Source: Gilliamella sp. wkB171
Lineage (GTDB): Bacteria > Pseudomonadota > Gammaproteobacteria > Enterobacterales > Orbaceae
NCBI RefSeq assembly: GCF_001693755.1
Contig: NZ_LYST01000043.1
Span: 1 to 64,000, forward strand
Reading direction: 5' to 3'
Length of the DNA: 64,000 nt
The notes beneath the pieces are model-generated. The model searched no databases. It had not been told where the DNA came from and saw nothing but the letters and a program-made list of their open reading frames with translations. A program made the position numbers and the translations under genes. Below, in pieces: positions 1-64,000 of this stretch; position 1 is the stretch's first letter; each line of letters starts with the position of its first letter.

Positions 1-539
1 TCGCGTGCTGGCATGGCTGTATAAAGCTGGGCATAGTTATCACTATCATCACTGTAATAAATATGCCGGGTTTTACCTTCAACCAATAATAGTTGCAACT
101 TACCACTTGCCAAATCTTGTTCTGGCGCCACCACTCGCGTGGTGATATAACCATAGCTAATCAGTCTGTCTTGTATTGCTTTCATCAATAAATTAACACC
201 TTGCGAGCCTAAGCAGTGGTGCTCAGCTTGTTTAGCCAATTTATTTAAGGGAATAAACCAGGGTAATTTATCCCGCTCAAGTAACTGCACTTGATTGATA
301 ACAAAACATAATGATTCAGTAGGAAAATTAAGTTCACCTGTGTGGGTTGAGGGCGGTAATAAACGGATATCGGGAGTGGCGGGCGTCAATGTTTCTTGTA
401 AAGCTTTGTCGCGCTCTTGTTGATGAATAAGCTGCTCATCACTAATAACTTTTATCGGTGGCGGCTCGGCGAATAATAAACAAGACGGCGAAATAGTAAT
501 GACAGCCGTTAATACAAAATTTTTTACGGAGAAAGACAT
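1..539 (-). CDS. Two-partner secretion transporter (ShlB/FhaC/HecB family), N-terminal part
   Basis: The frame is open from an ATG at 539 down to the window edge, so only about 179 N-terminal residues are seen. The protein starts with a signal peptide (hydrophobic core after MSFSVKNF, likely cleavage after LLFA), then a charged stretch, then a POTRA-like domain in which SLCFVINQVQL, the paired cysteines and a final LLVEGKT segment fit the ShlB-type POTRA_2 domain. Proteins of this family are outer-membrane 16-strand barrels that export one large TpsA exoprotein. The barrel and any tpsA partner would lie left of position 1 and cannot be judged. The family call rests on recognised sequence pattern. 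Confidence 0.8.
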   Translation of the reverse strand, partial: MSFSVKNFVLTAVITISPSCLLFAEPPPIKVISDEQLIHQQERDKALQETLTPATPDIRLLPPSTHTGELNFPTESLCFVINQVQLLERDKLPWFIPLNKLAKQAEHHCLGSQGVNLLMKAIQDRLISYGYITTRVVAPEQDLASGKLQLLLVEGKTRHIYYSDDSDNYAQLYTAMPAR

Positions 540-841
540 AATCACAACGCTACAAAATAGACACATAAAACCATGTCGGCCATACTAATGAGTAATAACC
601 GATATGTATACACAGGTTGTAAATTCGGTGTAAATGTTTGTGATTTTACTGTAAGTTTTATGTAAATATTAATAAGTTGATTGAGATATAACGTCCTGAA
701 TTTAAATCAAACCAATAAATAAAAAGTTAAATACTGCGTTTGTTATTGGCGTTGAAAATGGGATTGTTAATCGAAATAAAAATGCCATTAGCATTTTTAA
801 TACTAATGGCATTTTATATACAATTAAAAAGTCTGTTTTAA
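540..841. other. Intergenic region between tpsB and lpdA
   Basis: AT-rich non-coding DNA that must hold the promoter of the leftward tpsB gene near 540-720. The part next to lpdA holds its terminator hairpin. I see no further gene or clear operator. Confidence 0.5.
776..815 (-). terminator. Rho-independent terminator of the pdh operon
   Basis: Arms 779-791 and 803-815 are perfectly complementary (13 bp, 11-nt loop). On the minus strand the stem runs into a T tract, 27 bp after the lpdA stop. This closes the aceE-aceF-lpdA transcript. Confidence 0.85.
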
Positions 842-2266
842 CTATTTTTTCTTCGCTTTTACATTCGGTAGATCGGTTACCGATCCTTCATAAATTTCGG
901 ACGCTAAGCCGATTGATTCATGTAATGTTGGATGAGCATGGATAGTTAATGCAATATCTTCTGCATCACATCCCATTTCAACAGCTAAAGTGATTTCACC
1001 TAGTAGCTCACCACCATTAACACCGACAACCGCACCACCAAGCAAGCGATTATCAGCTTTATTGAAGATCAGTTTTGTCATACCCTCTGAACAATCAGAA
1101 GCAATCGCGCGTCCTGATGCTGACCATGGGAAGATTGCAACTTCGTAATCAATACCTTTAGCTTTGGCTTCTTTTTCGGTTAAACCAACCCAAGCTACTT
1201 CAGGCTCGGTGTATGCAATTGAAGGGATAGTTTTTGGATCGAAGAAGTGTTTTTTACCGGCAATCACTTCAGCAGCAACATGCCCTTCATGCACACCTTT
1301 GTGCGCAAGCATTGGTTGACCCACTACGTCACCTATCGCATAAATATGCGGTACATTAGTGCGCATTTGTTTGTCAACTTCGATAAAGCCACGATCGGTA
1401 ACATTTACGCCAGCTTTTTCAGCGCCAATTAGTTTACCATTTGGGGTACGTCCAATTGCGACTAACACGGCATCATAAGTATGTGTTTCGGTCGTTCCGT
1501 CTTTTTTCTCCATGGTGACATAAATGGCATCATGTTTTGCTTCAACGGTAGTGACTTTAGTTTCCAGTCTTAGGGTAAACTTCTTCTGGATTTGTTTAGT
1601 GAAAACTTTAACTACATCCTTATCAGCCGCAGGAATCACTTGGTCGAACATTTCAACCACATCCACTTCTGAACCTAGGGCATGATAGACAGTACCCATT
1701 TCAAGTCCGATAATTCCCCCACCCATTAGTAATAATTTTTTAGGAATGGTGGTTAACGCTAATGCATCGGTTGAATCCCAAATACGCGGATCTTCATGAG
1801 GAATAAATGGTAATGTAATTGGGCGTGAACCAGCTGCAATAATCGCATTATCAAAGGTAATTTTGGTAATGCCTTTTGACGATGTCACATCCATAGTATG
1901 ACTACCAGTAAATTGCGCTTCACCTTGAATTACGTTGACTTTACGCATTTTAGCCATACCCGCTAATCCATTAGTGAGCTGATTGATGACTTTCTCTTTC
2001 CAACCGCGTACTTTATCTAATTCAAGTTTTGGGGTACCAAAATGAATACCATGTTCAGTTAATGATTTAGCTTCATCCATTACTTTAGCAACATGCAGTA
2101 ATGCTTTAGAAGGAATACAACCTACGTTCAGACATACACCACCTAACGTCGAGTAACGTTCAACTAAGGTGACATCTAAACCAAGATCGGCTGCACGGAA
2201 CGCAGCGGAATATCCCGCTGGTCCTGCACCTAAAACCACAACTTGTGTTTTAACTTCTTGACTCAT
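842..2266 (-). CDS. lpdA: Dihydrolipoyl dehydrogenase (E3 of pyruvate and 2-oxoglutarate dehydrogenases)
   Basis: Flavoprotein that reoxidises dihydrolipoyl groups with NAD+ in the 2-oxoacid dehydrogenase complexes (cytoplasm). The 474 residues match the E. coli length. Visible are the FAD-binding GAGPAG near residue 13, the redox-active disulfide in GGVCLNVGCIPSK (about residues 42-54), an NAD-binding GGGIIGLE near 182, the second FAD motif YAIGDV near 312, and the catalytic His-Glu in HAHPTLHES near the end. It is the last gene of the aceE-aceF-lpdA operon, 16 bp after aceF, and is followed by a strong terminator. Confidence 0.98.
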   Translation of the reverse strand: MSQEVKTQVVVLGAGPAGYSAAFRAADLGLDVTLVERYSTLGGVCLNVGCIPSKALLHVAKVMDEAKSLTEHGIHFGTPKLELDKVRGWKEKVINQLTNGLAGMAKMRKVNVIQGEAQFTGSHTMDVTSSKGITKITFDNAIIAAGSRPITLPFIPHEDPRIWDSTDALALTTIPKKLLLMGGGIIGLEMGTVYHALGSEVDVVEMFDQVIPAADKDVVKVFTKQIQKKFTLRLETKVTTVEAKHDAIYVTMEKKDGTTETHTYDAVLVAIGRTPNGKLIGAEKAGVNVTDRGFIEVDKQMRTNVPHIYAIGDVVGQPMLAHKGVHEGHVAAEVIAGKKHFFDPKTIPSIAYTEPEVAWVGLTEKEAKAKGIDYEVAIFPWSASGRAIASDCSEGMTKLIFNKADNRLLGGAVVGVNGGELLGEITLAVEMGCDAEDIALTIHAHPTLHESIGLASEIYEGSVTDLPNVKAKKK

Positions 2267-2282
2267 AATCTATTTTCCTCCA

Positions 2283-3872
2283 CTACATCACTAAACGACG
2301 TAAGTCGGATAATACGTTAACAATATGGCTTAAGAAGCGTGCACCGTCAGCACCATCAATCACGCGGTGATCGAATGATAATGACAATGGTAACATTAAG
2401 CGCGGTGTAAACTCTTTACCATTCCAAACAGGTTTCATGGTTGAGCGCGACACCCCTAAAATTCCGACTTCAGGCGCATTTACAATTGGTGTAAATGAAG
2501 TGGTACCAATTCCGCCTAGGCTAGAAATGGTAAAACAACCACCTTGCATGTCTGAACCTGTTAATTTACCGTCACGCGCTTTTTTAGAAATTTCAGCCAG
2601 TTCACGTGAAAGTTCAACAATACCTTTTTTATTCACATCTTTAAATACCGGCACTACTAAACCATTTGGCGTATCAACTGCTACCCCAATATTAATGTAT
2701 TTTTTAATGATTAAAGTTTGTGCATCTTCAGATAATGAACTGTTAAAGCGTGGGTAAGCCGTTAACGCACTTGCCACTGCTTTCATAATAAACACAAGTG
2801 GTGTGATTTTAAGATCAAGTTTTTTCTTATCAGCTTCAGCATTTTGTTGCTTACGAAATGCTTCTAGATCGGTAATATCTGTTTCATCAAATTCAGTAAC
2901 ATGCGGAATCATCACCCAGTTACGATGTAAATTAGCACCAGATACTTTTTGAATCTTAGTTAATGGTAATGATTCTACTTCACCAAATTTACTGAAATCA
3001 ACTTTTGGCCATGGTAATAAGCCAGGTAATGCACCACCCGCATTGCCACTTTCAACTTGTTTAACCGCATTTTTAACGTAAGCTTGAATATCCTCACGTA
3101 AAATACGATGTTTAGGACCTGTTGGTGTCACTTTAGCAAGATTAACGCCAAATTCGCGAGCTAAACGACGAACAGATGGTGTTGCATGTGCATACGCATC
3201 ATTTTCAACAAAATCATTCCCAGCCGCTGCTGGAGCTGACGCCTTAACCGGCTCGGCTACTGTTGCAGGCGCCGCAGCTACTTGAGCGGGTGTTGACACC
3301 GGTGTTGAAGTGTCTGCTTTTGCCGGCGCGCTAGTTGCAGCAGTTTCAAATTCCATTATTTTAGAACCAGTTTTAACTTTATCGCCAACTTTAACAACAA
3401 TATTTTTAACGACACCGGCAACGGTTGCAGGCACTTCCATTGACGCTTTATCGCCTTCAACAGTAATGATGTTATCATCGATTGCTACGCTATCACCAAC
3501 TTTAACCGAAATTTCAGTGACTTCAACCTCATCACCACCGATATCAGGCACATTGACATCAACAATTTGACTTGCGGCTGGAGCAGCAGATGCAGCTGGC
3601 GCTGATTTTGGCTCTTCTTTGGTAGCTGGTGCACTTGCACCATCTTCATCAAATTCCATAATAGCAACACCAGTTTTTACTTTGTCACCAACTTTCACAA
3701 TGATAGATTTGACTACGCCTGCTTGTGGTGCTGGAATTTCCATTGACGCTTTATCACCTTCAACAGTCATAATATTATCGTCAACAGCAACTTTATCACC
3801 GACTTTGACTAAAATTTCGGTTACTTCAACTTCATCACCACCAATGTCGGGTAATTTTATTTCTATACTCAT
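2283..3872 (-). CDS. aceF: Pyruvate dehydrogenase E2, dihydrolipoyllysine acetyltransferase with two lipoyl domains
   Basis: Core acetyltransferase of the pyruvate dehydrogenase complex. It holds two tandem lipoyl domains (about residues 1-75 and 105-180, lipoyl lysines K41 and K142 in VEGDKASME), separated by Ala/Pro-rich linkers. A peripheral-subunit-binding domain follows (about 225-265, with [13 protein letters not shown]), then the catalytic domain ending with the active-site [15 protein letters not shown]. At 529 residues it is about 100 shorter than E. coli AceF, which has three lipoyl domains, so one is missing. It starts 12 bp after aceE, with lpdA following, in one operon. Its lipoyl lysines need LipA and LipB, encoded next door. 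Confidence 0.97.
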
Positions 3873-3884
3873 TCTTTTTACCTC

Positions 3885-6551
3885 TTATGCAATACGTGGG
3901 TTGAGTTTATCTGGGTTGATTTCAAATTTTTTGATGGCTTCTTCAACCACACTAGCTTGAATATCACCACGTTTAGCAAGTTCACCCAATGCAGCAACAA
4001 CAACGTAAGATGCATCTACCTCAAAATGATGGCGCAAGTTTTCTCGACTATCACTGCGACCAAAGCCATCAGTACCCAATACTCGGTAACTTTCGGCAGG
4101 AACAAAACCGCGGATTTGTTCAGCAAACAGTTTCATATAGTCAGTTGAGACAACCGCTGGATTGTTGTTCATCACCTGTGCAACATAAGGCACTTTTGGT
4201 GTTTCACTTGGATGTAACATATTGTAACGTTCACAATCTTGTCCATCACGAGCAAGCTCGGTAAATGATGTTACACTGTAGACTTCTGAGTTAACCCCAT
4301 AATCTTTTGCTAAAATATCAGCTGCTTCACGTACGTGACGTAAAATAGAACCTGAACCTAATAATTGAACAGTTGGTTTACCTTTTTGACCTGCAACAGT
4401 ATCAAGTTTATAAATACCTCGACGAATCCCCTCTTCAGCACCTTCTGGCATTGCTGGTTGCGCATAATTTTCGTTAAGAGTTGTGATGTAGTAGTAAACA
4501 TTTTCTTGTTCGCCATACATACGACGTAAACCATCTTGCATAATTACAGCGACTTCATAAGCATATGCAGGATCATAAGAGATACAATTAGGAATAGTTA
4601 AAGCTTGAATATGGCTATGACCATCTTGGTGTTGTAAACCTTCACCATTTAGGGTTGTGCGTCCAGATGTACCACCGATCATAAATCCGCGAGCTTGTTG
4701 ATCACCAGCTGCCCACATTAAATCACCAATGCGTTGGAAACCAAACATTGAGTAATAAATATAGAATGGAATCATTGGGAAATCATTAGTACTATATGAA
4801 GTTGCAGCAGCAATCCAAGAAGCTGTCGCACCACATTCATTGATTCCTTCTTGTAAAATCTGACCTTTTTCATCTTCACGATAGTAAGCGACTTGTTCTC
4901 TGTCTTGTGGGGTATATTGTTGTCCATGTGGATTATAGATACCAATTTGACGGAATAAGCCTTCCATACCAAAAGTACGCGCTTCATCAGCAAGAATTGG
5001 CACTAAACGAGGTGCTAACTCTTTGTCCTTAAGCATGATGTTAAGTGCACGAACAAAAGCAATTGTTGTTGAAATTTCTTTAGTTTGTGCTTCAAGTAAT
5101 GGCGCAAATTCACTTAATGGTGGAATTGAAACTGTTCCAGAGAACTTGGTTAATCTTGACGGAACATAGCCATGCAGCGCATTACGACGTTCATGAATAT
5201 ATTTGTATTCAGGCGTATGTTCTTCAAATTTGATATATGGTAATTTTTCTAGTGCATCGTCTGTCACAGGAATATTGAAGAAATCACGAACATGACGAAC
5301 ACCATCCATATTCATTTTTTTAACTTGGTGAGCAATATTTTTCGCTTCAGCCGCTTCACCCATACCATAACCTTTAATAGTATGAGCTAAAATTACAGTT
5401 GGTCGATCTTTAGTTTGTTTTGCTCGCATAAATGCAGCAAACATTTTAGATGGATCTTGACCACCTCGATTTAATCTAAAGATCTCTTCATCAGACATAT
5501 CTTTAACTAAGGCAGCGGTTTCAGGGTATTTACCAAAGAAGTGTTCACGAACATAAGCACCATCTTTAGATTTTAATGTTTGGTAATCACCATCGAGTGT
5601 TTCGTTCATTAGACGGATTAATTTACCTGATTTATCTTTTTGTAATAATTTATCCCAACGATCACCCCAAAGCACTTTAATGACATTCCAACCCGCACCA
5701 GCAAATACACCTTCGAGTTCATTGATGATTTTACCATTACCAGTTACAGGGCCATCTAAGCGTTGTAAATTACAGTTGATAACAAAAACTAAATTGTCTA
5801 GTTTTTCACGAGTTGCAACTGTGATTGCCCCTTTTGATTCTGGCTCATCCATTTCACCATCACCTAAAAATGCATAGACAGTTTGTTCTGAAGTATCTTT
5901 TAGTCCACGATGGTTTAGATATTTTAAGAATCGAGCTTGGAAAATCGCACTAACCGGACCTAATCCCATAGAAACAGTTGGGAATTGCCAAAATTCAGGC
6001 ATTAATTTTGGATGAGGATAAGATGATAACCCTTTACCATGAACTTCTTGACGGAAATTATCTAATTGTTCTTCAGTCAAACGACCTTCAACAAATGCAC
6101 GTGAATAAATACCTGGTGAGATATGACCTTGGAAATAAACTAAGTCACCACCATCTTTTTCATTTCTAGCGCGGAAAAAGTGGTTAAAACAAACTTCATA
6201 AAATGTAGCAGCAGACTGGAATGATGCCATATGACCGCCAAGCTCTAAATCCTTTTTAGACGCTCTAAGTACCATCATAATAGCATTCCAACGAACAATT
6301 GAACGAATGCGTCTTTCAATTTCCCAATCCCCCGGATATGCAGGCTCCTCTTCTACAGGGATGGTATTGATATAGTTACTGGTTGAAGAACCAAAAAGTA
6401 AAGGTACACCACCATCTTTGGCTTTATTGACTATTTGTTCAATAATATATTGTGCACGTTCGATTCCTTCCTCACGAATAATTGAATCAAGACTTTTTAG
6501 CCAATCTTGTGTTTCAATAGGATCGATATCATTCACTTGCATGTCCGACAT
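3885..6551 (-). CDS. aceE: Pyruvate dehydrogenase E1 component (homodimeric type)
   Basis: Thiamine-diphosphate enzyme that decarboxylates pyruvate and acetylates E2 lipoyl groups. The 888 residues compare with 887 in E. coli. The start MSDMQVNDIDPIETQDWL aligns with the E. coli N-terminus, and the ThDP/Mg motif is GDGEMDEPE followed about 30 residues later by NCNLQRLDGPV. The AGAGG-type Shine-Dalgarno lies just upstream of the ATG. It is the first gene of the operon. The usual upstream regulator gene pdhR is absent; instead lipB-lipA lie divergently. The 370-bp gap holds a perfect FNR-type box. Confidence 0.98.
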   Translation of the reverse strand: MSDMQVNDIDPIETQDWLKSLDSIIREEGIERAQYIIEQIVNKAKDGGVPLLFGSSTSNYINTIPVEEEPAYPGDWEIERRIRSIVRWNAIMMVLRASKKDLELGGHMASFQSAATFYEVCFNHFFRARNEKDGGDLVYFQGHISPGIYSRAFVEGRLTEEQLDNFRQEVHGKGLSSYPHPKLMPEFWQFPTVSMGLGPVSAIFQARFLKYLNHRGLKDTSEQTVYAFLGDGEMDEPESKGAITVATREKLDNLVFVINCNLQRLDGPVTGNGKIINELEGVFAGAGWNVIKVLWGDRWDKLLQKDKSGKLIRLMNETLDGDYQTLKSKDGAYVREHFFGKYPETAALVKDMSDEEIFRLNRGGQDPSKMFAAFMRAKQTKDRPTVILAHTIKGYGMGEAAEAKNIAHQVKKMNMDGVRHVRDFFNIPVTDDALEKLPYIKFEEHTPEYKYIHERRNALHGYVPSRLTKFSGTVSIPPLSEFAPLLEAQTKEISTTIAFVRALNIMLKDKELAPRLVPILADEARTFGMEGLFRQIGIYNPHGQQYTPQDREQVAYYREDEKGQILQEGINECGATASWIAAATSYSTNDFPMIPFYIYYSMFGFQRIGDLMWAAGDQQARGFMIGGTSGRTTLNGEGLQHQDGHSHIQALTIPNCISYDPAYAYEVAVIMQDGLRRMYGEQENVYYYITTLNENYAQPAMPEGAEEGIRRGIYKLDTVAGQKGKPTVQLLGSGSILRHVREAADILAKDYGVNSEVYSVTSFTELARDGQDCERYNMLHPSETPKVPYVAQVMNNNPAVVSTDYMKLFAEQIRGFVPAESYRVLGTDGFGRSDSRENLRHHFEVDASYVVVAALGELAKRGDIQASVVEEAIKKFEINPDKLNPRIA

Positions 6552-6927
6552 ATAAAAACCTCTTTTTTGTTAAAAAAAATGCAGCTTTTGCTATCCTTAG
6601 CTATAACGTAAGCCATAACTAACTTATAACCTTCTACTCTGCATTACGGAGCTTATTTAGTATAAGTCTGCCATTTTCAAAGAAAAAGTAAAGCAAACCA
6701 TAGTTTAGAAAAGAATGTTAATTCCTATCAAATTAATCAACCATTTCAATTATTGATTTAAATAAGATCATAATCAATTGATATAAATCAAATTTAATAA
6801 AAATTAATTTATCTGAATTAATGAGATTGGTTATACCGTGATTAGCTATGTATTGTCAAGTTATAGTAAAATCTGATATATAGATGTAAGTTTTTGATAA
6901 AAATGGCAGATTAAAGCTACAGTGAAG
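6552..6927. promoter_or_regulatory. Divergent aceE / lipB control region
   Basis: About 375 bp of very AT-rich DNA between divergent start codons. It must carry the leftward pdh promoter and the rightward lipB promoter. A weak rightward candidate is TTGTCA at 6856 followed after 17 bp by ATATAT. The clearest element is the FNR-type box at 6778-6791, listed separately. No open reading frame of note is present. Confidence 0.5.
6778..6791. promoter_or_regulatory. Perfect FNR-type box
   Basis: The sequence TTGATATAAATCAA matches the FNR consensus TTGAT-N4-ATCAA at every fixed base. It lies 227 bp upstream of aceE and 137 bp upstream of lipB. In E. coli, FNR represses pdh anaerobically, so a role here is plausible; function is inferred from the motif only. 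Confidence 0.6.
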
Positions 6928-7545
6928 ATGAAAGTAGAAAATATTATTATTAAGGATTTAGATATACAGCCCTATCTGCAAACTTATCAAGCCATGCATG
7001 AATTTACACTTAATCGCAATGAACAAACATTGGATGAAATTTGGTTAGTTGAGCACTATCCTGTTTTTACTCAAGGAAAAGTTGGCAAGCCAGAACATTT
7101 GTTATGCAAAACAGATATTCCGATTGTACAAACTGATCGCGGCGGACAAATTACCTATCATGCACCTGGTCAGCAAATTATGTATATATTATTTGATTTG
7201 AAACGACGTAAGATCGGCATTCGTGATATTGTCAGTTATTTGGAAAAGAGTGTCATCGATGCTTTGCAACACTATGGTATTATAGCTTACGCTAAAGTCG
7301 ATGCACCGGGTGTGTATATAAATAATAAGAAAATTTGTTCACTCGGATTACATATTAAAAGAGGCTGCACATTGCACGGGCTTGCATTGAATATTGATAT
7401 GGATCTTGGACCTTTTCAAAATATCAATCCTTGTGGTTATGCAGGATTACAAATGACACAATTAAAAGAATATGTCTCGCCAATTGATCGTAAAAAAATA
7501 AAACAATTGTTAACCAATAATTTCATCAAGCAGTTAACAAACTAA
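6928..7545 (+). CDS. lipB: Octanoyl-[acyl-carrier-protein] transferase (lipoate biosynthesis)
   Basis: Moves octanoate from acyl-carrier protein onto apo-lipoyl domains, the first step of endogenous lipoate synthesis. The family signature [10 protein letters not shown] follows RGGQITY, the catalytic lysine region is [10 protein letters not shown], and the catalytic cysteine is in [10 protein letters not shown]. About 205 residues is normal. The ATG at 6928 fits the E. coli N-terminus better than an upstream in-frame GTG at 6922. lipA follows after 13 bp, so the two are co-transcribed, and both serve the AceF subunit encoded divergently next door. Confidence 0.96.
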
Positions 7546-7558
7546 TAAGATATAAATT

Positions 7559-8518
7559 ATGCAAAATAATGAAACAATAATCAGAAGTTCAAAATATCGT
7601 GATGCTGATAAAACACGATTAATCCCAACCATTACAGTTGAAGATGTAGCGCCACTGAAAAAGCCAGAATGGATGAAAATCAAATTACCGGTTCATTCTG
7701 ATAACATTTCGCATATTAAAAATACCATGCGCAAACACGGTTTACATTCAGTTTGTGAAGAGGCTTCTTGTCCTAATTTAGCTGAGTGCTTTAATCATGG
7801 AACCGCGACTTTTATGATTTTAGGCGATATTTGTACGCGTCGTTGCCCATTTTGTGACGTTGCACACGGGCGACCTTTACCGCCAGATCGTGAAGAACCT
7901 ATAAAATTAGCTAAAACTATACAAGAAATGAGACTGCGTTATGTAGTAATTACCTCGGTAGATCGTGATGATCTTAAAGATGGAGGCGCGAGCCATTTTG
8001 CTTCGTGTACCAAAGAAATTAGAGCATTAAGTCCTAATATTAAAGTTGAAACTTTAACGCCGGATTTTCGTGGTTGCATTGATGAAGCGGTTAAGGTATT
8101 AAGTGACAATCCACCCGATGTCTTTAACCACAATTTAGAAAACATTCCTCGTTTATATAAAAAAATTCGTCCCGGTGCGAGTTATCAAGGTTCACTAAAA
8201 TTATTAGCCGCTTTTAAAGAAAGACATCCTGAAATACCCACAAAATCTGGTTTAATGGTGGGACTTGGTGAAACTAATGAAGAACTGATTCAGGTATTGA
8301 AAGATCTACGCACTCATGGCGTAACTATGCTGACGTTAGGTCAATATCTACAACCAAGCAAATATCATCTACCGGTTGAGCGTTATGTGCCACCGGAAGA
8401 ATTTGATGAGTTAAAACAAATCGCATTAAATATGGGATTCACTCATGCCGCATGCGGCCCATTTGTTCGTTCATCTTATCATGCCGATTTACAAGCCATG
8501 GGAAAAGAGGTGAAGTAA
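7559..8518 (+). CDS. lipA: Lipoyl synthase (radical SAM)
   Basis: Inserts two sulfurs into octanoyl-lipoyl domains. Both iron-sulfur clusters are visible: the auxiliary-cluster motif [12 protein letters not shown] and the radical-SAM motif CTRRCPFC, plus the conserved C-terminal RSSYHA serine that ligates the auxiliary cluster. The 319 residues match the family. It is the second gene of lipB-lipA, and the stop codon sits inside the loop of a terminator hairpin. Confidence 0.98.
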
Positions 8519-8532
8519 TCTTCACCTTTTTT
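8508..8532 (+). terminator. Terminator of lipB-lipA, overlapping the lipA stop
   Basis: AGGTGAAG (8508-8515), loop TAAT, and CTTCACCT (8520-8527) form a perfect 8-bp stem followed by T6. The stop codon TAA of lipA lies at the stem-loop junction. Upstream A residues could make it partly two-way for the convergent yejM. Confidence 0.85.
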
Positions 8533-8538
8533 ACTCTT

Positions 8539-10311
8539 TTAATCATCATAAACCATAAACCGACGGTTTTCAGTTACAATTTGTAAGAATATCGGTAAGC
8601 TTATCTTCTCATCTTTTTCTAGTTTATCATTTAAATCATAAACTTTTGAGCGTCCAAATTCATCTAGTACAACAGTTTTATCGTTATAAAGTGCTGCTAT
8701 TTCGTTTTCATTACCAGCAATGATCCATTGTCTAGATTTTTGATCAAATAGGTTTTTACCTTGGCTATATTGTTGAAGTGGCGTGGTAACGTTAAATGCT
8801 TCTTGCATTAATGTACTCAAAATATCAGTTTGCGTAGTTACATCACTAATTTGTTTCATCTCTTTATTTGGCCAAGAAATAATTAACGGTACTTTTAGTG
8901 ATTCACGACTAAAACTTTTTGTATTATCACGTATAGCAATTTTCAAATTTTCATTGACACTAATGTCATTTGAACCAGTGATAACAATAATCGTATTATC
9001 GAATGCATTTGATAATTTTAAGTAGCTAATTATCGATTCTAAATACTGATCTAATTTTTTTGCCTCTGTTTTTAATTCCGCTATCGGCATATTTTTATTT
9101 TTAAAGCCCAGTGAATATTGAATGACAGAAAATAAAGGTGCATGGTTATCCAATTCATTCTGTTTGTCATGCCATGCCATCCAGTTATCCGTCACCTGTC
9201 GATTAGTCTGTTTTTTAGGTTCTGGCAATGTAAAATTAGAGAGTAATGCATAACGATAGAGAGGTTCAGCAAAACCATCTGCCGAAAATAATCCTAAATT
9301 ATAATGTTGCTTTATCACCGCATCAATTAAAGCCGAAGTTTTGTGACTCGCTAAAATACTGTTGTAATAATTTGGATCTAACCCATAAAACAATGAAAAA
9401 TCATTTAAATATGACTGATTACTTGCACCATAATGATTAGCAAAAAAGAGATTGTTTTGCGCAAATTGATTTAACCAAGGCATATTGTTATAAAACAAGT
9501 CATAATTCCACCCATCTATAGCAATCATTACCACATTTTTCATCTGTTGTTCGGTATTAAATGTAATACGTCCAAGTGGATACTCAATTGCAAGCGCGAA
9601 TGGATTACCTTCTTGAATAACTCGATTACGATAATCATTTTGCTCAATAAAACCATAACGCTCAAGAAAATGCCTTGCGGTAAGTGGATAAGACAGTGGC
9701 AGGCTTGAACGCTGCATAGTTATTGGTCGATAAAAATTAGCATCGGCCCAAATGTGAATAAGATGAGAAGATATAAAGCAAAGAATAAATATAAGCACAA
9801 CAGGCTTTGCAAATCGTTTTCGTTTAGTAAGGCTACGTAACTTTTTCCAGCTCCAGATTGCAAATAAAATCTCAATAAGGAGGATAAACGGAATAAGAAT
9901 AAATGCTGTACTTAAAAAAGAAGCCTTTTGCGTAGTTAGCAATTGCCAAATCGATAAATTAAGATGCATTCGAAAATGCGAAAAAACGTCAATATCTATT
10001 AAAAGTAAGGTAATACCTAAAGTAGCTATAATTGTTGCAATGATGCGTTGCCATCTTGATGAATAAATGAAAAAACTTAATGGAAAAAGTAAAATCAAGT
10101 AAGCAATAAAAGTCAAAAAACTAAAATGCCCAATCGCACTAATAATGGCATAAAATCTTCCCATAAATGTGCGAGGCCAGTCCCCAATCATCAAGTATTG
10201 ACTACCAAGAATAATTACGACAAAAATATTAAATAATGTAAACCAGTGTCCCCAGCTCACAATTTGTGAAACTTGTTCATCTTTAAAATGATTATTTTTA
10301 AGTTTGAGCAT
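8539..10311 (-). CDS. yejM: Inner-membrane LPS-homeostasis protein YejM/PbgA/LapC
   Basis: Five N-terminal membrane segments (about residues 20-185) are followed by a periplasmic sulfatase-fold domain (from about 250, with VVMIAIDGWNYDLF near its start). This is the layout of YejM (DUF3413 plus sulfatase-like). In E. coli it senses periplasmic lipid A and controls LpxC turnover through LapB; it is not known as an active hydrolase. The 590 residues match the family. It is convergent with lipA, and lonH is divergent. Functional detail is transferred from E. coli. Confidence 0.92.
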   Translation of the reverse strand: MLKLKNNHFKDEQVSQIVSWGHWFTLFNIFVVIILGSQYLMIGDWPRTFMGRFYAIISAIGHFSFLTFIAYLILLFPLSFFIYSSRWQRIIATIIATLGITLLLIDIDVFSHFRMHLNLSIWQLLTTQKASFLSTAFILIPFILLIEILFAIWSWKKLRSLTKRKRFAKPVVLIFILCFISSHLIHIWADANFYRPITMQRSSLPLSYPLTARHFLERYGFIEQNDYRNRVIQEGNPFALAIEYPLGRITFNTEQQMKNVVMIAIDGWNYDLFYNNMPWLNQFAQNNLFFANHYGASNQSYLNDFSLFYGLDPNYYNSILASHKTSALIDAVIKQHYNLGLFSADGFAEPLYRYALLSNFTLPEPKKQTNRQVTDNWMAWHDKQNELDNHAPLFSVIQYSLGFKNKNMPIAELKTEAKKLDQYLESIISYLKLSNAFDNTIIVITGSNDISVNENLKIAIRDNTKSFSRESLKVPLIISWPNKEMKQISDVTTQTDILSTLMQEAFNVTTPLQQYSQGKNLFDQKSRQWIIAGNENEIAALYNDKTVVLDEFGRSKVYDLNDKLEKDEKISLPIFLQIVTENRRFMVYDD

Positions 10312-10435
10312 ATTTAATTGTTGGCAATGATGATAACAATGATTAGTAACTATTAATTTATGGCATAGTTTACCTGATTTTGAAAAATCTTTCTGTAAAT
10401 TTTTTATTTGTTAGCATAAAGATCTCGGTAATTTG

Positions 10436-10464
10436 TTGGCGTTACAATCGATACTTGCTATAAT
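10436..10464 (+). promoter_or_regulatory. Sigma70 promoter of lonH
   Basis: TTGGCG (10436-10441), a 17-bp spacer, and TATAAT (10459-10464) preceded by TGC (extended -10). It lies about 40 bp upstream of the lonH start. Confidence 0.7.
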
Positions 10465-10501
10465 TTAAAGATTTATTTGGCTAACAAAAAAGATACTCAT
10501 T

Positions 10502-12274
10502 TTGGCAATCAAACAACTCGAAGCACAACAGCTTCAACCAGATTTAAAACAAATCGAAATCATCGTTAATAACAAAAAAATACCTTCTGATTTAGCCACT
10601 AAAGAGGTAAATAATTTATTGACATGGCAACCACGAATTGCCGATGCCTTTTCACTATTGTGCCCAAAGCAAAAGCAAGCTTATACCCCTCGGTTTATGC
10701 TCCTAAAAGGGACAGAAAGCGAACTGTTTTTTAGTTTATTTAAACAAGCAATCAAACCTAGTATTTCAACCTCTATTTTAGGCTTTAGTTATTATATCAA
10801 TGATAACAAAATCACGCTAACAAAGGCCAAAAGTAAACAAGATAACTTTGCTGTTCAAGATACGTGTTTAACAGCCCTCTCTTTCGACAGTGAAATGCTA
10901 TTAGGCTGCGTTCGACAACCGGAAAATGATCCTATCAAATTACAAGCAGGATTAGTTCATCAAGCCAATGGTGGTTTTTTGATTTTAGGACTTCGCTCGT
11001 TACTTGCCCAACCATCATTGTGGTTTAAATTAAAACAGATGGTGATAAAACAAGAATTTGAATGGTTTTCTGCTGATGAATTACACCCATTGCCTATTGC
11101 TATTCCCAAAATGCCTCTTGATTTACGCATTATTTTAGTCGGTGATAGATTAAGCTTAACCGAATTACAAGATCTCGATCCCGAGTTTTACTCTACTTCA
11201 ATTTATAGTGAGTTTGAAAACGAATTAGCCGTTAACTCACCTTTACAGATAGAACAGTGGTTTAATTACTTAGAATTTTTAGCTGACAATCAAAACTTAC
11301 CACATATTGATAAATCAGCATTCACTAGGTTATATAAAGAAGCAACACGTTATACCGGCGATCAATTTTATCTTCCGATGGCGGTTGATTGGGTTTACGC
11401 CTTATTAGTTAATGCTGCCCATTATATGCAAAATAGTGTCATTGATGAGTCAGCTATAAGCAAGTCAATCAAGCAAAAGCTCTGGCGCGAAAGTTATTTA
11501 ACTGAGCGGTTTTATGATGAAATATTTACCAACCAGATAATGATTAATACCAAAGATCAGGTTGTTGGGCAAATAAATGGGTTATCTGTCATTGAATATC
11601 CAGGTTATCCGAGAGCCATTGGGGAACCCTCTCGTTTAAGTTGCATTATTCATTTTGGTGATGGTGAATTGATTGACATTGAACGTAAAACTGACCTTGC
11701 AGGCAACATTCATTCTAAAGGAATGATGATAATGCAAGCATTTATGATGTCTGAATTTGCGATAAATCATCAATTACCTTTTTCAACATCTTTAGTGTTT
11801 GAACAATCTTATAGTGAAATCGATGGTGATAGTGCTTCACTTGCTGGATTTTGTGCACTTATTAGTGCATTATCCAATCAGCCTATCGATCAACAATTAG
11901 CTGTTACCGGTTCAGTTGATCAGTTTGGTCATGTACAGTCAATTGGTGGCGTAAATGAAAAAATAGAAGGTTTTTTTGCCGTTTGTCAGCATCAAGGCTT
12001 AACTGGCCACCAAGGTGTTATTATTCCCGCCAGTAACCAACGCCATTTGAGTTTAAGCGATGAAGTGATTAATGCAGTGATAGAAAATAAATTTTCAATT
12101 TGGGCAGTTGAGCATATTGCCGATGCCTTGTATTTACTAACGGGTATTCCCTATAAAGATGAGCATGGTATTAGCTTATACAAATTGATTCAGGCGCGCA
12201 TGCAATCACTGTTACTGCAAGATAAAAAACACGACAGTTGGTTGAGTAGATGGCAAAAATATTGCAAAAAATAA
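10502..12274 (+). CDS. lonH: Lon-related ATP-independent protease LonH/YcbZ
   Basis: The C-terminal half is a Lon-type peptidase domain with the catalytic serine in DGDSASLAG and the lysine in GGVNEKIEGF; the N-terminal half resembles the remnant AAA-like region of YcbZ. The 590 residues match E. coli YcbZ (586). The start is probably the TTG at 10502, since no in-frame ATG lies near and MAIKQLEAQQLQPD aligns with the E. coli N-terminus; the Shine-Dalgarno is weak. fabA follows, as in E. coli. Confidence 0.92.
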   Translation: MAIKQLEAQQLQPDLKQIEIIVNNKKIPSDLATKEVNNLLTWQPRIADAFSLLCPKQKQAYTPRFMLLKGTESELFFSLFKQAIKPSISTSILGFSYYINDNKITLTKAKSKQDNFAVQDTCLTALSFDSEMLLGCVRQPENDPIKLQAGLVHQANGGFLILGLRSLLAQPSLWFKLKQMVIKQEFEWFSADELHPLPIAIPKMPLDLRIILVGDRLSLTELQDLDPEFYSTSIYSEFENELAVNSPLQIEQWFNYLEFLADNQNLPHIDKSAFTRLYKEATRYTGDQFYLPMAVDWVYALLVNAAHYMQNSVIDESAISKSIKQKLWRESYLTERFYDEIFTNQIMINTKDQVVGQINGLSVIEYPGYPRAIGEPSRLSCIIHFGDGELIDIERKTDLAGNIHSKGMMIMQAFMMSEFAINHQLPFSTSLVFEQSYSEIDGDSASLAGFCALISALSNQPIDQQLAVTGSVDQFGHVQSIGGVNEKIEGFFAVCQHQGLTGHQGVIIPASNQRHLSLSDEVINAVIENKFSIWAVEHIADALYLLTGIPYKDEHGISLYKLIQARMQSLLLQDKKHDSWLSRWQKYCKK

Positions 12275-12421
12275 CAATAACCAATACACTTTAAAGCAAA
12301 ATCTCATTTATTAATGAGTTAAACTGATACTGTTTAAGCACTATCTATTTTTATAACATGGATATTAATAATACCGTTATTTTGACCATGAAAGTAATAA
12401 CAACAAATAAAAGGTTTTTTT

Positions 12422-12943
12422 ATGACATTTGAACGTAAGTCTTCGTACGATAAAGCAGATTTGATTAAATCAGGCAATAGTGAATTATTTGGTCATGATG
12501 GTCCTCCTTTACCTTCTGATCTAATGTTAATGATGGATCGTGTGATTGAAATGAATGAAGATGGCGGCAACTATAGTAAAGGTTATGTTGAAGCAGAATT
12601 CGATATCAATCCTGATTTGTGGTTCTTTAAATGTCACTTTAAAAATGATCCTGTGATGCCTGGTTGCCTGGGCTTAGATGCATTATGGCAATTAGTTGGC
12701 TTTTATCTTGGTTGGATTGGCGGTAAAGGTAAAGGACGCGCCCTTGGTGTTGGTGAATTAAAATTAAAAGGTCAGATCCTACCAAAAAATAAAAAAGTAA
12801 CTTATAAAATTCATTTTAAACGCGTCATTAACCGTAAATTAATTATGGGAATTGGGGATGGCGAAGTTTATGTTGATGGTAAATTAATTTATGAAGCAAC
12901 TGATCTAAAAGTTGGATTATTTAAAGATACCAGCGAATTTTAA
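12422..12943 (+). CDS. fabA: 3-hydroxydecanoyl-ACP dehydratase/isomerase
   Basis: Introduces the cis double bond in type II fatty-acid synthesis, the entry to unsaturated fatty acids. The hot-dog fold active site is visible as [20 protein letters not shown], giving the catalytic His and Asp. The 173 residues match E. coli FabA (172). An AAAGG Shine-Dalgarno precedes the ATG. It lies 147 bp after lonH, conserved order. Confidence 0.98.
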
Positions 12944-12960
12944 TTCATAACAAAGATTAC

Positions 12961-12992
12961 TTAGTCTTATAACGCGCATGTTGTAAGGCTAA
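12961..12992 (+). terminator. Hairpin after fabA, possible terminator without U tract
   Basis: Arms 12961-12973 and 12980-12992 pair over 13 bp with two G-U pairs around a GCGCAT loop, 17 bp after the fabA stop. No T run follows, so intrinsic termination is uncertain. Confidence 0.4.
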
Positions 12993-13184
12993 ACTAACTA
13001 TTTAGTAGACAATAGTGGTTGGTTGGGTATCATTAATAACAACGTGTTTTTGCTGTTTTTCATTGCAGCTCAACTAAGTTAGCTATTTTACCTATGACCG
13101 AATTACATTCCTTATAACAATATAAACTAGTTCATTATATTGATAGTAATCACCATAATAAGTTTATTTTTTAAGTTGTTAAAT

Positions 13185-13670
13185 ATGATTTTGTTAAAAC
13201 GTTTTTTTATTATTAGTGTTTTTTCTTTTTTATTCAGTTCTTTTGTTTATGCTGATTTTGCAGGCAAAGTAGTCAAAGTGATTGATGGCGATACAATTGA
13301 TGTATTAACCAACGCTAAACAAAAAATTAGAGTTAGATTGTTAGATATCGATGCGCCCGAAAAAAAACAAGCTTATGGCAATGTGTCGAGAAAATATTTA
13401 GCGTCACTTGTTGCTGGTAAAGCTGTTTTTATAAAAGAGAGTAAAAAAGATATATACCAACGAACATTAGGTACTGTATTTTCGAATAAGATAAATATCA
13501 ATGCTAAGATGGTTGAAAGCGGCTATGCTTGGGCTTACCGTTATAAAGGAATAGCGAATAATCAAGAAATGATAAGATTAGAAACGCAAGCCAAACAAAA
13601 CAAAAAAGGGCTTTGGAAAGATAAAAATCCTATAGCCCCTTGGGATTTTCGACATCGTAATAAACGATAA
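13185..13670 (+). CDS. Secreted thermonuclease-like nuclease (SNase domain)
   Basis: A signal peptide (residues 1-19, ending FVYA) is followed by a staphylococcal-nuclease domain: KVVKVIDGDTIDVL, then RVRLLDIDAPEKKQAYG with catalytic Arg and Asp, and KDIYQRTLG with the second catalytic Arg. It is therefore a Ca2+-dependent DNase/RNase exported to the periplasm or outside. The ATG at 13185 is preferred to an upstream TTG at 13140, because it starts the signal peptide. 161 residues is normal for the family. The downstream gene is convergent and only 15 bp away. Confidence 0.88.
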   Translation: MILLKRFFIISVFSFLFSSFVYADFAGKVVKVIDGDTIDVLTNAKQKIRVRLLDIDAPEKKQAYGNVSRKYLASLVAGKAVFIKESKKDIYQRTLGTVFSNKININAKMVESGYAWAYRYKGIANNQEMIRLETQAKQNKKGLWKDKNPIAPWDFRHRNKR

Positions 13671-13685
13671 ATAAACTTTAGCGCA

Positions 13686-13967
13686 TTATTTTTTAGAAGA
13701 TAATGCTGCTTCTGCTTGTTTTAATGCATCTAATCCTTTCTTACAAGCATTTTCTTGATCAGCTTGAGACATTGCAATAACTTGCTTTTTACCCATTTCT
13801 AAATTTTGTTTCAACATATCCGTTTGTTGTTTGGTCGCTGCATTATCTGGAATGGCTTTAATTAGGTTATCCACTTTATCAAAGTAAGTTTTACAAGACG
13901 CTGATAAGTCTGCCATGGCAAAAGAAGATAATCCCAGTAATGAGATGGTAAGTAGTAATTTTTTCAT
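13686..13967 (-). CDS. Small periplasmic protein, DUF5339-like
   Basis: 93 residues: a clear signal peptide (MKKLLLTISLLGLSSFAMA) then about 74 mostly helical residues with two cysteines (SCKTYF and NACKKG), probably disulfide-linked. This matches the DUF5339 proteins seen in Pasteurellaceae and Orbaceae as I recall them; their function is unknown. A good AGGA Shine-Dalgarno precedes the ATG. Confidence 0.75.
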   Translation of the reverse strand: MKKLLLTISLLGLSSFAMADLSASCKTYFDKVDNLIKAIPDNAATKQQTDMLKQNLEMGKKQVIAMSQADQENACKKGLDALKQAEAALSSKK

Positions 13968-14045
13968 TTTTTCCTCATATTATTTTACTATTGATACGTT
14001 ATAAAGTATTTTTTAAAAGTATATATGTAGAATTATTTTGCTTGT

Positions 14046-14077
14046 TATCTTACCAGCAAATAGTTGCTGATAAGATA
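14046..14077 (-). terminator. Hairpin downstream of the cold-shock gene
   Basis: Arms 14046-14059 and 14064-14077 form a 13-bp stem with one mismatch and the loop ATAG, 19 bp past the csp stop. No T run follows on the minus strand. Confidence 0.45.
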
Positions 14078-14095
14078 GGATATGAAGGGAGGTAT

Positions 14096-14305
14096 TTAAA
14101 TTAGAACAACGTCAGCAGCAGCTGGACCACGAGGACTATCTTGGATAGAAAATTCTACTTGTTGACCTTCAGCTAGAGTTTTAAAGCCATCACCAGAAAT
14201 CGCTGAAAAGTGTACAAATACATCTTTACTGCCATCTGCAGGCGAAATAAAACCAAAACCTTTACTTTCATTAAACCATTTAACTTGACCAGTTTTCTTA
14301 GACAT
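14096..14305 (-). CDS. Cold-shock-domain RNA-binding protein (CspA family)
   Basis: 69 residues with a single cold-shock domain: the RNP1 motif KGFGFI and RNP2 motif DVFVHF are intact, and the protein starts [11 protein letters not shown] as in CspC/CspE. It binds single-stranded RNA and DNA and melts mRNA structure. AGGAAG precedes the ATG. A long AT-rich region upstream could supply a cold-shock-type leader. Which Csp paralogue it is cannot be told. Confidence 0.95.
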
Positions 14306-14613
14306 AACAATCTTCCTATAAATAAATTAATCTTAGCCGCTGACGGCCATCTTTAAAACATAAAACCTAGACTACTTATTAACACTAAGAAGAGGAGACT
14401 GAAGAAAACTAATACGAATCCCTGATATAAAGTAAACTACAAACTGCGAATATCTAAATGTTACAAAATAAATCTGCATGTTATATGCTGGTAACTATTA
14501 ACGCATAAATTTCAATTGAATGCAAGAAATGTTTTACTTTCAACATTTCATTACTCTAACAGAAAGGTATACAAAATGAATTTCTATTAGAGTAATATGT
14601 CACACTTAACAAT
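14306..14613. other. Intergenic region csp-proC
   Basis: Holds the csp promoter and leader and, at its proC end, the long hairpin 14550-14596. No coding potential recognised. Confidence 0.5.
14550..14596 (-). terminator. Long hairpin after proC, possible terminator without U tract
   Basis: Arms ATTACTCTAA (14550-14559) and TTAGAGTAAT (14587-14596), with an inner AGAAA/TTTCT pair after one mismatch, enclose a 15-nt loop 18 bp past the proC stop. No T tract follows on the minus strand. Confidence 0.4.
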
Positions 14614-15423
14614 TTATTTTTCGGACAAATCTTTCGATTTTTTGATTGTTGCTTCTACTGCATCGATAACTGCCGCTCGAAATCCTTTTTCTTCAAGAAC
14701 TTGTACACCTTCAATGGTTGTTCCAGCAGGTGAACAAACCATATCTTTTAACTCACCAGGATGTTTACCGGTTTTAAGTAACAGTTTAGCCGATCCTAAC
14801 ACCGTTTGTGCTGCAAATTTATAAGCTTGTTTTCTCGACAAACCACCTTTAACAGCACCATCAGCAATCGCTTCAATAAACATAAATACAAATGCAGGTG
14901 AAGATCCACTAGCGCCAACAACCGCATCAATCAAATATTCAGGCACAACTTCGGTTTCACCAATACAATTCAATAACGACTGCACGATTGTTAATTCATC
15001 GTCTGTCACTTCTGTGTTAGGGGTAATTGAGCACATTGCCGCATTTACTAATGCCGGCGTATTTGGCATCACTCGAATAATCTTTTGCTCATAACCAACG
15101 CTTTTTGCAATAGTTTTAATTGTGACACCTGCTGCAATTGAGATAACAATCGTATTCTTTTTTAACTCTTTTTGAATATCGTTTAATACATCTACAATGA
15201 CATTTGGTTTAACCGCAATAAAAACAATATCCGATTCACGCGCAACTTCACGCTCGGAATTGAGATTATTAACAGCATATTCTTGATTAAGGCGTTGCCC
15301 TTTTTCTGGATGATGGTCATAAACATAAAGCTGAGATCCTGGAACAATATTACTTAATAAAATCCCTTGTAAAATGGCATTCCCCATATTTCCTAAACCA
15401 ATAAATCCAATTTTTTGTTCCAT
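14614..15423 (-). CDS. proC: Pyrroline-5-carboxylate reductase
   Basis: Final step of proline synthesis: reduces 1-pyrroline-5-carboxylate with NAD(P)H. The N-terminal Rossmann motif is GFIGLGNMGNAI, followed by VFIAVKPN and the VMPNTPALV segment; the C-terminal dimer domain holds GASGSSPAFVF and the CSPAGTTIEG signature. The 269 residues match E. coli ProC. In many gammaproteobacteria proC lies beside yggS; here an unknown gene and adhesin gene 1 separate them. Confidence 0.98.
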   Translation of the reverse strand: MEQKIGFIGLGNMGNAILQGILLSNIVPGSQLYVYDHHPEKGQRLNQEYAVNNLNSEREVARESDIVFIAVKPNVIVDVLNDIQKELKKNTIVISIAAGVTIKTIAKSVGYEQKIIRVMPNTPALVNAAMCSITPNTEVTDDELTIVQSLLNCIGETEVVPEYLIDAVVGASGSSPAFVFMFIEAIADGAVKGGLSRKQAYKFAAQTVLGSAKLLLKTGKHPGELKDMVCSPAGTTIEGVQVLEEKGFRAAVIDAVEATIKKSKDLSEK

Positions 15424-15528
15424 TTACTTATACTCCTATCAAAGAATGATTTATCTAATTATTATAGAGTACTTTTTAGCTGAAGTTCAAAATTTTATGA
15501 GTTTGTTTATTTCAGATGGATCAATAGA

Positions 15529-16071
15529 TCATTTATTTTGATGTTCAATAGAATGCCTTATTAAACAACGTTTTAATTCGTTCAAAAACTGATTATCTGT
15601 ATAGCTCGGATATTTTGTTATTGGACGATTGATTAAATAAGCTATTTGATGTGATGTTAATCGGAATATTTGGGACAAATTTAATAAATTAAAATGAGTT
15701 TGCGATATAATATCCTCTGATATTAAAGCAATATTTTGTTGTTTAATTTTATTCTCTACTAATGATATTTGCTCAACCCGCCATTTTGGATAAGCTTGGG
15801 TATCAAACTCGCCATTCAATTGATATCCCCAATCTGTTTTATTGACGTGAGGAAAATAAGTTAAAACACTTTTTATTGGTAAACCACAACTAATCACATA
15901 CTGATTATCTAGCTTTTTTATTTGTTTAACTTGTAATTTTAAAGAACGCTTAAGCAATTGAGTAACAATGTAAGCTGACTGATTATAAAGTCTACAAAAT
16001 AAACCACTATCTTTAATAAAGCACACGGCTGAACAATTTTCTGTTAAATTGATTTTCTCTTGAGTATTCAT
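15529..16071 (-). CDS. Unknown protein of 180 residues
   Basis: I do not recognise a family. There is no signal peptide or membrane segment, and the sequence looks globular and cytoplasmic, with several aromatic residues and a C-terminal helical stretch ending LKRCLIRHS. It is about 105 bp upstream of proC on the same strand and may be co-transcribed. The Shine-Dalgarno is weak. Codon and base use match the neighbours. It is most likely a real gene given its length and complete open frame. Confidence 0.6.
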   Translation of the reverse strand: MNTQEKINLTENCSAVCFIKDSGLFCRLYNQSAYIVTQLLKRSLKLQVKQIKKLDNQYVISCGLPIKSVLTYFPHVNKTDWGYQLNGEFDTQAYPKWRVEQISLVENKIKQQNIALISEDIISQTHFNLLNLSQIFRLTSHQIAYLINRPITKYPSYTDNQFLNELKRCLIRHSIEHQNK

Positions 16072-16140
16072 TTGATATCTAATTTTAATAATTCTTTGGA
16101 ATTTTAAAACAGCTAATGACTAAAATTTATTCAATTTTTT

Positions 16141-16173
16141 AGAACCTTACCGCGCTTTGCGCAATAAGGTTCT
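16141..16173. repeat. REP-like hairpin A
   Basis: AGAACCTTA / TAAGGTTCT arms, a 2-nt mismatch, an inner GCGC/GCGC stem and a TTT loop. It lies between the unknown gene and the 3' end of adhesin-like gene 1, and has the same design as hairpin B. Confidence 0.55.
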
Positions 16174-16200
16174 TATGCCATGTTAACCTTTTTTCAACTT

Positions 16201-16225
16201 GCTTGGTGTGCTTCGCACTACAAGC
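16201..16225. repeat. REP-like hairpin B
   Basis: GCTTG / CAAGC arms, a 2-nt mismatch, an inner GTGC/GCAC stem and a TTC loop. Together with hairpin A it fills the region after adhesin-like gene 1. No T tract follows on either strand. Confidence 0.5.
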
Positions 16226-16303
16226 ATAAGATTAATGTTCTATTATGTTTTATATCTAAATCCGTTAGCTGCTGAAATAAATAATATTAGTGCTCTAGTG
16301 TTA

Positions 16304-17812
16304 TTAGTAATTGTTCACACAAGCAGCTCTAATATTAATATAGTTTTGAGGAAATTTATGGCTAATACCAGAACCACCACCAACTAAACTCGGATCAACA
16401 TAAAATGGATTACCATCACTGTAAATATCACTTGTCCAGTAGCCATGCCAATAACGCCAGTCGCTAGCAGCATATTCGCCTTCATCAGTATAAGTCATAC
16501 CCCATTCACTAAATATTCCACCAACCCATTTTGCTGAGCTATCTTTATAACTAATTCTTCTTTGGTAATCTAAATGAGTGAAATTAGGTAAACCACCATT
16601 CCAATCATTACCATTGCCATTGGTATAATCGCGAACACTTGGTATTCGATAATATAATAAACCATTACAGAAGCTTTTGGTTTTTTCATAGTCACTATCA
16701 ACTTGCCCTAATCCACTAGCACCACTTGGATCAGCAATAAACCAACGGGATATCTTAAATGAATACAGCAGTAGTTTCTTTTTTTTATCCCCATAAATTT
16801 TAAATGTAGTTGGAGAAAACCACTTATTTGCGGAATCTTTATTTGGTCCAATAAGTTTAACATCAATCATATTACTACTTCGAGCCGTTAATTGTAATGT
16901 TACACCAGACCCTTCTACCGGTCTAACCACTGAACCATTGAGTATAATGGCCGCTTGTGCAGAAATCCCCTCAACCATTAATGAAAAATTCAAACCATTT
17001 GACCCCGTCGTTGGAAAATTAGACTCGGGTTGATTTACATCCTGTAATTTAAAACCCTTGCTTGGATCCCATTGTTCTGAAGGACCGGCAAAAAAACCAC
17101 TACCATTGATAACACTAGGTTTAGCATAACACGTTTTCGGAACTTTATAATGTAGATAGTAACTATGACTTCCACCACTGAATATACTTATACTTGGTAT
17201 GCCAAAAGTCGTTACTAACGATCCACTATCGGCACTCATCGTCATTTTATACGGTGATTGACACGCATTTAACTGATAATTTGGATTTGACTTGACATAA
17301 TTTGTCACATCATCACCATTAGCTGTTTCCCACTTTACCTTTAGATTCCCCGTTATCGTTAAAAGTTTATCTCCATCCTCATCGCGCCAATAATTGTTTT
17401 TCACAATTACATTCGCTAAAGTAGTTGAAGGGTAACTAGTAAAGGGCATACTTGTTTTTATATCATTAAATGTGACAGAGCCGCCATCCATTAAAATAGG
17501 ATTAGTCATACTTGAATTATCTTCGGATGCCAATATCTTCTTCTTATTTGGTAAGGTCAACGATAATAGTGGCAAAACCGTATCCGACTCGGTCTTTCCG
17601 TCATCAAAACTTAAATAAGGACCTTTTCCATTTATTACCTGCGCTGTTTGTGTTGTTAGACCATGAGCCGTATTTATCAATACCGTATCAACCAACAACA
17701 ATATTAGTAAACAAGAAGGTAGAGGACTGGCTATTACTAATTTTATTAACCATCTACTTAATAATGATTGTTTTGCATAAAACAATGTCACTTTAGTAAG
17801 CTGATGCGGCAA
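16304..17812 (-). CDS. Putative phase-variable adhesin 1 (body frame, out of frame with its start as sequenced)
   Basis: The body encodes a hydrophobic signal/anchor segment (about residues 19-50, ending NTAHGL), a conserved N-terminal module (QTAQVINGKGPYLSFDDGKT, then WRDEDGDKLLTITGN), and a C-terminal Cys-Trp-rich domain with EWG and YWT motifs ending in a cysteine, resembling a C-type-lectin fold. It recalls DUF823 'adhesion domain' proteins of enterobacteria, from memory. The only start in this frame is a TTG without Shine-Dalgarno. The frame is open upstream to a heptamer tract; a good Shine-Dalgarno/ATG lies beyond it at 18012 but is out of frame with 8 repeats. With 6 or 9 repeats the product would be 564 or 571 residues. 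A paralogue lies at 55224-56705. Confidence 0.8.
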   Translation of the reverse strand: MPHQLTKVTLFYAKQSLLSRWLIKLVIASPLPSCLLILLLVDTVLINTAHGLTTQTAQVINGKGPYLSFDDGKTESDTVLPLLSLTLPNKKKILASEDNSSMTNPILMDGGSVTFNDIKTSMPFTSYPSTTLANVIVKNNYWRDEDGDKLLTITGNLKVKWETANGDDVTNYVKSNPNYQLNACQSPYKMTMSADSGSLVTTFGIPSISIFSGGSHSYYLHYKVPKTCYAKPSVINGSGFFAGPSEQWDPSKGFKLQDVNQPESNFPTTGSNGLNFSLMVEGISAQAAIILNGSVVRPVEGSGVTLQLTARSSNMIDVKLIGPNKDSANKWFSPTTFKIYGDKKKKLLLYSFKISRWFIADPSGASGLGQVDSDYEKTKSFCNGLLYYRIPSVRDYTNGNGNDWNGGLPNFTHLDYQRRISYKDSSAKWVGGIFSEWGMTYTDEGEYAASDWRYWHGYWTSDIYSDGNPFYVDPSLVGGGSGISHKFPQNYINIRAACVNNY

Positions 17813-18012
17813 TAAAACCGAAATAGTTAGTAGATAGATAGAAAAAGAAATTATAAAAGGAACTGGTGATAAGTTCGGTAATAAAGATTGAAAAGTTTGC
17901 TGACCGCTAACGACTTGATGCGCTAATAAATCCCGATGCCCGATGCCCGATGCCCGATGCCCGATGCCCGATGCCCGATGCCCGATGCCCGATTAAGACC
18001 ACATTTTAACAT
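17813..18012 (-). other. 5' start segment of adhesin 1 with heptamer phase switch
   Basis: Reading leftward from ATG at 18012-18010: seven codons (MLKCGLN), then the GGGCATC tract, then 122 bp without a stop in the body frame. With 8 repeats translation runs through RASGIGH twice plus RASGI and ends at TAG just past the tract, giving 29 residues. With 9 repeats the reading continues as RDLLAHQVV into the body at 17812. The Shine-Dalgarno AGGGAG is at 18023-18028, 10 nt before the ATG. Confidence 0.75.
17932..17994 (-). repeat. Heptanucleotide tandem repeat, 8 copies
   Basis: Eight perfect copies of GATGCCC (plus strand; GGGCATC in the gene's sense) at 17935-17990, with partial units at both ends. 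A 7-nt unit changes the reading frame with each gain or loss. The same tract, also 8 copies, lies at 56714-56769. Confidence 0.97.
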
Positions 18013-18268
18013 ATTTTTGCCACTCCCTGTAGCGATTTACTTAATTTTTTCATAAAATTCAATAGGTTGATTTTTAATTATTAAAACTCAATTAGATTAA
18101 GTAATCAAGTACTCGCAAATGATACCAGATATTATTAAATATATCATAATATAATTGCATCATTTTCCTAGCAAATAATGTAAAAATTATAATAATGATC
18201 AACCCAATAAAACGATAACTATTTTAGTCTTAAATTGGTAACAATCTATTTTTTATGATTTTTTTAAA
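18013..18268 (-). promoter_or_regulatory. Promoter region of adhesin 1
   Basis: AT-rich region between the adhesin start and the convergently placed end of the pilT-like gene. The part nearest the ATG, including the Shine-Dalgarno, resembles the region upstream of adhesin 2. No confident -35/-10 pair was identified. Confidence 0.45.
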
Positions 18269-19216
18269 CTATTCAAACTGCTTGGGCATAATTTGCATAC
18301 CATATTGCTGTCCAGTTTGCATTAAAGAATAAATTTGTTTAACTTTGCCTTCTTTAATTAAATTACTTACTGCGGGGGTATTGATTAACACTTCAAATAA
18401 AGCTTTACGTCCATTTTCGGTGGTGACTAGTTTCTGACTTATTATTGCCTTCAAACTATGAGATAATTGAGTACGAATAAAATCTTGTGAACTGTCTTCA
18501 AATACATCAATAATACGATTAATAGTCTCAATAGCAGAATTTGTATGCAACGTAGCAAAAACTAAATGCCCTGTTTCAGCTACTGTTAATGCGGTTTGGA
18601 TAGCTTTTTTGTTACGTAATTCCCCAAGCAATATTATGTCAGGATCTTGTCTTAAAAGGCTATCAACAGTCTGCTCTAAATTTGTTAACTCCCTTTGTTG
18701 AATTAATGATTTTTGATTATGATAAATAAATTCAATCGGATCTTCTAAGGTTAATATGTGCTTTGATTGATTAAAATTAATGTGATTAATTAATGATGCT
18801 AGTGTGGTTGACTTACCACTCCCTGTTGAACCGGTAACTAAAATAATGCCACTTTCATAATTGATAAGTTGTTTAAAAATTTCAGGCGCATTTATCTCGG
18901 CAAGAGTTGGAATGTGTTGTTTAATTATGCGAAAAACAGCTGAGATTCCTCGATACTGATAAAAAATATTCACTCTAAATCTGCCTAATTCCTTTACCTG
19001 ATAAGCGAAGTCAATTTGCTTATTTTGGTATAATTGTTGTTTTTGATCGCCAGTTAATAACGATAATAAATCCGCCTCTAAACTTATTGGCGATAACCTG
19101 TGTTCTGATAAAAATTGTAATTGCCCATTAATCCGAATACACACAGCTTCACCACTTGAAAGGTGCAAATCAGAGGCATTTTGCGTTACACTAAGAGCCA
19201 AAAATGAATTTAACAT
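18269..19216 (-). CDS. yggR: PilT-like secretion/pilus ATPase YggR
   Basis: Hexameric P-loop ATPase of the PilT/GspE superfamily. An N-terminal PAS-like region (SDLHLSSGEAVCIRINGQL) is followed by Walker A GSTGSGKSTT, the Asp-box and Walker B region (LLRQDPDIILLGELRN) and the His-box TGHLVFATLHTNSA. At 315 residues it is slightly shorter than PilT (about 345), like E. coli YggR, and is next to yggS as there. No other pilus genes are in the window, so whether it retracts type IV pili is unknown. Only 35 bp separates it from divergent yggS. Confidence 0.88.
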   Translation of the reverse strand: MLNSFLALSVTQNASDLHLSSGEAVCIRINGQLQFLSEHRLSPISLEADLLSLLTGDQKQQLYQNKQIDFAYQVKELGRFRVNIFYQYRGISAVFRIIKQHIPTLAEINAPEIFKQLINYESGIILVTGSTGSGKSTTLASLINHINFNQSKHILTLEDPIEFIYHNQKSLIQQRELTNLEQTVDSLLRQDPDIILLGELRNKKAIQTALTVAETGHLVFATLHTNSAIETINRIIDVFEDSSQDFIRTQLSHSLKAIISQKLVTTENGRKALFEVLINTPAVSNLIKEGKVKQIYSLMQTGQQYGMQIMPKQFE

Positions 19217-19251
19217 TCAATTATTCCAACTAACTTTGATTCGGGATTCAC

Positions 19252-19953
19252 ATGAATACAGTACATGACAATATACTCACCATTAAAAACAAAATTAAAA
19301 ATATTGCGTTAGAATGCGAAAGAGATCCCAATAGCATAGAACTAATTGCCGTCAGTAAAACAAAACCTGTGACATTAATCGAACAAGCTATTAGTGCTGG
19401 TCAGTTTGCATTTGGCGAAAACTATGTTCAAGAAGGCGTCGAAAAAATTCAATTTTTTAAACAAAATATGCCCAATGCCCCTTTAATTTGGCATTTTATT
19501 GGCCCATTACAATCAAACAAAACAAAATTAGTGGCAGAAAATTTTGATTGGATGCACACAATTGATCGTTTTAAAATCGCTCAGCGATTAAATGAACAAA
19601 GACCAGCCAATATGAATAAACTTAATGTATTAATTCAAGTTAATATAAGCCAAGAAGCGAGCAAGTCTGGTATTGCACCCAATCAAGTCGCTGAGTTAGT
19701 TAAGCAAGTTATAGCATTACCCAATTTGAATTTACGTGGTTTAATGGCTATTCCTGAAATCGAGAATGACTTTAACAAGCAATTAGATGTATTTAAGCAG
19801 ATGCAACAACTTTTAAAATCACTACAAATAGATTATCCATTTCTTGATACATTATCTATGGGAATGTCTGCTGATATGCAAGCAGCAATTGTTGCTGGCA
19901 GTACTATGGTTAGAATTGGCTCGGCGATCTTTGGCGCAAGGCAGTATTTATGA
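19252..19953 (+). CDS. yggS: PLP-binding homeostasis protein YggS
   Basis: Alanine-racemase-like TIM-barrel protein without known enzyme activity that binds and buffers pyridoxal phosphate. The PLP lysine is in ELIAVSKTKPV (about residue 36). Further signatures are FGENYVQE, HFIGPLQSNK and the phosphate-binding SMGMSADMQAAI near the C-terminus. 233 residues matches E. coli YggS (234). yggT follows 36 bp downstream. Confidence 0.95.
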   Translation: MNTVHDNILTIKNKIKNIALECERDPNSIELIAVSKTKPVTLIEQAISAGQFAFGENYVQEGVEKIQFFKQNMPNAPLIWHFIGPLQSNKTKLVAENFDWMHTIDRFKIAQRLNEQRPANMNKLNVLIQVNISQEASKSGIAPNQVAELVKQVIALPNLNLRGLMAIPEIENDFNKQLDVFKQMQQLLKSLQIDYPFLDTLSMGMSADMQAAIVAGSTMVRIGSAIFGARQYL

Positions 19954-19989
19954 TATATTGCAAACTTATAAAATTTTTAGGAGTGTTAA

Positions 19990-20547
19990 ATGATATCACT
20001 GATCTTCTTGGGAAGAGCTGTTTTAACTGTTTGTCTGTATGTGATCATTTTACGTCTATGGATGCAGAGTGTAAGAGTTAATTTTCATAATCCATTTACT
20101 CAATTTATAGTTCGCATTTCTCAACCCATTATTGGACCATTACGTAAAGTAATTCCGTCAATAGGAAGAGTTGATAGTGCAACCTGGTTAATTTTCTATC
20201 TGGTCGCGTTAGTTAAAATTATTTTTATTTTGCATTTTGCCATGATTAATGCGCCTGTTTGGAGTCCTGAGTATTTAGCATATGCCGTTGCTGCTATGAT
20301 ACACGCCTTTGGTCATTTATTATTTTGGTTACTGTTATTTAGAGCTATCCTAAGTTGGGTAAGCCGTGGACAATCGGTCGCTGATGAGCTACTCGCAGAG
20401 TTGACTGAACCCTTTATCGCACCAATTCGACGCATTGTTCCACCTATTGGCATGATTGATATTTCATTTATGATTTTTATCTTTATTCTAATGTTCTTAA
20501 ATTTATTTGCCATCGATGTGGTCGGAAGTATTTGGCTAATATTATAA
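19990..20547 (+). CDS. yggT: YggT family integral membrane protein
   Basis: 185 residues with two YGGT repeats, each having two membrane segments and a conserved P-I/R-P-I-G motif (QPIIGPLRKVIPSIG and FIAPIRRIVPPIGMID). The family is linked to osmotic or potassium-related phenotypes and cell shape; its exact role is not settled. AGGAG lies at normal distance before the ATG, and it is cotranscribed with yggS. Confidence 0.93.
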   Translation: MISLIFLGRAVLTVCLYVIILRLWMQSVRVNFHNPFTQFIVRISQPIIGPLRKVIPSIGRVDSATWLIFYLVALVKIIFILHFAMINAPVWSPEYLAYAVAAMIHAFGHLLFWLLLFRAILSWVSRGQSVADELLAELTEPFIAPIRRIVPPIGMIDISFMIFIFILMFLNLFAIDVVGSIWLIL

Positions 20548-20558
20548 AAGCTTTTAAA

Positions 20559-20578
20559 AAAGGGAGTATTCTCCCTTT
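20559..20578 (-). terminator. Terminator between yggT and ycgN
   Basis: AAAGGGAG / CTCCCTTT stem with loop TATT. On the minus strand it is followed by T6, and the ycgN stop codon lies in the stem. It likely ends glk-ycgL-ycgN and may also stop yggT transcription. Confidence 0.8.
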
Positions 20579-20999
20579 ATAAAATATGATCTTCCCAACA
20601 AATTATATCTTTTTCATACACAATTCGATTCTTAACTGATATTCTTAGCTGATGCATAAGCTTTTTATCACCGGTAATGAGTGGATGCCATTCTGGCAGC
20701 TGCCCTGTTTGTAAAAAGTAACGATAAGAACAAGTTAACGGTAACCATTCAATAGTAAGAAGATTTTCACGCGTTAACTTAATACAATCAGGCTCATATT
20801 TAAAACGATTGTGATAATGCTTACAACGACACGTATTAGAATCAAGCAAGTTACAAGCGACATTGGTATACAAGATTTCTTCGGTCTCTTCATCCATCAA
20901 CTTATTAAGACAGCACTGACCACAGCCGTCACACAACTGTTCCCATTGTGAATCAGTTAATTGATCTAACGTTTTAGATTCCCAAAATCGCTCTGTCAT
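20577..20999 (-). CDS. ycgN: YcgN family cysteine-cluster protein (UPF0260)
   Basis: 140 residues with many conserved cysteines: CDGCGQCC near residue 24, then [17 protein letters not shown] and PDCIKL, suggesting a metal or Fe-S cluster. The family belongs to the YkgJ-like group of unknown function. It overlaps the ycgL end by 4 bp, so the two are translationally coupled, and it is last in the glk-ycgL-ycgN unit. Confidence 0.94.
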
Positions 21000-21244
21000 A
21001 CTTTAAAATCATCTTCTTTTAACATTTGTAAGAAAAAACCATCTGCTTTTATTTTTTCTTCTATTTCATCTGAAGTACCAACAACAAAACGGCGTTTACC
21101 GTCTAATAATACTTTCATCACCAATACAGGTGAACCAAAAATTGACATTACTTTTTCAGGAATAGTAGAAAAATCATTCTCCTTTTCCAGATATAAATAA
21201 CAATTTTCTTTTTTTGGACTTCGATAAATATAACACCACATCAT
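20996..21244 (-). CDS. ycgL: YcgL domain protein
   Basis: 82 residues of the small alpha/beta YcgL family ([15 protein letters not shown] at the start, then [12 protein letters not shown]). Function unknown; it is usually found next to ycgN or rnd in gammaproteobacteria. It starts 11 bp after glk and overlaps ycgN. Confidence 0.93.
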
Positions 21245-21255
21245 AACCGATGAAC

Positions 21256-22227
21256 CTACTCCTTCATTTTATTAAGACTATTTTGTAAATAAACACCTGC
21301 ACCTAATAGACCAGGATCTTCATGAGTAATGACATAAACAGGGATTTTTTTAACCAAGTACGACATTCGCCCTTTGTTTTCAAAAGCATGCCGAAAAGGT
21401 GAAGATTTAAAAAACTCGATAAAACGTGGTACGATGCCACCAGCAATGTAAACGCCACCTTGTGTGTTCAGTGTTAATGCTAAATTACCACCAAATCGTC
21501 CCATAAAAGTACAAAAATAGGTTAGCGTTTCTAAACAGAGTGGACAGCTATTGGACAACGCTTTTTTGACAATTACATCAGGCGTAATCTCTTCTATAGG
21601 TCGATTATTAATGTTTAATAATGCTTGGTATATATTTACAATACCATTTCCAGATAAAAATCGCTCAGACGATACCCTACCAAACTTTTTGCGTAACTCA
21701 GCTAAAAGACGATCTTCTTTCTCATTGGTCATTGGTAATTCGGTATGCCCACCTTCCCCAGACAAGCTGATCCAATGTTGATTAACTTTTATTAAATGCG
21801 ATACACCAAGACCAGTTCCAGCACCATAAATCGCAATTGGGTAATTTAAATCGGCGTCATCACCGCCAATTTTTACTAAATCTTTATCGGTTAATTGTGG
21901 AATAGAGGTCGATACAGCCGTAAAATCATTAATTACTTCAAGTTGTTTTAAGTTTAATGCTTTAATCAGCGCTGAACGTGAAAACGACAAATTATTATTG
22001 GTCATATTCACCATATCCGTATCATCAATAGGGCAAGCAATTGCGATACAGGCCATATCGACACTGATTGATTGATTAGTAAGATAGTTTTTAATCAAAA
22101 CTAATAGATCATCATCTTTTGAAATCAGAACTTTTGTGATAGCAGATAATTTGTTAGTGGTTAAATCGTACAACGCAAAACGGGCATTGGTTCCACCAAT
22201 ATCAGTGACTAAAGCATATTGACTCAT
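21256..22227 (-). CDS. glk: Glucokinase
   Basis: ATP-dependent phosphorylation of free glucose to glucose-6-phosphate in the cytosol. Phosphate motif VTDIGGTNARFALYD at the N-terminus, catalytic region EVINDFTAVS, GAGTGLGVS, and SGEGGHTELP, all typical of the Glk (not ROK) family. The 323 residues match E. coli Glk (321). It is followed by ycgL-ycgN in an apparent operon. Confidence 0.97.
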   Translation of the reverse strand: MSQYALVTDIGGTNARFALYDLTTNKLSAITKVLISKDDDLLVLIKNYLTNQSISVDMACIAIACPIDDTDMVNMTNNNLSFSRSALIKALNLKQLEVINDFTAVSTSIPQLTDKDLVKIGGDDADLNYPIAIYGAGTGLGVSHLIKVNQHWISLSGEGGHTELPMTNEKEDRLLAELRKKFGRVSSERFLSGNGIVNIYQALLNINNRPIEEITPDVIVKKALSNSCPLCLETLTYFCTFMGRFGGNLALTLNTQGGVYIAGGIVPRFIEFFKSSPFRHAFENKGRMSYLVKKIPVYVITHEDPGLLGAGVYLQNSLNKMKE

Positions 22228-22780
22228 GTTATTCCCTTCTATTACAAATTGTTTTTAAATCCTATTGCTGCGTACAAAATCATCGGTATTTAAAGCATTT
22301 TTGAGCTACTTGTTAAAAAGCGAGTCAAATAAGTTAAAAATCTCACCGCTAGCAATGATTTTTGGCGTGAAACATAACGTTATTTTAAGATGCTTTGCTT
22401 CTTACCCATGCAATTATTGTACGCCTAAAAAAGTAAGCAAGAACTGTTTGAATTTCGCTTTATTCGGCGTTATTCATATGTAGTCATTGTATAAATGACT
22501 GTTCTTGTTTAACACTGGTCATACTATTTATAAAGTAGTACTAATAAACTAATTGTGATTCTTTACTCTTTTTGTCTCAAATTAATTGATAATCTTTACT
22601 CATAAACTTAGTCAAAGCATATCAACAGTTTGCACAGTAATCATTGATAATAAGCATCAAGATGAACACTTTCTACTATGAGTATATGCTTAACGAGTTA
22701 ACCTTGATTAACATCAAGGTGATAACTCGAGAATAAATCAATATAGTAATAATTTCGAACCATAATTAATATGCTTTTAT
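22228..22780. other. Intergenic region glk-corA
   Basis: About 550 bp. It must hold the leftward glk promoter near 22230-22350. A 72-codon plus-strand frame at 22265-22483 has no recognisable homologue or Shine-Dalgarno and is not called. The notable item is the dyad at 22694-22729, listed separately. Confidence 0.5.
22694..22729. promoter_or_regulatory. Long dyad containing a perfect FNR-type box
   Basis: Arms CGAGTTA-ACCTTGAT and ATCAAGGT-(GA)-TAACTCG flank TAAC. The centre TTGATTAACATCAA (22704-22717) matches TTGAT-N4-ATCAA. It lies about 50 bp past the corA stop and 475 bp upstream of glk, so it could be a transcript-end hairpin instead of an operator; no T tract is present. Confidence 0.4.
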
Positions 22781-23722
22781 CTATAACCATTTTTTTAATT
22801 TAAAATAGATATAAGGTGCGACACCAGCAAGTAACATTAATATTAATGAGAATGGATAACCATATTCCCATTTCAATTCTGGCATATTTTCAAAGTTCAT
22901 TCCGTAAGCCGAAGCAACTACCGTTGGCGGTAAAAATACAACTGACACCACTGAGAAAATCTTGATAATTCGGCTTTGTTCAATATTAATAAAGCTAGTC
23001 GCAGCTTGCATTAAAAAGTTTACTTTTTGGAACAAGGATTCATTATGTGGAACAAGTGACTCAATATCACGAATAACTTCACGTGCTTGCTCTAACTGAT
23101 CAACGGGCATTTTTGCTCGTCGAACTAAGTAGTTCACCGCTCTTTGGCTATCCATTAAGCAAAGTCTTACCTTCCATGCGGTATCTTCTAACTCGGCTAA
23201 AGAGGTAATCGCTTCATCATAATGTTCTTGCGAAGAGCGATCCATGATAATTAAGCTCAACTCTTCTAATTCACTATAGATATTTTCAATCTGATCGGCT
23301 AACTGCTCAACTTTAACTTCAAATAGATCGAGTAATACTTCCCAAGGGTTACCGGCTATCATGCTCTGATATCGTGACCGCATTCGATATAAACGAAACG
23401 CAGGAAGATCTCGTTCTCTTAAGGTAAAAAGACGTCCATTATGGACTGTAAATGCAACAGTAGAATTACCTGCACGATCTTCTGCATCTTCATAAAAAAA
23501 GAAAGAATGCACATGTAATCCTTCGTTATCTTCAAAAAAACGGGCTGACGCCTCAATATCATCTAACTCTATGCTCGTTGCTAAGTTCTGTCCTAAATGG
23601 GTTAAAACAAAATCACGATCGGCTTCTTCTGGCTCAATTAAATCAACCCAAGTCGCATTATTTATATCGCCTTCATTAATTTTCACTAACTGTTTGTTTT
23701 TTAGTCCAAACGCATTAATCAT
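22781..23722 (-). CDS. corA: Magnesium/cobalt transporter CorA
   Basis: Homopentameric Mg2+ channel of the inner membrane. It has a large N-terminal cytoplasmic alpha/beta and helical domain, then two C-terminal membrane segments with the selectivity motif [10 protein letters not shown] between them and the basic C-terminus YFKLKKWL. 313 residues against 316 in E. coli. A single gene, with its own promoter in 23723-23934. Confidence 0.97.
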
Positions 23723-23866
23723 AAGGCCTCCAGTAAAAATATGTTTAGAACACTACACAACAAATGTGTGGCATTATACCTGTTATAATAAGAAATTCCT
23801 ATGGTAAGACAAATCTTTCTCAATGTTTAAAAATGGATAATAGCTCGCATAATTAAATTAAATACG

Positions 23867-23895
23867 GTGATGTTACTTCTGTCTCATGCTACAAT
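23867..23895 (+). promoter_or_regulatory. Extended -10 promoter of ssb
   Basis: TACAAT at 23890-23895 is preceded by TGC (extended -10). The -35 region near 23867-23872 (GTGATG) is poor. It lies about 40 bp upstream of the ssb ATG, which has an AGGAG Shine-Dalgarno. Confidence 0.5.
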
Positions 23896-23934
23896 ATCGA
23901 AATTAAATCTTTATGCAATTTTTAGGAGTTTATA

Positions 23935-24453
23935 ATGGCAAATCGAGGAATAAACAAAGTCATTTTAGTTGGTAATTTAGGACAAGATCCTGAAGTCCGT
24001 TACATGCCGAATGGTAATGCTGTCGCTAATTTTAGTGTTGCAACATCAGAATCATGGAAGGATAAACAAACCGGTGAAAACCGTGATCGCACTGAATGGC
24101 ATCGAGTTGTCGTGTTTGGTAAATTAGCTGAAATTGCTGGCGAATACATTAGAAAAGGAACGCAAGTTTATCTTGAAGGACAATTGCAAACTCGAAAATG
24201 GCAAGATCAATCGGGAACAGATCGGTATACCACTGAGGTAGTTATCAATACTATGGGGGGAACCTTACAAATTTTGGGATCGCGTGGCTCAAGTAACGAA
24301 AGCTTTGATGATGGCTCACAAAATTGGGGGCAAAGCGCAAATAATTTTTCATCAGCGCCAGCGTCAACCCGACAAGCAACTCAAAGTGCACCGACATCAC
24401 AACCTAAAGCCCCTGAACCACCAATGGATTTTGATGACGATATTCCTTTCTAA
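23935..24453 (+). CDS. ssb: Single-stranded DNA-binding protein
   Basis: The N-terminal OB fold (about residues 1-112, starting [20 protein letters not shown]) binds ssDNA as a tetramer. A Gln/Ser/Pro-rich linker follows, and the acidic tip DFDDDIPF that recruits replication and repair partners is intact. 172 residues against 178 in E. coli. uvrA, its usual neighbour in enterobacteria, is not adjacent. Confidence 0.98.
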
Positions 24454-24470
24454 TCAACCAAATGATTTTT

Positions 24471-24490
24471 TGGGCGTTTTATTACGCCCA
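24471..24490 (+). terminator. Hairpin after ssb
   Basis: TGGGCGT and ACGCCCA form a 7-bp stem around TTTATT, 18 bp after the ssb stop. The T run lies before the stem, not after it, so the function is uncertain. Confidence 0.4.
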
Positions 24491-24556
24491 TGTATCATAT
24501 CTTATCAATTTCAATTATACTTATCTTAATGTTTTTTATTAAGTCTTGAAATTGAT

Positions 24557-25219
24557 ATGCTGGAACTTGTACAAACTATTGGCTTTGGTCTAATTCTTTT
24601 CATACCATTAACTAATCCATTAACGACTGTTGTATTACTATTAGGTTTATCCGGTGATATGACCAATGAAGAGCGTAACTATCAGTCTAAAATGACTTGT
24701 ATTTACGTGTTTATTATCATGGTTGTCTCATTTTATGGTGGACAATTAGTGATGAATACCTTTGGTATATCAATTCCTGGATTACGTATTGCGGGTGGAA
24801 TGATAGTCGGTATTATCGGTTTTAGAATGCTATTCCCCCAGCAACCTTCTCATAAAACGTTAGAAGCCGATGCAAAAAAACGAGAAACATCAAACAATAT
24901 TGCGTTTGTCCCACTAGCAATGCCGAGTACTGCTGGCCCGGGTACGATTGCGATGATTATTAGTATGGCTTCAACGGTTAAAAGTGGTGGTTACAACGTA
25001 TCGACTTGGGTCGTTTATACCACTTCTATAATGGTGCCACTATTATTGTGTATTATTTTATGGTTTTGTATGCGTAGTGCTGGCAGTATCATGCGATTTA
25101 TGGGGAAAAGTGGTATTGAAGCAACCTCTAGAATTATGGGATTTTTATTAGTTTGTGTCGGTACCCAATTTATCATTAACGGCGTAAAAGAGCTGGTATT
25201 AAATTTCCCCAATATTTAA
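24557..25219 (+). CDS. marC: MarC family membrane protein
   Basis: 220 residues, six predicted membrane segments, and close similarity to E. coli MarC throughout ([25 protein letters not shown], and [20 protein letters not shown]). Despite its name MarC is not shown to be a drug exporter, and its substrate is unknown. It stands alone between ssb and a convergent gene. Confidence 0.93.
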
Positions 25220-25272
25220 TAGGTTAAATAATATACAGATAGTTAACCCAAGCACTAACTGATAATGAGCCA

Positions 25273-25292
25273 TAGGGCACGTTGATGCCCTA
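25273..25292. terminator. Hairpin between convergent marC and DUF2461 gene
   Basis: TAGGGCA and TGCCCTA (7 bp, loop CGTTGA) lie between the two convergent stop codons. No T tract follows on either strand. Confidence 0.4.
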
Positions 25293-25307
25293 CTGTTCTG
25301 ACATCAA

Positions 25308-26000
25308 TTAAAGTTTAGGTATATTTTTGATCATTTCAACCCGCATTAAATAATCATAAAGAGGAACAATTTTTTTAAATCCTTTTATCAATTTATTTGG
25401 CAGATCACTATCTAGTACATCAGCTATATGATTATTGGTTACCATAACAGCTAAACTTTTACGGTTATACCATGTTGCTATCTTTTCATCTTGATCTTTA
25501 ATCAGTGGTCGTATATAGCTTTCACCAACCAACTCAAAAGGTTTTTTGACGCAACGAATCATCTCTAAAAACTTAGCAGTATCATTAGCAATCTCTTCAC
25601 GAAAAATATCCATAGTTTGTTTGGATGCACAATAATAACCTAAACCATATTGATAACTATTCGGGCTAATTTCAAAAAAATAAGCAGGCGCTTCTTTCCA
25701 ATCCTTGTTTGGTCGTTTAAATGTTAGCCACAATCGGCTTCGATACAGTGTTTTATCTTTGGAAAATCGAGTATCACGATGGATGCGTGATATGGTTTTA
25801 CCTATCGCAGGTTTGGTTTCAAACCACTCATCAATTTTTAACATTTCTGGGGTTAATTGTTCAACCAATAACTTAAATGGTTTAACTAAGTCGTTATCAT
25901 AAATAGAACGATGTTCATCAAACCAAGTTTTACTGTTGTGAATCCAAGCATCTTGTAAAAAATTTAAACCCGCTTGAGAAAAGCCGTTAAATATGGCCAT
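25308..26000 (-). CDS. DUF2461 / TIGR02453 family protein
   Basis: 230 residues with the family hallmarks WFDEHRSIYDNDLV, ISRIHRDTRFSKDKTLYR and an AYFFEISP segment. The function of the family is unknown; no signal peptide or membrane segment. Its ATG shares one base with the kdsB stop codon (TAATG), so translation is coupled to kdsB. Confidence 0.85.
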   Translation of the reverse strand: MAIFNGFSQAGLNFLQDAWIHNSKTWFDEHRSIYDNDLVKPFKLLVEQLTPEMLKIDEWFETKPAIGKTISRIHRDTRFSKDKTLYRSRLWLTFKRPNKDWKEAPAYFFEISPNSYQYGLGYYCASKQTMDIFREEIANDTAKFLEMIRCVKKPFELVGESYIRPLIKDQDEKIATWYNRKSLAVMVTNNHIADVLDSDLPNKLIKGFKKIVPLYDYLMRVEMIKNIPKL

Positions 26001-26767
26001 TATTGCTCCTTAAATAACTCTCTGACTTTTTCTAAATCTTGTTGCGTATCAACACCAATAGCAGGTGACTCTTTAGCTACTGCAACATGAATTTTTTCAC
26101 CGTACCAAAGAACTCTAAGCTGTTCAAGCATTTCAATTTGCTCAAGTGAAGAAGGTGCCCAGTTGATATACTGACGAATAAAACCTGCTCGATAAGCATA
26201 AATACCAATGTGGCGAAGGTAAAAATCACCAATACTGGATTGATTAAATAAATTGCTAGCTTTCGCGAAGCGATCCCGCTCCCAAGGAATAGTCGCTCGA
26301 GAAAAATAAAGTGCATAGCCATCTTTATCCATTACAACTTTAACCGCGCCAGTATTAAACGCTTCTTCAACCGACTCAATAGGCACAGCTAAAGTTGCCA
26401 TGCCTGTTTTATATTTCACTAAATTTTCAGCGACTTGATCAATAATAATAGGGGGAATAAGTGGCTCATCACCTTGAACATTAACAATCACTTCATCATC
26501 AGCAAATTGAAAGGTATTAATAACTTCGGCCAGACGCTCAGTCCCCGAGTTATGTTTATCACTGGTTAGAATCACTTCACCACCATGTTTTTTTACTACC
26601 TCGAAAACTTGCTGATGATCGGTTGCAACAATGACTCGATTTGCCGATGACTTTTTTGCCTGTTCCATCACTCGTACGATCATCGGTTTACCATGTATAT
26701 CTGCTAAAGGTTTTGCAGGTAAACGGCTTGATGCATATCTTGCTGGAATAATAACAGAAAAATTCAT
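26000..26767 (-). CDS. kdsB: 3-deoxy-manno-octulosonate cytidylyltransferase
   Basis: Activates Kdo as CMP-Kdo for the LPS inner core. Nucleotide-binding [20 protein letters not shown] at the N-terminus, NVQGDEPLI near residue 98, and [13 protein letters not shown] later are typical. The 255 residues compare with 248 in E. coli. Order lpxK-ycaR-kdsB is conserved with enterobacteria; a DUF2461 gene is attached downstream. Confidence 0.98.
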
Positions 26768-26786
26768 AACTAATCCTTGTAATGTT

Positions 26787-26972
26787 CTATTCTTGGTTAA
26801 ATTTTACTTGAGTCAGTGCCATTGCCTCGGTTTCAAGTAATACGGGAATACCATCCTTTACAGGAAAAACTAATTTATCAGTTTGACAAATTAGCTGATT
26901 ATGTTCTTTATCATATTGCAATTTGCCATGACATTTAGGGCAAGCAATAGCATTAAGAAGAAGCGTTTTCAT
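26787..26972 (-). CDS. ycaR: Trm112-like protein YcaR (UPF0434)
   Basis: 61 residues: the zinc-ribbon-like CPKCHGKL near residue 12, then LICQ, and the [10 protein letters not shown] end characteristic of the UPF0434/Trm112 family. Its role in bacteria is not established. It lies between lpxK (3 bp gap) and kdsB (19 bp gap). Confidence 0.93.
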
Positions 26973-26975
26973 ATT

Positions 26976-27986
26976 TTATTCTCTATGTGATGTTATATCC
27001 GCTAATAATGAACAGATATGGTTAATTGCTGGCATAGGTATAATGGCATCTACAGGTAAATACCACCAATTTGGTAATGCAAATTGCTGACATTTTACTG
27101 CATCTTTTTCTGTCATTAAAATAATTTGTTGATCAGTTGCTATATCTGTTAACAATGGCAAAGTAAATTGTTGATGATCAGCAAATGATACCGTTTTAAT
27201 TAAATCCGCATTCATCATTGTTAACATGTCAAAAAAACGTTTAGGATTGCTAATTCCAGCAATAGCACAGATATTTTGTAACGAAGATAATGGTTTTTTT
27301 TCTTGAGTAAGCAAATTAATGGCATAGTTGGGAGCCAATTGCATAGTATAAGTTTTATTAGGATATTTCTCAGCTAACAGACTATCGCTATCACCATTAA
27401 TGATTATTAAATCTACTGACGTTAAACGGTTTTGTCGCTCTCGCATTGGACCTGCAGGAATCCACCACCCATTGCCAAATTGACGTTTACCATCGACTAC
27501 AACAACTTCTATGTTACGAGCTAGCGCATAATGTTGTAAGCCATCATCAGTCAAAATAACATCTAACTGATAGTGTTGTAATAAAGCTTTGACCGCATCA
27601 ACCCGTTTCGGTGCTACCGCAACAGGCGCCTGAGTGCGTTGATAAATCAGAACCGGTTCATCACCCGCTTGGGCTGTTGTTGTATTGTCATCTAAAATCA
27701 GGGGATAAGAATCAGCTTTACCGCCATATCCTCGTGAAACGACACCAACATGTAACCCTTTAGCTTGTAAAGCTTGAATCAAACCAATCGTGAAAGGTGT
27801 TTTACCATTACCGCCGACGGATAAATTGCCAACAACAACAATCGGAACAGGTGAATGCCATGATTTTAAAAGGCCGAATCGATATAACTGGCGACGAACA
27901 AAAACAATCAAACCATACAACAAAGAAAAAGGAATAAGTAACCAATATAGTCTATTTTTACCATACCATAATTTTTCAATCATCAT
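26976..27986 (-). CDS. lpxK: Tetraacyldisaccharide 4'-kinase
   Basis: Phosphorylates the lipid A disaccharide at the inner membrane. An N-terminal hydrophobic anchor (about residues 12-32) is followed by Walker A GNLSVGGNGKTPF, then VSRGYGGK and LTDDGLQHYAL. 336 residues against 328 in E. coli. In E. coli it follows msbA; here comEC is directly upstream with an 80-bp gap and no msbA. Confidence 0.97.
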   Translation of the reverse strand: MMIEKLWYGKNRLYWLLIPFSLLYGLIVFVRRQLYRFGLLKSWHSPVPIVVVGNLSVGGNGKTPFTIGLIQALQAKGLHVGVVSRGYGGKADSYPLILDDNTTTAQAGDEPVLIYQRTQAPVAVAPKRVDAVKALLQHYQLDVILTDDGLQHYALARNIEVVVVDGKRQFGNGWWIPAGPMRERQNRLTSVDLIIINGDSDSLLAEKYPNKTYTMQLAPNYAINLLTQEKKPLSSLQNICAIAGISNPKRFFDMLTMMNADLIKTVSFADHQQFTLPLLTDIATDQQIILMTEKDAVKCQQFALPNWWYLPVDAIIPMPAINHICSLLADITSHRE

Positions 27987-28065
27987 TTATTATCACTTGA
28001 TTATGTTTTGTTACCATTACTGCCACATCTGACGTAATATAAATATTGCGATATTGGCTATTATT

Positions 28066-30372
28066 TTACTCATAAATAGGTAAACGCCCAAGCCAATCAT
28101 GATACCACCTAGGACTCACTTGTTCCCGCATTGTTTTGATATTCCACGCTAATTTATTAAAAAATAGACTAATTTGACCTGTCCTTGCAGTAACATGATA
28201 ATCTAAGTTAAGTTCATGATAACGTAAAGTAATCTTATCTGCGGGTAAGTTCCAAGCATTATAGCGCGAAGTCGACACCAATGCACTTTTCGGTTTTACC
28301 CGATTTAAAAAAGCATAGCTTGATGAGCTCATGCTACCATGATGAGGAACTTGTAAAAATGTTGAAGATAATTTAACTCCATATTGTTCAATTAACTGAT
28401 ACTCTTGCGTTCGCTCTAAATCCCCCGTTAACAATACCGAGAATCGACCATCAGTTATTTGTATCACACATGAGTCTTTATTTTGTGCATAATTAACAAG
28501 CTTTTTAGGCCATAAAATATTAAAAGAAAGCTGTTTCCACGTAATGTGATTACCCGCTAAGCATAAATAATCATTATTTAATGATGATGATGAACTCATC
28601 AGCCACGCTTTTGGATAGATACGCTTTAAAATATTCAGCCCACCAATATGATCATTATGTTGGTGACTAATAATAATGCCTTCAACTGTTAAATTATGCT
28701 GCAATAAAAACGGTATAATGACCTGCTCTGCTACTGAATTTTTATCCCATTTAGCACCTGTATCGTACAAAATAGCTGACTTTCCATTATGAATCACAAT
28801 AGCAAGCCCATGGCCAACATCTAACATGTCTACTCGCCAAACATAATCAAGAACAACAAAAAATGGTGAAATCATTAAGCATAAAATAGACAATATAGTC
28901 ACGAAAAAATGACGCCAAAGTTCAGTACGAATAACAATAATCATCAACCAACCAATTAAACTTAGTAGATAAAAATTAGCCGGTAACGTCAACCACAACA
29001 TATTCATTGCTTTTAAACATAAAAATAATCCTTTAAGAGAAATGTCCGCAATAAAGCAAAACCACAAGGATAAATAAAAACAATTTACCAAACTAAATAA
29101 TAGTGCCAATAAAATAGCAGGAAAGGTACATAGTGTGATAAGTGGAATTGCTATTAAATTGGAGAATAATGCAACAGTACTTATCCCGTGAAAAATAAAA
29201 AATTGTATAGGTAATAATAATAATGTTAAGCCAAATTGTAGATGCAATAACCGGATTAAATACCAACGCTTTTTTTGCTTAAAACGGTGTGGTAAAGGCA
29301 TCCATTGGGATAGAAAGAGTAAACTGATAACCGCGTAGCAAGATAACCAAAAACTTTCTGATAAAATCATCAACGGATCAAATAAGAGTAATATTGCAAT
29401 AATTCGATTAACTTTTTGCCAAGCGCTTAAATGGTAGCTTTGATAGCGTAAATATATCCATATTGATAGTGCGAATATTGCACGTAGTGTTGGCGGATTA
29501 AATCCTGTTAGCCAAGCATAAAATAACGCACTTAGCCAACCAACTATGATTGGTACAAAATAATGTATATAACGATTTGGCAGTAAAAACATAGCTGTTT
29601 TAACAATAAACCAACAAAAATAAAAAACTAAAAGAATATGCATACCAGATATTGCCATTAAATGAGCTATACCTGTTTGCATCATTATTAGGCGATCTTC
29701 ACCACTTATTTGTGTGCGCTCTCCAAAAGCAAGCGCAATCATGATTCCTCGGTAAACACATAGATTAATATAGGGTAACGCATAATCTGCTATAACTTGT
29801 CTAACACCACGCTTATCTTCAAGTAATTTAGCTTGTTTTAATTTTGCTGATAATAGGCGTCTGTTGGCAATTGCAAAGCGTTGACTATCAAAACCCCCTT
29901 CATTCAAATAACCTTGGCTGACTTTGGTTTTCAACGTAAGTTGCCAAATTTGACCAGCTTTAGGAATAATTGGCTGATCCCAATAGACTGAAATAGTCGG
30001 ATTAAAAGACAAATAATGCTGGTCAGAATTGATTAGGGCAAATTTTATATAATACGGTTCTGTTATGTTTTGGGCTTGAACATCAATTGTTTCGACTTTA
30101 GCTTGCACAACCAAGGTCTTATCGATATAAGGTTCAATATTAGATAAATATTGATGACTATAAGCAGTAGACCATAAAAAGCTAAGGATAAATACCGCAA
30201 TCATGATTGTAAAGCGATAATACGTTGATGGGACAATCAAAATAAAAGTAACAAGAACAATAGCTAGCATATACCACTGTTCATAAGAAGGTAATGAAGG
30301 TAAAAACATAAGTGGCAAACAACCTAAAGAAAAAATTATTGCTAATAGATCCAGTGAAAAAAGTTGCCGCAT
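28066..30372 (-). CDS. comEC: ComEC/Rec2 family DNA-uptake channel (YcaI)
   Basis: 768 residues in the full three-part layout: an N-terminal region with an OB-like extracellular segment, a central competence domain with many membrane helices (MAISGMHILLV, LTGFNPPTLRAI), and a C-terminal metallo-beta-lactamase-like domain with DVGHGLAIVI, HQHNDHIGGLN and LLTGDLER. The family carries transforming ssDNA across the inner membrane. It lies between ihfB and lpxK as ycaI does in E. coli. The active-site histidines are present, so it looks intact. Confidence 0.93.
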   Translation of the reverse strand: MRQLFSLDLLAIIFSLGCLPLMFLPSLPSYEQWYMLAIVLVTFILIVPSTYYRFTIMIAVFILSFLWSTAYSHQYLSNIEPYIDKTLVVQAKVETIDVQAQNITEPYYIKFALINSDQHYLSFNPTISVYWDQPIIPKAGQIWQLTLKTKVSQGYLNEGGFDSQRFAIANRRLLSAKLKQAKLLEDKRGVRQVIADYALPYINLCVYRGIMIALAFGERTQISGEDRLIMMQTGIAHLMAISGMHILLVFYFCWFIVKTAMFLLPNRYIHYFVPIIVGWLSALFYAWLTGFNPPTLRAIFALSIWIYLRYQSYHLSAWQKVNRIIAILLLFDPLMILSESFWLSCYAVISLLFLSQWMPLPHRFKQKKRWYLIRLLHLQFGLTLLLLPIQFFIFHGISTVALFSNLIAIPLITLCTFPAILLALLFSLVNCFYLSLWFCFIADISLKGLFLCLKAMNMLWLTLPANFYLLSLIGWLMIIVIRTELWRHFFVTILSILCLMISPFFVVLDYVWRVDMLDVGHGLAIVIHNGKSAILYDTGAKWDKNSVAEQVIIPFLLQHNLTVEGIIISHQHNDHIGGLNILKRIYPKAWLMSSSSSLNNDYLCLAGNHITWKQLSFNILWPKKLVNYAQNKDSCVIQITDGRFSVLLTGDLERTQEYQLIEQYGVKLSSTFLQVPHHGSMSSSSYAFLNRVKPKSALVSTSRYNAWNLPADKITLRYHELNLDYHVTARTGQISLFFNKLAWNIKTMREQVSPRWYHDWLGRLPIYE

Positions 30373-30617
30373 TGATTTTGATAGGATTAATTTTGATTGG
30401 CTATCAAGCTATCATATAACCGTTTTCTCAAAATATTCCATTTGCTAATTTCTAGAGGTTGCTTCCATTTTATTGATTAGTTGATAAACTTTTACAAAAC
30501 TAAACTGATTTTTAGATAAACTTTTTTTACGTTAATTCGAATCACAGCTAAAGAAGAGGTGTCGGTAATCTAGAATGGTGCTGCAAGCATTAGATGAATA
30601 CCTGTATTATTATAAAT

Positions 30618-30651
30618 AAAAAAACCTTTGATTTTAGTCAAAGGTTTTTTT
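30618..30651 (-). terminator. Terminator of ihfB
   Basis: Arms AAAAAACCTTTGA and TCAAAGGTTTTTT pair around TTTTAG 16 bp past the ihfB stop. A and T runs on both sides allow termination on either strand. Confidence 0.85.
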
Positions 30652-30667
30652 GTAATATTATGCAAAC

Positions 30668-30958
30668 TTATGCTTTGGCAGCATTATTAACTCGTTCACG
30701 TAATTCTTTACCCGGCTTGAAGTGAGGGATATATTTATGTTTAACTTCAACATTACCACCTGTTCTAGGATTTCTCGCTTTACGTGGGGCACGATAGTTC
30801 AAACTAAAACTACCAAAACCTCGAATTTCAACACGATCATTACTTTCCATAGCTAAAGCGATCTGTTCGATAATATCTCTTACAGCATCATCAACTAGTT
30901 GTACAGGAAGGTGTGTCCGCCAGTTAACTATCTTTTCGGCTAAATCTGATCTGTTCAT
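30668..30958 (-). CDS. ihfB: Integration host factor subunit beta
   Basis: DNA-bending HU-family protein. [11 protein letters not shown] at the start, then the beta-arm region [21 protein letters not shown] and [12 protein letters not shown], match IhfB. The ATG at 30958 is chosen because it has an AGGAG Shine-Dalgarno and the resulting 96 residues match E. coli (94); an upstream in-frame ATG at 31012 would overlap the rpsA terminator. It lies directly after rpsA, as in enterobacteria. Confidence 0.97.
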
Positions 30959-31010
30959 GGTCACTCCTAATTTATTTTGTGTGGTATATAACTGATTTAT
31001 TTTATACCAC

Positions 31011-31037
31011 AAAAGAAAAAGAGGGCAAGCCCTCTTT
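31011..31037 (-). terminator. Terminator of rpsA
   Basis: AAAGAGGG / CCCTCTTT stem with loop CAAG; on the minus strand it is followed by TTCTTTT. It lies 21 bp past the rpsA stop and before the ihfB start. Confidence 0.75.
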
Positions 31038-31057
31038 ACTCTTTACATAAACAATTT

Positions 31058-32740
31058 TTACTCAGTTTTTGAAGCAGCTTTGAAAGCTTCAGCCATTGCA
31101 TTAGTAAATGATGCTTCTTCTTGAGTTGCAGTATTATTTACAGCAGCAAGTGCTTCTTTTTCATCAGCTTCATCTTTAGCGCGTACTGATAATGAAATCG
31201 CACGAGACTTACGATCAATGTTAACAATCTTAGCTTCAACTTCGTCACCGACTTTCAGTGCAGTAGTTGCATCTTCAATACGTTCACGAGCAATATCTTG
31301 AGCTTTTAAGTAACCTTCAATACCATCAGCAATTTCGATAGTTGCACCTTTAGCATCAACAGCAGTCACTTTACCTTTAACAATAGTGCCTTTTTTATAG
31401 TTTGCAGCAAAATTATTGAAAGGATCATCTTCTAATTGTTTAATACCTAAAGAAATACGTTCGCGCTCTGCGTCAACTTGTAACACAACCGCTTCGATAT
31501 CGTCACCTTTCTTATAAGCTTTAACTGCTTCTTCGCCTGGCATATTCCAAGAGATATCTGAAAGATGAACTAAACCATCAATACCGCCATCTAAACCGAT
31601 GAAGATACCAAAGTCAGTGATTGATTTGATCTTACCGCTAACTTTATCACCTTTATTGTGTGACTCAGCAAATTGTAACCATGGGTTTGGTTTACATTGT
31701 TTAAGACCTAAAGAGATACGACGACGTTCTTCATCAATTTCAAGAACAACGACTTCAACCACATCACCTAAGCTAACTACTTTAGATGGGTGAATGTTTT
31801 TGTTTGTCCAATCCATTTCTGAAACGTGTACTAAACCTTCAACACCAGTTTCAATTTCAACAAAACAACCGTAATCAGTTAAGTTAGTTACTTTACCAGT
31901 TACTTTTGTTCCTTCTGGGTAACGTTTAGCGATTGAAACCCATGGATCTTCGCCTAATTGTTTTAAGCCAAGAGAAACACGTGAACGGTCTTTATCGAAT
32001 TTAAGCACTTTAACAAGTAACTCTTGACCCACTTCAACCACTTCACTTGGATGTTTAACACGTTTCCAAGCCATATCAGTGATGTGAAGTAAACCATCAA
32101 CCCCACCAAGATCAACGAATGCACCGTAATCAGTAAGATTTTTAATGATACCTTTAACTTCTGAACCTTCTTGTAGATTTTCAAGAAGTTGTTCTCTTTC
32201 TGCGCTATTTTCAGATTCGATAACTGCACGACGTGAAACAACAACGTTGTTACGTTTTTGATCTAATTTAATAACTTTTAATTCAATTTCGCGATTTTCA
32301 ATATGTGAAGTATCGCGTAATGGACGAACGTCAACAAGTGAACCTGGTAGGAACGCACGCACGCCATTAAGATCAACCGTAAAGCCACCTTTAACTTTAC
32401 CATTGATAACACCTAAAACTGTTGCAGCATCTTCAACTGCTTTTTCTAGTGTCAGCCACGCTTCATGACGTTTAGCTTTTTCACGAGATAAGATTGTTTC
32501 ACCAAAGCCATCTTCAATTGAGTCAAGAACAACGTCAACAACGTCACCTACTTGAACTTCTAATTCGCCTTGGGCATTTTTAAACTGCTCTACTGGAATT
32601 GCTGATTCAGATTTTAAACCAGCATCAACTAAAACAACATCTTTGTCGATTGCAACGACAGTACCACGGATCATATTACCAGAACGAGTGTCTAGTTGAT
32701 TTAAAGACTCTTCAAAGAGTTGAGCAAAAGATTCAGTCAT
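31058..32740 (-). CDS. rpsA: 30S ribosomal protein S1
   Basis: 560 residues with six S1 RNA-binding repeats (for example [20 protein letters not shown] and [19 protein letters not shown]). It unwinds and binds mRNA at the 30S platform. Length and N-terminus [13 protein letters not shown] match E. coli (557). The start has no Shine-Dalgarno, and the leader carries a GGA-loop hairpin, as expected for autogenously controlled rpsA in gammaproteobacteria. It lies between cmk and ihfB. Confidence 0.99.
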
Positions 32741-32850
32741 ATTTATATACTTAAATTAATATTAACGTCCACATTACATCATGTTTTGTGGGGTTGTTTA
32801 CGGAACTCCACCTATCCTTTTGTGGAGCTTGGTTCAAGCAATAAAAAAAT
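32741..32850 (-). promoter_or_regulatory. rpsA: rpsA leader with GGA-loop hairpin
   Basis: On the minus strand the stem CTCCAC/GTGGAG (32822-32827 with 32806-32811, extended by two pairs) has the loop AAAAGGATAG, exposing GGA; a second GGA lies at TGTGGACG nearer the start. No purine-rich Shine-Dalgarno precedes the ATG. E. coli rpsA uses GGA apical loops in a leader lacking a Shine-Dalgarno for autogenous repression by S1; the parallel is inference. Confidence 0.55.
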
Positions 32851-33531
32851 TTATTGCTCGAGTTTTTGGTTTATATACTTAATAGATTGATTAAAAACAT
32901 CTTGAATAGAAAGTGATGTAGTATCAATTATAAGTGCATCAACAGCAGGTTTTAACGGTGCAACAGCCCGATTACGATCACGCTCATCACGCGCAGTTAT
33001 CTCCTGCAAAATTTCGGCGAATTTAGCATGATTTTGCTTATCTTGCAACTGTTTCATTCTTCTTTCTGCTCGAGATTGCGCACTGGCATCGAGAAAGATT
33101 TTGACTGGTGCATCTGGGAATACAACGGTTCCCATATCGCGGCCATCAGCAATCAACCCTGGTACCTGTTTAAAATCACGCTGTCGTTGTAATAATGCAA
33201 CTCTCACTTGACTTAACGAGGCCACTTTTGATGCGGCTCCACCTGTTTGTTCGGTGCGGATAGCGTTAGTTACATCGTTATTCTGTAATAAAACTTTTAC
33301 TTCAGCCCCCGTAGAATCGAAGGTTAAAGGCAGATTTAACGCCAATTTAACAAGCTGACTTTCATCATCAAGCGCGATGTTTTGTTGCAAGGCTGAAAAT
33401 GCCAATACTCGATAAATAGCCCCCGAATCTAAAAGGTGCCAATTAAAATGATTAGCCAATGCTTGGCATAATGTGCCTTTACCTACGCCACTAGGTCCAT
33501 CAATGGCAATTACGGGAACAGTTTTAGTCAT
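32851..33531 (-). CDS. cmk: Cytidylate kinase
   Basis: Phosphorylates CMP and dCMP. P-loop [13 protein letters not shown] at the N-terminus, LLDSGAIYR, and the [13 protein letters not shown] signature near residue 127 are present. 226 residues against 227 in E. coli. It starts 1 bp after the aroA stop, so the two genes are coupled, and rpsA follows. Confidence 0.98.
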
Positions 33532-33532
33532 A

Positions 33533-34813
33533 TTAATATTCGCTTAATCGTTCAAATTGTTCAAAGTAATCTGGAAAAGTTTTCATTGTGCATTTAGGAT
33601 CTAATATGGTCACCGGTGTATCTGATAATGCAACTAACGAAAAACACATTGCAATGCGGTGATCGTTATATGTTTCGATTTTTGCATGCGTTAATTTTGC
33701 AGGAGGAACTATAGTAATATAATCAGGCCCCTCTTCAACCGTAGCCCCAACCTTTCGTAGTTCAGTTGCCATCGCATATAAACGATCGGTTTCTTTTACG
33801 CGCCAGTTATAAATATTGCGAATAGTAGTTGGTCCTTTAGCAAATAAAGCTGTAGTGGCAATAGTCATTGCTGCATCGGGAATATGGTTCATGTCCATAT
33901 CAATACCGTTTAATTCACCCCGAGTACATTCAATATAATCATCTGCCCAAATCACTTTAGCACCCATTTTTTCAAGTACATGTGCAAATTGGGTGTCACC
34001 TTGTAAACTTTTTTTACCTATACCAGTAACACGCACCGTACCGCCTTTAATTGCCGCAGCGGCTAAAAAATAAGAAGCGGACGAAGCATCACCCTCGACT
34101 AAATAATTGCCAGGAGATTGATAACATTGTTTGGCTTTAATGGTAAATTTTTGATAATCATGATTGGTAACTGTGACACCAAAAATCGCCATCATCTTAA
34201 TTGTAATATCAATATAAGGTTTCGAAACCAAATCACCAATAATGGTAATTTCGGTATCTTTATCCGCTAGCGGTGCAGTCATTAATAAAGCGGTTAAAAA
34301 CTGACTTGAAACCGTTCCATCAACGTTAATATTGCCTCCACTAAAACCACCATGAATATGCAGTGGCGGGTAACCTTCGTTTTCAAGATAGTCGATTTTA
34401 GCACCGCCTTGACGCAGAGCATCGACTAAATGCCCTATTGGGCGCTCTTTCATACGAGGTTCGCCTGTTAATATAATATTATTGTTACCCAAACATAATG
34501 CCGCTGTTAATGGACGCATCGCAGTGCCAGCATTTCCAAGAAACAATTCCAAAGGGTGAGTCACTTGCAAGTGATGACCGATGCCCTGAATATCACAAAT
34601 AGTGCGATCATCAGATAGTTGATACTTAATACCTAAAGCCTTCAAAGCATCAAGCATGTAACGTACATCATCACTATCAAGCAAATTGGTCAAACGGGTA
34701 TTACCTTTACTCAGTGCAGATAATAGTAATGCTCGATTAGAGACACTTTTTGACCCAGGTAAATTGATTGTCCCATTAATTTTTTTTATCGGTTGTAATG
34801 TTATAGATAACAT
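33533..34813 (-). CDS. aroA: EPSP synthase (3-phosphoshikimate 1-carboxyvinyltransferase)
   Basis: Sixth step of the shikimate pathway. [14 protein letters not shown] near the N-terminus, [10 protein letters not shown] near residue 94 and DHRIAMCFS near the C-terminus are the class I signatures, with the glycine form of the GNAGTA site. The ATG at 34813 gives 426 residues and matches MLSITLQPI of the family; an in-frame GTG at 34819 is too close to the GAGAG Shine-Dalgarno. serC, the usual upstream neighbour in E. coli, is replaced by an XRE regulator. Confidence 0.98.
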
Positions 34814-34835
34814 AATCACTCTCTATAAATATTTT

Positions 34836-35708
34836 TTAAAATTTTTCTAGCGTCGCTTTTAACAAATCAATAGCTTGCTTATCTTTAGCACTATTTTGCC
34901 ATAATTTATCAAATAAAGAACGATATCGCTTGATTGCATCAAATGATGAAGTAATTGAAGCAATCCCCGTTGTCACATTGGGTAATTCCCCCAAACGAAA
35001 TGGACTCATCGCTAAAGAGATCGGATTTTGATCTTGATAAAAGATTTGAAAAGCTATCGACGGAATAGCCTGTTCAGTAATAGCAATTGTCGGCGCATAA
35101 GATTGGTGTTCTAAAAGTTCAATTAAATGATAAACTTCTTGACGCGCTAATAACATTCTTTCCGATTTTTTTCCCGGCGAAATGGTTAAATTACCGACTA
35201 AACCAATATGCAAAAAACGCTCAACATTGCGTAAACTTATTAAATTAATCACTTTAGGAACAGACTGATAAAATTGCGTTTTACGATGTTTCAAAATTGA
35301 TAAACTCACCGCATATTTATCTGATTCAATCGCTTCACCGGACTCCTCAAGCATCATAGCCAAATGCGATAAATAGTGTGGTGAAGTTAGCAAAAAAGAG
35401 AAGGGATCAAAGTGTGAATAAATATGGGTAGATTGTTCTTCCAGTTGGCGCATGCGTTCAAAAAACCCTTCACCACTTGAATAATATTCAGTATCAATAC
35501 CAAGTAAACTACCTAAAGAGGTATCTAACAATAGGGCTAATCGCTCTAATGTTTCAATTTTAACGATTTCACCTTTTTCTAAGCGATAAACAGCAGCTCT
35601 TGAAATTCTTAAACTCTTAGCTACATCTTCGGCTTTAAGTGAGGCGGCAATACGGTAAGCGCGTAATCGCTGCCCTATTGCCAAATAATCAATTGCTTCA
35701 CTAATCAT
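34836..35708 (-). CDS. XRE-family transcriptional regulator
   Basis: About 290 residues. The N-terminal helix-turn-helix (about residues 10-65: GQRLRAYRIAASLKAEDVAK, ISRAAVYRLEKGEI) is followed by about 220 residues with no domain I recognise, presumably a ligand or oligomerisation part. The ATG at 35708 is preferred because the upstream 19 codons of the open frame look non-coding. It ends 22 bp before aroA and may be co-transcribed with aroA-cmk. Target unknown. Confidence 0.82.
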   Translation of the reverse strand: MISEAIDYLAIGQRLRAYRIAASLKAEDVAKSLRISRAAVYRLEKGEIVKIETLERLALLLDTSLGSLLGIDTEYYSSGEGFFERMRQLEEQSTHIYSHFDPFSFLLTSPHYLSHLAMMLEESGEAIESDKYAVSLSILKHRKTQFYQSVPKVINLISLRNVERFLHIGLVGNLTISPGKKSERMLLARQEVYHLIELLEHQSYAPTIAITEQAIPSIAFQIFYQDQNPISLAMSPFRLGELPNVTTGIASITSSFDAIKRYRSLFDKLWQNSAKDKQAIDLLKATLEKF

Positions 35709-35808
35709 AATTGACTCAAAATATTCGAATCTTGGCAGTGTATCACAAGGTGATAACAATGCCAATTTTCGCTAAAAATGTTTAAGGTAACATCCACATT
35801 TTAGTCAA

Positions 35809-38682
35809 CTATTTTAGCAAAACATCTTGTAATTTTGATGCATCTGCAAATTCAGTATATTCAGTAATCGCTTCAGGTTTTTTCGAACCTTGTGACGCTT
35901 GCCCTAATACTTGCGAAGCAAACACCAAACCTTTCTGTTTAACAATAGCGTTATTATAAAAATCAATTAGGTCTTGTTTATCAATTTTTTTCACTTCGGC
36001 TATTTTCTTATCGCGTGAATCAAACGAAAAATGTGATAAACGATAATCAGCCAGATAACGTTCTAATTCTTCATTTAACGTTTGAGGTGGCATCGTCAAT
36101 TCATCAAGCACCGCTTTTTTATATTGTTCTATATCATTTTTGGATAATGCTTGTAATTTTTGCAGCATAATTGGATAGAAATGCTGATAACGGCCTAGCA
36201 AATAAGCAGGATCGTATTGATTACTTTGTATAATAAAGCTAATACCAGAAGAATCGCCTACTGACATTGATACAGCAAAAACAGCATAACCTAACTGTTC
36301 ATTAGATCGTAATTGATCGAAAAACCAAGGCGATATAATCTTCGAAAGCGTATAACTCAAGACGCGGCTCGAATTTCGATCATAATTAGTCGGAATATAA
36401 CTCATCATTAAAGCATTATCAGTTGCTTTCGCCTCTTGAGTAATGCGTGCCGTTAATGGTGCATTAATTTTAAGGTTATCAGTTGGTGTAAATTGCGCGT
36501 TAGATGCAAATTTTTCTTGAATTTTATGATAAAGATCTAACGAGCTTTGATTCGATAAATTACCTAAACTTAGCATATAAGGAACTGAATGCGTCATCAG
36601 CTCATCACGATAAGCTACAATATCGTTAACACTCATATCTGCTGTGATTTGTTTTCTTAAATTACGTTCATAGTAATGAGGTAATACAGATAATGCATTG
36701 ACAGGATTGGCTGCTAACTGATAACTATTCGCATGCTCAATTGCATCTAATTTTTGGATATACCACGATTTAGCTAAGGCTAAACTTTGCTCATCAACAA
36801 TTATTTGCTGATAACGATTAAGTACCGCTAATACCATTTCGGGAAGGTGCTGATTAAAACCATTAGCTGTCACCATCAAACCATTATCACGACCAGTCGA
36901 CAATTCAATGCCGGCCACATTAGCTTGGAATTGAAGTTGTGCTAGATTACGGCTAACAAGATAATCGAGCAAATCAAACGCAACTTGAGATTTCGCATCA
37001 CTAAATGCTTGATTATTACGTAATGAAACGACAATTGCGGCTTTAGGTTCTTGACCAAAATATTGGCTAACAAAATGGATATGATTACCGCGCTTATTAA
37101 ATTCTAAAGGCTCAGATTGATTGCTATTTGGGTTAACAATCGTAAAATCATCTGGAATATAAGGATTTAGTTCAGGCAAAGTAAACGAAAAACTTTTTGC
37201 TAAATTCGACCAATTTGATTTTTGTTCACTAGTTATAGCATCAATTTTATAAGGTGCTTCAACAAAATAGGCAACTTTATCGGTAGGTTGATTTGGTGCA
37301 ATGGTCCAAATTCTAGCATTATCTGGCGTTAGGCTCTTTAGACGGTTGATTATCGCATCTTTATCAAAATGCGATGCAATAAAGTCAGCGTTTAAAATAT
37401 TTTGGATTGGATAAAGCAACATCTGATCAGATAGCCATTCAACATAAGACATATCTCGTTCAATATCTTGATATTTAAATTCAAGTGCTAATACTTTTTT
37501 AAGTTCTTCGTAATAAGAATCCTTTACCCCATCTTTTTGTATTAATTGTAAATAATTGAAAATAGCCGCTATCACTTTATCTTTTTGAGCAAGGCCTTCA
37601 TCCGTCAAACTTACATTAATACTAAAAACACCACTATTACCATAACGAATAGGATCGTTTGATGCACTAATGTTTTCAATCAATCCTTGCTTTTGTAATT
37701 GTTCTGATAACGTGTTTTGACTACGATTACTAATTAAATAAGCAATATATTCATCACTTTTATCGGCAAATTTAACTAAATTATTTTCAATTGGAAATTG
37801 TAACAGCATCAATTTTTTAGGCTGAGCAGGTAACATAGTAATTTGTTTAGCTAATACGTCACTTGTCATAGCGGTTTGCTCAACTTTTGGGGCTTGAATA
37901 TTGTTATTAGGAATTTGACCAAACGTAGATTCAGCAAGTTTTGCCAATTTATTAATAGATTGATTGCTATAGACAACCCCTACCATAATGTTAGCTGAGT
38001 AATAATTTTTATGAAAATTAACTAACGCATCGTGTAATTTACTTGTTGATTTATCACTTAGGGTTTCTAAATTTCCCCCTGAAAATTGTGACGCAGGGTG
38101 CTTTTTATTAATTGTTTCAGAATCAACTTGTCCAATACGAAAACCATCGTTTGATCTGGCCATTGTCAGCTCAGCATTAACGGCATTTCGCTCTTTATCT
38201 GCAAATTTTGGATCTAAAATAGGGTTAGCAATCGCTTGAGCTAAATAATCTAACGCATGATTAAATGCGCCATTTTCAACTTCAAAATAAAAAGCAGTCC
38301 GGTAAGCAGCAGTACTCGCATTATAACTACCTGCATGGCGATTTAAGAATTGAGAAAAACTAGCTGGTTCAGGATACTTTTTTGACCCCATCAAGACCAT
38401 ATGTTCAGTATAGTGAGCTAAACCTTGTTGATCAGCAGGATCTTGTAAAGAGCCAACAGGTAAGGCGAGCGATGCTAATGACTTCACGGCTTTAGGATCG
38501 GATACTAATAATACACGCATTTTATTGGCTAGTTCGATGACTTCGTATTGGCGATTATCGCGATCACTTTGTTGAACCTTTTCTAATAAAACAGGATGTG
38601 AAAGTTTGTTTTCAATCGCAAAAGATGAATTGAAGTAAAAAAAAGCTAGCACAATTAAGAGCGTTATTTTTATCTTATGCAT
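35809..38682 (-). CDS. ptrA: Pitrilysin-family zinc protease (protease III)
   Basis: 957 residues with a signal peptide (residues 1-22, ending SSFA), so periplasmic. The inverted zinc motif is HYTEHMVLMGSKKYPE (HxxEH), with the third ligand Glu in the ERNAVNAELTM segment. Four tandem M16 domains follow, the typical length of E. coli PtrA (962). It degrades small peptides in the periplasm. A palindrome lies 43 bp upstream of the start. It is not next to recB/recD as in E. coli. Confidence 0.93.
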   Translation of the reverse strand: MHKIKITLLIVLAFFYFNSSFAIENKLSHPVLLEKVQQSDRDNRQYEVIELANKMRVLLVSDPKAVKSLASLALPVGSLQDPADQQGLAHYTEHMVLMGSKKYPEPASFSQFLNRHAGSYNASTAAYRTAFYFEVENGAFNHALDYLAQAIANPILDPKFADKERNAVNAELTMARSNDGFRIGQVDSETINKKHPASQFSGGNLETLSDKSTSKLHDALVNFHKNYYSANIMVGVVYSNQSINKLAKLAESTFGQIPNNNIQAPKVEQTAMTSDVLAKQITMLPAQPKKLMLLQFPIENNLVKFADKSDEYIAYLISNRSQNTLSEQLQKQGLIENISASNDPIRYGNSGVFSINVSLTDEGLAQKDKVIAAIFNYLQLIQKDGVKDSYYEELKKVLALEFKYQDIERDMSYVEWLSDQMLLYPIQNILNADFIASHFDKDAIINRLKSLTPDNARIWTIAPNQPTDKVAYFVEAPYKIDAITSEQKSNWSNLAKSFSFTLPELNPYIPDDFTIVNPNSNQSEPLEFNKRGNHIHFVSQYFGQEPKAAIVVSLRNNQAFSDAKSQVAFDLLDYLVSRNLAQLQFQANVAGIELSTGRDNGLMVTANGFNQHLPEMVLAVLNRYQQIIVDEQSLALAKSWYIQKLDAIEHANSYQLAANPVNALSVLPHYYERNLRKQITADMSVNDIVAYRDELMTHSVPYMLSLGNLSNQSSLDLYHKIQEKFASNAQFTPTDNLKINAPLTARITQEAKATDNALMMSYIPTNYDRNSSRVLSYTLSKIISPWFFDQLRSNEQLGYAVFAVSMSVGDSSGISFIIQSNQYDPAYLLGRYQHFYPIMLQKLQALSKNDIEQYKKAVLDELTMPPQTLNEELERYLADYRLSHFSFDSRDKKIAEVKKIDKQDLIDFYNNAIVKQKGLVFASQVLGQASQGSKKPEAITEYTEFADASKLQDVLLK

Positions 38683-38724
38683 ATATTCTCCGCCTAATAT
38701 GTCATATTCTATGATGAATTTAAT

Positions 38725-38740
38725 CAGATAAATTTATCTG
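38725..38740. promoter_or_regulatory. 16-bp perfect palindrome upstream of ptrA
   Basis: CAGATAAATTTATCTG, extended by 4 bp on each side with one mismatch, at 43-58 bp upstream of the ptrA start. The position suits an operator, but the cognate factor is unknown. Confidence 0.4.
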
Positions 38741-39150
38741 GTTAAAAATTGAGATGTAAGTTTTCTATTATCTATCTTAAATAAAAGATAATCTAGTAAA
38801 TCATAATCTGAAAGCACTAGGTATCACTAATCTATTATGGCAATTTACCCGCCACATTTTTGACGCCATTACTAGATTAAAAAGAGCTTGGTTAAATGTA
38901 AGTCATCAACTAAGTCACAAGTTACGTTCAATAACAATATTGGATTGAGATAGAAAAACGAGTCAATTACAACGTAATCTTTCTCGATTTTCTTCGTCGC
39001 CTATTTACCTAAAAATCAAACACCTTAAATCTTGTTGTGAATGTTGACAGTCAACTTGTCAGCAATATTATACAATTAATTGAGTGATCAAAGTACGGAT
39101 ACTAATACTGGCTGTCGCCTTTATTTTATATCGTTTCAATTTCTCTACAA

Positions 39151-39176
39151 TATAAAAAAGCTGGGAAAACCCAGCT
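39151..39176 (-). terminator. Terminator of prfC
   Basis: AGCTGGG / CCCAGCT stem, loop AAAA. On the minus strand the stem is followed by T6, 38 bp past the prfC stop. Confidence 0.88.
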
Positions 39177-39214
39177 CTTCATTTTTTCAAACAACAATAG
39201 AAAAATAATAACAA

Positions 39215-40807
39215 TTAATGTTCCCGTGTTTTTCTAAATTCGACATCTGGATAACGTTCTTGAGTTAGATTTAAGTTAACCATACTTGGCGCAATATAGG
39301 ATAAATTATCACCCCCATCTAACGCTAAATTTTGCTCACACTTGCGTTTAAACTCTTCGAATTTCTTCACATCACTACATTCTACCCAGCGAGCGGTGGT
39401 CACATTCACCGGTTCATAAATTGCTTCAACATTATATTCAGATTTTAATCGAGCAACGACCACATCAAACTGAAGTACACCAACTGCTCCAACGATTAAG
39501 TCATTGTTGGCTAATGGTCGAAATACCTGCACAGCGCCCTCTTCAGACAATTGCACTAATCCTTTTAATAATTGTTTTTGTTTTAGCGGATCTTTTAAAC
39601 GAATTCGACGGAATAGTTCCGGGGCAAAGTTAGGAATACCGGTAAACTTAAGATCTTCACCTTGGGTAAAGGTGTCACCAATTTGGATAGTGCCATGATT
39701 ATGCAATCCAATAATATCGCCTGCGTAAGCCTCTTCTACATGTTCACGATCGCCTGCCATAAAGGTTAATGCATCAGAGATATTGACATCTTTAGCAAGA
39801 CGAACATGGCGCAATTTCATGCCTTTTTCATATTTACCCGACACAATACGCATAAACGCAACGCGGTCTCGGTGTTTTGGATCCATATTTGCCTGAATCT
39901 TAAAGACAAAACCTGTAAACTTTTCTTCACTTGCCTCAACTTCGCGCTTATCTGTTTGTCGGGGCTGTGGTGTTGGTGCCCAAGCCGTTAAGCCATCTAA
40001 CATATGATCAACACCAAAATTACCTAATGCGGTACCAAAAAAGACGGGAGTTAAATCACCGGATAAAAACGCTTGTAAATCAAATTCATTCGATGCACCC
40101 TGCACTAACTCAAGTTCATCACGAAGCTGAGCAGCTAAATCATCGCCAACTGCGGCATCTAATTCAGGATTAGTTAAGCCTTTAATAATACGGACTTCTT
40201 GAATGGTATGGCCCTGACCTGATTGATAAAGATATGTTTCATCTTTGGCTAAATGGTAGACACCTTTAAATAATTTACCACAACCAATTGGCCAAGTAAT
40301 TGGTGCACACATGATATTGAGCTCATTCTCAACTTCATCAAGCAGTTCCATTGGATCACGAATATCGCGGTCAAGCTTATTCATGAAGGTCAAAATCGGC
40401 GTATTACGTAAACGCGTTACTTCCATTAATTTACGCGTGCGATCTTCAACCCCTTTTGCTGCATCAATCACCATTAAACAGCTATCAACGGCCGTTAAAG
40501 TTCGATAGGTATCTTCTGAGAAGTCTTCATGTCCTGGGGTATCGAGTAAATTAACCAGACATTCATTATAAGGAAACTGCATGACAGAAGTTGTAATCGA
40601 AATACCACGCTGCTTTTCCATCTCCATCCAGTCGGATTTAGCGTGCTGGGCATTGGCGCCGCGACCTTTTACCGTTCCAGCTGTTTGAATGGCATGACCA
40701 AATAATAATACTTTTTCGGTAATGGTTGTTTTACCTGCATCGGGATGCGAAATAATAGCAAAAGTGCGACGCGCATTCACTTCATCTAAATAAGCTTGTT
40801 CTGTCAT
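39215..40807 (-). CDS. prfC: Peptide chain release factor 3
   Basis: Translational GTPase that recycles RF1/RF2 from the ribosome. G1 motif [10 protein letters not shown]2 region [13 protein letters not shown]3 [10 protein letters not shown], and G4 MNKLDRD are all intact. 530 residues against 529 in E. coli. Monocistronic with its own terminator; ilvY is divergent upstream. Confidence 0.98.
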
Positions 40808-41006
40808 AAAATTAACGATAATTATCCTGCAAAAAATAATTGACCATTTTAACAGATCCAGTCAATTTTTACCATTGCAGTTATTTATGTTGTTATTTGC
40901 GTTATTGGTTTATCTATGCATAATGTTTGCTTAAACTAGTATTGATTAGTTGCCATTTTTTTAGTTTGAAAGAAAACCTAGCTTTCAGTATAAATTGGAT
41001 TTTGTT

Positions 41007-41912
41007 ATGAATATTCGTGATTTAAAATTGTTCTTACATTTATGCGAAACATGCCATTTTGGTATGACCGCTGATGCTATGCATGTAAGCCCTTCAACGT
41101 TATCCAGACAAATACAACGCTTAGAGGAACATTTTGGTCATACCCTTTTTATTCGTGACAATCGCCAAGTCCAAATGACACCAGAAGGAGAAAAGGTAAA
41201 ACGTTTTGCTCAGCAAGTAATCAGTTTGCATCAGCAAGTGCGCCAAGAATTAGATCAATCCAATCAACAATTAGTTGGCGAATTAACTCTATTTTGTTCA
41301 GTAACAGCCGCTTACAGCCATTTACCTGAAATACTTGACCGCTTTCGAATTAATTACCCGCTTGTAGAAATTAAACTCTCAACCGGCGATGCAGCAGATG
41401 CGGTTGAAAAAATTCAGTCCAATCAAGCCGATTTAGCCATTGCAGGCAAGCCTAAACAATTACCTTCAGGAGTCGAATTTTTAAAGTTTGGTGAAATAGA
41501 GATGGTGTTACTCATACCCAAGCTCAATAGCTCATTTAGTGATAAATTACACCAAAAAAAACCGGATTGGCATAATATACCTTTTATTCTACCGGAACAT
41601 GGCCCAAGCCGGCATCGCATTGATTTATGGTTTAAACAGCAAAAAATCATGAGCCCCAAAATTTATGCAACAGTTGCAGGTCACGAGGCAATTGTTTCTA
41701 TGGTGGCATTAGGTTGCGGTGTAGCCTTATTACCTAAAGTTGTTATGGAAAATAGCCCTGAAAGAATTCGGGAAAGAATTACTGAATGGTCAACCAATTT
41801 AATGGAACCGTTTGACGTTGGGATCTGTGTTCAAAAAAGACGTTTATCAGAAAAAATTATTGCGGCGTTTTGGGGATTATGCAATCTTAATTTACCAAAC
41901 CAATCCCAATAA
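41007..41912 (+). CDS. ilvY: LysR-type regulator IlvY
   Basis: 301 residues with an N-terminal winged helix (MNIRDLKLFLHLCETCHFGM, HVSPSTLSRQIQRLEE) that is close to E. coli IlvY, and a LysR substrate-binding domain. E. coli IlvY activates the divergent ilvC with acetolactate or acetohydroxybutyrate as inducer. Here the divergent neighbour is prfC and ilvC is not in the window, so regulation must act at a distance or the target has changed. The ATG at 41007 is preferred over TTG at 40995. Confidence 0.85.
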   Translation: MNIRDLKLFLHLCETCHFGMTADAMHVSPSTLSRQIQRLEEHFGHTLFIRDNRQVQMTPEGEKVKRFAQQVISLHQQVRQELDQSNQQLVGELTLFCSVTAAYSHLPEILDRFRINYPLVEIKLSTGDAADAVEKIQSNQADLAIAGKPKQLPSGVEFLKFGEIEMVLLIPKLNSSFSDKLHQKKPDWHNIPFILPEHGPSRHRIDLWFKQQKIMSPKIYATVAGHEAIVSMVALGCGVALLPKVVMENSPERIRERITEWSTNLMEPFDVGICVQKRRLSEKIIAAFWGLCNLNLPNQSQ

Positions 41913-42025
41913 ACAAAATATCGTGTATAATCATTTACCTAGAAAATAGTTACATTATTAATACTGCAAGCAACATAAAAAATACTTTGACGACAAGCTT
42001 GGTTGTTTAAAAAGGAAATATTTTC

Positions 42026-44107
42026 ATGAACACAAGAACGATAAAAATATTAACATCATTAATTCTTCTTACTACAACTACGATTGCTTTTACAGTACAG
42101 GCCAAAGGTAATACACGTTTAAATATTAGCCGTGAAGAGAATAATACTATTGTAAAACCTCAATGGTTAACCATAGAAAGTACAAACTATTATGATGGTG
42201 ATAGCGATGACTTAGCCACAGCGGGTTTAGGCTTTACACCGCTATCAACAACTAAAATCAATCTTAAGCAGGCTAACCCTAAGCAGCCAACAACTCAAGA
42301 ACTAAGGCAATCAAAACTTAACCGATTCATTGATACTAAAACGGGAGAAGGCACTCTTTTTGGTTATCAACGTAAAACCTTAACCCCATTGTTTGATGGC
42401 AAAGTGGCAGGTACTGAGGTTTTAGCCACCCTTAAAAATAAAGAAGAAACTGTCGGTTTATTATTACAAATCCCTTTGGATTTTGATAAAAACAAACCTT
42501 GCATTGTTGCGGTGCCTTCCACCGATTCCGATGGATTATTTAATGCTCACGATGTACAAATTAGAGGATTATGGGGATTACGTCATAACTGTGCGGTTGT
42601 TTACAACGATAAGGGATTAGGCAATGGTATTTATGATATCACTAATCAGCGTGGATTTGCCATTGATGGCAAAACACAAACAGATAATCTTCTTTTTAAA
42701 CCAGATATTAACAATCGAGAAAGGTATGTTAAAGCCTATCCCAACCGCTACGCCATAAAGCAACTGCATTCAAGACAGAATTCAGAGCAGCGTTGGGGGG
42801 AATTTGTTTTAAATTCTATCGAATTTGCATTTTATCAACTCAATACATTATATTCACCAGATAAAACAATCAAATATAACAAAGACAATACATTAGTATT
42901 AGTCTATGGAGCGAGTGATGGCGGCGGTGCGGCACTTAAAGCGGGTGAACTTGACAAAAATAATGTGATAAAAGGAATCGTCGCAGTAAACCCGCAAATT
43001 GTACCTTATTCCAAAAAAATACCCGCTAGCGTACAATTTGGTAAAAATCCTCCTGTTAAAATCGAATATCAATCGATAGCACAATACAGCGCATATGCTT
43101 CACTTTATATCCCTTGTGCTGTGCCAGCAATTATTGAAAACAATAAAGATAACCATATTCCTTTTGCCGATAAATATGTTTTTTCACAAAACCGCTGTAA
43201 TGACTTAAAACAAGCTAAACTATTAAAAGAAGGCACACCTGAAGAAGCGCTTGAAAAGCTGCATAAATATGGGTGGACGCCTGAAATGGATATGCAATTA
43301 CCCTATTTTTATTTTAAAGAAACGGTCAGTTTACCTTATCAATACATTAGCGCTTACGGACACTACGACATCACCGAAAGAATGTGCAACTATTCGGTTG
43401 CTAGCACGCAACAAAATCCTATTTACTATACCGGTAAAGTTGCACCATTAAAAGAAGTCGCCTTTGAACAACTTTGGGGATTATCTAATGGGCATTTACC
43501 TGTATGGATTGGTAATGATTCAACTGCGTTAGCGCTGGTCAATAATGAAGATGTGATTTCACCTAGAAGGGATTTCTATTCTAGTTCTGAAAGCAAAGAA
43601 AACATTGATTATAATAGTAAAGGGGCTATATGTTTATATAAAAAAATAAACGATCCGCGCGTTCAATATGGTATGGGGCAAATCATTGCTTCGGCTAATT
43701 TAAATGGAATCAAAACCTATATTGTACATGGCCGTAATAATGTTAAACAATTACCGGATTACACATCACGAGCTTATGTCGCGTTAAATAGCCAAGTAGA
43801 AGGTAAAAATTCACAATTACGCTACATTGAAGTTGAAAATACGAGCTATTTAGATGGTAAACCGCCATTTGAGAACATTTTACTCCCTATAGATTATTAT
43901 GGTGAAGATGCAATGGAGTGGTTATGGGCAAATCTAACGAATAAAGCAACCCTGCCCGAAAGCCAAGTGGTTCATACAAAACCACGAGTAAGTAATAATG
44001 ATATTACCCTTGATGCTACCATTAAAAACTTAGTGCCGATTTCACAATCACCAAATCGCAACAATGTCATTAAGAAAGAAAACGGTAAACTTACTATTCC
44101 AAATTAA
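42026..44107 (+). CDS. Secreted 3-hydroxybutyrate oligomer hydrolase family protein
   Basis: 693 residues: a signal peptide (ending VQA, about residue 26), then a 3HBOH-type alpha/beta-hydrolase. TNYYDGDSDDLATAGLGF near the N-terminus matches the family hallmark, and the nucleophile serine is in LVYGASDGGGAALKAG (GxSxG). Family members cleave D-3-hydroxybutyrate oligomers, extracellularly or in the periplasm. AAAGGAAA precedes the ATG. No polyhydroxybutyrate genes are nearby, so the natural substrate could be another ester. The family call is from recognised pattern. Confidence 0.8.
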   Translation: MNTRTIKILTSLILLTTTTIAFTVQAKGNTRLNISREENNTIVKPQWLTIESTNYYDGDSDDLATAGLGFTPLSTTKINLKQANPKQPTTQELRQSKLNRFIDTKTGEGTLFGYQRKTLTPLFDGKVAGTEVLATLKNKEETVGLLLQIPLDFDKNKPCIVAVPSTDSDGLFNAHDVQIRGLWGLRHNCAVVYNDKGLGNGIYDITNQRGFAIDGKTQTDNLLFKPDINNRERYVKAYPNRYAIKQLHSRQNSEQRWGEFVLNSIEFAFYQLNTLYSPDKTIKYNKDNTLVLVYGASDGGGAALKAGELDKNNVIKGIVAVNPQIVPYSKKIPASVQFGKNPPVKIEYQSIAQYSAYASLYIPCAVPAIIENNKDNHIPFADKYVFSQNRCNDLKQAKLLKEGTPEEALEKLHKYGWTPEMDMQLPYFYFKETVSLPYQYISAYGHYDITERMCNYSVASTQQNPIYYTGKVAPLKEVAFEQLWGLSNGHLPVWIGNDSTALALVNNEDVISPRRDFYSSSESKENIDYNSKGAICLYKKINDPRVQYGMGQIIASANLNGIKTYIVHGRNNVKQLPDYTSRAYVALNSQVEGKNSQLRYIEVENTSYLDGKPPFENILLPIDYYGEDAMEWLWANLTNKATLPESQVVHTKPRVSNNDITLDATIKNLVPISQSPNRNNVIKKENGKLTIPN

Positions 44108-44115
44108 CAACTAAA

Positions 44116-44172
44116 GATTATCGGGTAAGTTGATTAACTAAACTTATTCCGATAATCGCCTATTTTTTAAAA
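44116..44172 (+). terminator. Terminator of the hydrolase gene
   Basis: Arms 44116-44131 and 44141-44157 pair over about 16 bp with one bulge; T6 follows after five bases. It lies between the convergent hydrolase and acpH genes and overlaps the acpH stop. Confidence 0.65.
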
Positions 44173-44754
44173 ATGATTGGAAATAACAAATTTTATCATT
44201 TGGGGATATAATTTAAAAAAAAGTGATTCAAGCGCTGAATAATGTTGCTTAATATCAACAATTGTCTCTTTTAATAAAATGAGTTTAGGTCTTCGCGCAG
44301 CCATACCTTTAAGTACTTTTTCAATAAATTCAATATAAGCATAATTTTCCAGCCATTTACCTTGCCACATTGACTGCATAAAATATTGATAATCTGTTGG
44401 ATAATTAGCAATAAAAGGGGCAATTTGCTTTTTGGTCAACTGATTAAATTCAGCTACGGCAGCATAAGATTTTATACCATACTCTGACCAATATTTAGAC
44501 AGAAAATGATCCCAAACAATATCTAATGCAATGGGCGCCACTCGTTGGTGAGTTTTTCTAAATAACTGTTTAGCTTGCTTCACTTCGGGTAAAGAATCGA
44601 TCAGGCTATCGATTTTGCGGTGAAGCATAATGCCATCTGCAATAGTTTGCGGATAAGTTATATAAGGATCACCTTTAACAAAATCGGCAACGGTATTGCC
44701 AATCAAGGAACTGTTTGCCAATGTTGCCAAATGTAAATGTGCAAGAATATTCAT
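44167..44754 (-). CDS. acpH: Acyl-carrier-protein phosphodiesterase
   Basis: Removes 4'-phosphopantetheine from holo-ACP. MNILAHLHLATLAN at the start, GNTVADFVKGDP, LHRKIDSLIDS and DIVWDHFLSKYW are the HD-type metal-binding segments of AcpH/YajB. 195 residues against 193 in E. coli. It is preceded by the siderophore-interacting protein gene on the same strand with a 17-bp gap. Confidence 0.94.
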   Translation of the reverse strand: MNILAHLHLATLANSSLIGNTVADFVKGDPYITYPQTIADGIMLHRKIDSLIDSLPEVKQAKQLFRKTHQRVAPIALDIVWDHFLSKYWSEYGIKSYAAVAEFNQLTKKQIAPFIANYPTDYQYFMQSMWQGKWLENYAYIEFIEKVLKGMAARRPKLILLKETIVDIKQHYSALESLFFKLYPQMIKFVISNHF

Positions 44755-44771
44755 ACAATAAGAATAATCAA

Positions 44772-45560
44772 TTATTCACGGTGTTTAAACTGCCCTTCAG
44801 CAAATCCTTCACGCCAATAGCTGGTAATTTGGAATGCATCGGCTGGCAAATTACTATATTTGTCTTTTAGCGCTCGACGCAGCTGCTGTGCTAGCGATGC
44901 CTCCATTCCCCCCCAAAAAAGTAGTGGTGGATTATCGGTAAAATCTGTCGCCAAAATGCTATCAATCAGTTGACTTGGTTGTCCTTTGTCACGGACTAAC
45001 CAATGAATTTGTTGGTTGTCTCGAACAGGTAAGGGTAATACATCGGTTGGATGATTAACTTCAATAAAGGCATTGACTTTTTGATAATCAGGCAAGTGCT
45101 CAATAGCGTAACTAATAGTAGGCACGGCAGCGATATCGCCCATAAAAACTAACTGCTGATCATCAACGTTTAATTTAGATACAACACCAACTACACCAAC
45201 TTGAGCGCCAACAGTTGCCCGCTGTGCCCATAACGTTGCCAAACCTTCTGGATGAATAGCAAAATCAATTGCTAATTGTTGTGTTGCTTCATCAAAATAA
45301 CGCACACTATAAGTTCGAGCCAATTCGCGAGTTCGTTCATTGACAATAATTTTATTATTTTCATCTAACTGGGGAAAAGGAATCTGACCAGATTCAGGAT
45401 CAGTAAAGAGTAATTTAATATGTGGACAAACCCAAGATTTATCAATCGTGAGTGGCTTACTACAAGTAAAGTGTAATCGAACAAAACTATGGGATATTTT
45501 TTCAATCTTAACCACTGTCAATATTGCATTAACAATCACTCTTTTATGTTGTTCTGTCAT
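44772..45560 (-). CDS. Siderophore-interacting FAD-binding protein (ViuB/YqjH type)
   Basis: About 262 residues: an FAD-binding domain with the RTYSVRYFD motif and a C-terminal NAD(P)H-binding SIP domain ending YWREGFAEGQF. Such ferric-siderophore reductases release iron in the cytosol. The ATG at 45560 is chosen for its AAAGGA Shine-Dalgarno; the open frame extends to 45653 but that part is hydrophobic and atypical. A G7 run lies in the gene (plus strand C7 at 44908-44914). No siderophore uptake genes are adjacent. Confidence 0.88.
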   Translation of the reverse strand: MTEQHKRVIVNAILTVVKIEKISHSFVRLHFTCSKPLTIDKSWVCPHIKLLFTDPESGQIPFPQLDENNKIIVNERTRELARTYSVRYFDEATQQLAIDFAIHPEGLATLWAQRATVGAQVGVVGVVSKLNVDDQQLVFMGDIAAVPTISYAIEHLPDYQKVNAFIEVNHPTDVLPLPVRDNQQIHWLVRDKGQPSQLIDSILATDFTDNPPLLFWGGMEASLAQQLRRALKDKYSNLPADAFQITSYWREGFAEGQFKHRE

Positions 45561-45711
45561 ATTTAAGATCCTTTCATTCCATGTTATTAGCATTATCATA
45601 CAACAAAATAGCCAAAATATAGCCAACTTTTTATTTAACGGTTTTGCGTTCAATACCGCAATTAAAGCTTAGCTTTACGAGCAATGCATACAACAGTATT
45701 GACAGTTTGAA

Positions 45712-46374
45712 TTAATAAGTTAAGGAACCAAAAGCATGGCACCAATCTTGCTCAAACTTTACTATTGCTGCATCCACAGCTGGATCAGAAATAAATTGTT
45801 CAGCCACATCAACAGGTAACGTAATTGATTGACATCCTGCTAATAAACAATCCAAGGCTTGTCGTGGTGTTCTAAAACTGGCCGCTAACACCATAGATTC
45901 AGGACAATGTAAATCTAATAATGTCTGTAACTCTTGAATTGTCTCTTTACTATTGCCGCCTTGAGCATCAATGCGATTAACATAAGGTGCTATATATTTA
46001 GCGCCGGCTAAAGCACCTAAAAAACCCTGTGCCGCCCCATATACCGCCGTACCTAATGTTGGTATTCCTTGTTTGCTCAATTCCTTTATGGCAATTAAAC
46101 CTTCGGCATTAACGGGTATTTTAGTTACGATAGTTGGCACAGCTTTTCTTAGTTGCTTAGCTTCTTTTATCATCTCTTTAGCTTGATTCGACAGTACTTG
46201 AGCAAAGAGTACTTTATCCGAACCTAACAGTTCTTGTAACTCGGCTAACAACTCAAAAATCGGCTTTCCTGATTTTGCCACAATACTTGGATTCGTCGTG
46301 ACACCTTTAATGGGCAATATTGCGGCAAGACGCTTAATTGCTGAAATATCCGCTGTATCTAAATATAATTCCAT
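45712..46374 (-). CDS. fsa: Fructose-6-phosphate aldolase
   Basis: Transaldolase-like class I aldolase that interconverts fructose-6-phosphate with dihydroxyacetone and glyceraldehyde-3-phosphate. [16 protein letters not shown] at the start, [12 protein letters not shown], and the Schiff-base lysine in [14 protein letters not shown]. 220 residues, exactly the FsaA/FsaB length. The ATG at 46374 with an AGAGG Shine-Dalgarno is chosen over an upstream in-frame start at 46425. A near-consensus CRP site lies 134 bp upstream. Confidence 0.95.
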
Positions 46375-46497
46375 ACTATGCCTCTTGTATATAGGTTGAT
46401 TATCTGAGTGATAAGACACTAGCATAGTAAAAAATATTGTTTTGTTAGCCTAGAAGACGATTTTGCTATTTACTGGATTTTTGTACGCTAAATATAA

Positions 46498-46519
46498 AAA
46501 TGAGATCTTGATCACATAA
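46498..46519. promoter_or_regulatory. Near-consensus CRP site between fsa and araC-type gene
   Basis: AAATGAGATCTTGATCACATAA: half-sites TGAGA and TCACA spaced by 6, against consensus TGTGA-N6-TCACA. It is centred about 135 bp upstream of fsa and 120 bp upstream of the divergent AraC gene, so could serve either. Confidence 0.6.
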
Positions 46520-46628
46520 TTAACACATTTAATAATAAAGATATTTTATTATGCTTTGCTTTAATCATTGACGATATATACTCTATAAAACAGCGTGTAT
46601 TTCTTGATATCATACTCACTTAAATAGC

Positions 46629-47495
46629 ATGAAAATATCCATCAATAACACACTAACTAAGCTGGTTAATGGACAAATAAAGATTAATCACATCTACTTT
46701 GCCGATAATAGCAATGCACCGCCACTGCAAGCTTACCAGATTGATTTTCCGAAGATAGAGATTGTGCTGGAAGGTACACAACCAATTGAATGGACTGATA
46801 ATGCCGGCAATATTATTCACAAAACGCTTTCAGCCCATGACCTCTTATATACTGTGGCCCATAGTTGGAATAAACCCATTCTAGAAGAGCCTGTCACCAC
46901 ATTAACCATTTTATTTGCCAAACAACAAATTAACCTCAGTTTACTACATTGGAATGGCAACCAATTTACCTCTTATGGTCAAATCAATACGTTAAGGCGC
47001 GGTCCAAGAGTCGGCGCTTTTATTATTCAAGCTCTCGCCGAACTGACTTGGCATAATCAACCATCAGAAAACAATCAAACCGCGCACTTTTTGATACAAA
47101 GTCTACTGAGTAATACCTTAGATCTTCTCAATGTCAATGTCGAAACTGCATCGAAAACGGCAAGCATTTTTCAAGCGATCCGACAATATATCGATACCCA
47201 TTTTTGTGACGATATCACCCGCGACTTTTTAGCCAATATGTTTTACATCTCGCCTAACTATTTATCTCATCTATTTCAACGTGAAGGCAAAATTGGCTTA
47301 AATGAATATTTAAATCATGTACGTATAGAATATGCCAAATCACTATTAAAAAATTATGATTTAAATGTCAAAGAAGTCGCACAAGCATCGGGCTTTCAAG
47401 ATAGTAACTACTTTTGCCGAATTTTTAGAAAAAAAACCGAACGCACACCAACCGAATACCGCCGTCAATACCACAGCAAATTATCACAAAAATAA
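46629..47495 (+). CDS. AraC-family transcriptional regulator
   Basis: 288 residues; the C-terminal ~100 carry the double helix-turn-helix (YISPNYLSHLFQREGKIGLN, then VKEVAQASGFQDSNYFCRIF and the RTPTEYR end). The N-terminal part looks like a cupin-like ligand domain. Divergent from fsa and sharing the CRP-type site, it is a candidate regulator of that gene; the inducer is unknown. The converging LysR gene ends 17 bp away. Confidence 0.88.
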   Translation: MKISINNTLTKLVNGQIKINHIYFADNSNAPPLQAYQIDFPKIEIVLEGTQPIEWTDNAGNIIHKTLSAHDLLYTVAHSWNKPILEEPVTTLTILFAKQQINLSLLHWNGNQFTSYGQINTLRRGPRVGAFIIQALAELTWHNQPSENNQTAHFLIQSLLSNTLDLLNVNVETASKTASIFQAIRQYIDTHFCDDITRDFLANMFYISPNYLSHLFQREGKIGLNEYLNHVRIEYAKSLLKNYDLNVKEVAQASGFQDSNYFCRIFRKKTERTPTEYRRQYHSKLSQK

Positions 47496-47512
47496 TAAAT
47501 GAGGTTTAAAAA

Positions 47513-48250
47513 CTAAATCGATTGGTGTTGATAACAATAAAATGCAATCAAATACTGTTCATCATTAAATTTTTCAAAATTATCTTTTTGCAAAAATAAC
47601 GGCAATAATGCAATTCCCTGCCCTTTTTCGACAAGGTTCAACAATTGGCTTAAAGAATCAACGGTAATAATATTACTCGTCTGTTGGTATATAGCTAAAG
47701 TCTTAGCTCTTAGCGGACAATCAACATCATTATTAATTAAAATAGGCAGTTGTTGATGAGTGATATTTGAATGGCTTTTTAAAAAAGTAACAGGTAAATA
47801 TTTTGTAGCCACTAAACAATAATCAGCATGATTAAATTTTTTAAACGTAATCACATTATCAAAAAATTGCTCATTAATAACATGGTTCATCTCACTGGTT
47901 CTTTTTATAACAATCTCCGTTGTTCCAATTGCATATTTTTGTTGTTCAATCACAATAAATTGAAAAAGAAGTTCAGAAATTAATAGCGTAGGTTGGCGAA
48001 ATTTAAATGATGTCTGAAGCTGTGCAAATCTATCGAGTGTTTGAATAGCGAAATGATAAAACTGTTGCCCCTCTTCTGTAGGTATGACACCATCAAATCG
48101 ACGAATAAATAAGCTTGCACGTAACTCATGCTCTATTTTTTTTAAATGAGCCGTCAAATTTGATTGAGTATAACCTAAAATTTTAGCGGCTTTATTAAGA
48201 CTATTCATTTCATAAACCGTCTTAAAAATCAATAATCCTTTGAAATTCAT
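47513..48250 (-). CDS. Short LysR-family regulator
   Basis: 245 residues. N-terminal winged helix (FKTVYEMNSLNKAAKILGYT, QSNLTAHLKKIEHEL) is typical; the effector domain is about 50 residues shorter than usual LysR proteins, though the frame is uninterrupted. It is divergent from a DUF4865 gene with a 107-bp gap, an arrangement I recall as common for this family, so it probably controls that gene. Confidence 0.82.
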   Translation of the reverse strand: MNFKGLLIFKTVYEMNSLNKAAKILGYTQSNLTAHLKKIEHELRASLFIRRFDGVIPTEEGQQFYHFAIQTLDRFAQLQTSFKFRQPTLLISELLFQFIVIEQQKYAIGTTEIVIKRTSEMNHVINEQFFDNVITFKKFNHADYCLVATKYLPVTFLKSHSNITHQQLPILINNDVDCPLRAKTLAIYQQTSNIITVDSLSQLLNLVEKGQGIALLPLFLQKDNFEKFNDEQYLIAFYCYQHQSI

Positions 48251-48357
48251 TTAAAAACAGTACCTATCACTTTTTTTGATACCCCAATCATAAATGAGGA
48301 TTATTCAAATCTCAATTCCTTTTCTAAACTAAATCAAACATTGAAAGGAGACAAATT

Positions 48358-48885
48358 ATGCAAGCAATGCAATATAAAATAAATTTACCGGCTGATTATG
48401 ATATGAAGATAATCAAACAACGAATTATGACTAATGGCCACAAAACGGATGGTTTTAAAGATTTATTATTTAAAGCTTACTTAATTTCAGAAAAAGATAA
48501 CGATAATATTGCCAATAGCTATTGCCCACTCTATATTTGGCGACGTACAGAAGGCATGACAACGTTCATATTTGACGGTTATTATGACAATATTCTGACT
48601 TCATTTGGTTGGCAAAATATTCATATAGGCGTGGCTGCGCAAGTCAATCTCAGTGATCGTTTTAAACAAAGCAATTACATGTTAGAAGAAAACTTCGTCA
48701 TTACGGCTCAACCACAATTAAAAGGGTTCGACTTCAAACATCCCACACATCAAAATCAAACAGGACAAATAGTAATCTATAATCCTGATAAATGGATGTA
48801 TTGTATTTTCACTTTTTTTCATGAAAAACCGACATTAGTTAATCACAATCTCTATCAGGTATTACATCTTTCACTCGGTCAATAA
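48358..48885 (+). CDS. DUF4865 family protein
   Basis: 175 residues starting MQAMQYKINLPADYDM, with the family-typical GFKDLLFKAYLI and YCPLYIWRRTEGM segments. The function is unknown; the fold may be dimeric alpha-beta like monooxygenase-type small proteins, which I cannot confirm. It has a strong AAAGGAG Shine-Dalgarno and is divergent from a LysR gene that likely regulates it. No signal peptide. Confidence 0.78.
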   Translation: MQAMQYKINLPADYDMKIIKQRIMTNGHKTDGFKDLLFKAYLISEKDNDNIANSYCPLYIWRRTEGMTTFIFDGYYDNILTSFGWQNIHIGVAAQVNLSDRFKQSNYMLEENFVITAQPQLKGFDFKHPTHQNQTGQIVIYNPDKWMYCIFTFFHEKPTLVNHNLYQVLHLSLGQ

Positions 48886-48971
48886 TTAACTAAAAGCTAA
48901 CGGCAAAATAGTGCCGTTACAATTGGAAAACATTTAAATAACAGCATGTTAATGAATGCTATAAATTGTTA

Positions 48972-49000
48972 TTGTTAAAATTAGTTTCATTTGTTATAGT
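48972..49000 (+). promoter_or_regulatory. Promoter of the marR-ybh operon
   Basis: TTGTTA (48972-48977), a 17-bp spacer and TATAGT (48995-49000). The -10 overlaps the 18-bp palindrome. Confidence 0.65.
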
Positions 49001-49014
49001 TTCAATTGAAACTA
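48997..49014. promoter_or_regulatory. 18-bp perfect palindrome, probable MarR operator
   Basis: TAGTTTCAATTGAAACTA overlaps the -10 element and lies 19-36 bp before the MarR start codon. An extra half-site TAGTTTCA lies at 48982-48989 in the spacer. The position suits autorepression. Confidence 0.7.
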
Positions 49015-49032
49015 ATTTAATAAGGCTTTTTT

Positions 49033-49527
49033 ATGGCGATCCCCATTACAACCGTTGAAAAACTGATTGATAAATTTAAATCTCGTGGACTTTCATTCAA
49101 CTATGATGAGATTTTTTTGACTCGTTTATTACAGTTTAGTACCGAAACACTGTTAGAAAATCTTAACCAAACTTACCAACAGTATCAGCTTGATGACAAA
49201 TTATTTGCCATTTTACTGGTGATTCATTGGCATCATCCTGACGGTGTGAAGCCGTCACAAGTCAGCGAGTTAACCAATTTTTCGCGTGTGCAAGTCAGCC
49301 GTTGTGTCGAGACATTGGTCGCAAATGGTCTGGTTGAACGCCAAGATGATGCGAACGATCGTCGTTCCCACTGTCTGATTTTGACAAATAAGGGGACTAA
49401 TTTTTTGAAAAATGAGTTACCCCCTATCGAACAGAAAATGGTTGCTGCCTGGCAAATTATTTCGCAAGAAGAACGGCAGCAGTTACGTTCAATCTTAACT
49501 AAACTTTTAAAGCACCTTACTGAATAA
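49033..49527 (+). CDS. MarR-family transcriptional regulator
   Basis: 164 residues with a winged-helix core (GVKPSQVSELTNFSRVQVSR, CVETLVANGLVERQDDANDRR, with the wing DRRSHCLILT). First gene of an operon with a ybhGFSR-type exporter (18-bp gap to the next gene), with a palindromic operator over its promoter, so it likely represses its own operon until a toxic ligand is bound. E. coli uses the TetR-type CecR for the same exporter. Confidence 0.88.
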   Translation: MAIPITTVEKLIDKFKSRGLSFNYDEIFLTRLLQFSTETLLENLNQTYQQYQLDDKLFAILLVIHWHHPDGVKPSQVSELTNFSRVQVSRCVETLVANGLVERQDDANDRRSHCLILTNKGTNFLKNELPPIEQKMVAAWQIISQEERQQLRSILTKLLKHLTE

Positions 49528-49545
49528 CGATAAGCGAGAATATTT

Positions 49546-50535
49546 ATGAAGAAAAAACAGCTCATACCTCTAATATTATTATTCATTTTGGCAATAAGTT
49601 GTATCGTTTGGTTTATTTATAAAAGCCCGGCTTCACTGGTTTTATATGGTAATGTCGATATTCGCACTGTGAATAGTAGTTTTCGTGTTTCAGGTCGCTT
49701 AATGCAGTTAAATCATGAAGAAGGCGATCATATCAAACAAGGTGATCTATTAGCTAAACTTGATGCTAAACCTTATCAAATTGCTTTAGATCAGGCGAAA
49801 GCCAATTTAATGATGCAGCAAGCGCAATTGGATTTAGTCACCACCGGCTATCGTAAAGAAGAAGTCGCGCAAGCTACTGCACAAGTCTTACAGTATCAAG
49901 CGAGTTATGATTATGCCGAAAGCAATTATCAACGCATGGCAACATTGATTAAATCCGCCTCGATATCTAAAGATCAACTGGATAACAGCTTAACCTTGCG
50001 AAATCAAGCCAAAGCCAATTTACAGACAGCAAAACAAAAGCTAGATCAACTCACTAACGGTTATCGCAAAGAGGAAATTGAATCAGCACAAGCAACCGTT
50101 GCAGTGGCAAAAGCTGAGCTTGAACAAGCTGAACTTAATTTATCGGATACCGAACTTTATGCTCCTACTGACGGCACCATTTTAACTCGCGCAGTTGAAG
50201 CCGGTACAATGTTGAGTGCAGGCACACCGATTTATGCGATTTCGTTAGATAGGCCAGTTTGGGTGCGTGCTTATATCGATGAAGTCAATTTAAGTCAAGC
50301 CATACCGGGTCGAACCGTTTATGTATATACCGATTCTCAGCCGGACAGACCCTATATCGGTCAAATTGGCTTTGTGTCTCCTACAGCTGAATTTACCCCG
50401 AAAACGGTTGAAACACCCGTATTACGCACTGATTTAGTTTACCGTTTGCGAATTCAAATTAACCAAACCGGTGAAGGTCAAGCAGATGAGATGTTACGTC
50501 AAGGTATGCCGGTAACCATTAAATTTTCACAATAA
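49546..50535 (+). CDS. ybhG: HlyD/MFP periplasmic adaptor of ABC exporter (YbhG type)
   Basis: 329 residues: an N-terminal membrane anchor (about residues 5-25), a lipoyl/barrel-sandwich start VSGRLMQLNHEEGDHIKQGD, a long coiled-coil hairpin (about 85-190), and a C-terminal beta-barrel. Length and operon order match E. coli YbhG (332). It links the inner-membrane ABC part to an outer-membrane channel, presumably TolC-like. No outer-membrane factor is in the operon. Confidence 0.88.
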   Translation: MKKKQLIPLILLFILAISCIVWFIYKSPASLVLYGNVDIRTVNSSFRVSGRLMQLNHEEGDHIKQGDLLAKLDAKPYQIALDQAKANLMMQQAQLDLVTTGYRKEEVAQATAQVLQYQASYDYAESNYQRMATLIKSASISKDQLDNSLTLRNQAKANLQTAKQKLDQLTNGYRKEEIESAQATVAVAKAELEQAELNLSDTELYAPTDGTILTRAVEAGTMLSAGTPIYAISLDRPVWVRAYIDEVNLSQAIPGRTVYVYTDSQPDRPYIGQIGFVSPTAEFTPKTVETPVLRTDLVYRLRIQINQTGEGQADEMLRQGMPVTIKFSQ

Positions 50536-50545
50536 TGGTGACATT

Positions 50546-52276
50546 ATGCAAAATCATCAGCAAATTGTACTCGATAAGGTCACCAAACAGTTTGTGCAAA
50601 ACAATCAACCGGTAACAATTGCTATAAAGCCGTTATCGATAACCCTTTCCGCACATGGGGTGACTGGTTTGGTGGGTCCGGATGGCGCCGGCAAAACCAC
50701 CTTGTTACGAATGTTAGCAGGGTTGCTTACGCCAAGTGAAGGCAAAATTACTGTTGCAGGATTAAACCCGATAGAAAACCGTGATCAACTACGGACAATT
50801 GTAGGCTATATGCCCCAAAAGTTTGGTCTTTATGAAGATTTGACCGTGTTAGAAAATCTTAATTTATTTGCTGATCTACGTGATATCAAAAGCGAAGATC
50901 GTCAGCAAATTTTCGATAAACTGCTTAAATTTACCGATTTGGCGCGCTTTACTGAACGACTAGCCGGTAAGTTATCCGGCGGGATGAAGCAGAAACTTGG
51001 TCTAGCTTGTACTTTATTGGGCGATCCACAAATTTTGTTGCTCGATGAACCGGGTGTTGGCGTTGATCCGATTTCACGCAAGGAACTATGGCAAATGGTG
51101 CATCAGTTAGCCAATGAAGGGATGCTTATCATATGGAGTACATCTTACCTTGACGAAGCTGAACAATGTAAATCTATTTTATTGCTTAATAAAGGTGAAT
51201 TACTTTTTCAAGGACAACCGCAACGGCTAACCCAGCGCGTTGCCAATCGAGTTTACTTGCTTTCTTCATCTACATCAAATCGAAAGTTATTACAAACAGT
51301 TTTAAAATTACCCGCAGTAAGTGACGGTGTGATTGAAGGCGATAATATTCGCTTGATTATAAAATCAGATCAATCTATTGAGCAAATATTAAAGCATCTG
51401 CCTATCCCCGATATTACCAGTAAACCCACTTGTGGGCGTTTTGAAGATGCATTTATCGATTTACTTGGTGGTATTACTCATAAAGAATCGATATTGACTA
51501 AAATTATGCCGAAAATATCGGGTTCATTAGATGATATTGTTATCGAAGCCAAAGATTTGACAAAAACTTTTGGCAGCTTTATTGCCACAGATCAGGTAAA
51601 TTTTACCATTAAACGTGGCGAAATTTTTGGTTTATTAGGCCCGAATGGCGCAGGTAAATCAACAACGTTTAAAATGATGTGCGGCTTATTGCCTGTTAGT
51701 CGCGGAAAAGCCTTAGTCTTGGGGTTAGATCTGAAAAAAAGTGCGATCCAAGTACGTGAACGCATTGGCTATATGGCGCAACGCTTTTCGCTATATGATA
51801 AATTGAGTGTGTATCAAAATCTGCGCTTTTTTGCGGGGATTTATGGCTTGATGGCAGATGAACAAAAACAACGTATTAACGAGATGATAACCGCATTCGA
51901 TTTAGCGCCAATGTTAGCTAAAAAACCTGAATCATTGCCACTAGGATTTAAACAACGATTAGCTTTAGCTTGTGCTTTGATGCATAAACCCGAAATTGTC
52001 TTTTTAGATGAACCGACATCAGGAGTCGATCCGATAACGCGTCGTGAATTTTGGGTTCATATTAATAGTCTGGTTGAAAAAGGTGTAACGGTTATGGTGA
52101 CAACGCACTTTATGGATGAGGCTGAATATTGTGATCGCATCGCTTTAATTAATGGTGGCAGAGTGATTGCTTTAGGTTCACCAAATCAATTAAAGCAATC
52201 CGTCGCCGACAATGCAACTATGGAGCAAACTTTTATTAAACTGGTCGTTGATGCTAAATCAGGAAAAACATTATGA
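50546..52276 (+). CDS. ybhF: ABC exporter ATPase with two nucleotide-binding domains (YbhF type)
   Basis: 576 residues with two NBDs: Walker A GPDGAGKTTL (about residue 45) and GPNGAGKSTT (about residue 365). The first domain has a normal LSGGMKQ signature; the second is LPLGFKQ, a known kind of variation in this family. Length matches E. coli YbhF (578). It overlaps the next gene by 4 bp, so the ATPase and permease are coupled. Confidence 0.9.
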   Translation: MQNHQQIVLDKVTKQFVQNNQPVTIAIKPLSITLSAHGVTGLVGPDGAGKTTLLRMLAGLLTPSEGKITVAGLNPIENRDQLRTIVGYMPQKFGLYEDLTVLENLNLFADLRDIKSEDRQQIFDKLLKFTDLARFTERLAGKLSGGMKQKLGLACTLLGDPQILLLDEPGVGVDPISRKELWQMVHQLANEGMLIIWSTSYLDEAEQCKSILLLNKGELLFQGQPQRLTQRVANRVYLLSSSTSNRKLLQTVLKLPAVSDGVIEGDNIRLIIKSDQSIEQILKHLPIPDITSKPTCGRFEDAFIDLLGGITHKESILTKIMPKISGSLDDIVIEAKDLTKTFGSFIATDQVNFTIKRGEIFGLLGPNGAGKSTTFKMMCGLLPVSRGKALVLGLDLKKSAIQVRERIGYMAQRFSLYDKLSVYQNLRFFAGIYGLMADEQKQRINEMITAFDLAPMLAKKPESLPLGFKQRLALACALMHKPEIVFLDEPTSGVDPITRREFWVHINSLVEKGVTVMVTTHFMDEAEYCDRIALINGGRVIALGSPNQLKQSVADNATMEQTFIKLVVDAKSGKTL

Positions 52277-53391
52277 TGTTTTCATTCAGCCGTACATTGA
52301 CACTGTGTAACAAAGAGATTAAGCAAATCCTTCGTGATCCAAGTAGCTGGATGATCACCATTATTATTCCCTTGTTATTATTGTTCCTATTTGGTTACGG
52401 TATTAGTTTAGATTCCAACAAAATTCGTATTGGTGTATTAGTCGAACAACAAAGCCAGCCGGCTCATGATTTTGTACAAGAATTGAATGGTTCCCCCTTT
52501 ATTGATCCTGTGTTTTCAAATAACCGCTATGAATTATCAACAAAATTAAGCGCCGGACAAATTCGAGGGATAGTTGTCATACCCGTTAATTTTGCGCAAG
52601 CAGTACAAAATCACCAAGGAACTATTCAACTTATCACCGATGGCAGTGAACCCAATACTGCTAATTTTGTACAAGGTTATTTAACGAGCATATGGCAAAT
52701 TTGGCAACAAAAGCAAAACCAACAACGATTGATTGACCATCGTCAAGGTATTGAAATAACCTCGCACGTTTGGTTTAACTCAGCGGCGATAAGCAAAAAC
52801 TTTATTTTACCTGGCGCTATTACGATCATTATGACAGTGATAGGTTCAATTCTAACTGCTCTGGTGATTGCTCGTGAATGGGAACGTGGCACGATGGAAG
52901 CGTTATTATCAACGCCAATGACTAAGTTAGAGTTTTTATTATCAAAGCTTATTCCCTATTATCTAATTGGTCTACTCGCGTTAATTATTTGTGTAATTGT
53001 GACGGTGGGCATCATGCAAGTGCCTTTTCGCGGTTCGATTACACTATTATTAATTGTGAGTAGTTTATTTTTACTGGTTATTTTACAACTGGGTTTATTA
53101 ATATCAACATTAGCCCGCAACCAGTTTAATGCAGCTATGATTGCATTAAACGCGGCATTTTTACCAGCCGTTATGCTTTCGGGATTTGTATTTGAAATCA
53201 ACAGTATGCCGGCCATTATTCAACTCGTTACTTATATCATCCCGGCTCGTTACTACGTCAATATTTTACAAACGCTGTTTTTAGCCGGCGATATTGTATC
53301 GGTAATGCTAATTAATGCGTCTTTTTTAATTACCTGTATCTGTCTTTTATTTGTGGTGATATTTAAAAAAACCCGTATGCAATTAGATTAA
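52273..53391 (+). CDS. ybhS: ABC-2 type permease (YbhS type)
   Basis: 372 residues: one N-terminal membrane helix, a large periplasmic domain (about residues 50-170), then five helices, the ABC-2 exporter layout. [21 protein letters not shown] at the start and [14 protein letters not shown] are family hallmarks. It overlaps ybhF by 4 bp. It probably forms a heterodimer with the following permease. Confidence 0.9.
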
Positions 53392-53410
53392 GCTAACCGG
53401 AACAATTACT

Positions 53411-54526
53411 ATGATAAAATTGATTAACACAATAACCCTATATCGAACATTGACTCTAATAAAAAAAGAGCTCGCCCTACTTTGGCAAGATAAACAAACC
53501 CGTCTTATTTTAGTCATGCCAGTTTTACTGCAAATTTTTATCTTTCCTTTTGCCGCTACGCTTGATGTCACCAATGCAACAATAGCCGTGTATAGACCAA
53601 CAATAGATGAACCGAGTACAGAGTTAATTGATCGATTTGCACATTCGAGTTCTTTTTCTAAAATATTAGTACTCGATTCGCAGCAGGCCATTATTGATAC
53701 AATTAATTATCAAAAAGCCTTAGTTGCGGTGCAATTTCCTAGTGATTTTTCGCAAAAATTACTTAGTGGGCAATCCACACAAATCCAAATTATTTTAGAT
53801 GGTCGCAAGTCTAACAGTGCACAAATTGCTGCTAGCTATATTCAACAAATTATTATGCAATATCAGCAAGAACAACTAGGGCAAAATAGTAGTCAATTGA
53901 TTGTCCGTCATCGTTACAACAGTAATTTAGACTATAAACATTTTATCTTACCGTCCTTAATTGCGTTAATTACGACTATCGGCGTTATGATTGTCACCTC
54001 ACTTTCGGTAGCGCGTGAACGCGAACAAGGTACCCTTGACCAGTTACGCATTTCACCTTTAATGACTTGGCAAATTTTTACTGGTAAAGCAATACCAGCA
54101 ATTATTGTCGCCATGTTACAAGGCAGTCTGATACTGATTGCCAGCATTTTTCTTTATGGCATTACCTTTCAAGGATCACTCATTTATTTTTATTTATGTA
54201 TGTTTAGTTATGGATTATCGTTAGTTGGATTTGGCTTATTTATTTCTGCGCTTTGTTCAACTCAACAACAAGCATTTATTGGTATTATTACCTTTATGAT
54301 GCCGGCAATATTATTATCAGGATTTATTGCGCCGGTCGAAAACATGCCAATTTTTTTACAATATCTAACAGAAATTAATCCGGTGCGCCATTTTGTCGAA
54401 CTAACAAAGCAGATTTATCTAAAAAATGTCAGTTTTGCTATTATCTGGCATAGTTTATGGAAACTGTATGCCATCACAATATTATTAGGTGGTAGTGCTT
54501 ACTATCTATTTAAAAAGTATGTGTAA
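53411..54526 (+). CDS. ybhR: ABC-2 type permease (YbhR type)
   Basis: 371 residues with the same layout as the preceding permease (N-terminal helix, periplasmic domain, then five helices; [15 protein letters not shown] is the matching motif). Last gene of the marR-ybhGFSR unit. In E. coli YbhGFSR exports cations and some drugs; the substrate here is unknown. Confidence 0.9.
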
Positions 54527-55223
54527 CATCTCATAACATTCGAAGATTCGAATAATGCCTATTATGATTATTGACCTATTTTTATGCCACTTATACTACG
54601 ACAAGCTTGTTATTTATTATTTTTAACGCTCTATAAAACCAAATCAGCGTCTGAAGAAAAAAATTTGGCGGCCAACCGCGTGAATAACTTACCTGCTGCT
54701 TACTGAGTTAGATAGATGTATTGCTTAAATTTTGATCTAATTGTATGCTTGCGGCTCCGACGCCCGCGCCTCGTTCGTTTACAACGACTCGTTGCGGGCT
54801 TTTGCCACAACATTTACTTCGTTAATGTTATGGCAACGTCGCGTGTATTCATCGCTATAACCATCCACACCATACTCGCCCTCAAGTTGTACGCCAAACT
54901 CGGTTGAAATCACTTATGGCAAATGTTCGCTTAGCTTAGTTACGGAAAAAGCTACACACAAAAATCGACTTATTAAGATATGTTTTAAATTGAAATAAAA
55001 CAATTTTAAAACAGTAACCTAATTGCTGGTTAATGACAAATACAGTTAGATTATATGTGCTTAAAAAAGCACCTTCTTTAAATAAAAATGCCTTATTTAA
55101 ATTCTGTTGATAATCCAACTTATGACAAATATTGATCATAAATCCTTATTGCAACATGAAATCCTTATCTAATTTATACTATTTAAATCAATTGGATAGT
55201 CATTAAATAAACACGTAGTTAAA
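54527..55223. other. Gene-poor convergent region with GC-richer structured segment
   Basis: About 700 bp between convergent ybhR and adhesin 2. Most is AT-rich, but 54740-54900 is visibly GC-richer and full of inverted repeats, listed separately. A short inverted repeat ATTCGAA-GA-TTCGAAT lies at 54538-54553. No gene is supported. Confidence 0.5.
54740..54900. other. GC-rich inverted-repeat segment, possible mobile-element or gene remnant
   Basis: Contains CAACGACTCGTTG (54782-54794), outer arms GCCCGC (54762-54767) and GCGGGC (54794-54799), and a 13-bp stem with one mismatch (54802-54814 with 54824-54836). On the minus strand a ~44-codon stop-free stretch (ISTEFGVQLEGEYGV...) reads like protein and continues past one TAA as TNEARASEPQAYN. 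This could be a degraded coding remnant or a structured repeat; I cannot assign it. Confidence 0.4.
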
Positions 55224-56705
55224 TCATTCTTTACATAAAACATAATGCATATTGGTATCGACACCCACACCAACATCACCATAGTACAAACCTATTCGAA
55301 AGTGCGCACTGTTACCACCCGATAATGTTCCCCAATAGTCTGCTGTCCAAAACAGCTGATCTAGCCAGTGTGATTTTGGATAGGTATTTTTATCTAAATG
55401 TCCCCATTCACCCAAAATGCTTTCGCCAATAGACCTTGTATAAGCACTATATTGATAAATCCAATTCATTGGCGCAGCACTACGAGGGGAATTAGTTAAT
55501 TCTTTACGAGTTATCAAACTACAAAAATTAGACGCATTCTGCCAATTATATGCAAATTCATAAGGTACAACCCAAATACCTCGTGGATCAAAAGTATAAT
55601 CATACTTTAACAATGGATTGTTTTTTAACGTTGCCCGAACAGTGACAGGTCCAGAAGGCTTATCACTAAGTAGTACGTTGCCTAATTTATCAATCGAGAC
55701 TTTTCCACCAGGATTGTTAGGAACAGAATAGTTATAATCTGTTTGCGCACCAGTTAATATTAGCTGAAACTGTGCACCAGGAAAGCCAGTAGAAGGAAAC
55801 TTATTTGACGATACTGATGGCGCCGCTTTAAAACCCAAATTAGGCACATAATCTGAAGTATAACCACCGCCATTAAGAGGATCTGGTTTTGTGCTGTCGG
55901 GTATATTCCACCAATTATCTGAATCTGAATCAAAGTTAAAATCGCCTTTTTGATTATTAGTTAACCATTGCTTAGCGGGTAGCACAATTGTTGCGTTAGG
56001 TTTGAGATAACATACTTCGCGTTTAGATAAAATATAATAACTGTGGCTTGCCCCCGTAAATTGACCTATATCCGGTATACCATAACGGGTTGCTAAAGCA
56101 CCATCATCGGCACTAAGTGTTAATTTATAGGGAGATTTACACGCATCTAACTCACTATTCGGATTCGATTTCACATAATCGGTCACATCTTCACCATCGT
56201 ACGTTTCCCATTTCACTCTCATAGAACCCGTTATGGTAAAAAGTTTATCTCCATCTGGATCACGCCAATAATTATTTGCTACTATCGCATTGGCTAACGG
56301 CATTGATGGATAATTGTTAAAAGGTAAATGGGTTTTGATATCATTAAAAGTTGTCGGCACTTTTTCTATCACAATGGGCTCAACTACTGATGATTTGTCT
56401 TCCAACGCGCTTATCACCTTATTATCCGGCAACGTTAACGATAAGAGTGGTAATATTGTTGTTGACACTGTCTTTCCATTGTCAAAGGTTAAATAAGGCC
56501 CTGTGCCATTAATTACCTGAGCTGTTTGTGAGTTTAAGCCATACACCTGCTTTATCGATAACGCTGTCAATATTAATAACAAAAAGAGGTTTGATAATCC
56601 TAAATTTATTATGCCCTTTCTGAAACAAATTTTGACAAACGATTGTTTACTTTGATTAATATTTGGAAAATGTAGAAATAAATTTAAAGATGGATTTTTG
56701 AACAA
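55224..56705 (-). CDS. Putative phase-variable adhesin 2 (body frame, out of frame with its start as sequenced)
   Basis: Paralogue of the 16304-17812 gene. Signal/anchor segment near residues 30-54 ending KQVYGL, then the shared module QTAQVINGTGPYLTFDNGKT and YWRDPDGDKLFTITGSM, a divergent middle, and a C-terminal domain with GEWG, FWTADYWG and a final cysteine that resembles a C-type-lectin fold. In-frame initiation would need a TTG with no Shine-Dalgarno. A Shine-Dalgarno/ATG at 56791 lies beyond the 8-copy heptamer tract and is out of frame; 6 or 9 copies would give one protein of 517 or 524 residues. DUF823-like adhesin by memory. Confidence 0.8.
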   Translation of the reverse strand: MFKNPSLNLFLHFPNINQSKQSFVKICFRKGIINLGLSNLFLLLILTALSIKQVYGLNSQTAQVINGTGPYLTFDNGKTVSTTILPLLSLTLPDNKVISALEDKSSVVEPIVIEKVPTTFNDIKTHLPFNNYPSMPLANAIVANNYWRDPDGDKLFTITGSMRVKWETYDGEDVTDYVKSNPNSELDACKSPYKLTLSADDGALATRYGIPDIGQFTGASHSYYILSKREVCYLKPNATIVLPAKQWLTNNQKGDFNFDSDSDNWWNIPDSTKPDPLNGGGYTSDYVPNLGFKAAPSVSSNKFPSTGFPGAQFQLILTGAQTDYNYSVPNNPGGKVSIDKLGNVLLSDKPSGPVTVRATLKNNPLLKYDYTFDPRGIWVVPYEFAYNWQNASNFCSLITRKELTNSPRSAAPMNWIYQYSAYTRSIGESILGEWGHLDKNTYPKSHWLDQLFWTADYWGTLSGGNSAHFRIGLYYGDVGVGVDTNMHYVLCKE

Positions 56706-56791
56706 AAAATTGCGATGCCCGATGCCCGATGCCCGATGCCCGATGCCCGATGCCCGATGCCCGATGCCCGATTAAGACCATATTTTAACAT
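56706..56791 (-). other. 5' start segment of adhesin 2 with heptamer phase switch
   Basis: ATG at 56791-56789, seven codons (MLKYGLN), the GGGCATC tract, then only 8 bp to the TTG at 56705. With 8 repeats the product is 35 residues (two RASGIGH, RASGI, AIFCSKIHL, stop). With 9 repeats the reading becomes three RASGIGH then RNFLFKNPS into the body. The Shine-Dalgarno AAGGAG at 56802-56807 is 10 nt from the ATG, the same spacing as in copy 1. Confidence 0.75.
56713..56772 (-). repeat. Heptanucleotide tandem repeat, 8 copies
   Basis: Eight perfect copies of GATGCCC (plus strand) at 56714-56769, with partial units at both ends. It is identical in unit and copy number to the tract at 17935-17990. 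Confidence 0.97.
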
Positions 56792-57264
56792 ATTTTTACT
56801 ACTCCTTATAGCTAATTTGATTAACTTTTTTCAAAAAAATACAATGTATTAGCTTTTATGTATATCATCTAATGCAGCTTTTTTGTGCGTGATAATGTCA
56901 ATAATGCGGTTCAATCGTAAAATAGAATATAAAAATTGTAATGTGTATTTATGTAAATTTTTGTCAATAATCATCAATAGCAACGTTATAAATGTATTTT
57001 AAGTCTACAATTTAATGACGAATACCTACTAGGATTAACCATTAACTTAATCAATGAATCTTTTGCATAATTATCATAGTATTTTATGGTTACCGCGATG
57101 ATTATCCACCAGTGAAAAGGTCATATGCTACCTTAATCTGTTGTGTAATATATTCTGATTAATTGATTATTTTTAAGAGGACACGTGAGTTGTAATTATT
57201 TTTGCAACAAAATTGATAAGTATCAGAAAAAGTACAATGTTGCCCACTATTTCTGAGTAAGAAA

Positions 57265-57306
57265 CTCTCTTTATACTATGAATTGCTGATCATAGTATAA
57301 AGAGAG
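57265..57306. repeat. 17-bp perfect hairpin
   Basis: Arms 57265-57281 and 57290-57306 are perfectly complementary over 17 bp, with the 8-nt loop ATTGCTGA. No T tract follows on either strand. It could be a transcript end, a small-RNA part or a mobile-element end. Confidence 0.7.
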
Positions 57307-57316
57307 ATAGACTAAA

Positions 57317-57437
57317 TTATCTGACGTTTATACAGCCTTAATCCAGACGTTAGCGTTTAGAGTTCGGTGCTGGATTTTATAAACTACCTATACGGCGTTA
57401 ATCTAGAACCAGACATACTATAACGCCTGTCAGATAA
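57317..57437. mobile_element. Possible MITE-like element with 9-bp terminal inverted repeats
   Basis: TTATCTGAC at 57317-57325 and GTCAGATAA at 57429-57437 frame a 121-bp segment with two similar inner stretches (TATACAGCCTTAATC and TATACGGCGTTAATC). No transposase is present and no target duplication is clear, so this is a weak call. Confidence 0.3.
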
Positions 57438-57769
57438 AAGACAAAATACATTTTTCTTGCTAAAAACCCTTTTTTTGAGCTTGTTTTTAATACATTGATT
57501 TTATTTAATTTAAATTTAAGGTAAAAAAAAGGGTTAAACATAACGATGTTTTTGCATGTTAACTTAGTCAAAAAATACCAATGATTGGTTCATTTTTATC
57601 GGTGATTTCAAGTTAGTTATTGGAATTGTGTATGTGCTTTTTATAAAAACAGGTATGATCTCAAATCATCTGGATAATGGTTAAAACCGAGATAGATCTT
57701 AATATAACAAAATTAAATATTACTCATATGTTACTGTGAAAATAGTTTTATCACTGCCTAAGTTTAGAT

Positions 57770-57791
57770 AAGGGAATCATCGGATTCCCTT
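57770..57791 (-). terminator. Hairpin downstream of proP-like gene
   Basis: AAGGGAATC / GATTCCCTT stem (9 bp) with loop ATCG, about 115 bp past the stop. The following minus-strand bases are only partly T-rich. Confidence 0.4.
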
Positions 57792-57904
57792 AATTAGACG
57801 GCTAACAGCATCATCAACATTACCAAATTAGCTACGTTTACGACTCATTATAAAAAATCAATTGATTAACAAATATTGGCTTGTTTTATGATAACTCAAT
57901 AATA

Positions 57905-59410
57905 TTAATCAAGCTTTGGATGTTGATCGACTAAATCTTGTCGTTGTTCTTGTAATGATTCAATTTGCTCATCAATATCTTCGACTTTTTGTTCAATTGA
58001 ATCAAAATGTTCTGTTAGAATTTCGTTTGCTTCAGACTTGTCAGATGCCGCTGGGGTTGCACCTCTTAAGGGTTGGTTGGCTGTTTCATTCATTTTAAAA
58101 CCAGTGATTAACCCTATTAATGCGACCACCATTAAATAGTAAGCTGGCATATATAAATTGCCACTCTCTTCAACAAGCCAAGCGGCAGCAGTTGGTGTCG
58201 CACCAGCGATCAGTACCGAAATGTTAAATGAAATAGCAAGGGCACTATAGCGAATACTCGTTGGAAAAATAGCAGGTAAAATTGATGCCATAACACCAGT
58301 AAAGCAGTTAAGCAGTACGGCTAAAATTAATAATCCTAAGAAGATAAGACCAATAACATCGCTATTGATCATCGCAAAAGCGGGATAAGAAAGAACCAGT
58401 AATCCTAAACTACCACCAACAATAAAGGGTTTTCGACCAATTTTATCACTAATTAGACCAATCACAGGTTGTACAAATAACATACCAATCATGATAGCAA
58501 TAATAATTAAAACGCCATGATCGGTAGGATAATTTAGATTATGTGATAAATAACTCGGCATATAAGTGAGTAACATGTAATAAGTGACATTGGTGACAAT
58601 CACTAAGCCAACACAAACCAATAAACTTTTCCAATATTTGCTGAAAATTTGTTTAAATGACATTGTTGCTGAGGTATCACTATCGCTATTTTGCTGACTA
58701 TTGGTTGAATCTGTATGCTGTTGAAAGGCTGGGGTTTCTTCTAATGCATGCCGTAAATAAAGACCGATTATACCTAAGGGTAAAGCAAAGATGAATGGAA
58801 TGCGCCATCCCCATTGATGAAATGTTGATTCGCCAAGTAATGTAGAGAGGAGCACAACTAGCCCTGCCCCAACTAAAAAGCCGGCAATCGAGCCAAAATC
58901 AAGCCAGCTCCCCATAAATCCACGTTTACGGTCCGGTGAATATTCAGCAACAAAAATAGCTGCACCAGAATACTCTCCCCCGATAGAAAATCCTTGGGCT
59001 AGTTTGGCCACTAATAATAAAATGGGTGCAGCTATACCGATAGAGGCATAAGAAGGAATTAAACCAATACAAAAGGTACTTAAAGACATGATAATAATGG
59101 TAACAGAAAGGATTTTCTGTCGACCCAATTTATCACCTAAAACACCAAATACTAATCCACCTAATGGACGAACTAAAAACGGCACCGAAAAAGTTGCCAA
59201 GGCAGCAACAACTTGAATACTCGGTGATGCATCAGGAAAAAATACTTGACCTAAAACATAAGCTAAAAAGCCATAAACGCCAAAATCAAACCATTCCATC
59301 GCATTACCGAGTGCTGCTGCAATTATTGCTTTTTTTAACTTACTATCATCGATGATAGTAATATCATTAATATCTAAAGGTTTACTTGTCGATTTTGATA
59401 TTTTTTTCAT
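57905..59410 (-). CDS. proP: ProP-type MFS proton symporter with C-terminal coiled coil
   Basis: About 501 residues with 12 membrane helices; GNAMEWFDFGVYGFLAY near the N-terminus, the loop 2-3 motif GDKLGRQK and the FAEYSPDRKRG-like segment after TM5 place it in the metabolite:H+ symporter group. The last ~40 residues form a heptad coiled coil (SIEQKVEDIDEQIESLQEQR), the hallmark of osmosensing ProP, so osmolyte (proline/betaine) uptake is likely. The ATG at 59410 with an AGGTG Shine-Dalgarno is preferred to GTG at 59419. Confidence 0.86.
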   Translation of the reverse strand: MKKISKSTSKPLDINDITIIDDSKLKKAIIAAALGNAMEWFDFGVYGFLAYVLGQVFFPDASPSIQVVAALATFSVPFLVRPLGGLVFGVLGDKLGRQKILSVTIIIMSLSTFCIGLIPSYASIGIAAPILLLVAKLAQGFSIGGEYSGAAIFVAEYSPDRKRGFMGSWLDFGSIAGFLVGAGLVVLLSTLLGESTFHQWGWRIPFIFALPLGIIGLYLRHALEETPAFQQHTDSTNSQQNSDSDTSATMSFKQIFSKYWKSLLVCVGLVIVTNVTYYMLLTYMPSYLSHNLNYPTDHGVLIIIAIMIGMLFVQPVIGLISDKIGRKPFIVGGSLGLLVLSYPAFAMINSDVIGLIFLGLLILAVLLNCFTGVMASILPAIFPTSIRYSALAISFNISVLIAGATPTAAAWLVEESGNLYMPAYYLMVVALIGLITGFKMNETANQPLRGATPAASDKSEANEILTEHFDSIEQKVEDIDEQIESLQEQRQDLVDQHPKLD

Positions 59411-60256
59411 AAAATACACCTATTGAATACTAATAAAATGATATTGGACAATGCAATTAAGCAAAGTAATTAATATCGATTTAATGACCAATTAAACTCG
59501 AGTTCAAAATATGTATTGACTTAAATGTAGAACAAAATCTTGTAAAGATAAAAGAAGGTACTTGATAATAATTATAAAACGAATATTTTATTGATTACGC
59601 TAAAGCTTATTCACTGACAACAACATCCATCTATCTAGTGGAAATTGTTAGCTAATTATAACAACATCGTTAATTTTTGCAAAATCCACTATCAATCAAA
59701 TTCGATTTTTAACCAGTATGTTTGTCTTACAAATTATTTATACTGTATATAATTAACAATCACTCAACCAAATGATCTCGACCACTGCCATAAAACAAAA
59801 AAGGTGCCATTTTTGATAGTGAAATGATAATCTAAAACTGTTACATAAATTACCATTATGGCGTAATAGTGTTGTGTTAAGCTAATTAACCAACTAATTA
59901 TCTTAGAATATTTTTAATTCTAACCCGTTGCGATAACTCACAAGTTGAGAGACTAAAATAGTCAATAATTCAATCATCACACTACCATCTTTTAATAAAG
60001 ATAATAACTGTTGTCAGTGATCTAAATAAAAGCTTGCTGATAGAGTTGAGTGGTGAATTGAGTCACCATAATCTAATATGCTAACAACGATAAAAATAGA
60101 CAAAAGATTAAAGAGTGATTAAATATTAAAATAATCATTAGCTTATAAACAGGCAATGTTAGATGTTATCAAGTTAAGATGATAATCATCACTGAACCTA
60201 GCATCCCAGTAAGTTATCCATTACAATAATCTAACTATAACTGATGAGGTACCCCT
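59411..60256. other. Intergenic region proP-ypfJ
   Basis: About 850 bp of AT-rich sequence between divergent genes. It must contain the promoters of both, but I see no strong -35/-10 pair, operator, RNA gene or coding frame. Confidence 0.5.
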
Positions 60257-61114
60257 ATGCGCTGGAGAGACCAAAGAGAGAGTGATAATATTGAAGATCG
60301 CCGCTCACAATCAGGAAGTGAATTGGGAACAAGGATCCCAATTAAAGGCAAAGGAAAAGTTATTTTATTTTTAGTGGTATTAATTGCTGGCTATTATGGT
60401 ATTGATCTAACGAGTTTACTTAATAGTAATTTGATTGATTCAAGTAATACTGAGCAAACAATTACTCAATATAATGACGAAGATCCCGATGCAGCAAAAT
60501 TTACCTCGGTTATTTTAGCCAGTACCGAGGATTACTGGAGCCAACAGTTCACGGCTTTAGGTAAAACCTATATTCCCCCCAAATTGGTTCTTTACACCGG
60601 ATCAACTCAAACTTCATGCGGAACGGGTCAAACTTTTATGGGGCCTTTTTACTGTAGCATAGATAAAACCGTCTATTTAGACACCTCCTTTTATCAAGAA
60701 ATGAAGCAGCGCCTTGGTGGCGGCGGTGACTTTGCCCAAGGTTATGTCATTGCTCACGAAATAGGTCATCATGTACAAAATTTATTAGGTACGTTTAATA
60801 AAATTGAGCAGCTCAAACAAACTCAACCAGATATGAGTAGCAACCAGTTATCGGTAAAATTAGAATTACAAGCAGATTGTTATGCCGGTTTATGGGGTAA
60901 TGCTATGCAAAAACAAAATATTCTTGAAGTGGGTGATATCGAACAAGCCTTAAACACAACACAAGCCATAGGCGATGATCGCTTACAACGAGAAAGTAAT
61001 GGTTATGTTATGCCAGATAGTTTTACCCACGGCACATCCAAACAACGTTATACTTGGTTTAAAAGAGGATTCGACAGTGGATCAATTAATCAATGTAATA
61101 CCTTTGATCAATAA
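60257..61114 (+). CDS. ypfJ: Membrane-anchored neutral zinc metallopeptidase YpfJ
   Basis: 285 residues: an N-terminal basic segment and one membrane helix (about residues 36-56), then a periplasmic or extracytoplasmic peptidase domain with the zinc motif HEIGHHVQ (about residue 169), a third ligand in the [10 protein letters not shown] segment, and conserved cysteines ([14 protein letters not shown]). It belongs to the YpfJ family; physiological substrates are unknown. A GAGG Shine-Dalgarno precedes the ATG. surE follows 22 bp downstream. Confidence 0.9.
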
Positions 61115-61136
61115 GTAAATAGCAAAAGGAAGTGAT

Positions 61137-61922
61137 ATGTTTGATAAATTAGTAAATCGCGTTTTATTAGTTAATGATGATGGCATCGATGCTCCCGGCA
61201 TTAAAATATTAGAAAATGTTGCCCAAAAAATTGCACATGAAGTTTGGGTGGTTGCACCAATTATCGATCAGAGTGGGGTTTCGTGTTCGGTCAGTCTAAA
61301 AACGCCTTTTCGCGTAACCCAGCGAGATGAAAAAAGATATGCTGTCTATGGCACCCCTGCTGATTGTATGTTATTTGCAATCAAATATTTAATGGTCGAT
61401 AACTTACCTGATCTGGTTTTATCTGGAATAAATAACGGTTCTAATGTGGGTTTTGAAACCATTTTGTCTGGAACCGTAGGTGCGGCAATAATGGCAATGA
61501 CACTTGGTATTCCAGCCATGGCTTTTAGTCAAGTGAGCACAGAAGACATGCAACCAACCAATTGGGATTGTGTAACTCATCATGCGCAAGAGGTTATAAA
61601 AAAACTCTATACATTAAATGTACCTGACAACATCTGCTTTAATGTTAACTTTCCATGTTGCTCAGCCAAACAAACTAAAGGCATGAGAATTACCAAACAA
61701 GGGGAAAGTGATGCCAGCCAATTAGTCCTAACGCCAACTAAAGATCCTGAAGGACATGATTATTATTGGTTTAGAGCGAAACGTAACCAACAAATATTGG
61801 GTAAAGACAAAGAGCTTGATGCAGCTAACAACAATTACATAACCGTTACACCTATGGGCTATGAAAGAACCCATTATGCAATTTATGAGAAATTAAAACA
61901 ACAAATCAACACCGATGAATAA
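61137..61922 (+). CDS. surE: 5'/3'-nucleotidase SurE
   Basis: Metal-dependent nucleoside-monophosphate phosphatase linked to stress survival. LLVNDDGIDAPGI carries the metal-binding Asp pair, VAPIIDQSGVSCSVSL the active-site region, and SGINNGSNVGFETILSGTVG the rest of the site. 261 residues compares with 253 in E. coli. The usual partners pcm and rpoS are not adjacent; instead it follows ypfJ. Confidence 0.95.
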   Translation: MFDKLVNRVLLVNDDGIDAPGIKILENVAQKIAHEVWVVAPIIDQSGVSCSVSLKTPFRVTQRDEKRYAVYGTPADCMLFAIKYLMVDNLPDLVLSGINNGSNVGFETILSGTVGAAIMAMTLGIPAMAFSQVSTEDMQPTNWDCVTHHAQEVIKKLYTLNVPDNICFNVNFPCCSAKQTKGMRITKQGESDASQLVLTPTKDPEGHDYYWFRAKRNQQILGKDKELDAANNNYITVTPMGYERTHYAIYEKLKQQINTDE

Positions 61923-61929
61923 ATAGCTA

Positions 61930-61962
61930 CGTCTTCCTAAAATTAGGAAGACGCTTGTTTTA
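61930..61962 (+). terminator. Terminator of ypfJ-surE
   Basis: CGTCTTCCTAA / TTAGGAAGACG form an 11-bp perfect stem starting 8 bp after the surE stop, followed by CTTGTTTT. It lies between convergent surE and the Set-family gene and may act in both directions. Confidence 0.75.
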
Positions 61963-61982
61963 ATAAGCCATTATTAATGACT

Positions 61983-63179
61983 TTATTTATCTTTTTTTAC
62001 CAATGCACAAAACACTAACGAAACAAAAACCATCGCGAATGCAATCCAATAAATTATTTCGTGCCCGTAAGATTCAGAAATGAAACCTTGAATCACGCCG
62101 GCTAAAATGATACTGCAAATAATACCGTTATTAAATAAAGTTGACGCAACACCCATTCTAGTCGGCAATAAATCTTGAAAATAGATAATACCAATATTAG
62201 CCACAATGCCAATAAAAAGGGCATTAAACAACTGCAAAGCAAATAACGCAAATTGGCTGGTACATAAAATCATCCCAATATAAAACAGCAAACCACAAAT
62301 TATAGCGATAAAAAATAAATTTCGTTTACCAATGGTAGGAACCAAAAATCCGGCTATCAACATGACTGGAATTTCGATGCCTGCCGCCAAGCCCATTAAA
62401 TGACCGGGTAAGGAATCATATAAGTGTAATACAGAATTGACATACAAAGGCATATCAATGATATACATCATATTAGCGGTCCACATAAATATCGTTGAAA
62501 GCAGTAAGAAAACCACATTTCGATTTTTATATATAGGTTGGTTAGCAGCTGCTAAATCGATAGTATTGTCTGAATGTGAAATAGGATTTTTTTCAACAGA
62601 AGGTAAAAAGATTGCAACAAATAAGATCGCAACCATAAACATGCCTACTGCACATAAATACATCGAGGTAAAACCAAAACTAGTGGCTAAAGTAAAAGAT
62701 AACGGTGGACCAATCACCCACGCTAAAGAGAGCTGAGCACGAATCAATGAATTAAATGCCACAACATTGCGCCCTGTTTTAACCGCATATTCCCGTGCTA
62801 AAGCAAAAATTTGTGGCATGGCTGCGGACGCTAACGCAGCAAAAAAAACACCCAATGTGATGAGAACATAATAGTGACGTGAAAAAGCGAAAATTAAGCT
62901 ATTGGCAACACCCATTAAACAACAAAAGATAACAATATTACGTCTATCACCTTTTTTATCTGAATATTTGGCTAATAAAAAGCTACCAATAATACATCCA
63001 AATGCATTGATCGAGAAAAAAAGCCCCACTAAACTAGGTTCAACATTAACTTCCTTTGATAAAAATAGACTTAACGTTGGTGACTGTAAGGCTCCTGCAA
63101 TACCAATAATAAAGGTATTGAATAAAAAAGCCGCAAAAATCACACTTGAACGTCGACGAAGCGAGTAAAAATTAGTCAT
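61983..63179 (-). CDS. Sugar efflux MFS transporter (SetA/SetB family)
   Basis: 398 residues with 12 membrane helices. ALQSPTLSLFLSKEVNVEPS near the N-terminus, SDKKGDRRNIVIF after TM2 and the AMPQIFALAREYA segment match the Set family, which exports sugars such as lactose and glucose and relieves sugar-phosphate stress. The ATG at 63179 is preferred over the TTG at 63191. Which Set protein it is cannot be decided. Confidence 0.85.
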   Translation of the reverse strand: MTNFYSLRRRSSVIFAAFLFNTFIIGIAGALQSPTLSLFLSKEVNVEPSLVGLFFSINAFGCIIGSFLLAKYSDKKGDRRNIVIFCCLMGVANSLIFAFSRHYYVLITLGVFFAALASAAMPQIFALAREYAVKTGRNVVAFNSLIRAQLSLAWVIGPPLSFTLATSFGFTSMYLCAVGMFMVAILFVAIFLPSVEKNPISHSDNTIDLAAANQPIYKNRNVVFLLLSTIFMWTANMMYIIDMPLYVNSVLHLYDSLPGHLMGLAAGIEIPVMLIAGFLVPTIGKRNLFFIAIICGLLFYIGMILCTSQFALFALQLFNALFIGIVANIGIIYFQDLLPTRMGVASTLFNNGIICSIILAGVIQGFISESYGHEIIYWIAFAMVFVSLVFCALVKKDK

Positions 63180-63434
63180 ATATGCTCTCAATCATTGAAA
63201 TGGTCATGATTATATACTCAAAACTGTTGCTAATGTATAAAAAATCAAATTTTAGTCTAGCTACCTAAAATAGGCTTTTAGCGTTTTTCCGATATTCAAG
63301 TTAGATGGTAACACCGCATTTTCAATATTATTTTATAAAAAACCTTATTAATATCGATCTGATTAAATAAAAAATGATTTATTTTTATTCAATTGAGAGT
63401 ACAATCAAAATCATCAATAAAATGAGGTAACGTT

Positions 63435-64000
63435 ATGTTATATAATAACAAATCGAAAAATAACCACCCAGTTCATCAAAATGATTGCCATGATGATTGT
63501 CAAAATATTGGGCACAACCATGATTCTCATCATTCACATGAAAATCATCAAACTATTGACTGCTGTGAAGATCAAGACAATTGCAACACTGAAGCCAATG
63601 AATATGATGAACCGACAGACGATCCCAAGCAGCAAGGCGGACACATCAAGTTAACTTGGAAAATTCAAGGAATGGACTGTGCACATTGTGCTCAAAAAAT
63701 CGAAAATGGTGTTAAAACGTTACCCAATGTTAGTCAAACAAAAATTATCTTTTCCACAGAAAAACTTATTGTATTTGTACCTCAAAAAAATGAGCAGATT
63801 GTAAAACTTATCGAAGATAAAGTAACTGAATTAGGTTATACACCCATTTTTGAATCCTCACCAGAACAATCAGTTCAACATCAACATTCAAGTATTTTGA
63901 ATAAAAAAGAGTTAATCCCATTAGCACTATTGGGGACGTTAATTGTTGTCAGCTATATTTTACTTTTTGTTAATCATCAAGTTGGACAATATGCATTTAT
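63435..64000 (+). CDS. zntA: Zn/Cd/Pb-exporting P-type ATPase, N-terminal part (ZntA-like)
   Basis: The frame is open from an ATG with TGAGG Shine-Dalgarno to the window end (about 188 residues seen). A His/Cys/Asp-rich tail of some 60 residues (many HxH and CC motifs) is followed by a heavy-metal-associated domain with GMDCAHCAQKIENGV (Cys 82 and 85), close to E. coli ZntA, then the first membrane helix at about residue 160. The phosphorylation DKTGT site lies outside the window. The extended His-rich tail is longer than in E. coli ZntA. Confidence 0.88.
   Translation, partial: MLYNNKSKNNHPVHQNDCHDDCQNIGHNHDSHHSHENHQTIDCCEDQDNCNTEANEYDEPTDDPKQQGGHIKLTWKIQGMDCAHCAQKIENGVKTLPNVSQTKIIFSTEKLIVFVPQKNEQIVKLIEDKVTELGYTPIFESSPEQSVQHQHSSILNKKELIPLALLGTLIVVSYILLFVNHQVGQYAF

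Follow-up and report, generated by a model that had tools for sequence, protein, structure and literature searches.

Coding-repeat phase variation is best known from human pathogens, and one family with such repeats, the Opa proteins of Neisseria, consists of beta-barrels. The neuO gene of the E. coli K1 prophage CUS-3 is described as carrying a heptanucleotide AAGACTC tract in its 5' coding region and as giving a full-length product only at unit numbers divisible by three, three units encoding one heptapeptide (PMC3046976, PMC13001214); it is reported to be OFF in 42 of 64 genomes (PMC13001214). The opa genes of Neisseria are described as a surface-protein family whose CTCTT coding repeats, placed 5' in the leader-peptide region, mediate switching by slippage (PMC3960869). 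The ZirT/ZirS system of Salmonella is reported to include an exported protein without a barrel of its own, and zirT and zirS adjoin (PMC2270342).

The gene analyzed here lies in a window of 64,000 nt (the whole stretch of DNA under analysis) from Gilliamella sp. wkB171. Judging from its sequence, this gene is very probably a contingency (phase-variable) locus with a leader ATG and a coding tract, OFF at its present 8 units. On the minus strand, a Shine-Dalgarno motif (AGGGAG, 18028-18023, read from the sequence) stands 10 nt 5' of an ATG at 18012 (18010..18012), and 22 nt lead from this ATG to the first of 8 full GGGCATC copies, an arrangement that an earlier note on this DNA had described and that holds to the base. 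Counted as a perfect period-7 (ATCGGGC) tract, the repeat covers 62 nt (17932..17993, minus strand), or 8.86 copies; it is free of stops in all three frames, three units encode one GHRASGI heptad, and the unit, located in the 5' coding region, is not divisible by three. The frame of ATG 18012 (17923..18012) comprises 29 residues and is terminated by a TAG at 17925-17923 just beyond the tract, the early stop that had been claimed for n = 8. From 17992 onward the body frame stays open until a TAA at 16306-16304 (562 codons plus the stop, 16304..17992), and it takes in the tract, an N-terminal extension, a putative signal peptide and the exported part, as delimited from the frames and from a stop count over 101 loci given below. 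Upstream, it is closed by a TAA at 17995-17993. There is no ATG in its residues 1-161, the first being residue 162 (17509); the earliest other start-like codon is a TTG at 17812, ahead of which no Shine-Dalgarno motif was seen. The note had correctly placed both this TTG and the TAA at the far edge of the tract. At 8 units the offset of the body frame from the ATG frame is 2 modulo 3, and the note's arithmetic, by which only every third copy number brings the ATG into frame with the body, was right. The next ATG, at 18004, meets a TAA after three codons. The choice of ATG 18012 is based on frame analysis and on a shared leader, ATGTTAAAATRTGGTCTTA; of the 9 GGGCATC members of the genome that have a long tract and a leader in view, 8 carry it, and L010 differs. 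No Rfam family was found in 16100-18500, and no plasmid match was found. A chance origin of the tract was also considered and rejected, as perfect tracts of period 4, 5, 7 or 8 reached at most 20 nt in sequences simulated by a first-order Markov model (60 sequences, 64 kb each), against 62 nt in the window.

Under the mechanism proposed, translation from ATG 18012 would read through the heptanucleotide tract, the N-terminal extension and the signal peptide before reaching the exported, invasin-like part. Units of 7 bp would be gained or lost by replication slippage, each unit moving the frame by one, and every third copy number would put the leader ATG and the body in the same frame; at 8 units the frames differ, and the gene would be OFF, a 29-residue peptide being made instead. 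With at least 34 paralogues, 22 of them tract-bearing, cells would differ in the members that they make. In having a 5' coding heptanucleotide tract that would set the frame, the window gene resembles neuO as described. It differs from neuO, a prophage O-acetyltransferase gene whose tract is reported to begin two nt after the start, in that its own tract begins 19 nt from the first base of the ATG; the Gilliamella family also differs in comprising dozens of paralogues, in having the tract ahead of a signal peptide and in using other units. No acetyltransferase model was found among the 16 families listed for 34 aligned members. The closest parallel at the level of a family is opa, for which one pentamer unit is described, whereas tetramers, heptamers and octamers of many sequences occur in Gilliamella. 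The mechanism would be of the known neuO/opa kind, in an unexpected symbiont and spread over a whole family; its more surprising aspects are this spread, the replacement of one repeat unit by another and a class of three-copy tracts that are OFF. Among the matches listed, no report of the Gilliamella family or of its repeats was found in the open-licence literature. Coding-repeat phase variation would here be family-wide, with unit turnover, in an apparent bee gut symbiont. This symbiont can be cultured, and its host can be reared without microbes; if the reading is true, single-strain Gilliamella populations would be mixtures of surface or secreted types.

Comparison across the genus bears on whether the tract is translated. 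The set comprised 34 members from the window's genome, 74 loci found by similarity (in Gilliamella genomes and one 'Orbaceae bacterium' genome), 72 of 80 further 5' ends from genomes of the genus, and L047 and L049. Deduplication by identity over 130 nt around the tract, or over 150 nt for tract-free loci, left 169 members, 101 with a period-4, -7 or -8 tract and 68 without. No signal-peptide motif was recognizable in 8 of the 80 fetched ends or in 9 of another 20, the remaining 11 of which lie outside the counts; a further 8 ends (7 unreadable, 1 without a tract), taken from two other genera of the taxonomic family, were excluded from the claims. In the 101 loci together, the 5,774 body-frame codons between the tract and the signal peptide include no stop (the last 12 signal-peptide codons being omitted from this count), as against 527 and 340 stops in the other two frames. 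The same region holds 29 ATG codons in total, in 29 of the 101 loci, and an in-frame ATG precedes the last 12 signal-peptide codons in 65 of the 68 tract-free members. A post-tract region that is free of stops and poor in ATG, together with the ATGs of the tract-free members, argues that the start normally lies upstream of the tract. Speaking against the phase-variable reading, the N-terminal extension that precedes the signal peptide is of unusual length. Tracts are also concentrated at these 5' ends: a scan for periods 4-10 in the DNA around 74 loci, some of them entered twice, found 48 tracts in 34.7 kb of 5' regions and 39 in the 468.6 kb outside them, and 28 of the 34 different outside tracts precede the family signal-peptide motif and belong to neighbouring members.

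The same counts weigh on an alternative in which TTG 17812 or another non-ATG codon beyond the tract serves as the start, which would leave the tract untranslated and without control of the frame. TTG 17812 does open a frame of 502 codons, and an ATG between tract and signal peptide, as in 29 of the 101 tract loci, would allow such a start; however, the TTG has no Shine-Dalgarno motif, no ATG lies ahead of residue 162, untranslated DNA would not keep one frame clear of stops with 527 and 340 in the other two, and 65 of the 68 tract-free members provide an in-frame ATG. We regard a downstream start as quite unlikely.

That the tract acts instead on transcription, with a sigma-70 promoter overlapping the leader and an RNA start inside the tract, appears highly improbable for the window gene, although many relatives do show a promoter-like arrangement. 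A TTGACA-N16-18-TATAAT match at 10 or more of 12 positions overlaps the Shine-Dalgarno motif and the ATG in 71 of 73 short-tract rows (a count made ahead of the final deduplication; examples are L088, L138 and L157), and in the eight short-tract rows inspected 3-4 nt lie between the end of the -10 element and the tract; 10 of 55 tract-free rows have such a near-consensus match. In the window gene, however, no more than 7 of 12 positions match, and a score of 10 of 12 is attained by only 10 of 28 long-tract rows. Moreover, an RNA begun within the tract would be without the leader ATG, and the promoter hexamers coincide with an SD-like GGA and with leader codons 3-4. A sigma-70 promoter at the window tract finds no support: 16100-18400 contains 12 promoter-like sites, where 10.8 were expected.

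Variation between orthologues further favours phase variation. The earlier note had held that a constant n = 8 in all strains would refute this reading, and the unit number is not constant: L070 (CALYPO010000027.1, a Gilliamella metagenome assembly), an orthologue from a neighbouring lineage that is 95.3% identical over 4752 nt and 92% identical in protein, has a tract of 55 nt, or 7.86 copies against 8.86 in the window, exactly one unit fewer, and is the sole orthologue with a complete tract compared. Its body frame is open, as in the window gene, and its leader ATG is likewise out of frame and OFF; a second ATG ten nt on, without a Shine-Dalgarno motif, is in frame. Within the window's genome, paralogue L014 is an ON copy with the leader of the window gene, so that one leader occurs in ON and OFF copies according to the number of units. 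A decaying pseudogene, permanently disabled by its tract, would fit the out-of-frame leader ATG of both the window gene and L070 but is extremely unlikely, as the body stays open for 562 codons and in the orthologue as well at 92% protein identity, an ON copy of the same leader exists, and the unit number is unequal between orthologues. The note's view of the gene as phase-variable is strengthened by this one-unit difference, by period-4 or -7 tracts at the same site and in mixed frames in 22 of the 34 own-genome members, and by the open, ATG-poor region after the tract. In one genome, three paralogues within about 8 kb (L157, L172 and L176) carry 3.43, 4.43 and 3.43 copies and are OFF, ON and OFF, respectively.

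The window itself contains a second member of the family, whose tract of the GGGCATC unit (56713..56772, minus strand, 8.57 copies) opens onto a body frame of 515 codons plus a stop (55224..56771, minus strand, by frame analysis); its leader ATG at 56791 is likewise out of frame with the body. L081, a relative of this second paralogue with 98.3% identity over 3.8 kb, is on a contig that begins inside the tract. Directly downstream of the window gene, a 180-codon open reading frame (15529-16071) has no Pfam family.

The genome of the window (2.67 Mb, 59 contigs) has GGGCATC x3 at 11 places and AGCC x5 at 5, and reversed-pattern controls gave 0. All 11 and all 5 places are 5' ends of one gene family; 6 of the 11 GGGCATC genes were absent from the 30 matches of a single-protein search (E up to 10) and were assigned by aligned motifs. 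Thirty-four paralogues were examined in this genome, in which a profile search gave 38 matches. A period-4 or period-7 tract follows the start in 22 of the 34, with the units GGGCATC, AGCC, AGCAGGC, AAAACGC or ACACCAG. Among the 17 own-genome tracts of at least 5 copies, 2 are cut off by a contig end before a start is visible, and the other 15 are divided into 4 ON and 11 OFF. L009, L014 and L016, which are 93-95% identical in the 150 nt that follow the tract, carry 12.29, 10.29 and 5.29 copies. L009 and L025 share 92% identity upstream of the tract and 49% downstream, and L009 and L016 share 75% upstream and 95% downstream; the disagreement between the two sides among L009, L025, L012, L014 and L016 is suggestive of an exchange of leaders and bodies near the tract. 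The contigs G000 C22, C35 and C45 and those of L070, L076 and L081 start or stop in a tract or at most about 65 nt from one. Assemblies tend to break at the tracts of this family, and strain comparisons may therefore miss such genes.

Common to the members are a signal peptide whose end lies near ALS, two conserved motifs (I.G..P and D.DGD) and a C-terminal part with EWG and, close to its end, a Cys. In the window gene, the exported part after the putative signal peptide would comprise 452 residues (16307..17662, minus strand), as placed from alignments A1 and A3 with the cleavage site set by eye; A1 has 34 members, 32 from the window's genome and 2 from other genomes, and omits L040 and L041, and A3 omits L112, L114 and L134. 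The window protein matched no Pfam family, a search of NCBIfam gave E 0.06 at best, and no PHROGs family was found for the window gene, the second member reaching E 0.036 at best. Invasin_D4 was weakly detected in 11 of the 34 aligned members (best E 0.00011), the window member not being among them. The first profile (A1) had no match in PDB; later profiles matched one PDB chain, that of invasin 1cwv, at E 0.003 and, for profile A4, at E 0.00033, the last 250 residues (16307..17056, minus strand) being remotely similar to the C-terminal domains of invasin. Any view of the fold, including a candidate Ig-like domain with a lectin-like domain at the C-terminus, comes from such weak sequence profiles. 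The adhesin-like label of the earlier note gains weak support from this similarity and none from Pfam for the window member itself; an adhesive or binding role would be in keeping with it. The family resembles invasin and intimin in this weak C-terminal similarity and differs from them in that no barrel domain was found in the same polypeptide and in an exported part of about 450 residues. We found no PF11924 beta-barrel in any of the 34 aligned members, and the product may, on present alignments, be an exported and weakly invasin-like protein without a barrel of its own.

One intimin-type barrel gene was found in the genome, at C31:5985 (L069 982-3681). As in the ZirT/ZirS system as reported, a barrel-less protein that would be exported thus occurs with one intimin-type barrel gene in the genome, but unlike that system, the barrel gene (C31) is not beside the window gene (C43), and there are at least 34 candidate partners. 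Such a barrel was present in 34 of the 35 genomes of the genus, and G008, which lacks it, is the only genome without family matches; G002, G012, G013 and G048 have the barrel and only 3 family matches each. With a single co-absence and four barrel-bearing genomes with so few matches, a ZirT/ZirS-like export of the family by a single barrel is a lead rather than a result, and we retain it as a candidate pathway. Among 148 genomes sampled from the order, family members were found in 8 (3 genera) that belong to the window's taxonomic family, and one further genome had weak matches, mostly to the C-terminal part.

The state of each tract across the genus was scored for periods 4, 7 and 8 only, keeping the longest tract per locus and taking as the start the last ATG preceded by a Shine-Dalgarno motif within 40 nt before the tract. 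Under this rule, L016 and L070 were scored OFF despite a second ATG in the body frame without a Shine-Dalgarno motif, as were L212 and L123 despite such an in-frame ATG at or in the tract; L022 was scored ON without a Shine-Dalgarno motif, and L011 was scored OFF with this region cut by a contig end. Over all genomes examined, long tracts (at least 5 copies) were ON in 7 cases and OFF in 23, with 4 lacking a start in view. The ON share of 7/30 is compatible with one third (p 0.33), where p-values are indicative, the loci being related and drawn by similarity ranking rather than at random. Tracts of 2.x copies were OFF in 4 cases, with 1 lacking a start, and tracts of 4.x copies were ON in 3 cases and OFF in 1. 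Among 58 tracts of 3.x copies, 57 were OFF and 1 was ON, with many different units (e.g., in L087, L091 and L094). This excess of OFF among three-copy tracts departs from what free slippage would give, which indicates that the tracts of the family do not all behave alike; we infer that the three-copy tracts may be short, slowly changing and resting in one default frame.

In all, 22 repeat units of 4, 7 or 8 bases were found, 16 in short period-7 tracts and 8 in long tracts. When the unit was mapped as a label onto a FastTree phylogeny of 106 exported parts, in which 38 of 102 inner branches are well supported, 32 changes were required, as against 61 with shuffled labels. The repeat units appear clustered on the tree, yet seem to have been replaced many times. 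A broader picture, which we put forward tentatively and with some doubt, is that Gilliamella keeps an arsenal of invasin-like exported proteins in which the tract site is retained and the units are replaced: long tracts would be ON in a roughly random third of cases, the three-copy class would be OFF by default and turned ON by the gain of one unit, few members would be made per cell, and a single intimin-type barrel would export them all. Repeats of other periods also occur in the genus. Two loci of another genome, L238 and L239, outside the counts, carry tracts of the octamer AAACACAA in 10.25 and 4.25 copies, and in L218 a 9-bp repeat of 5.56 copies, whose period keeps the frame, lies ahead of the signal peptide.
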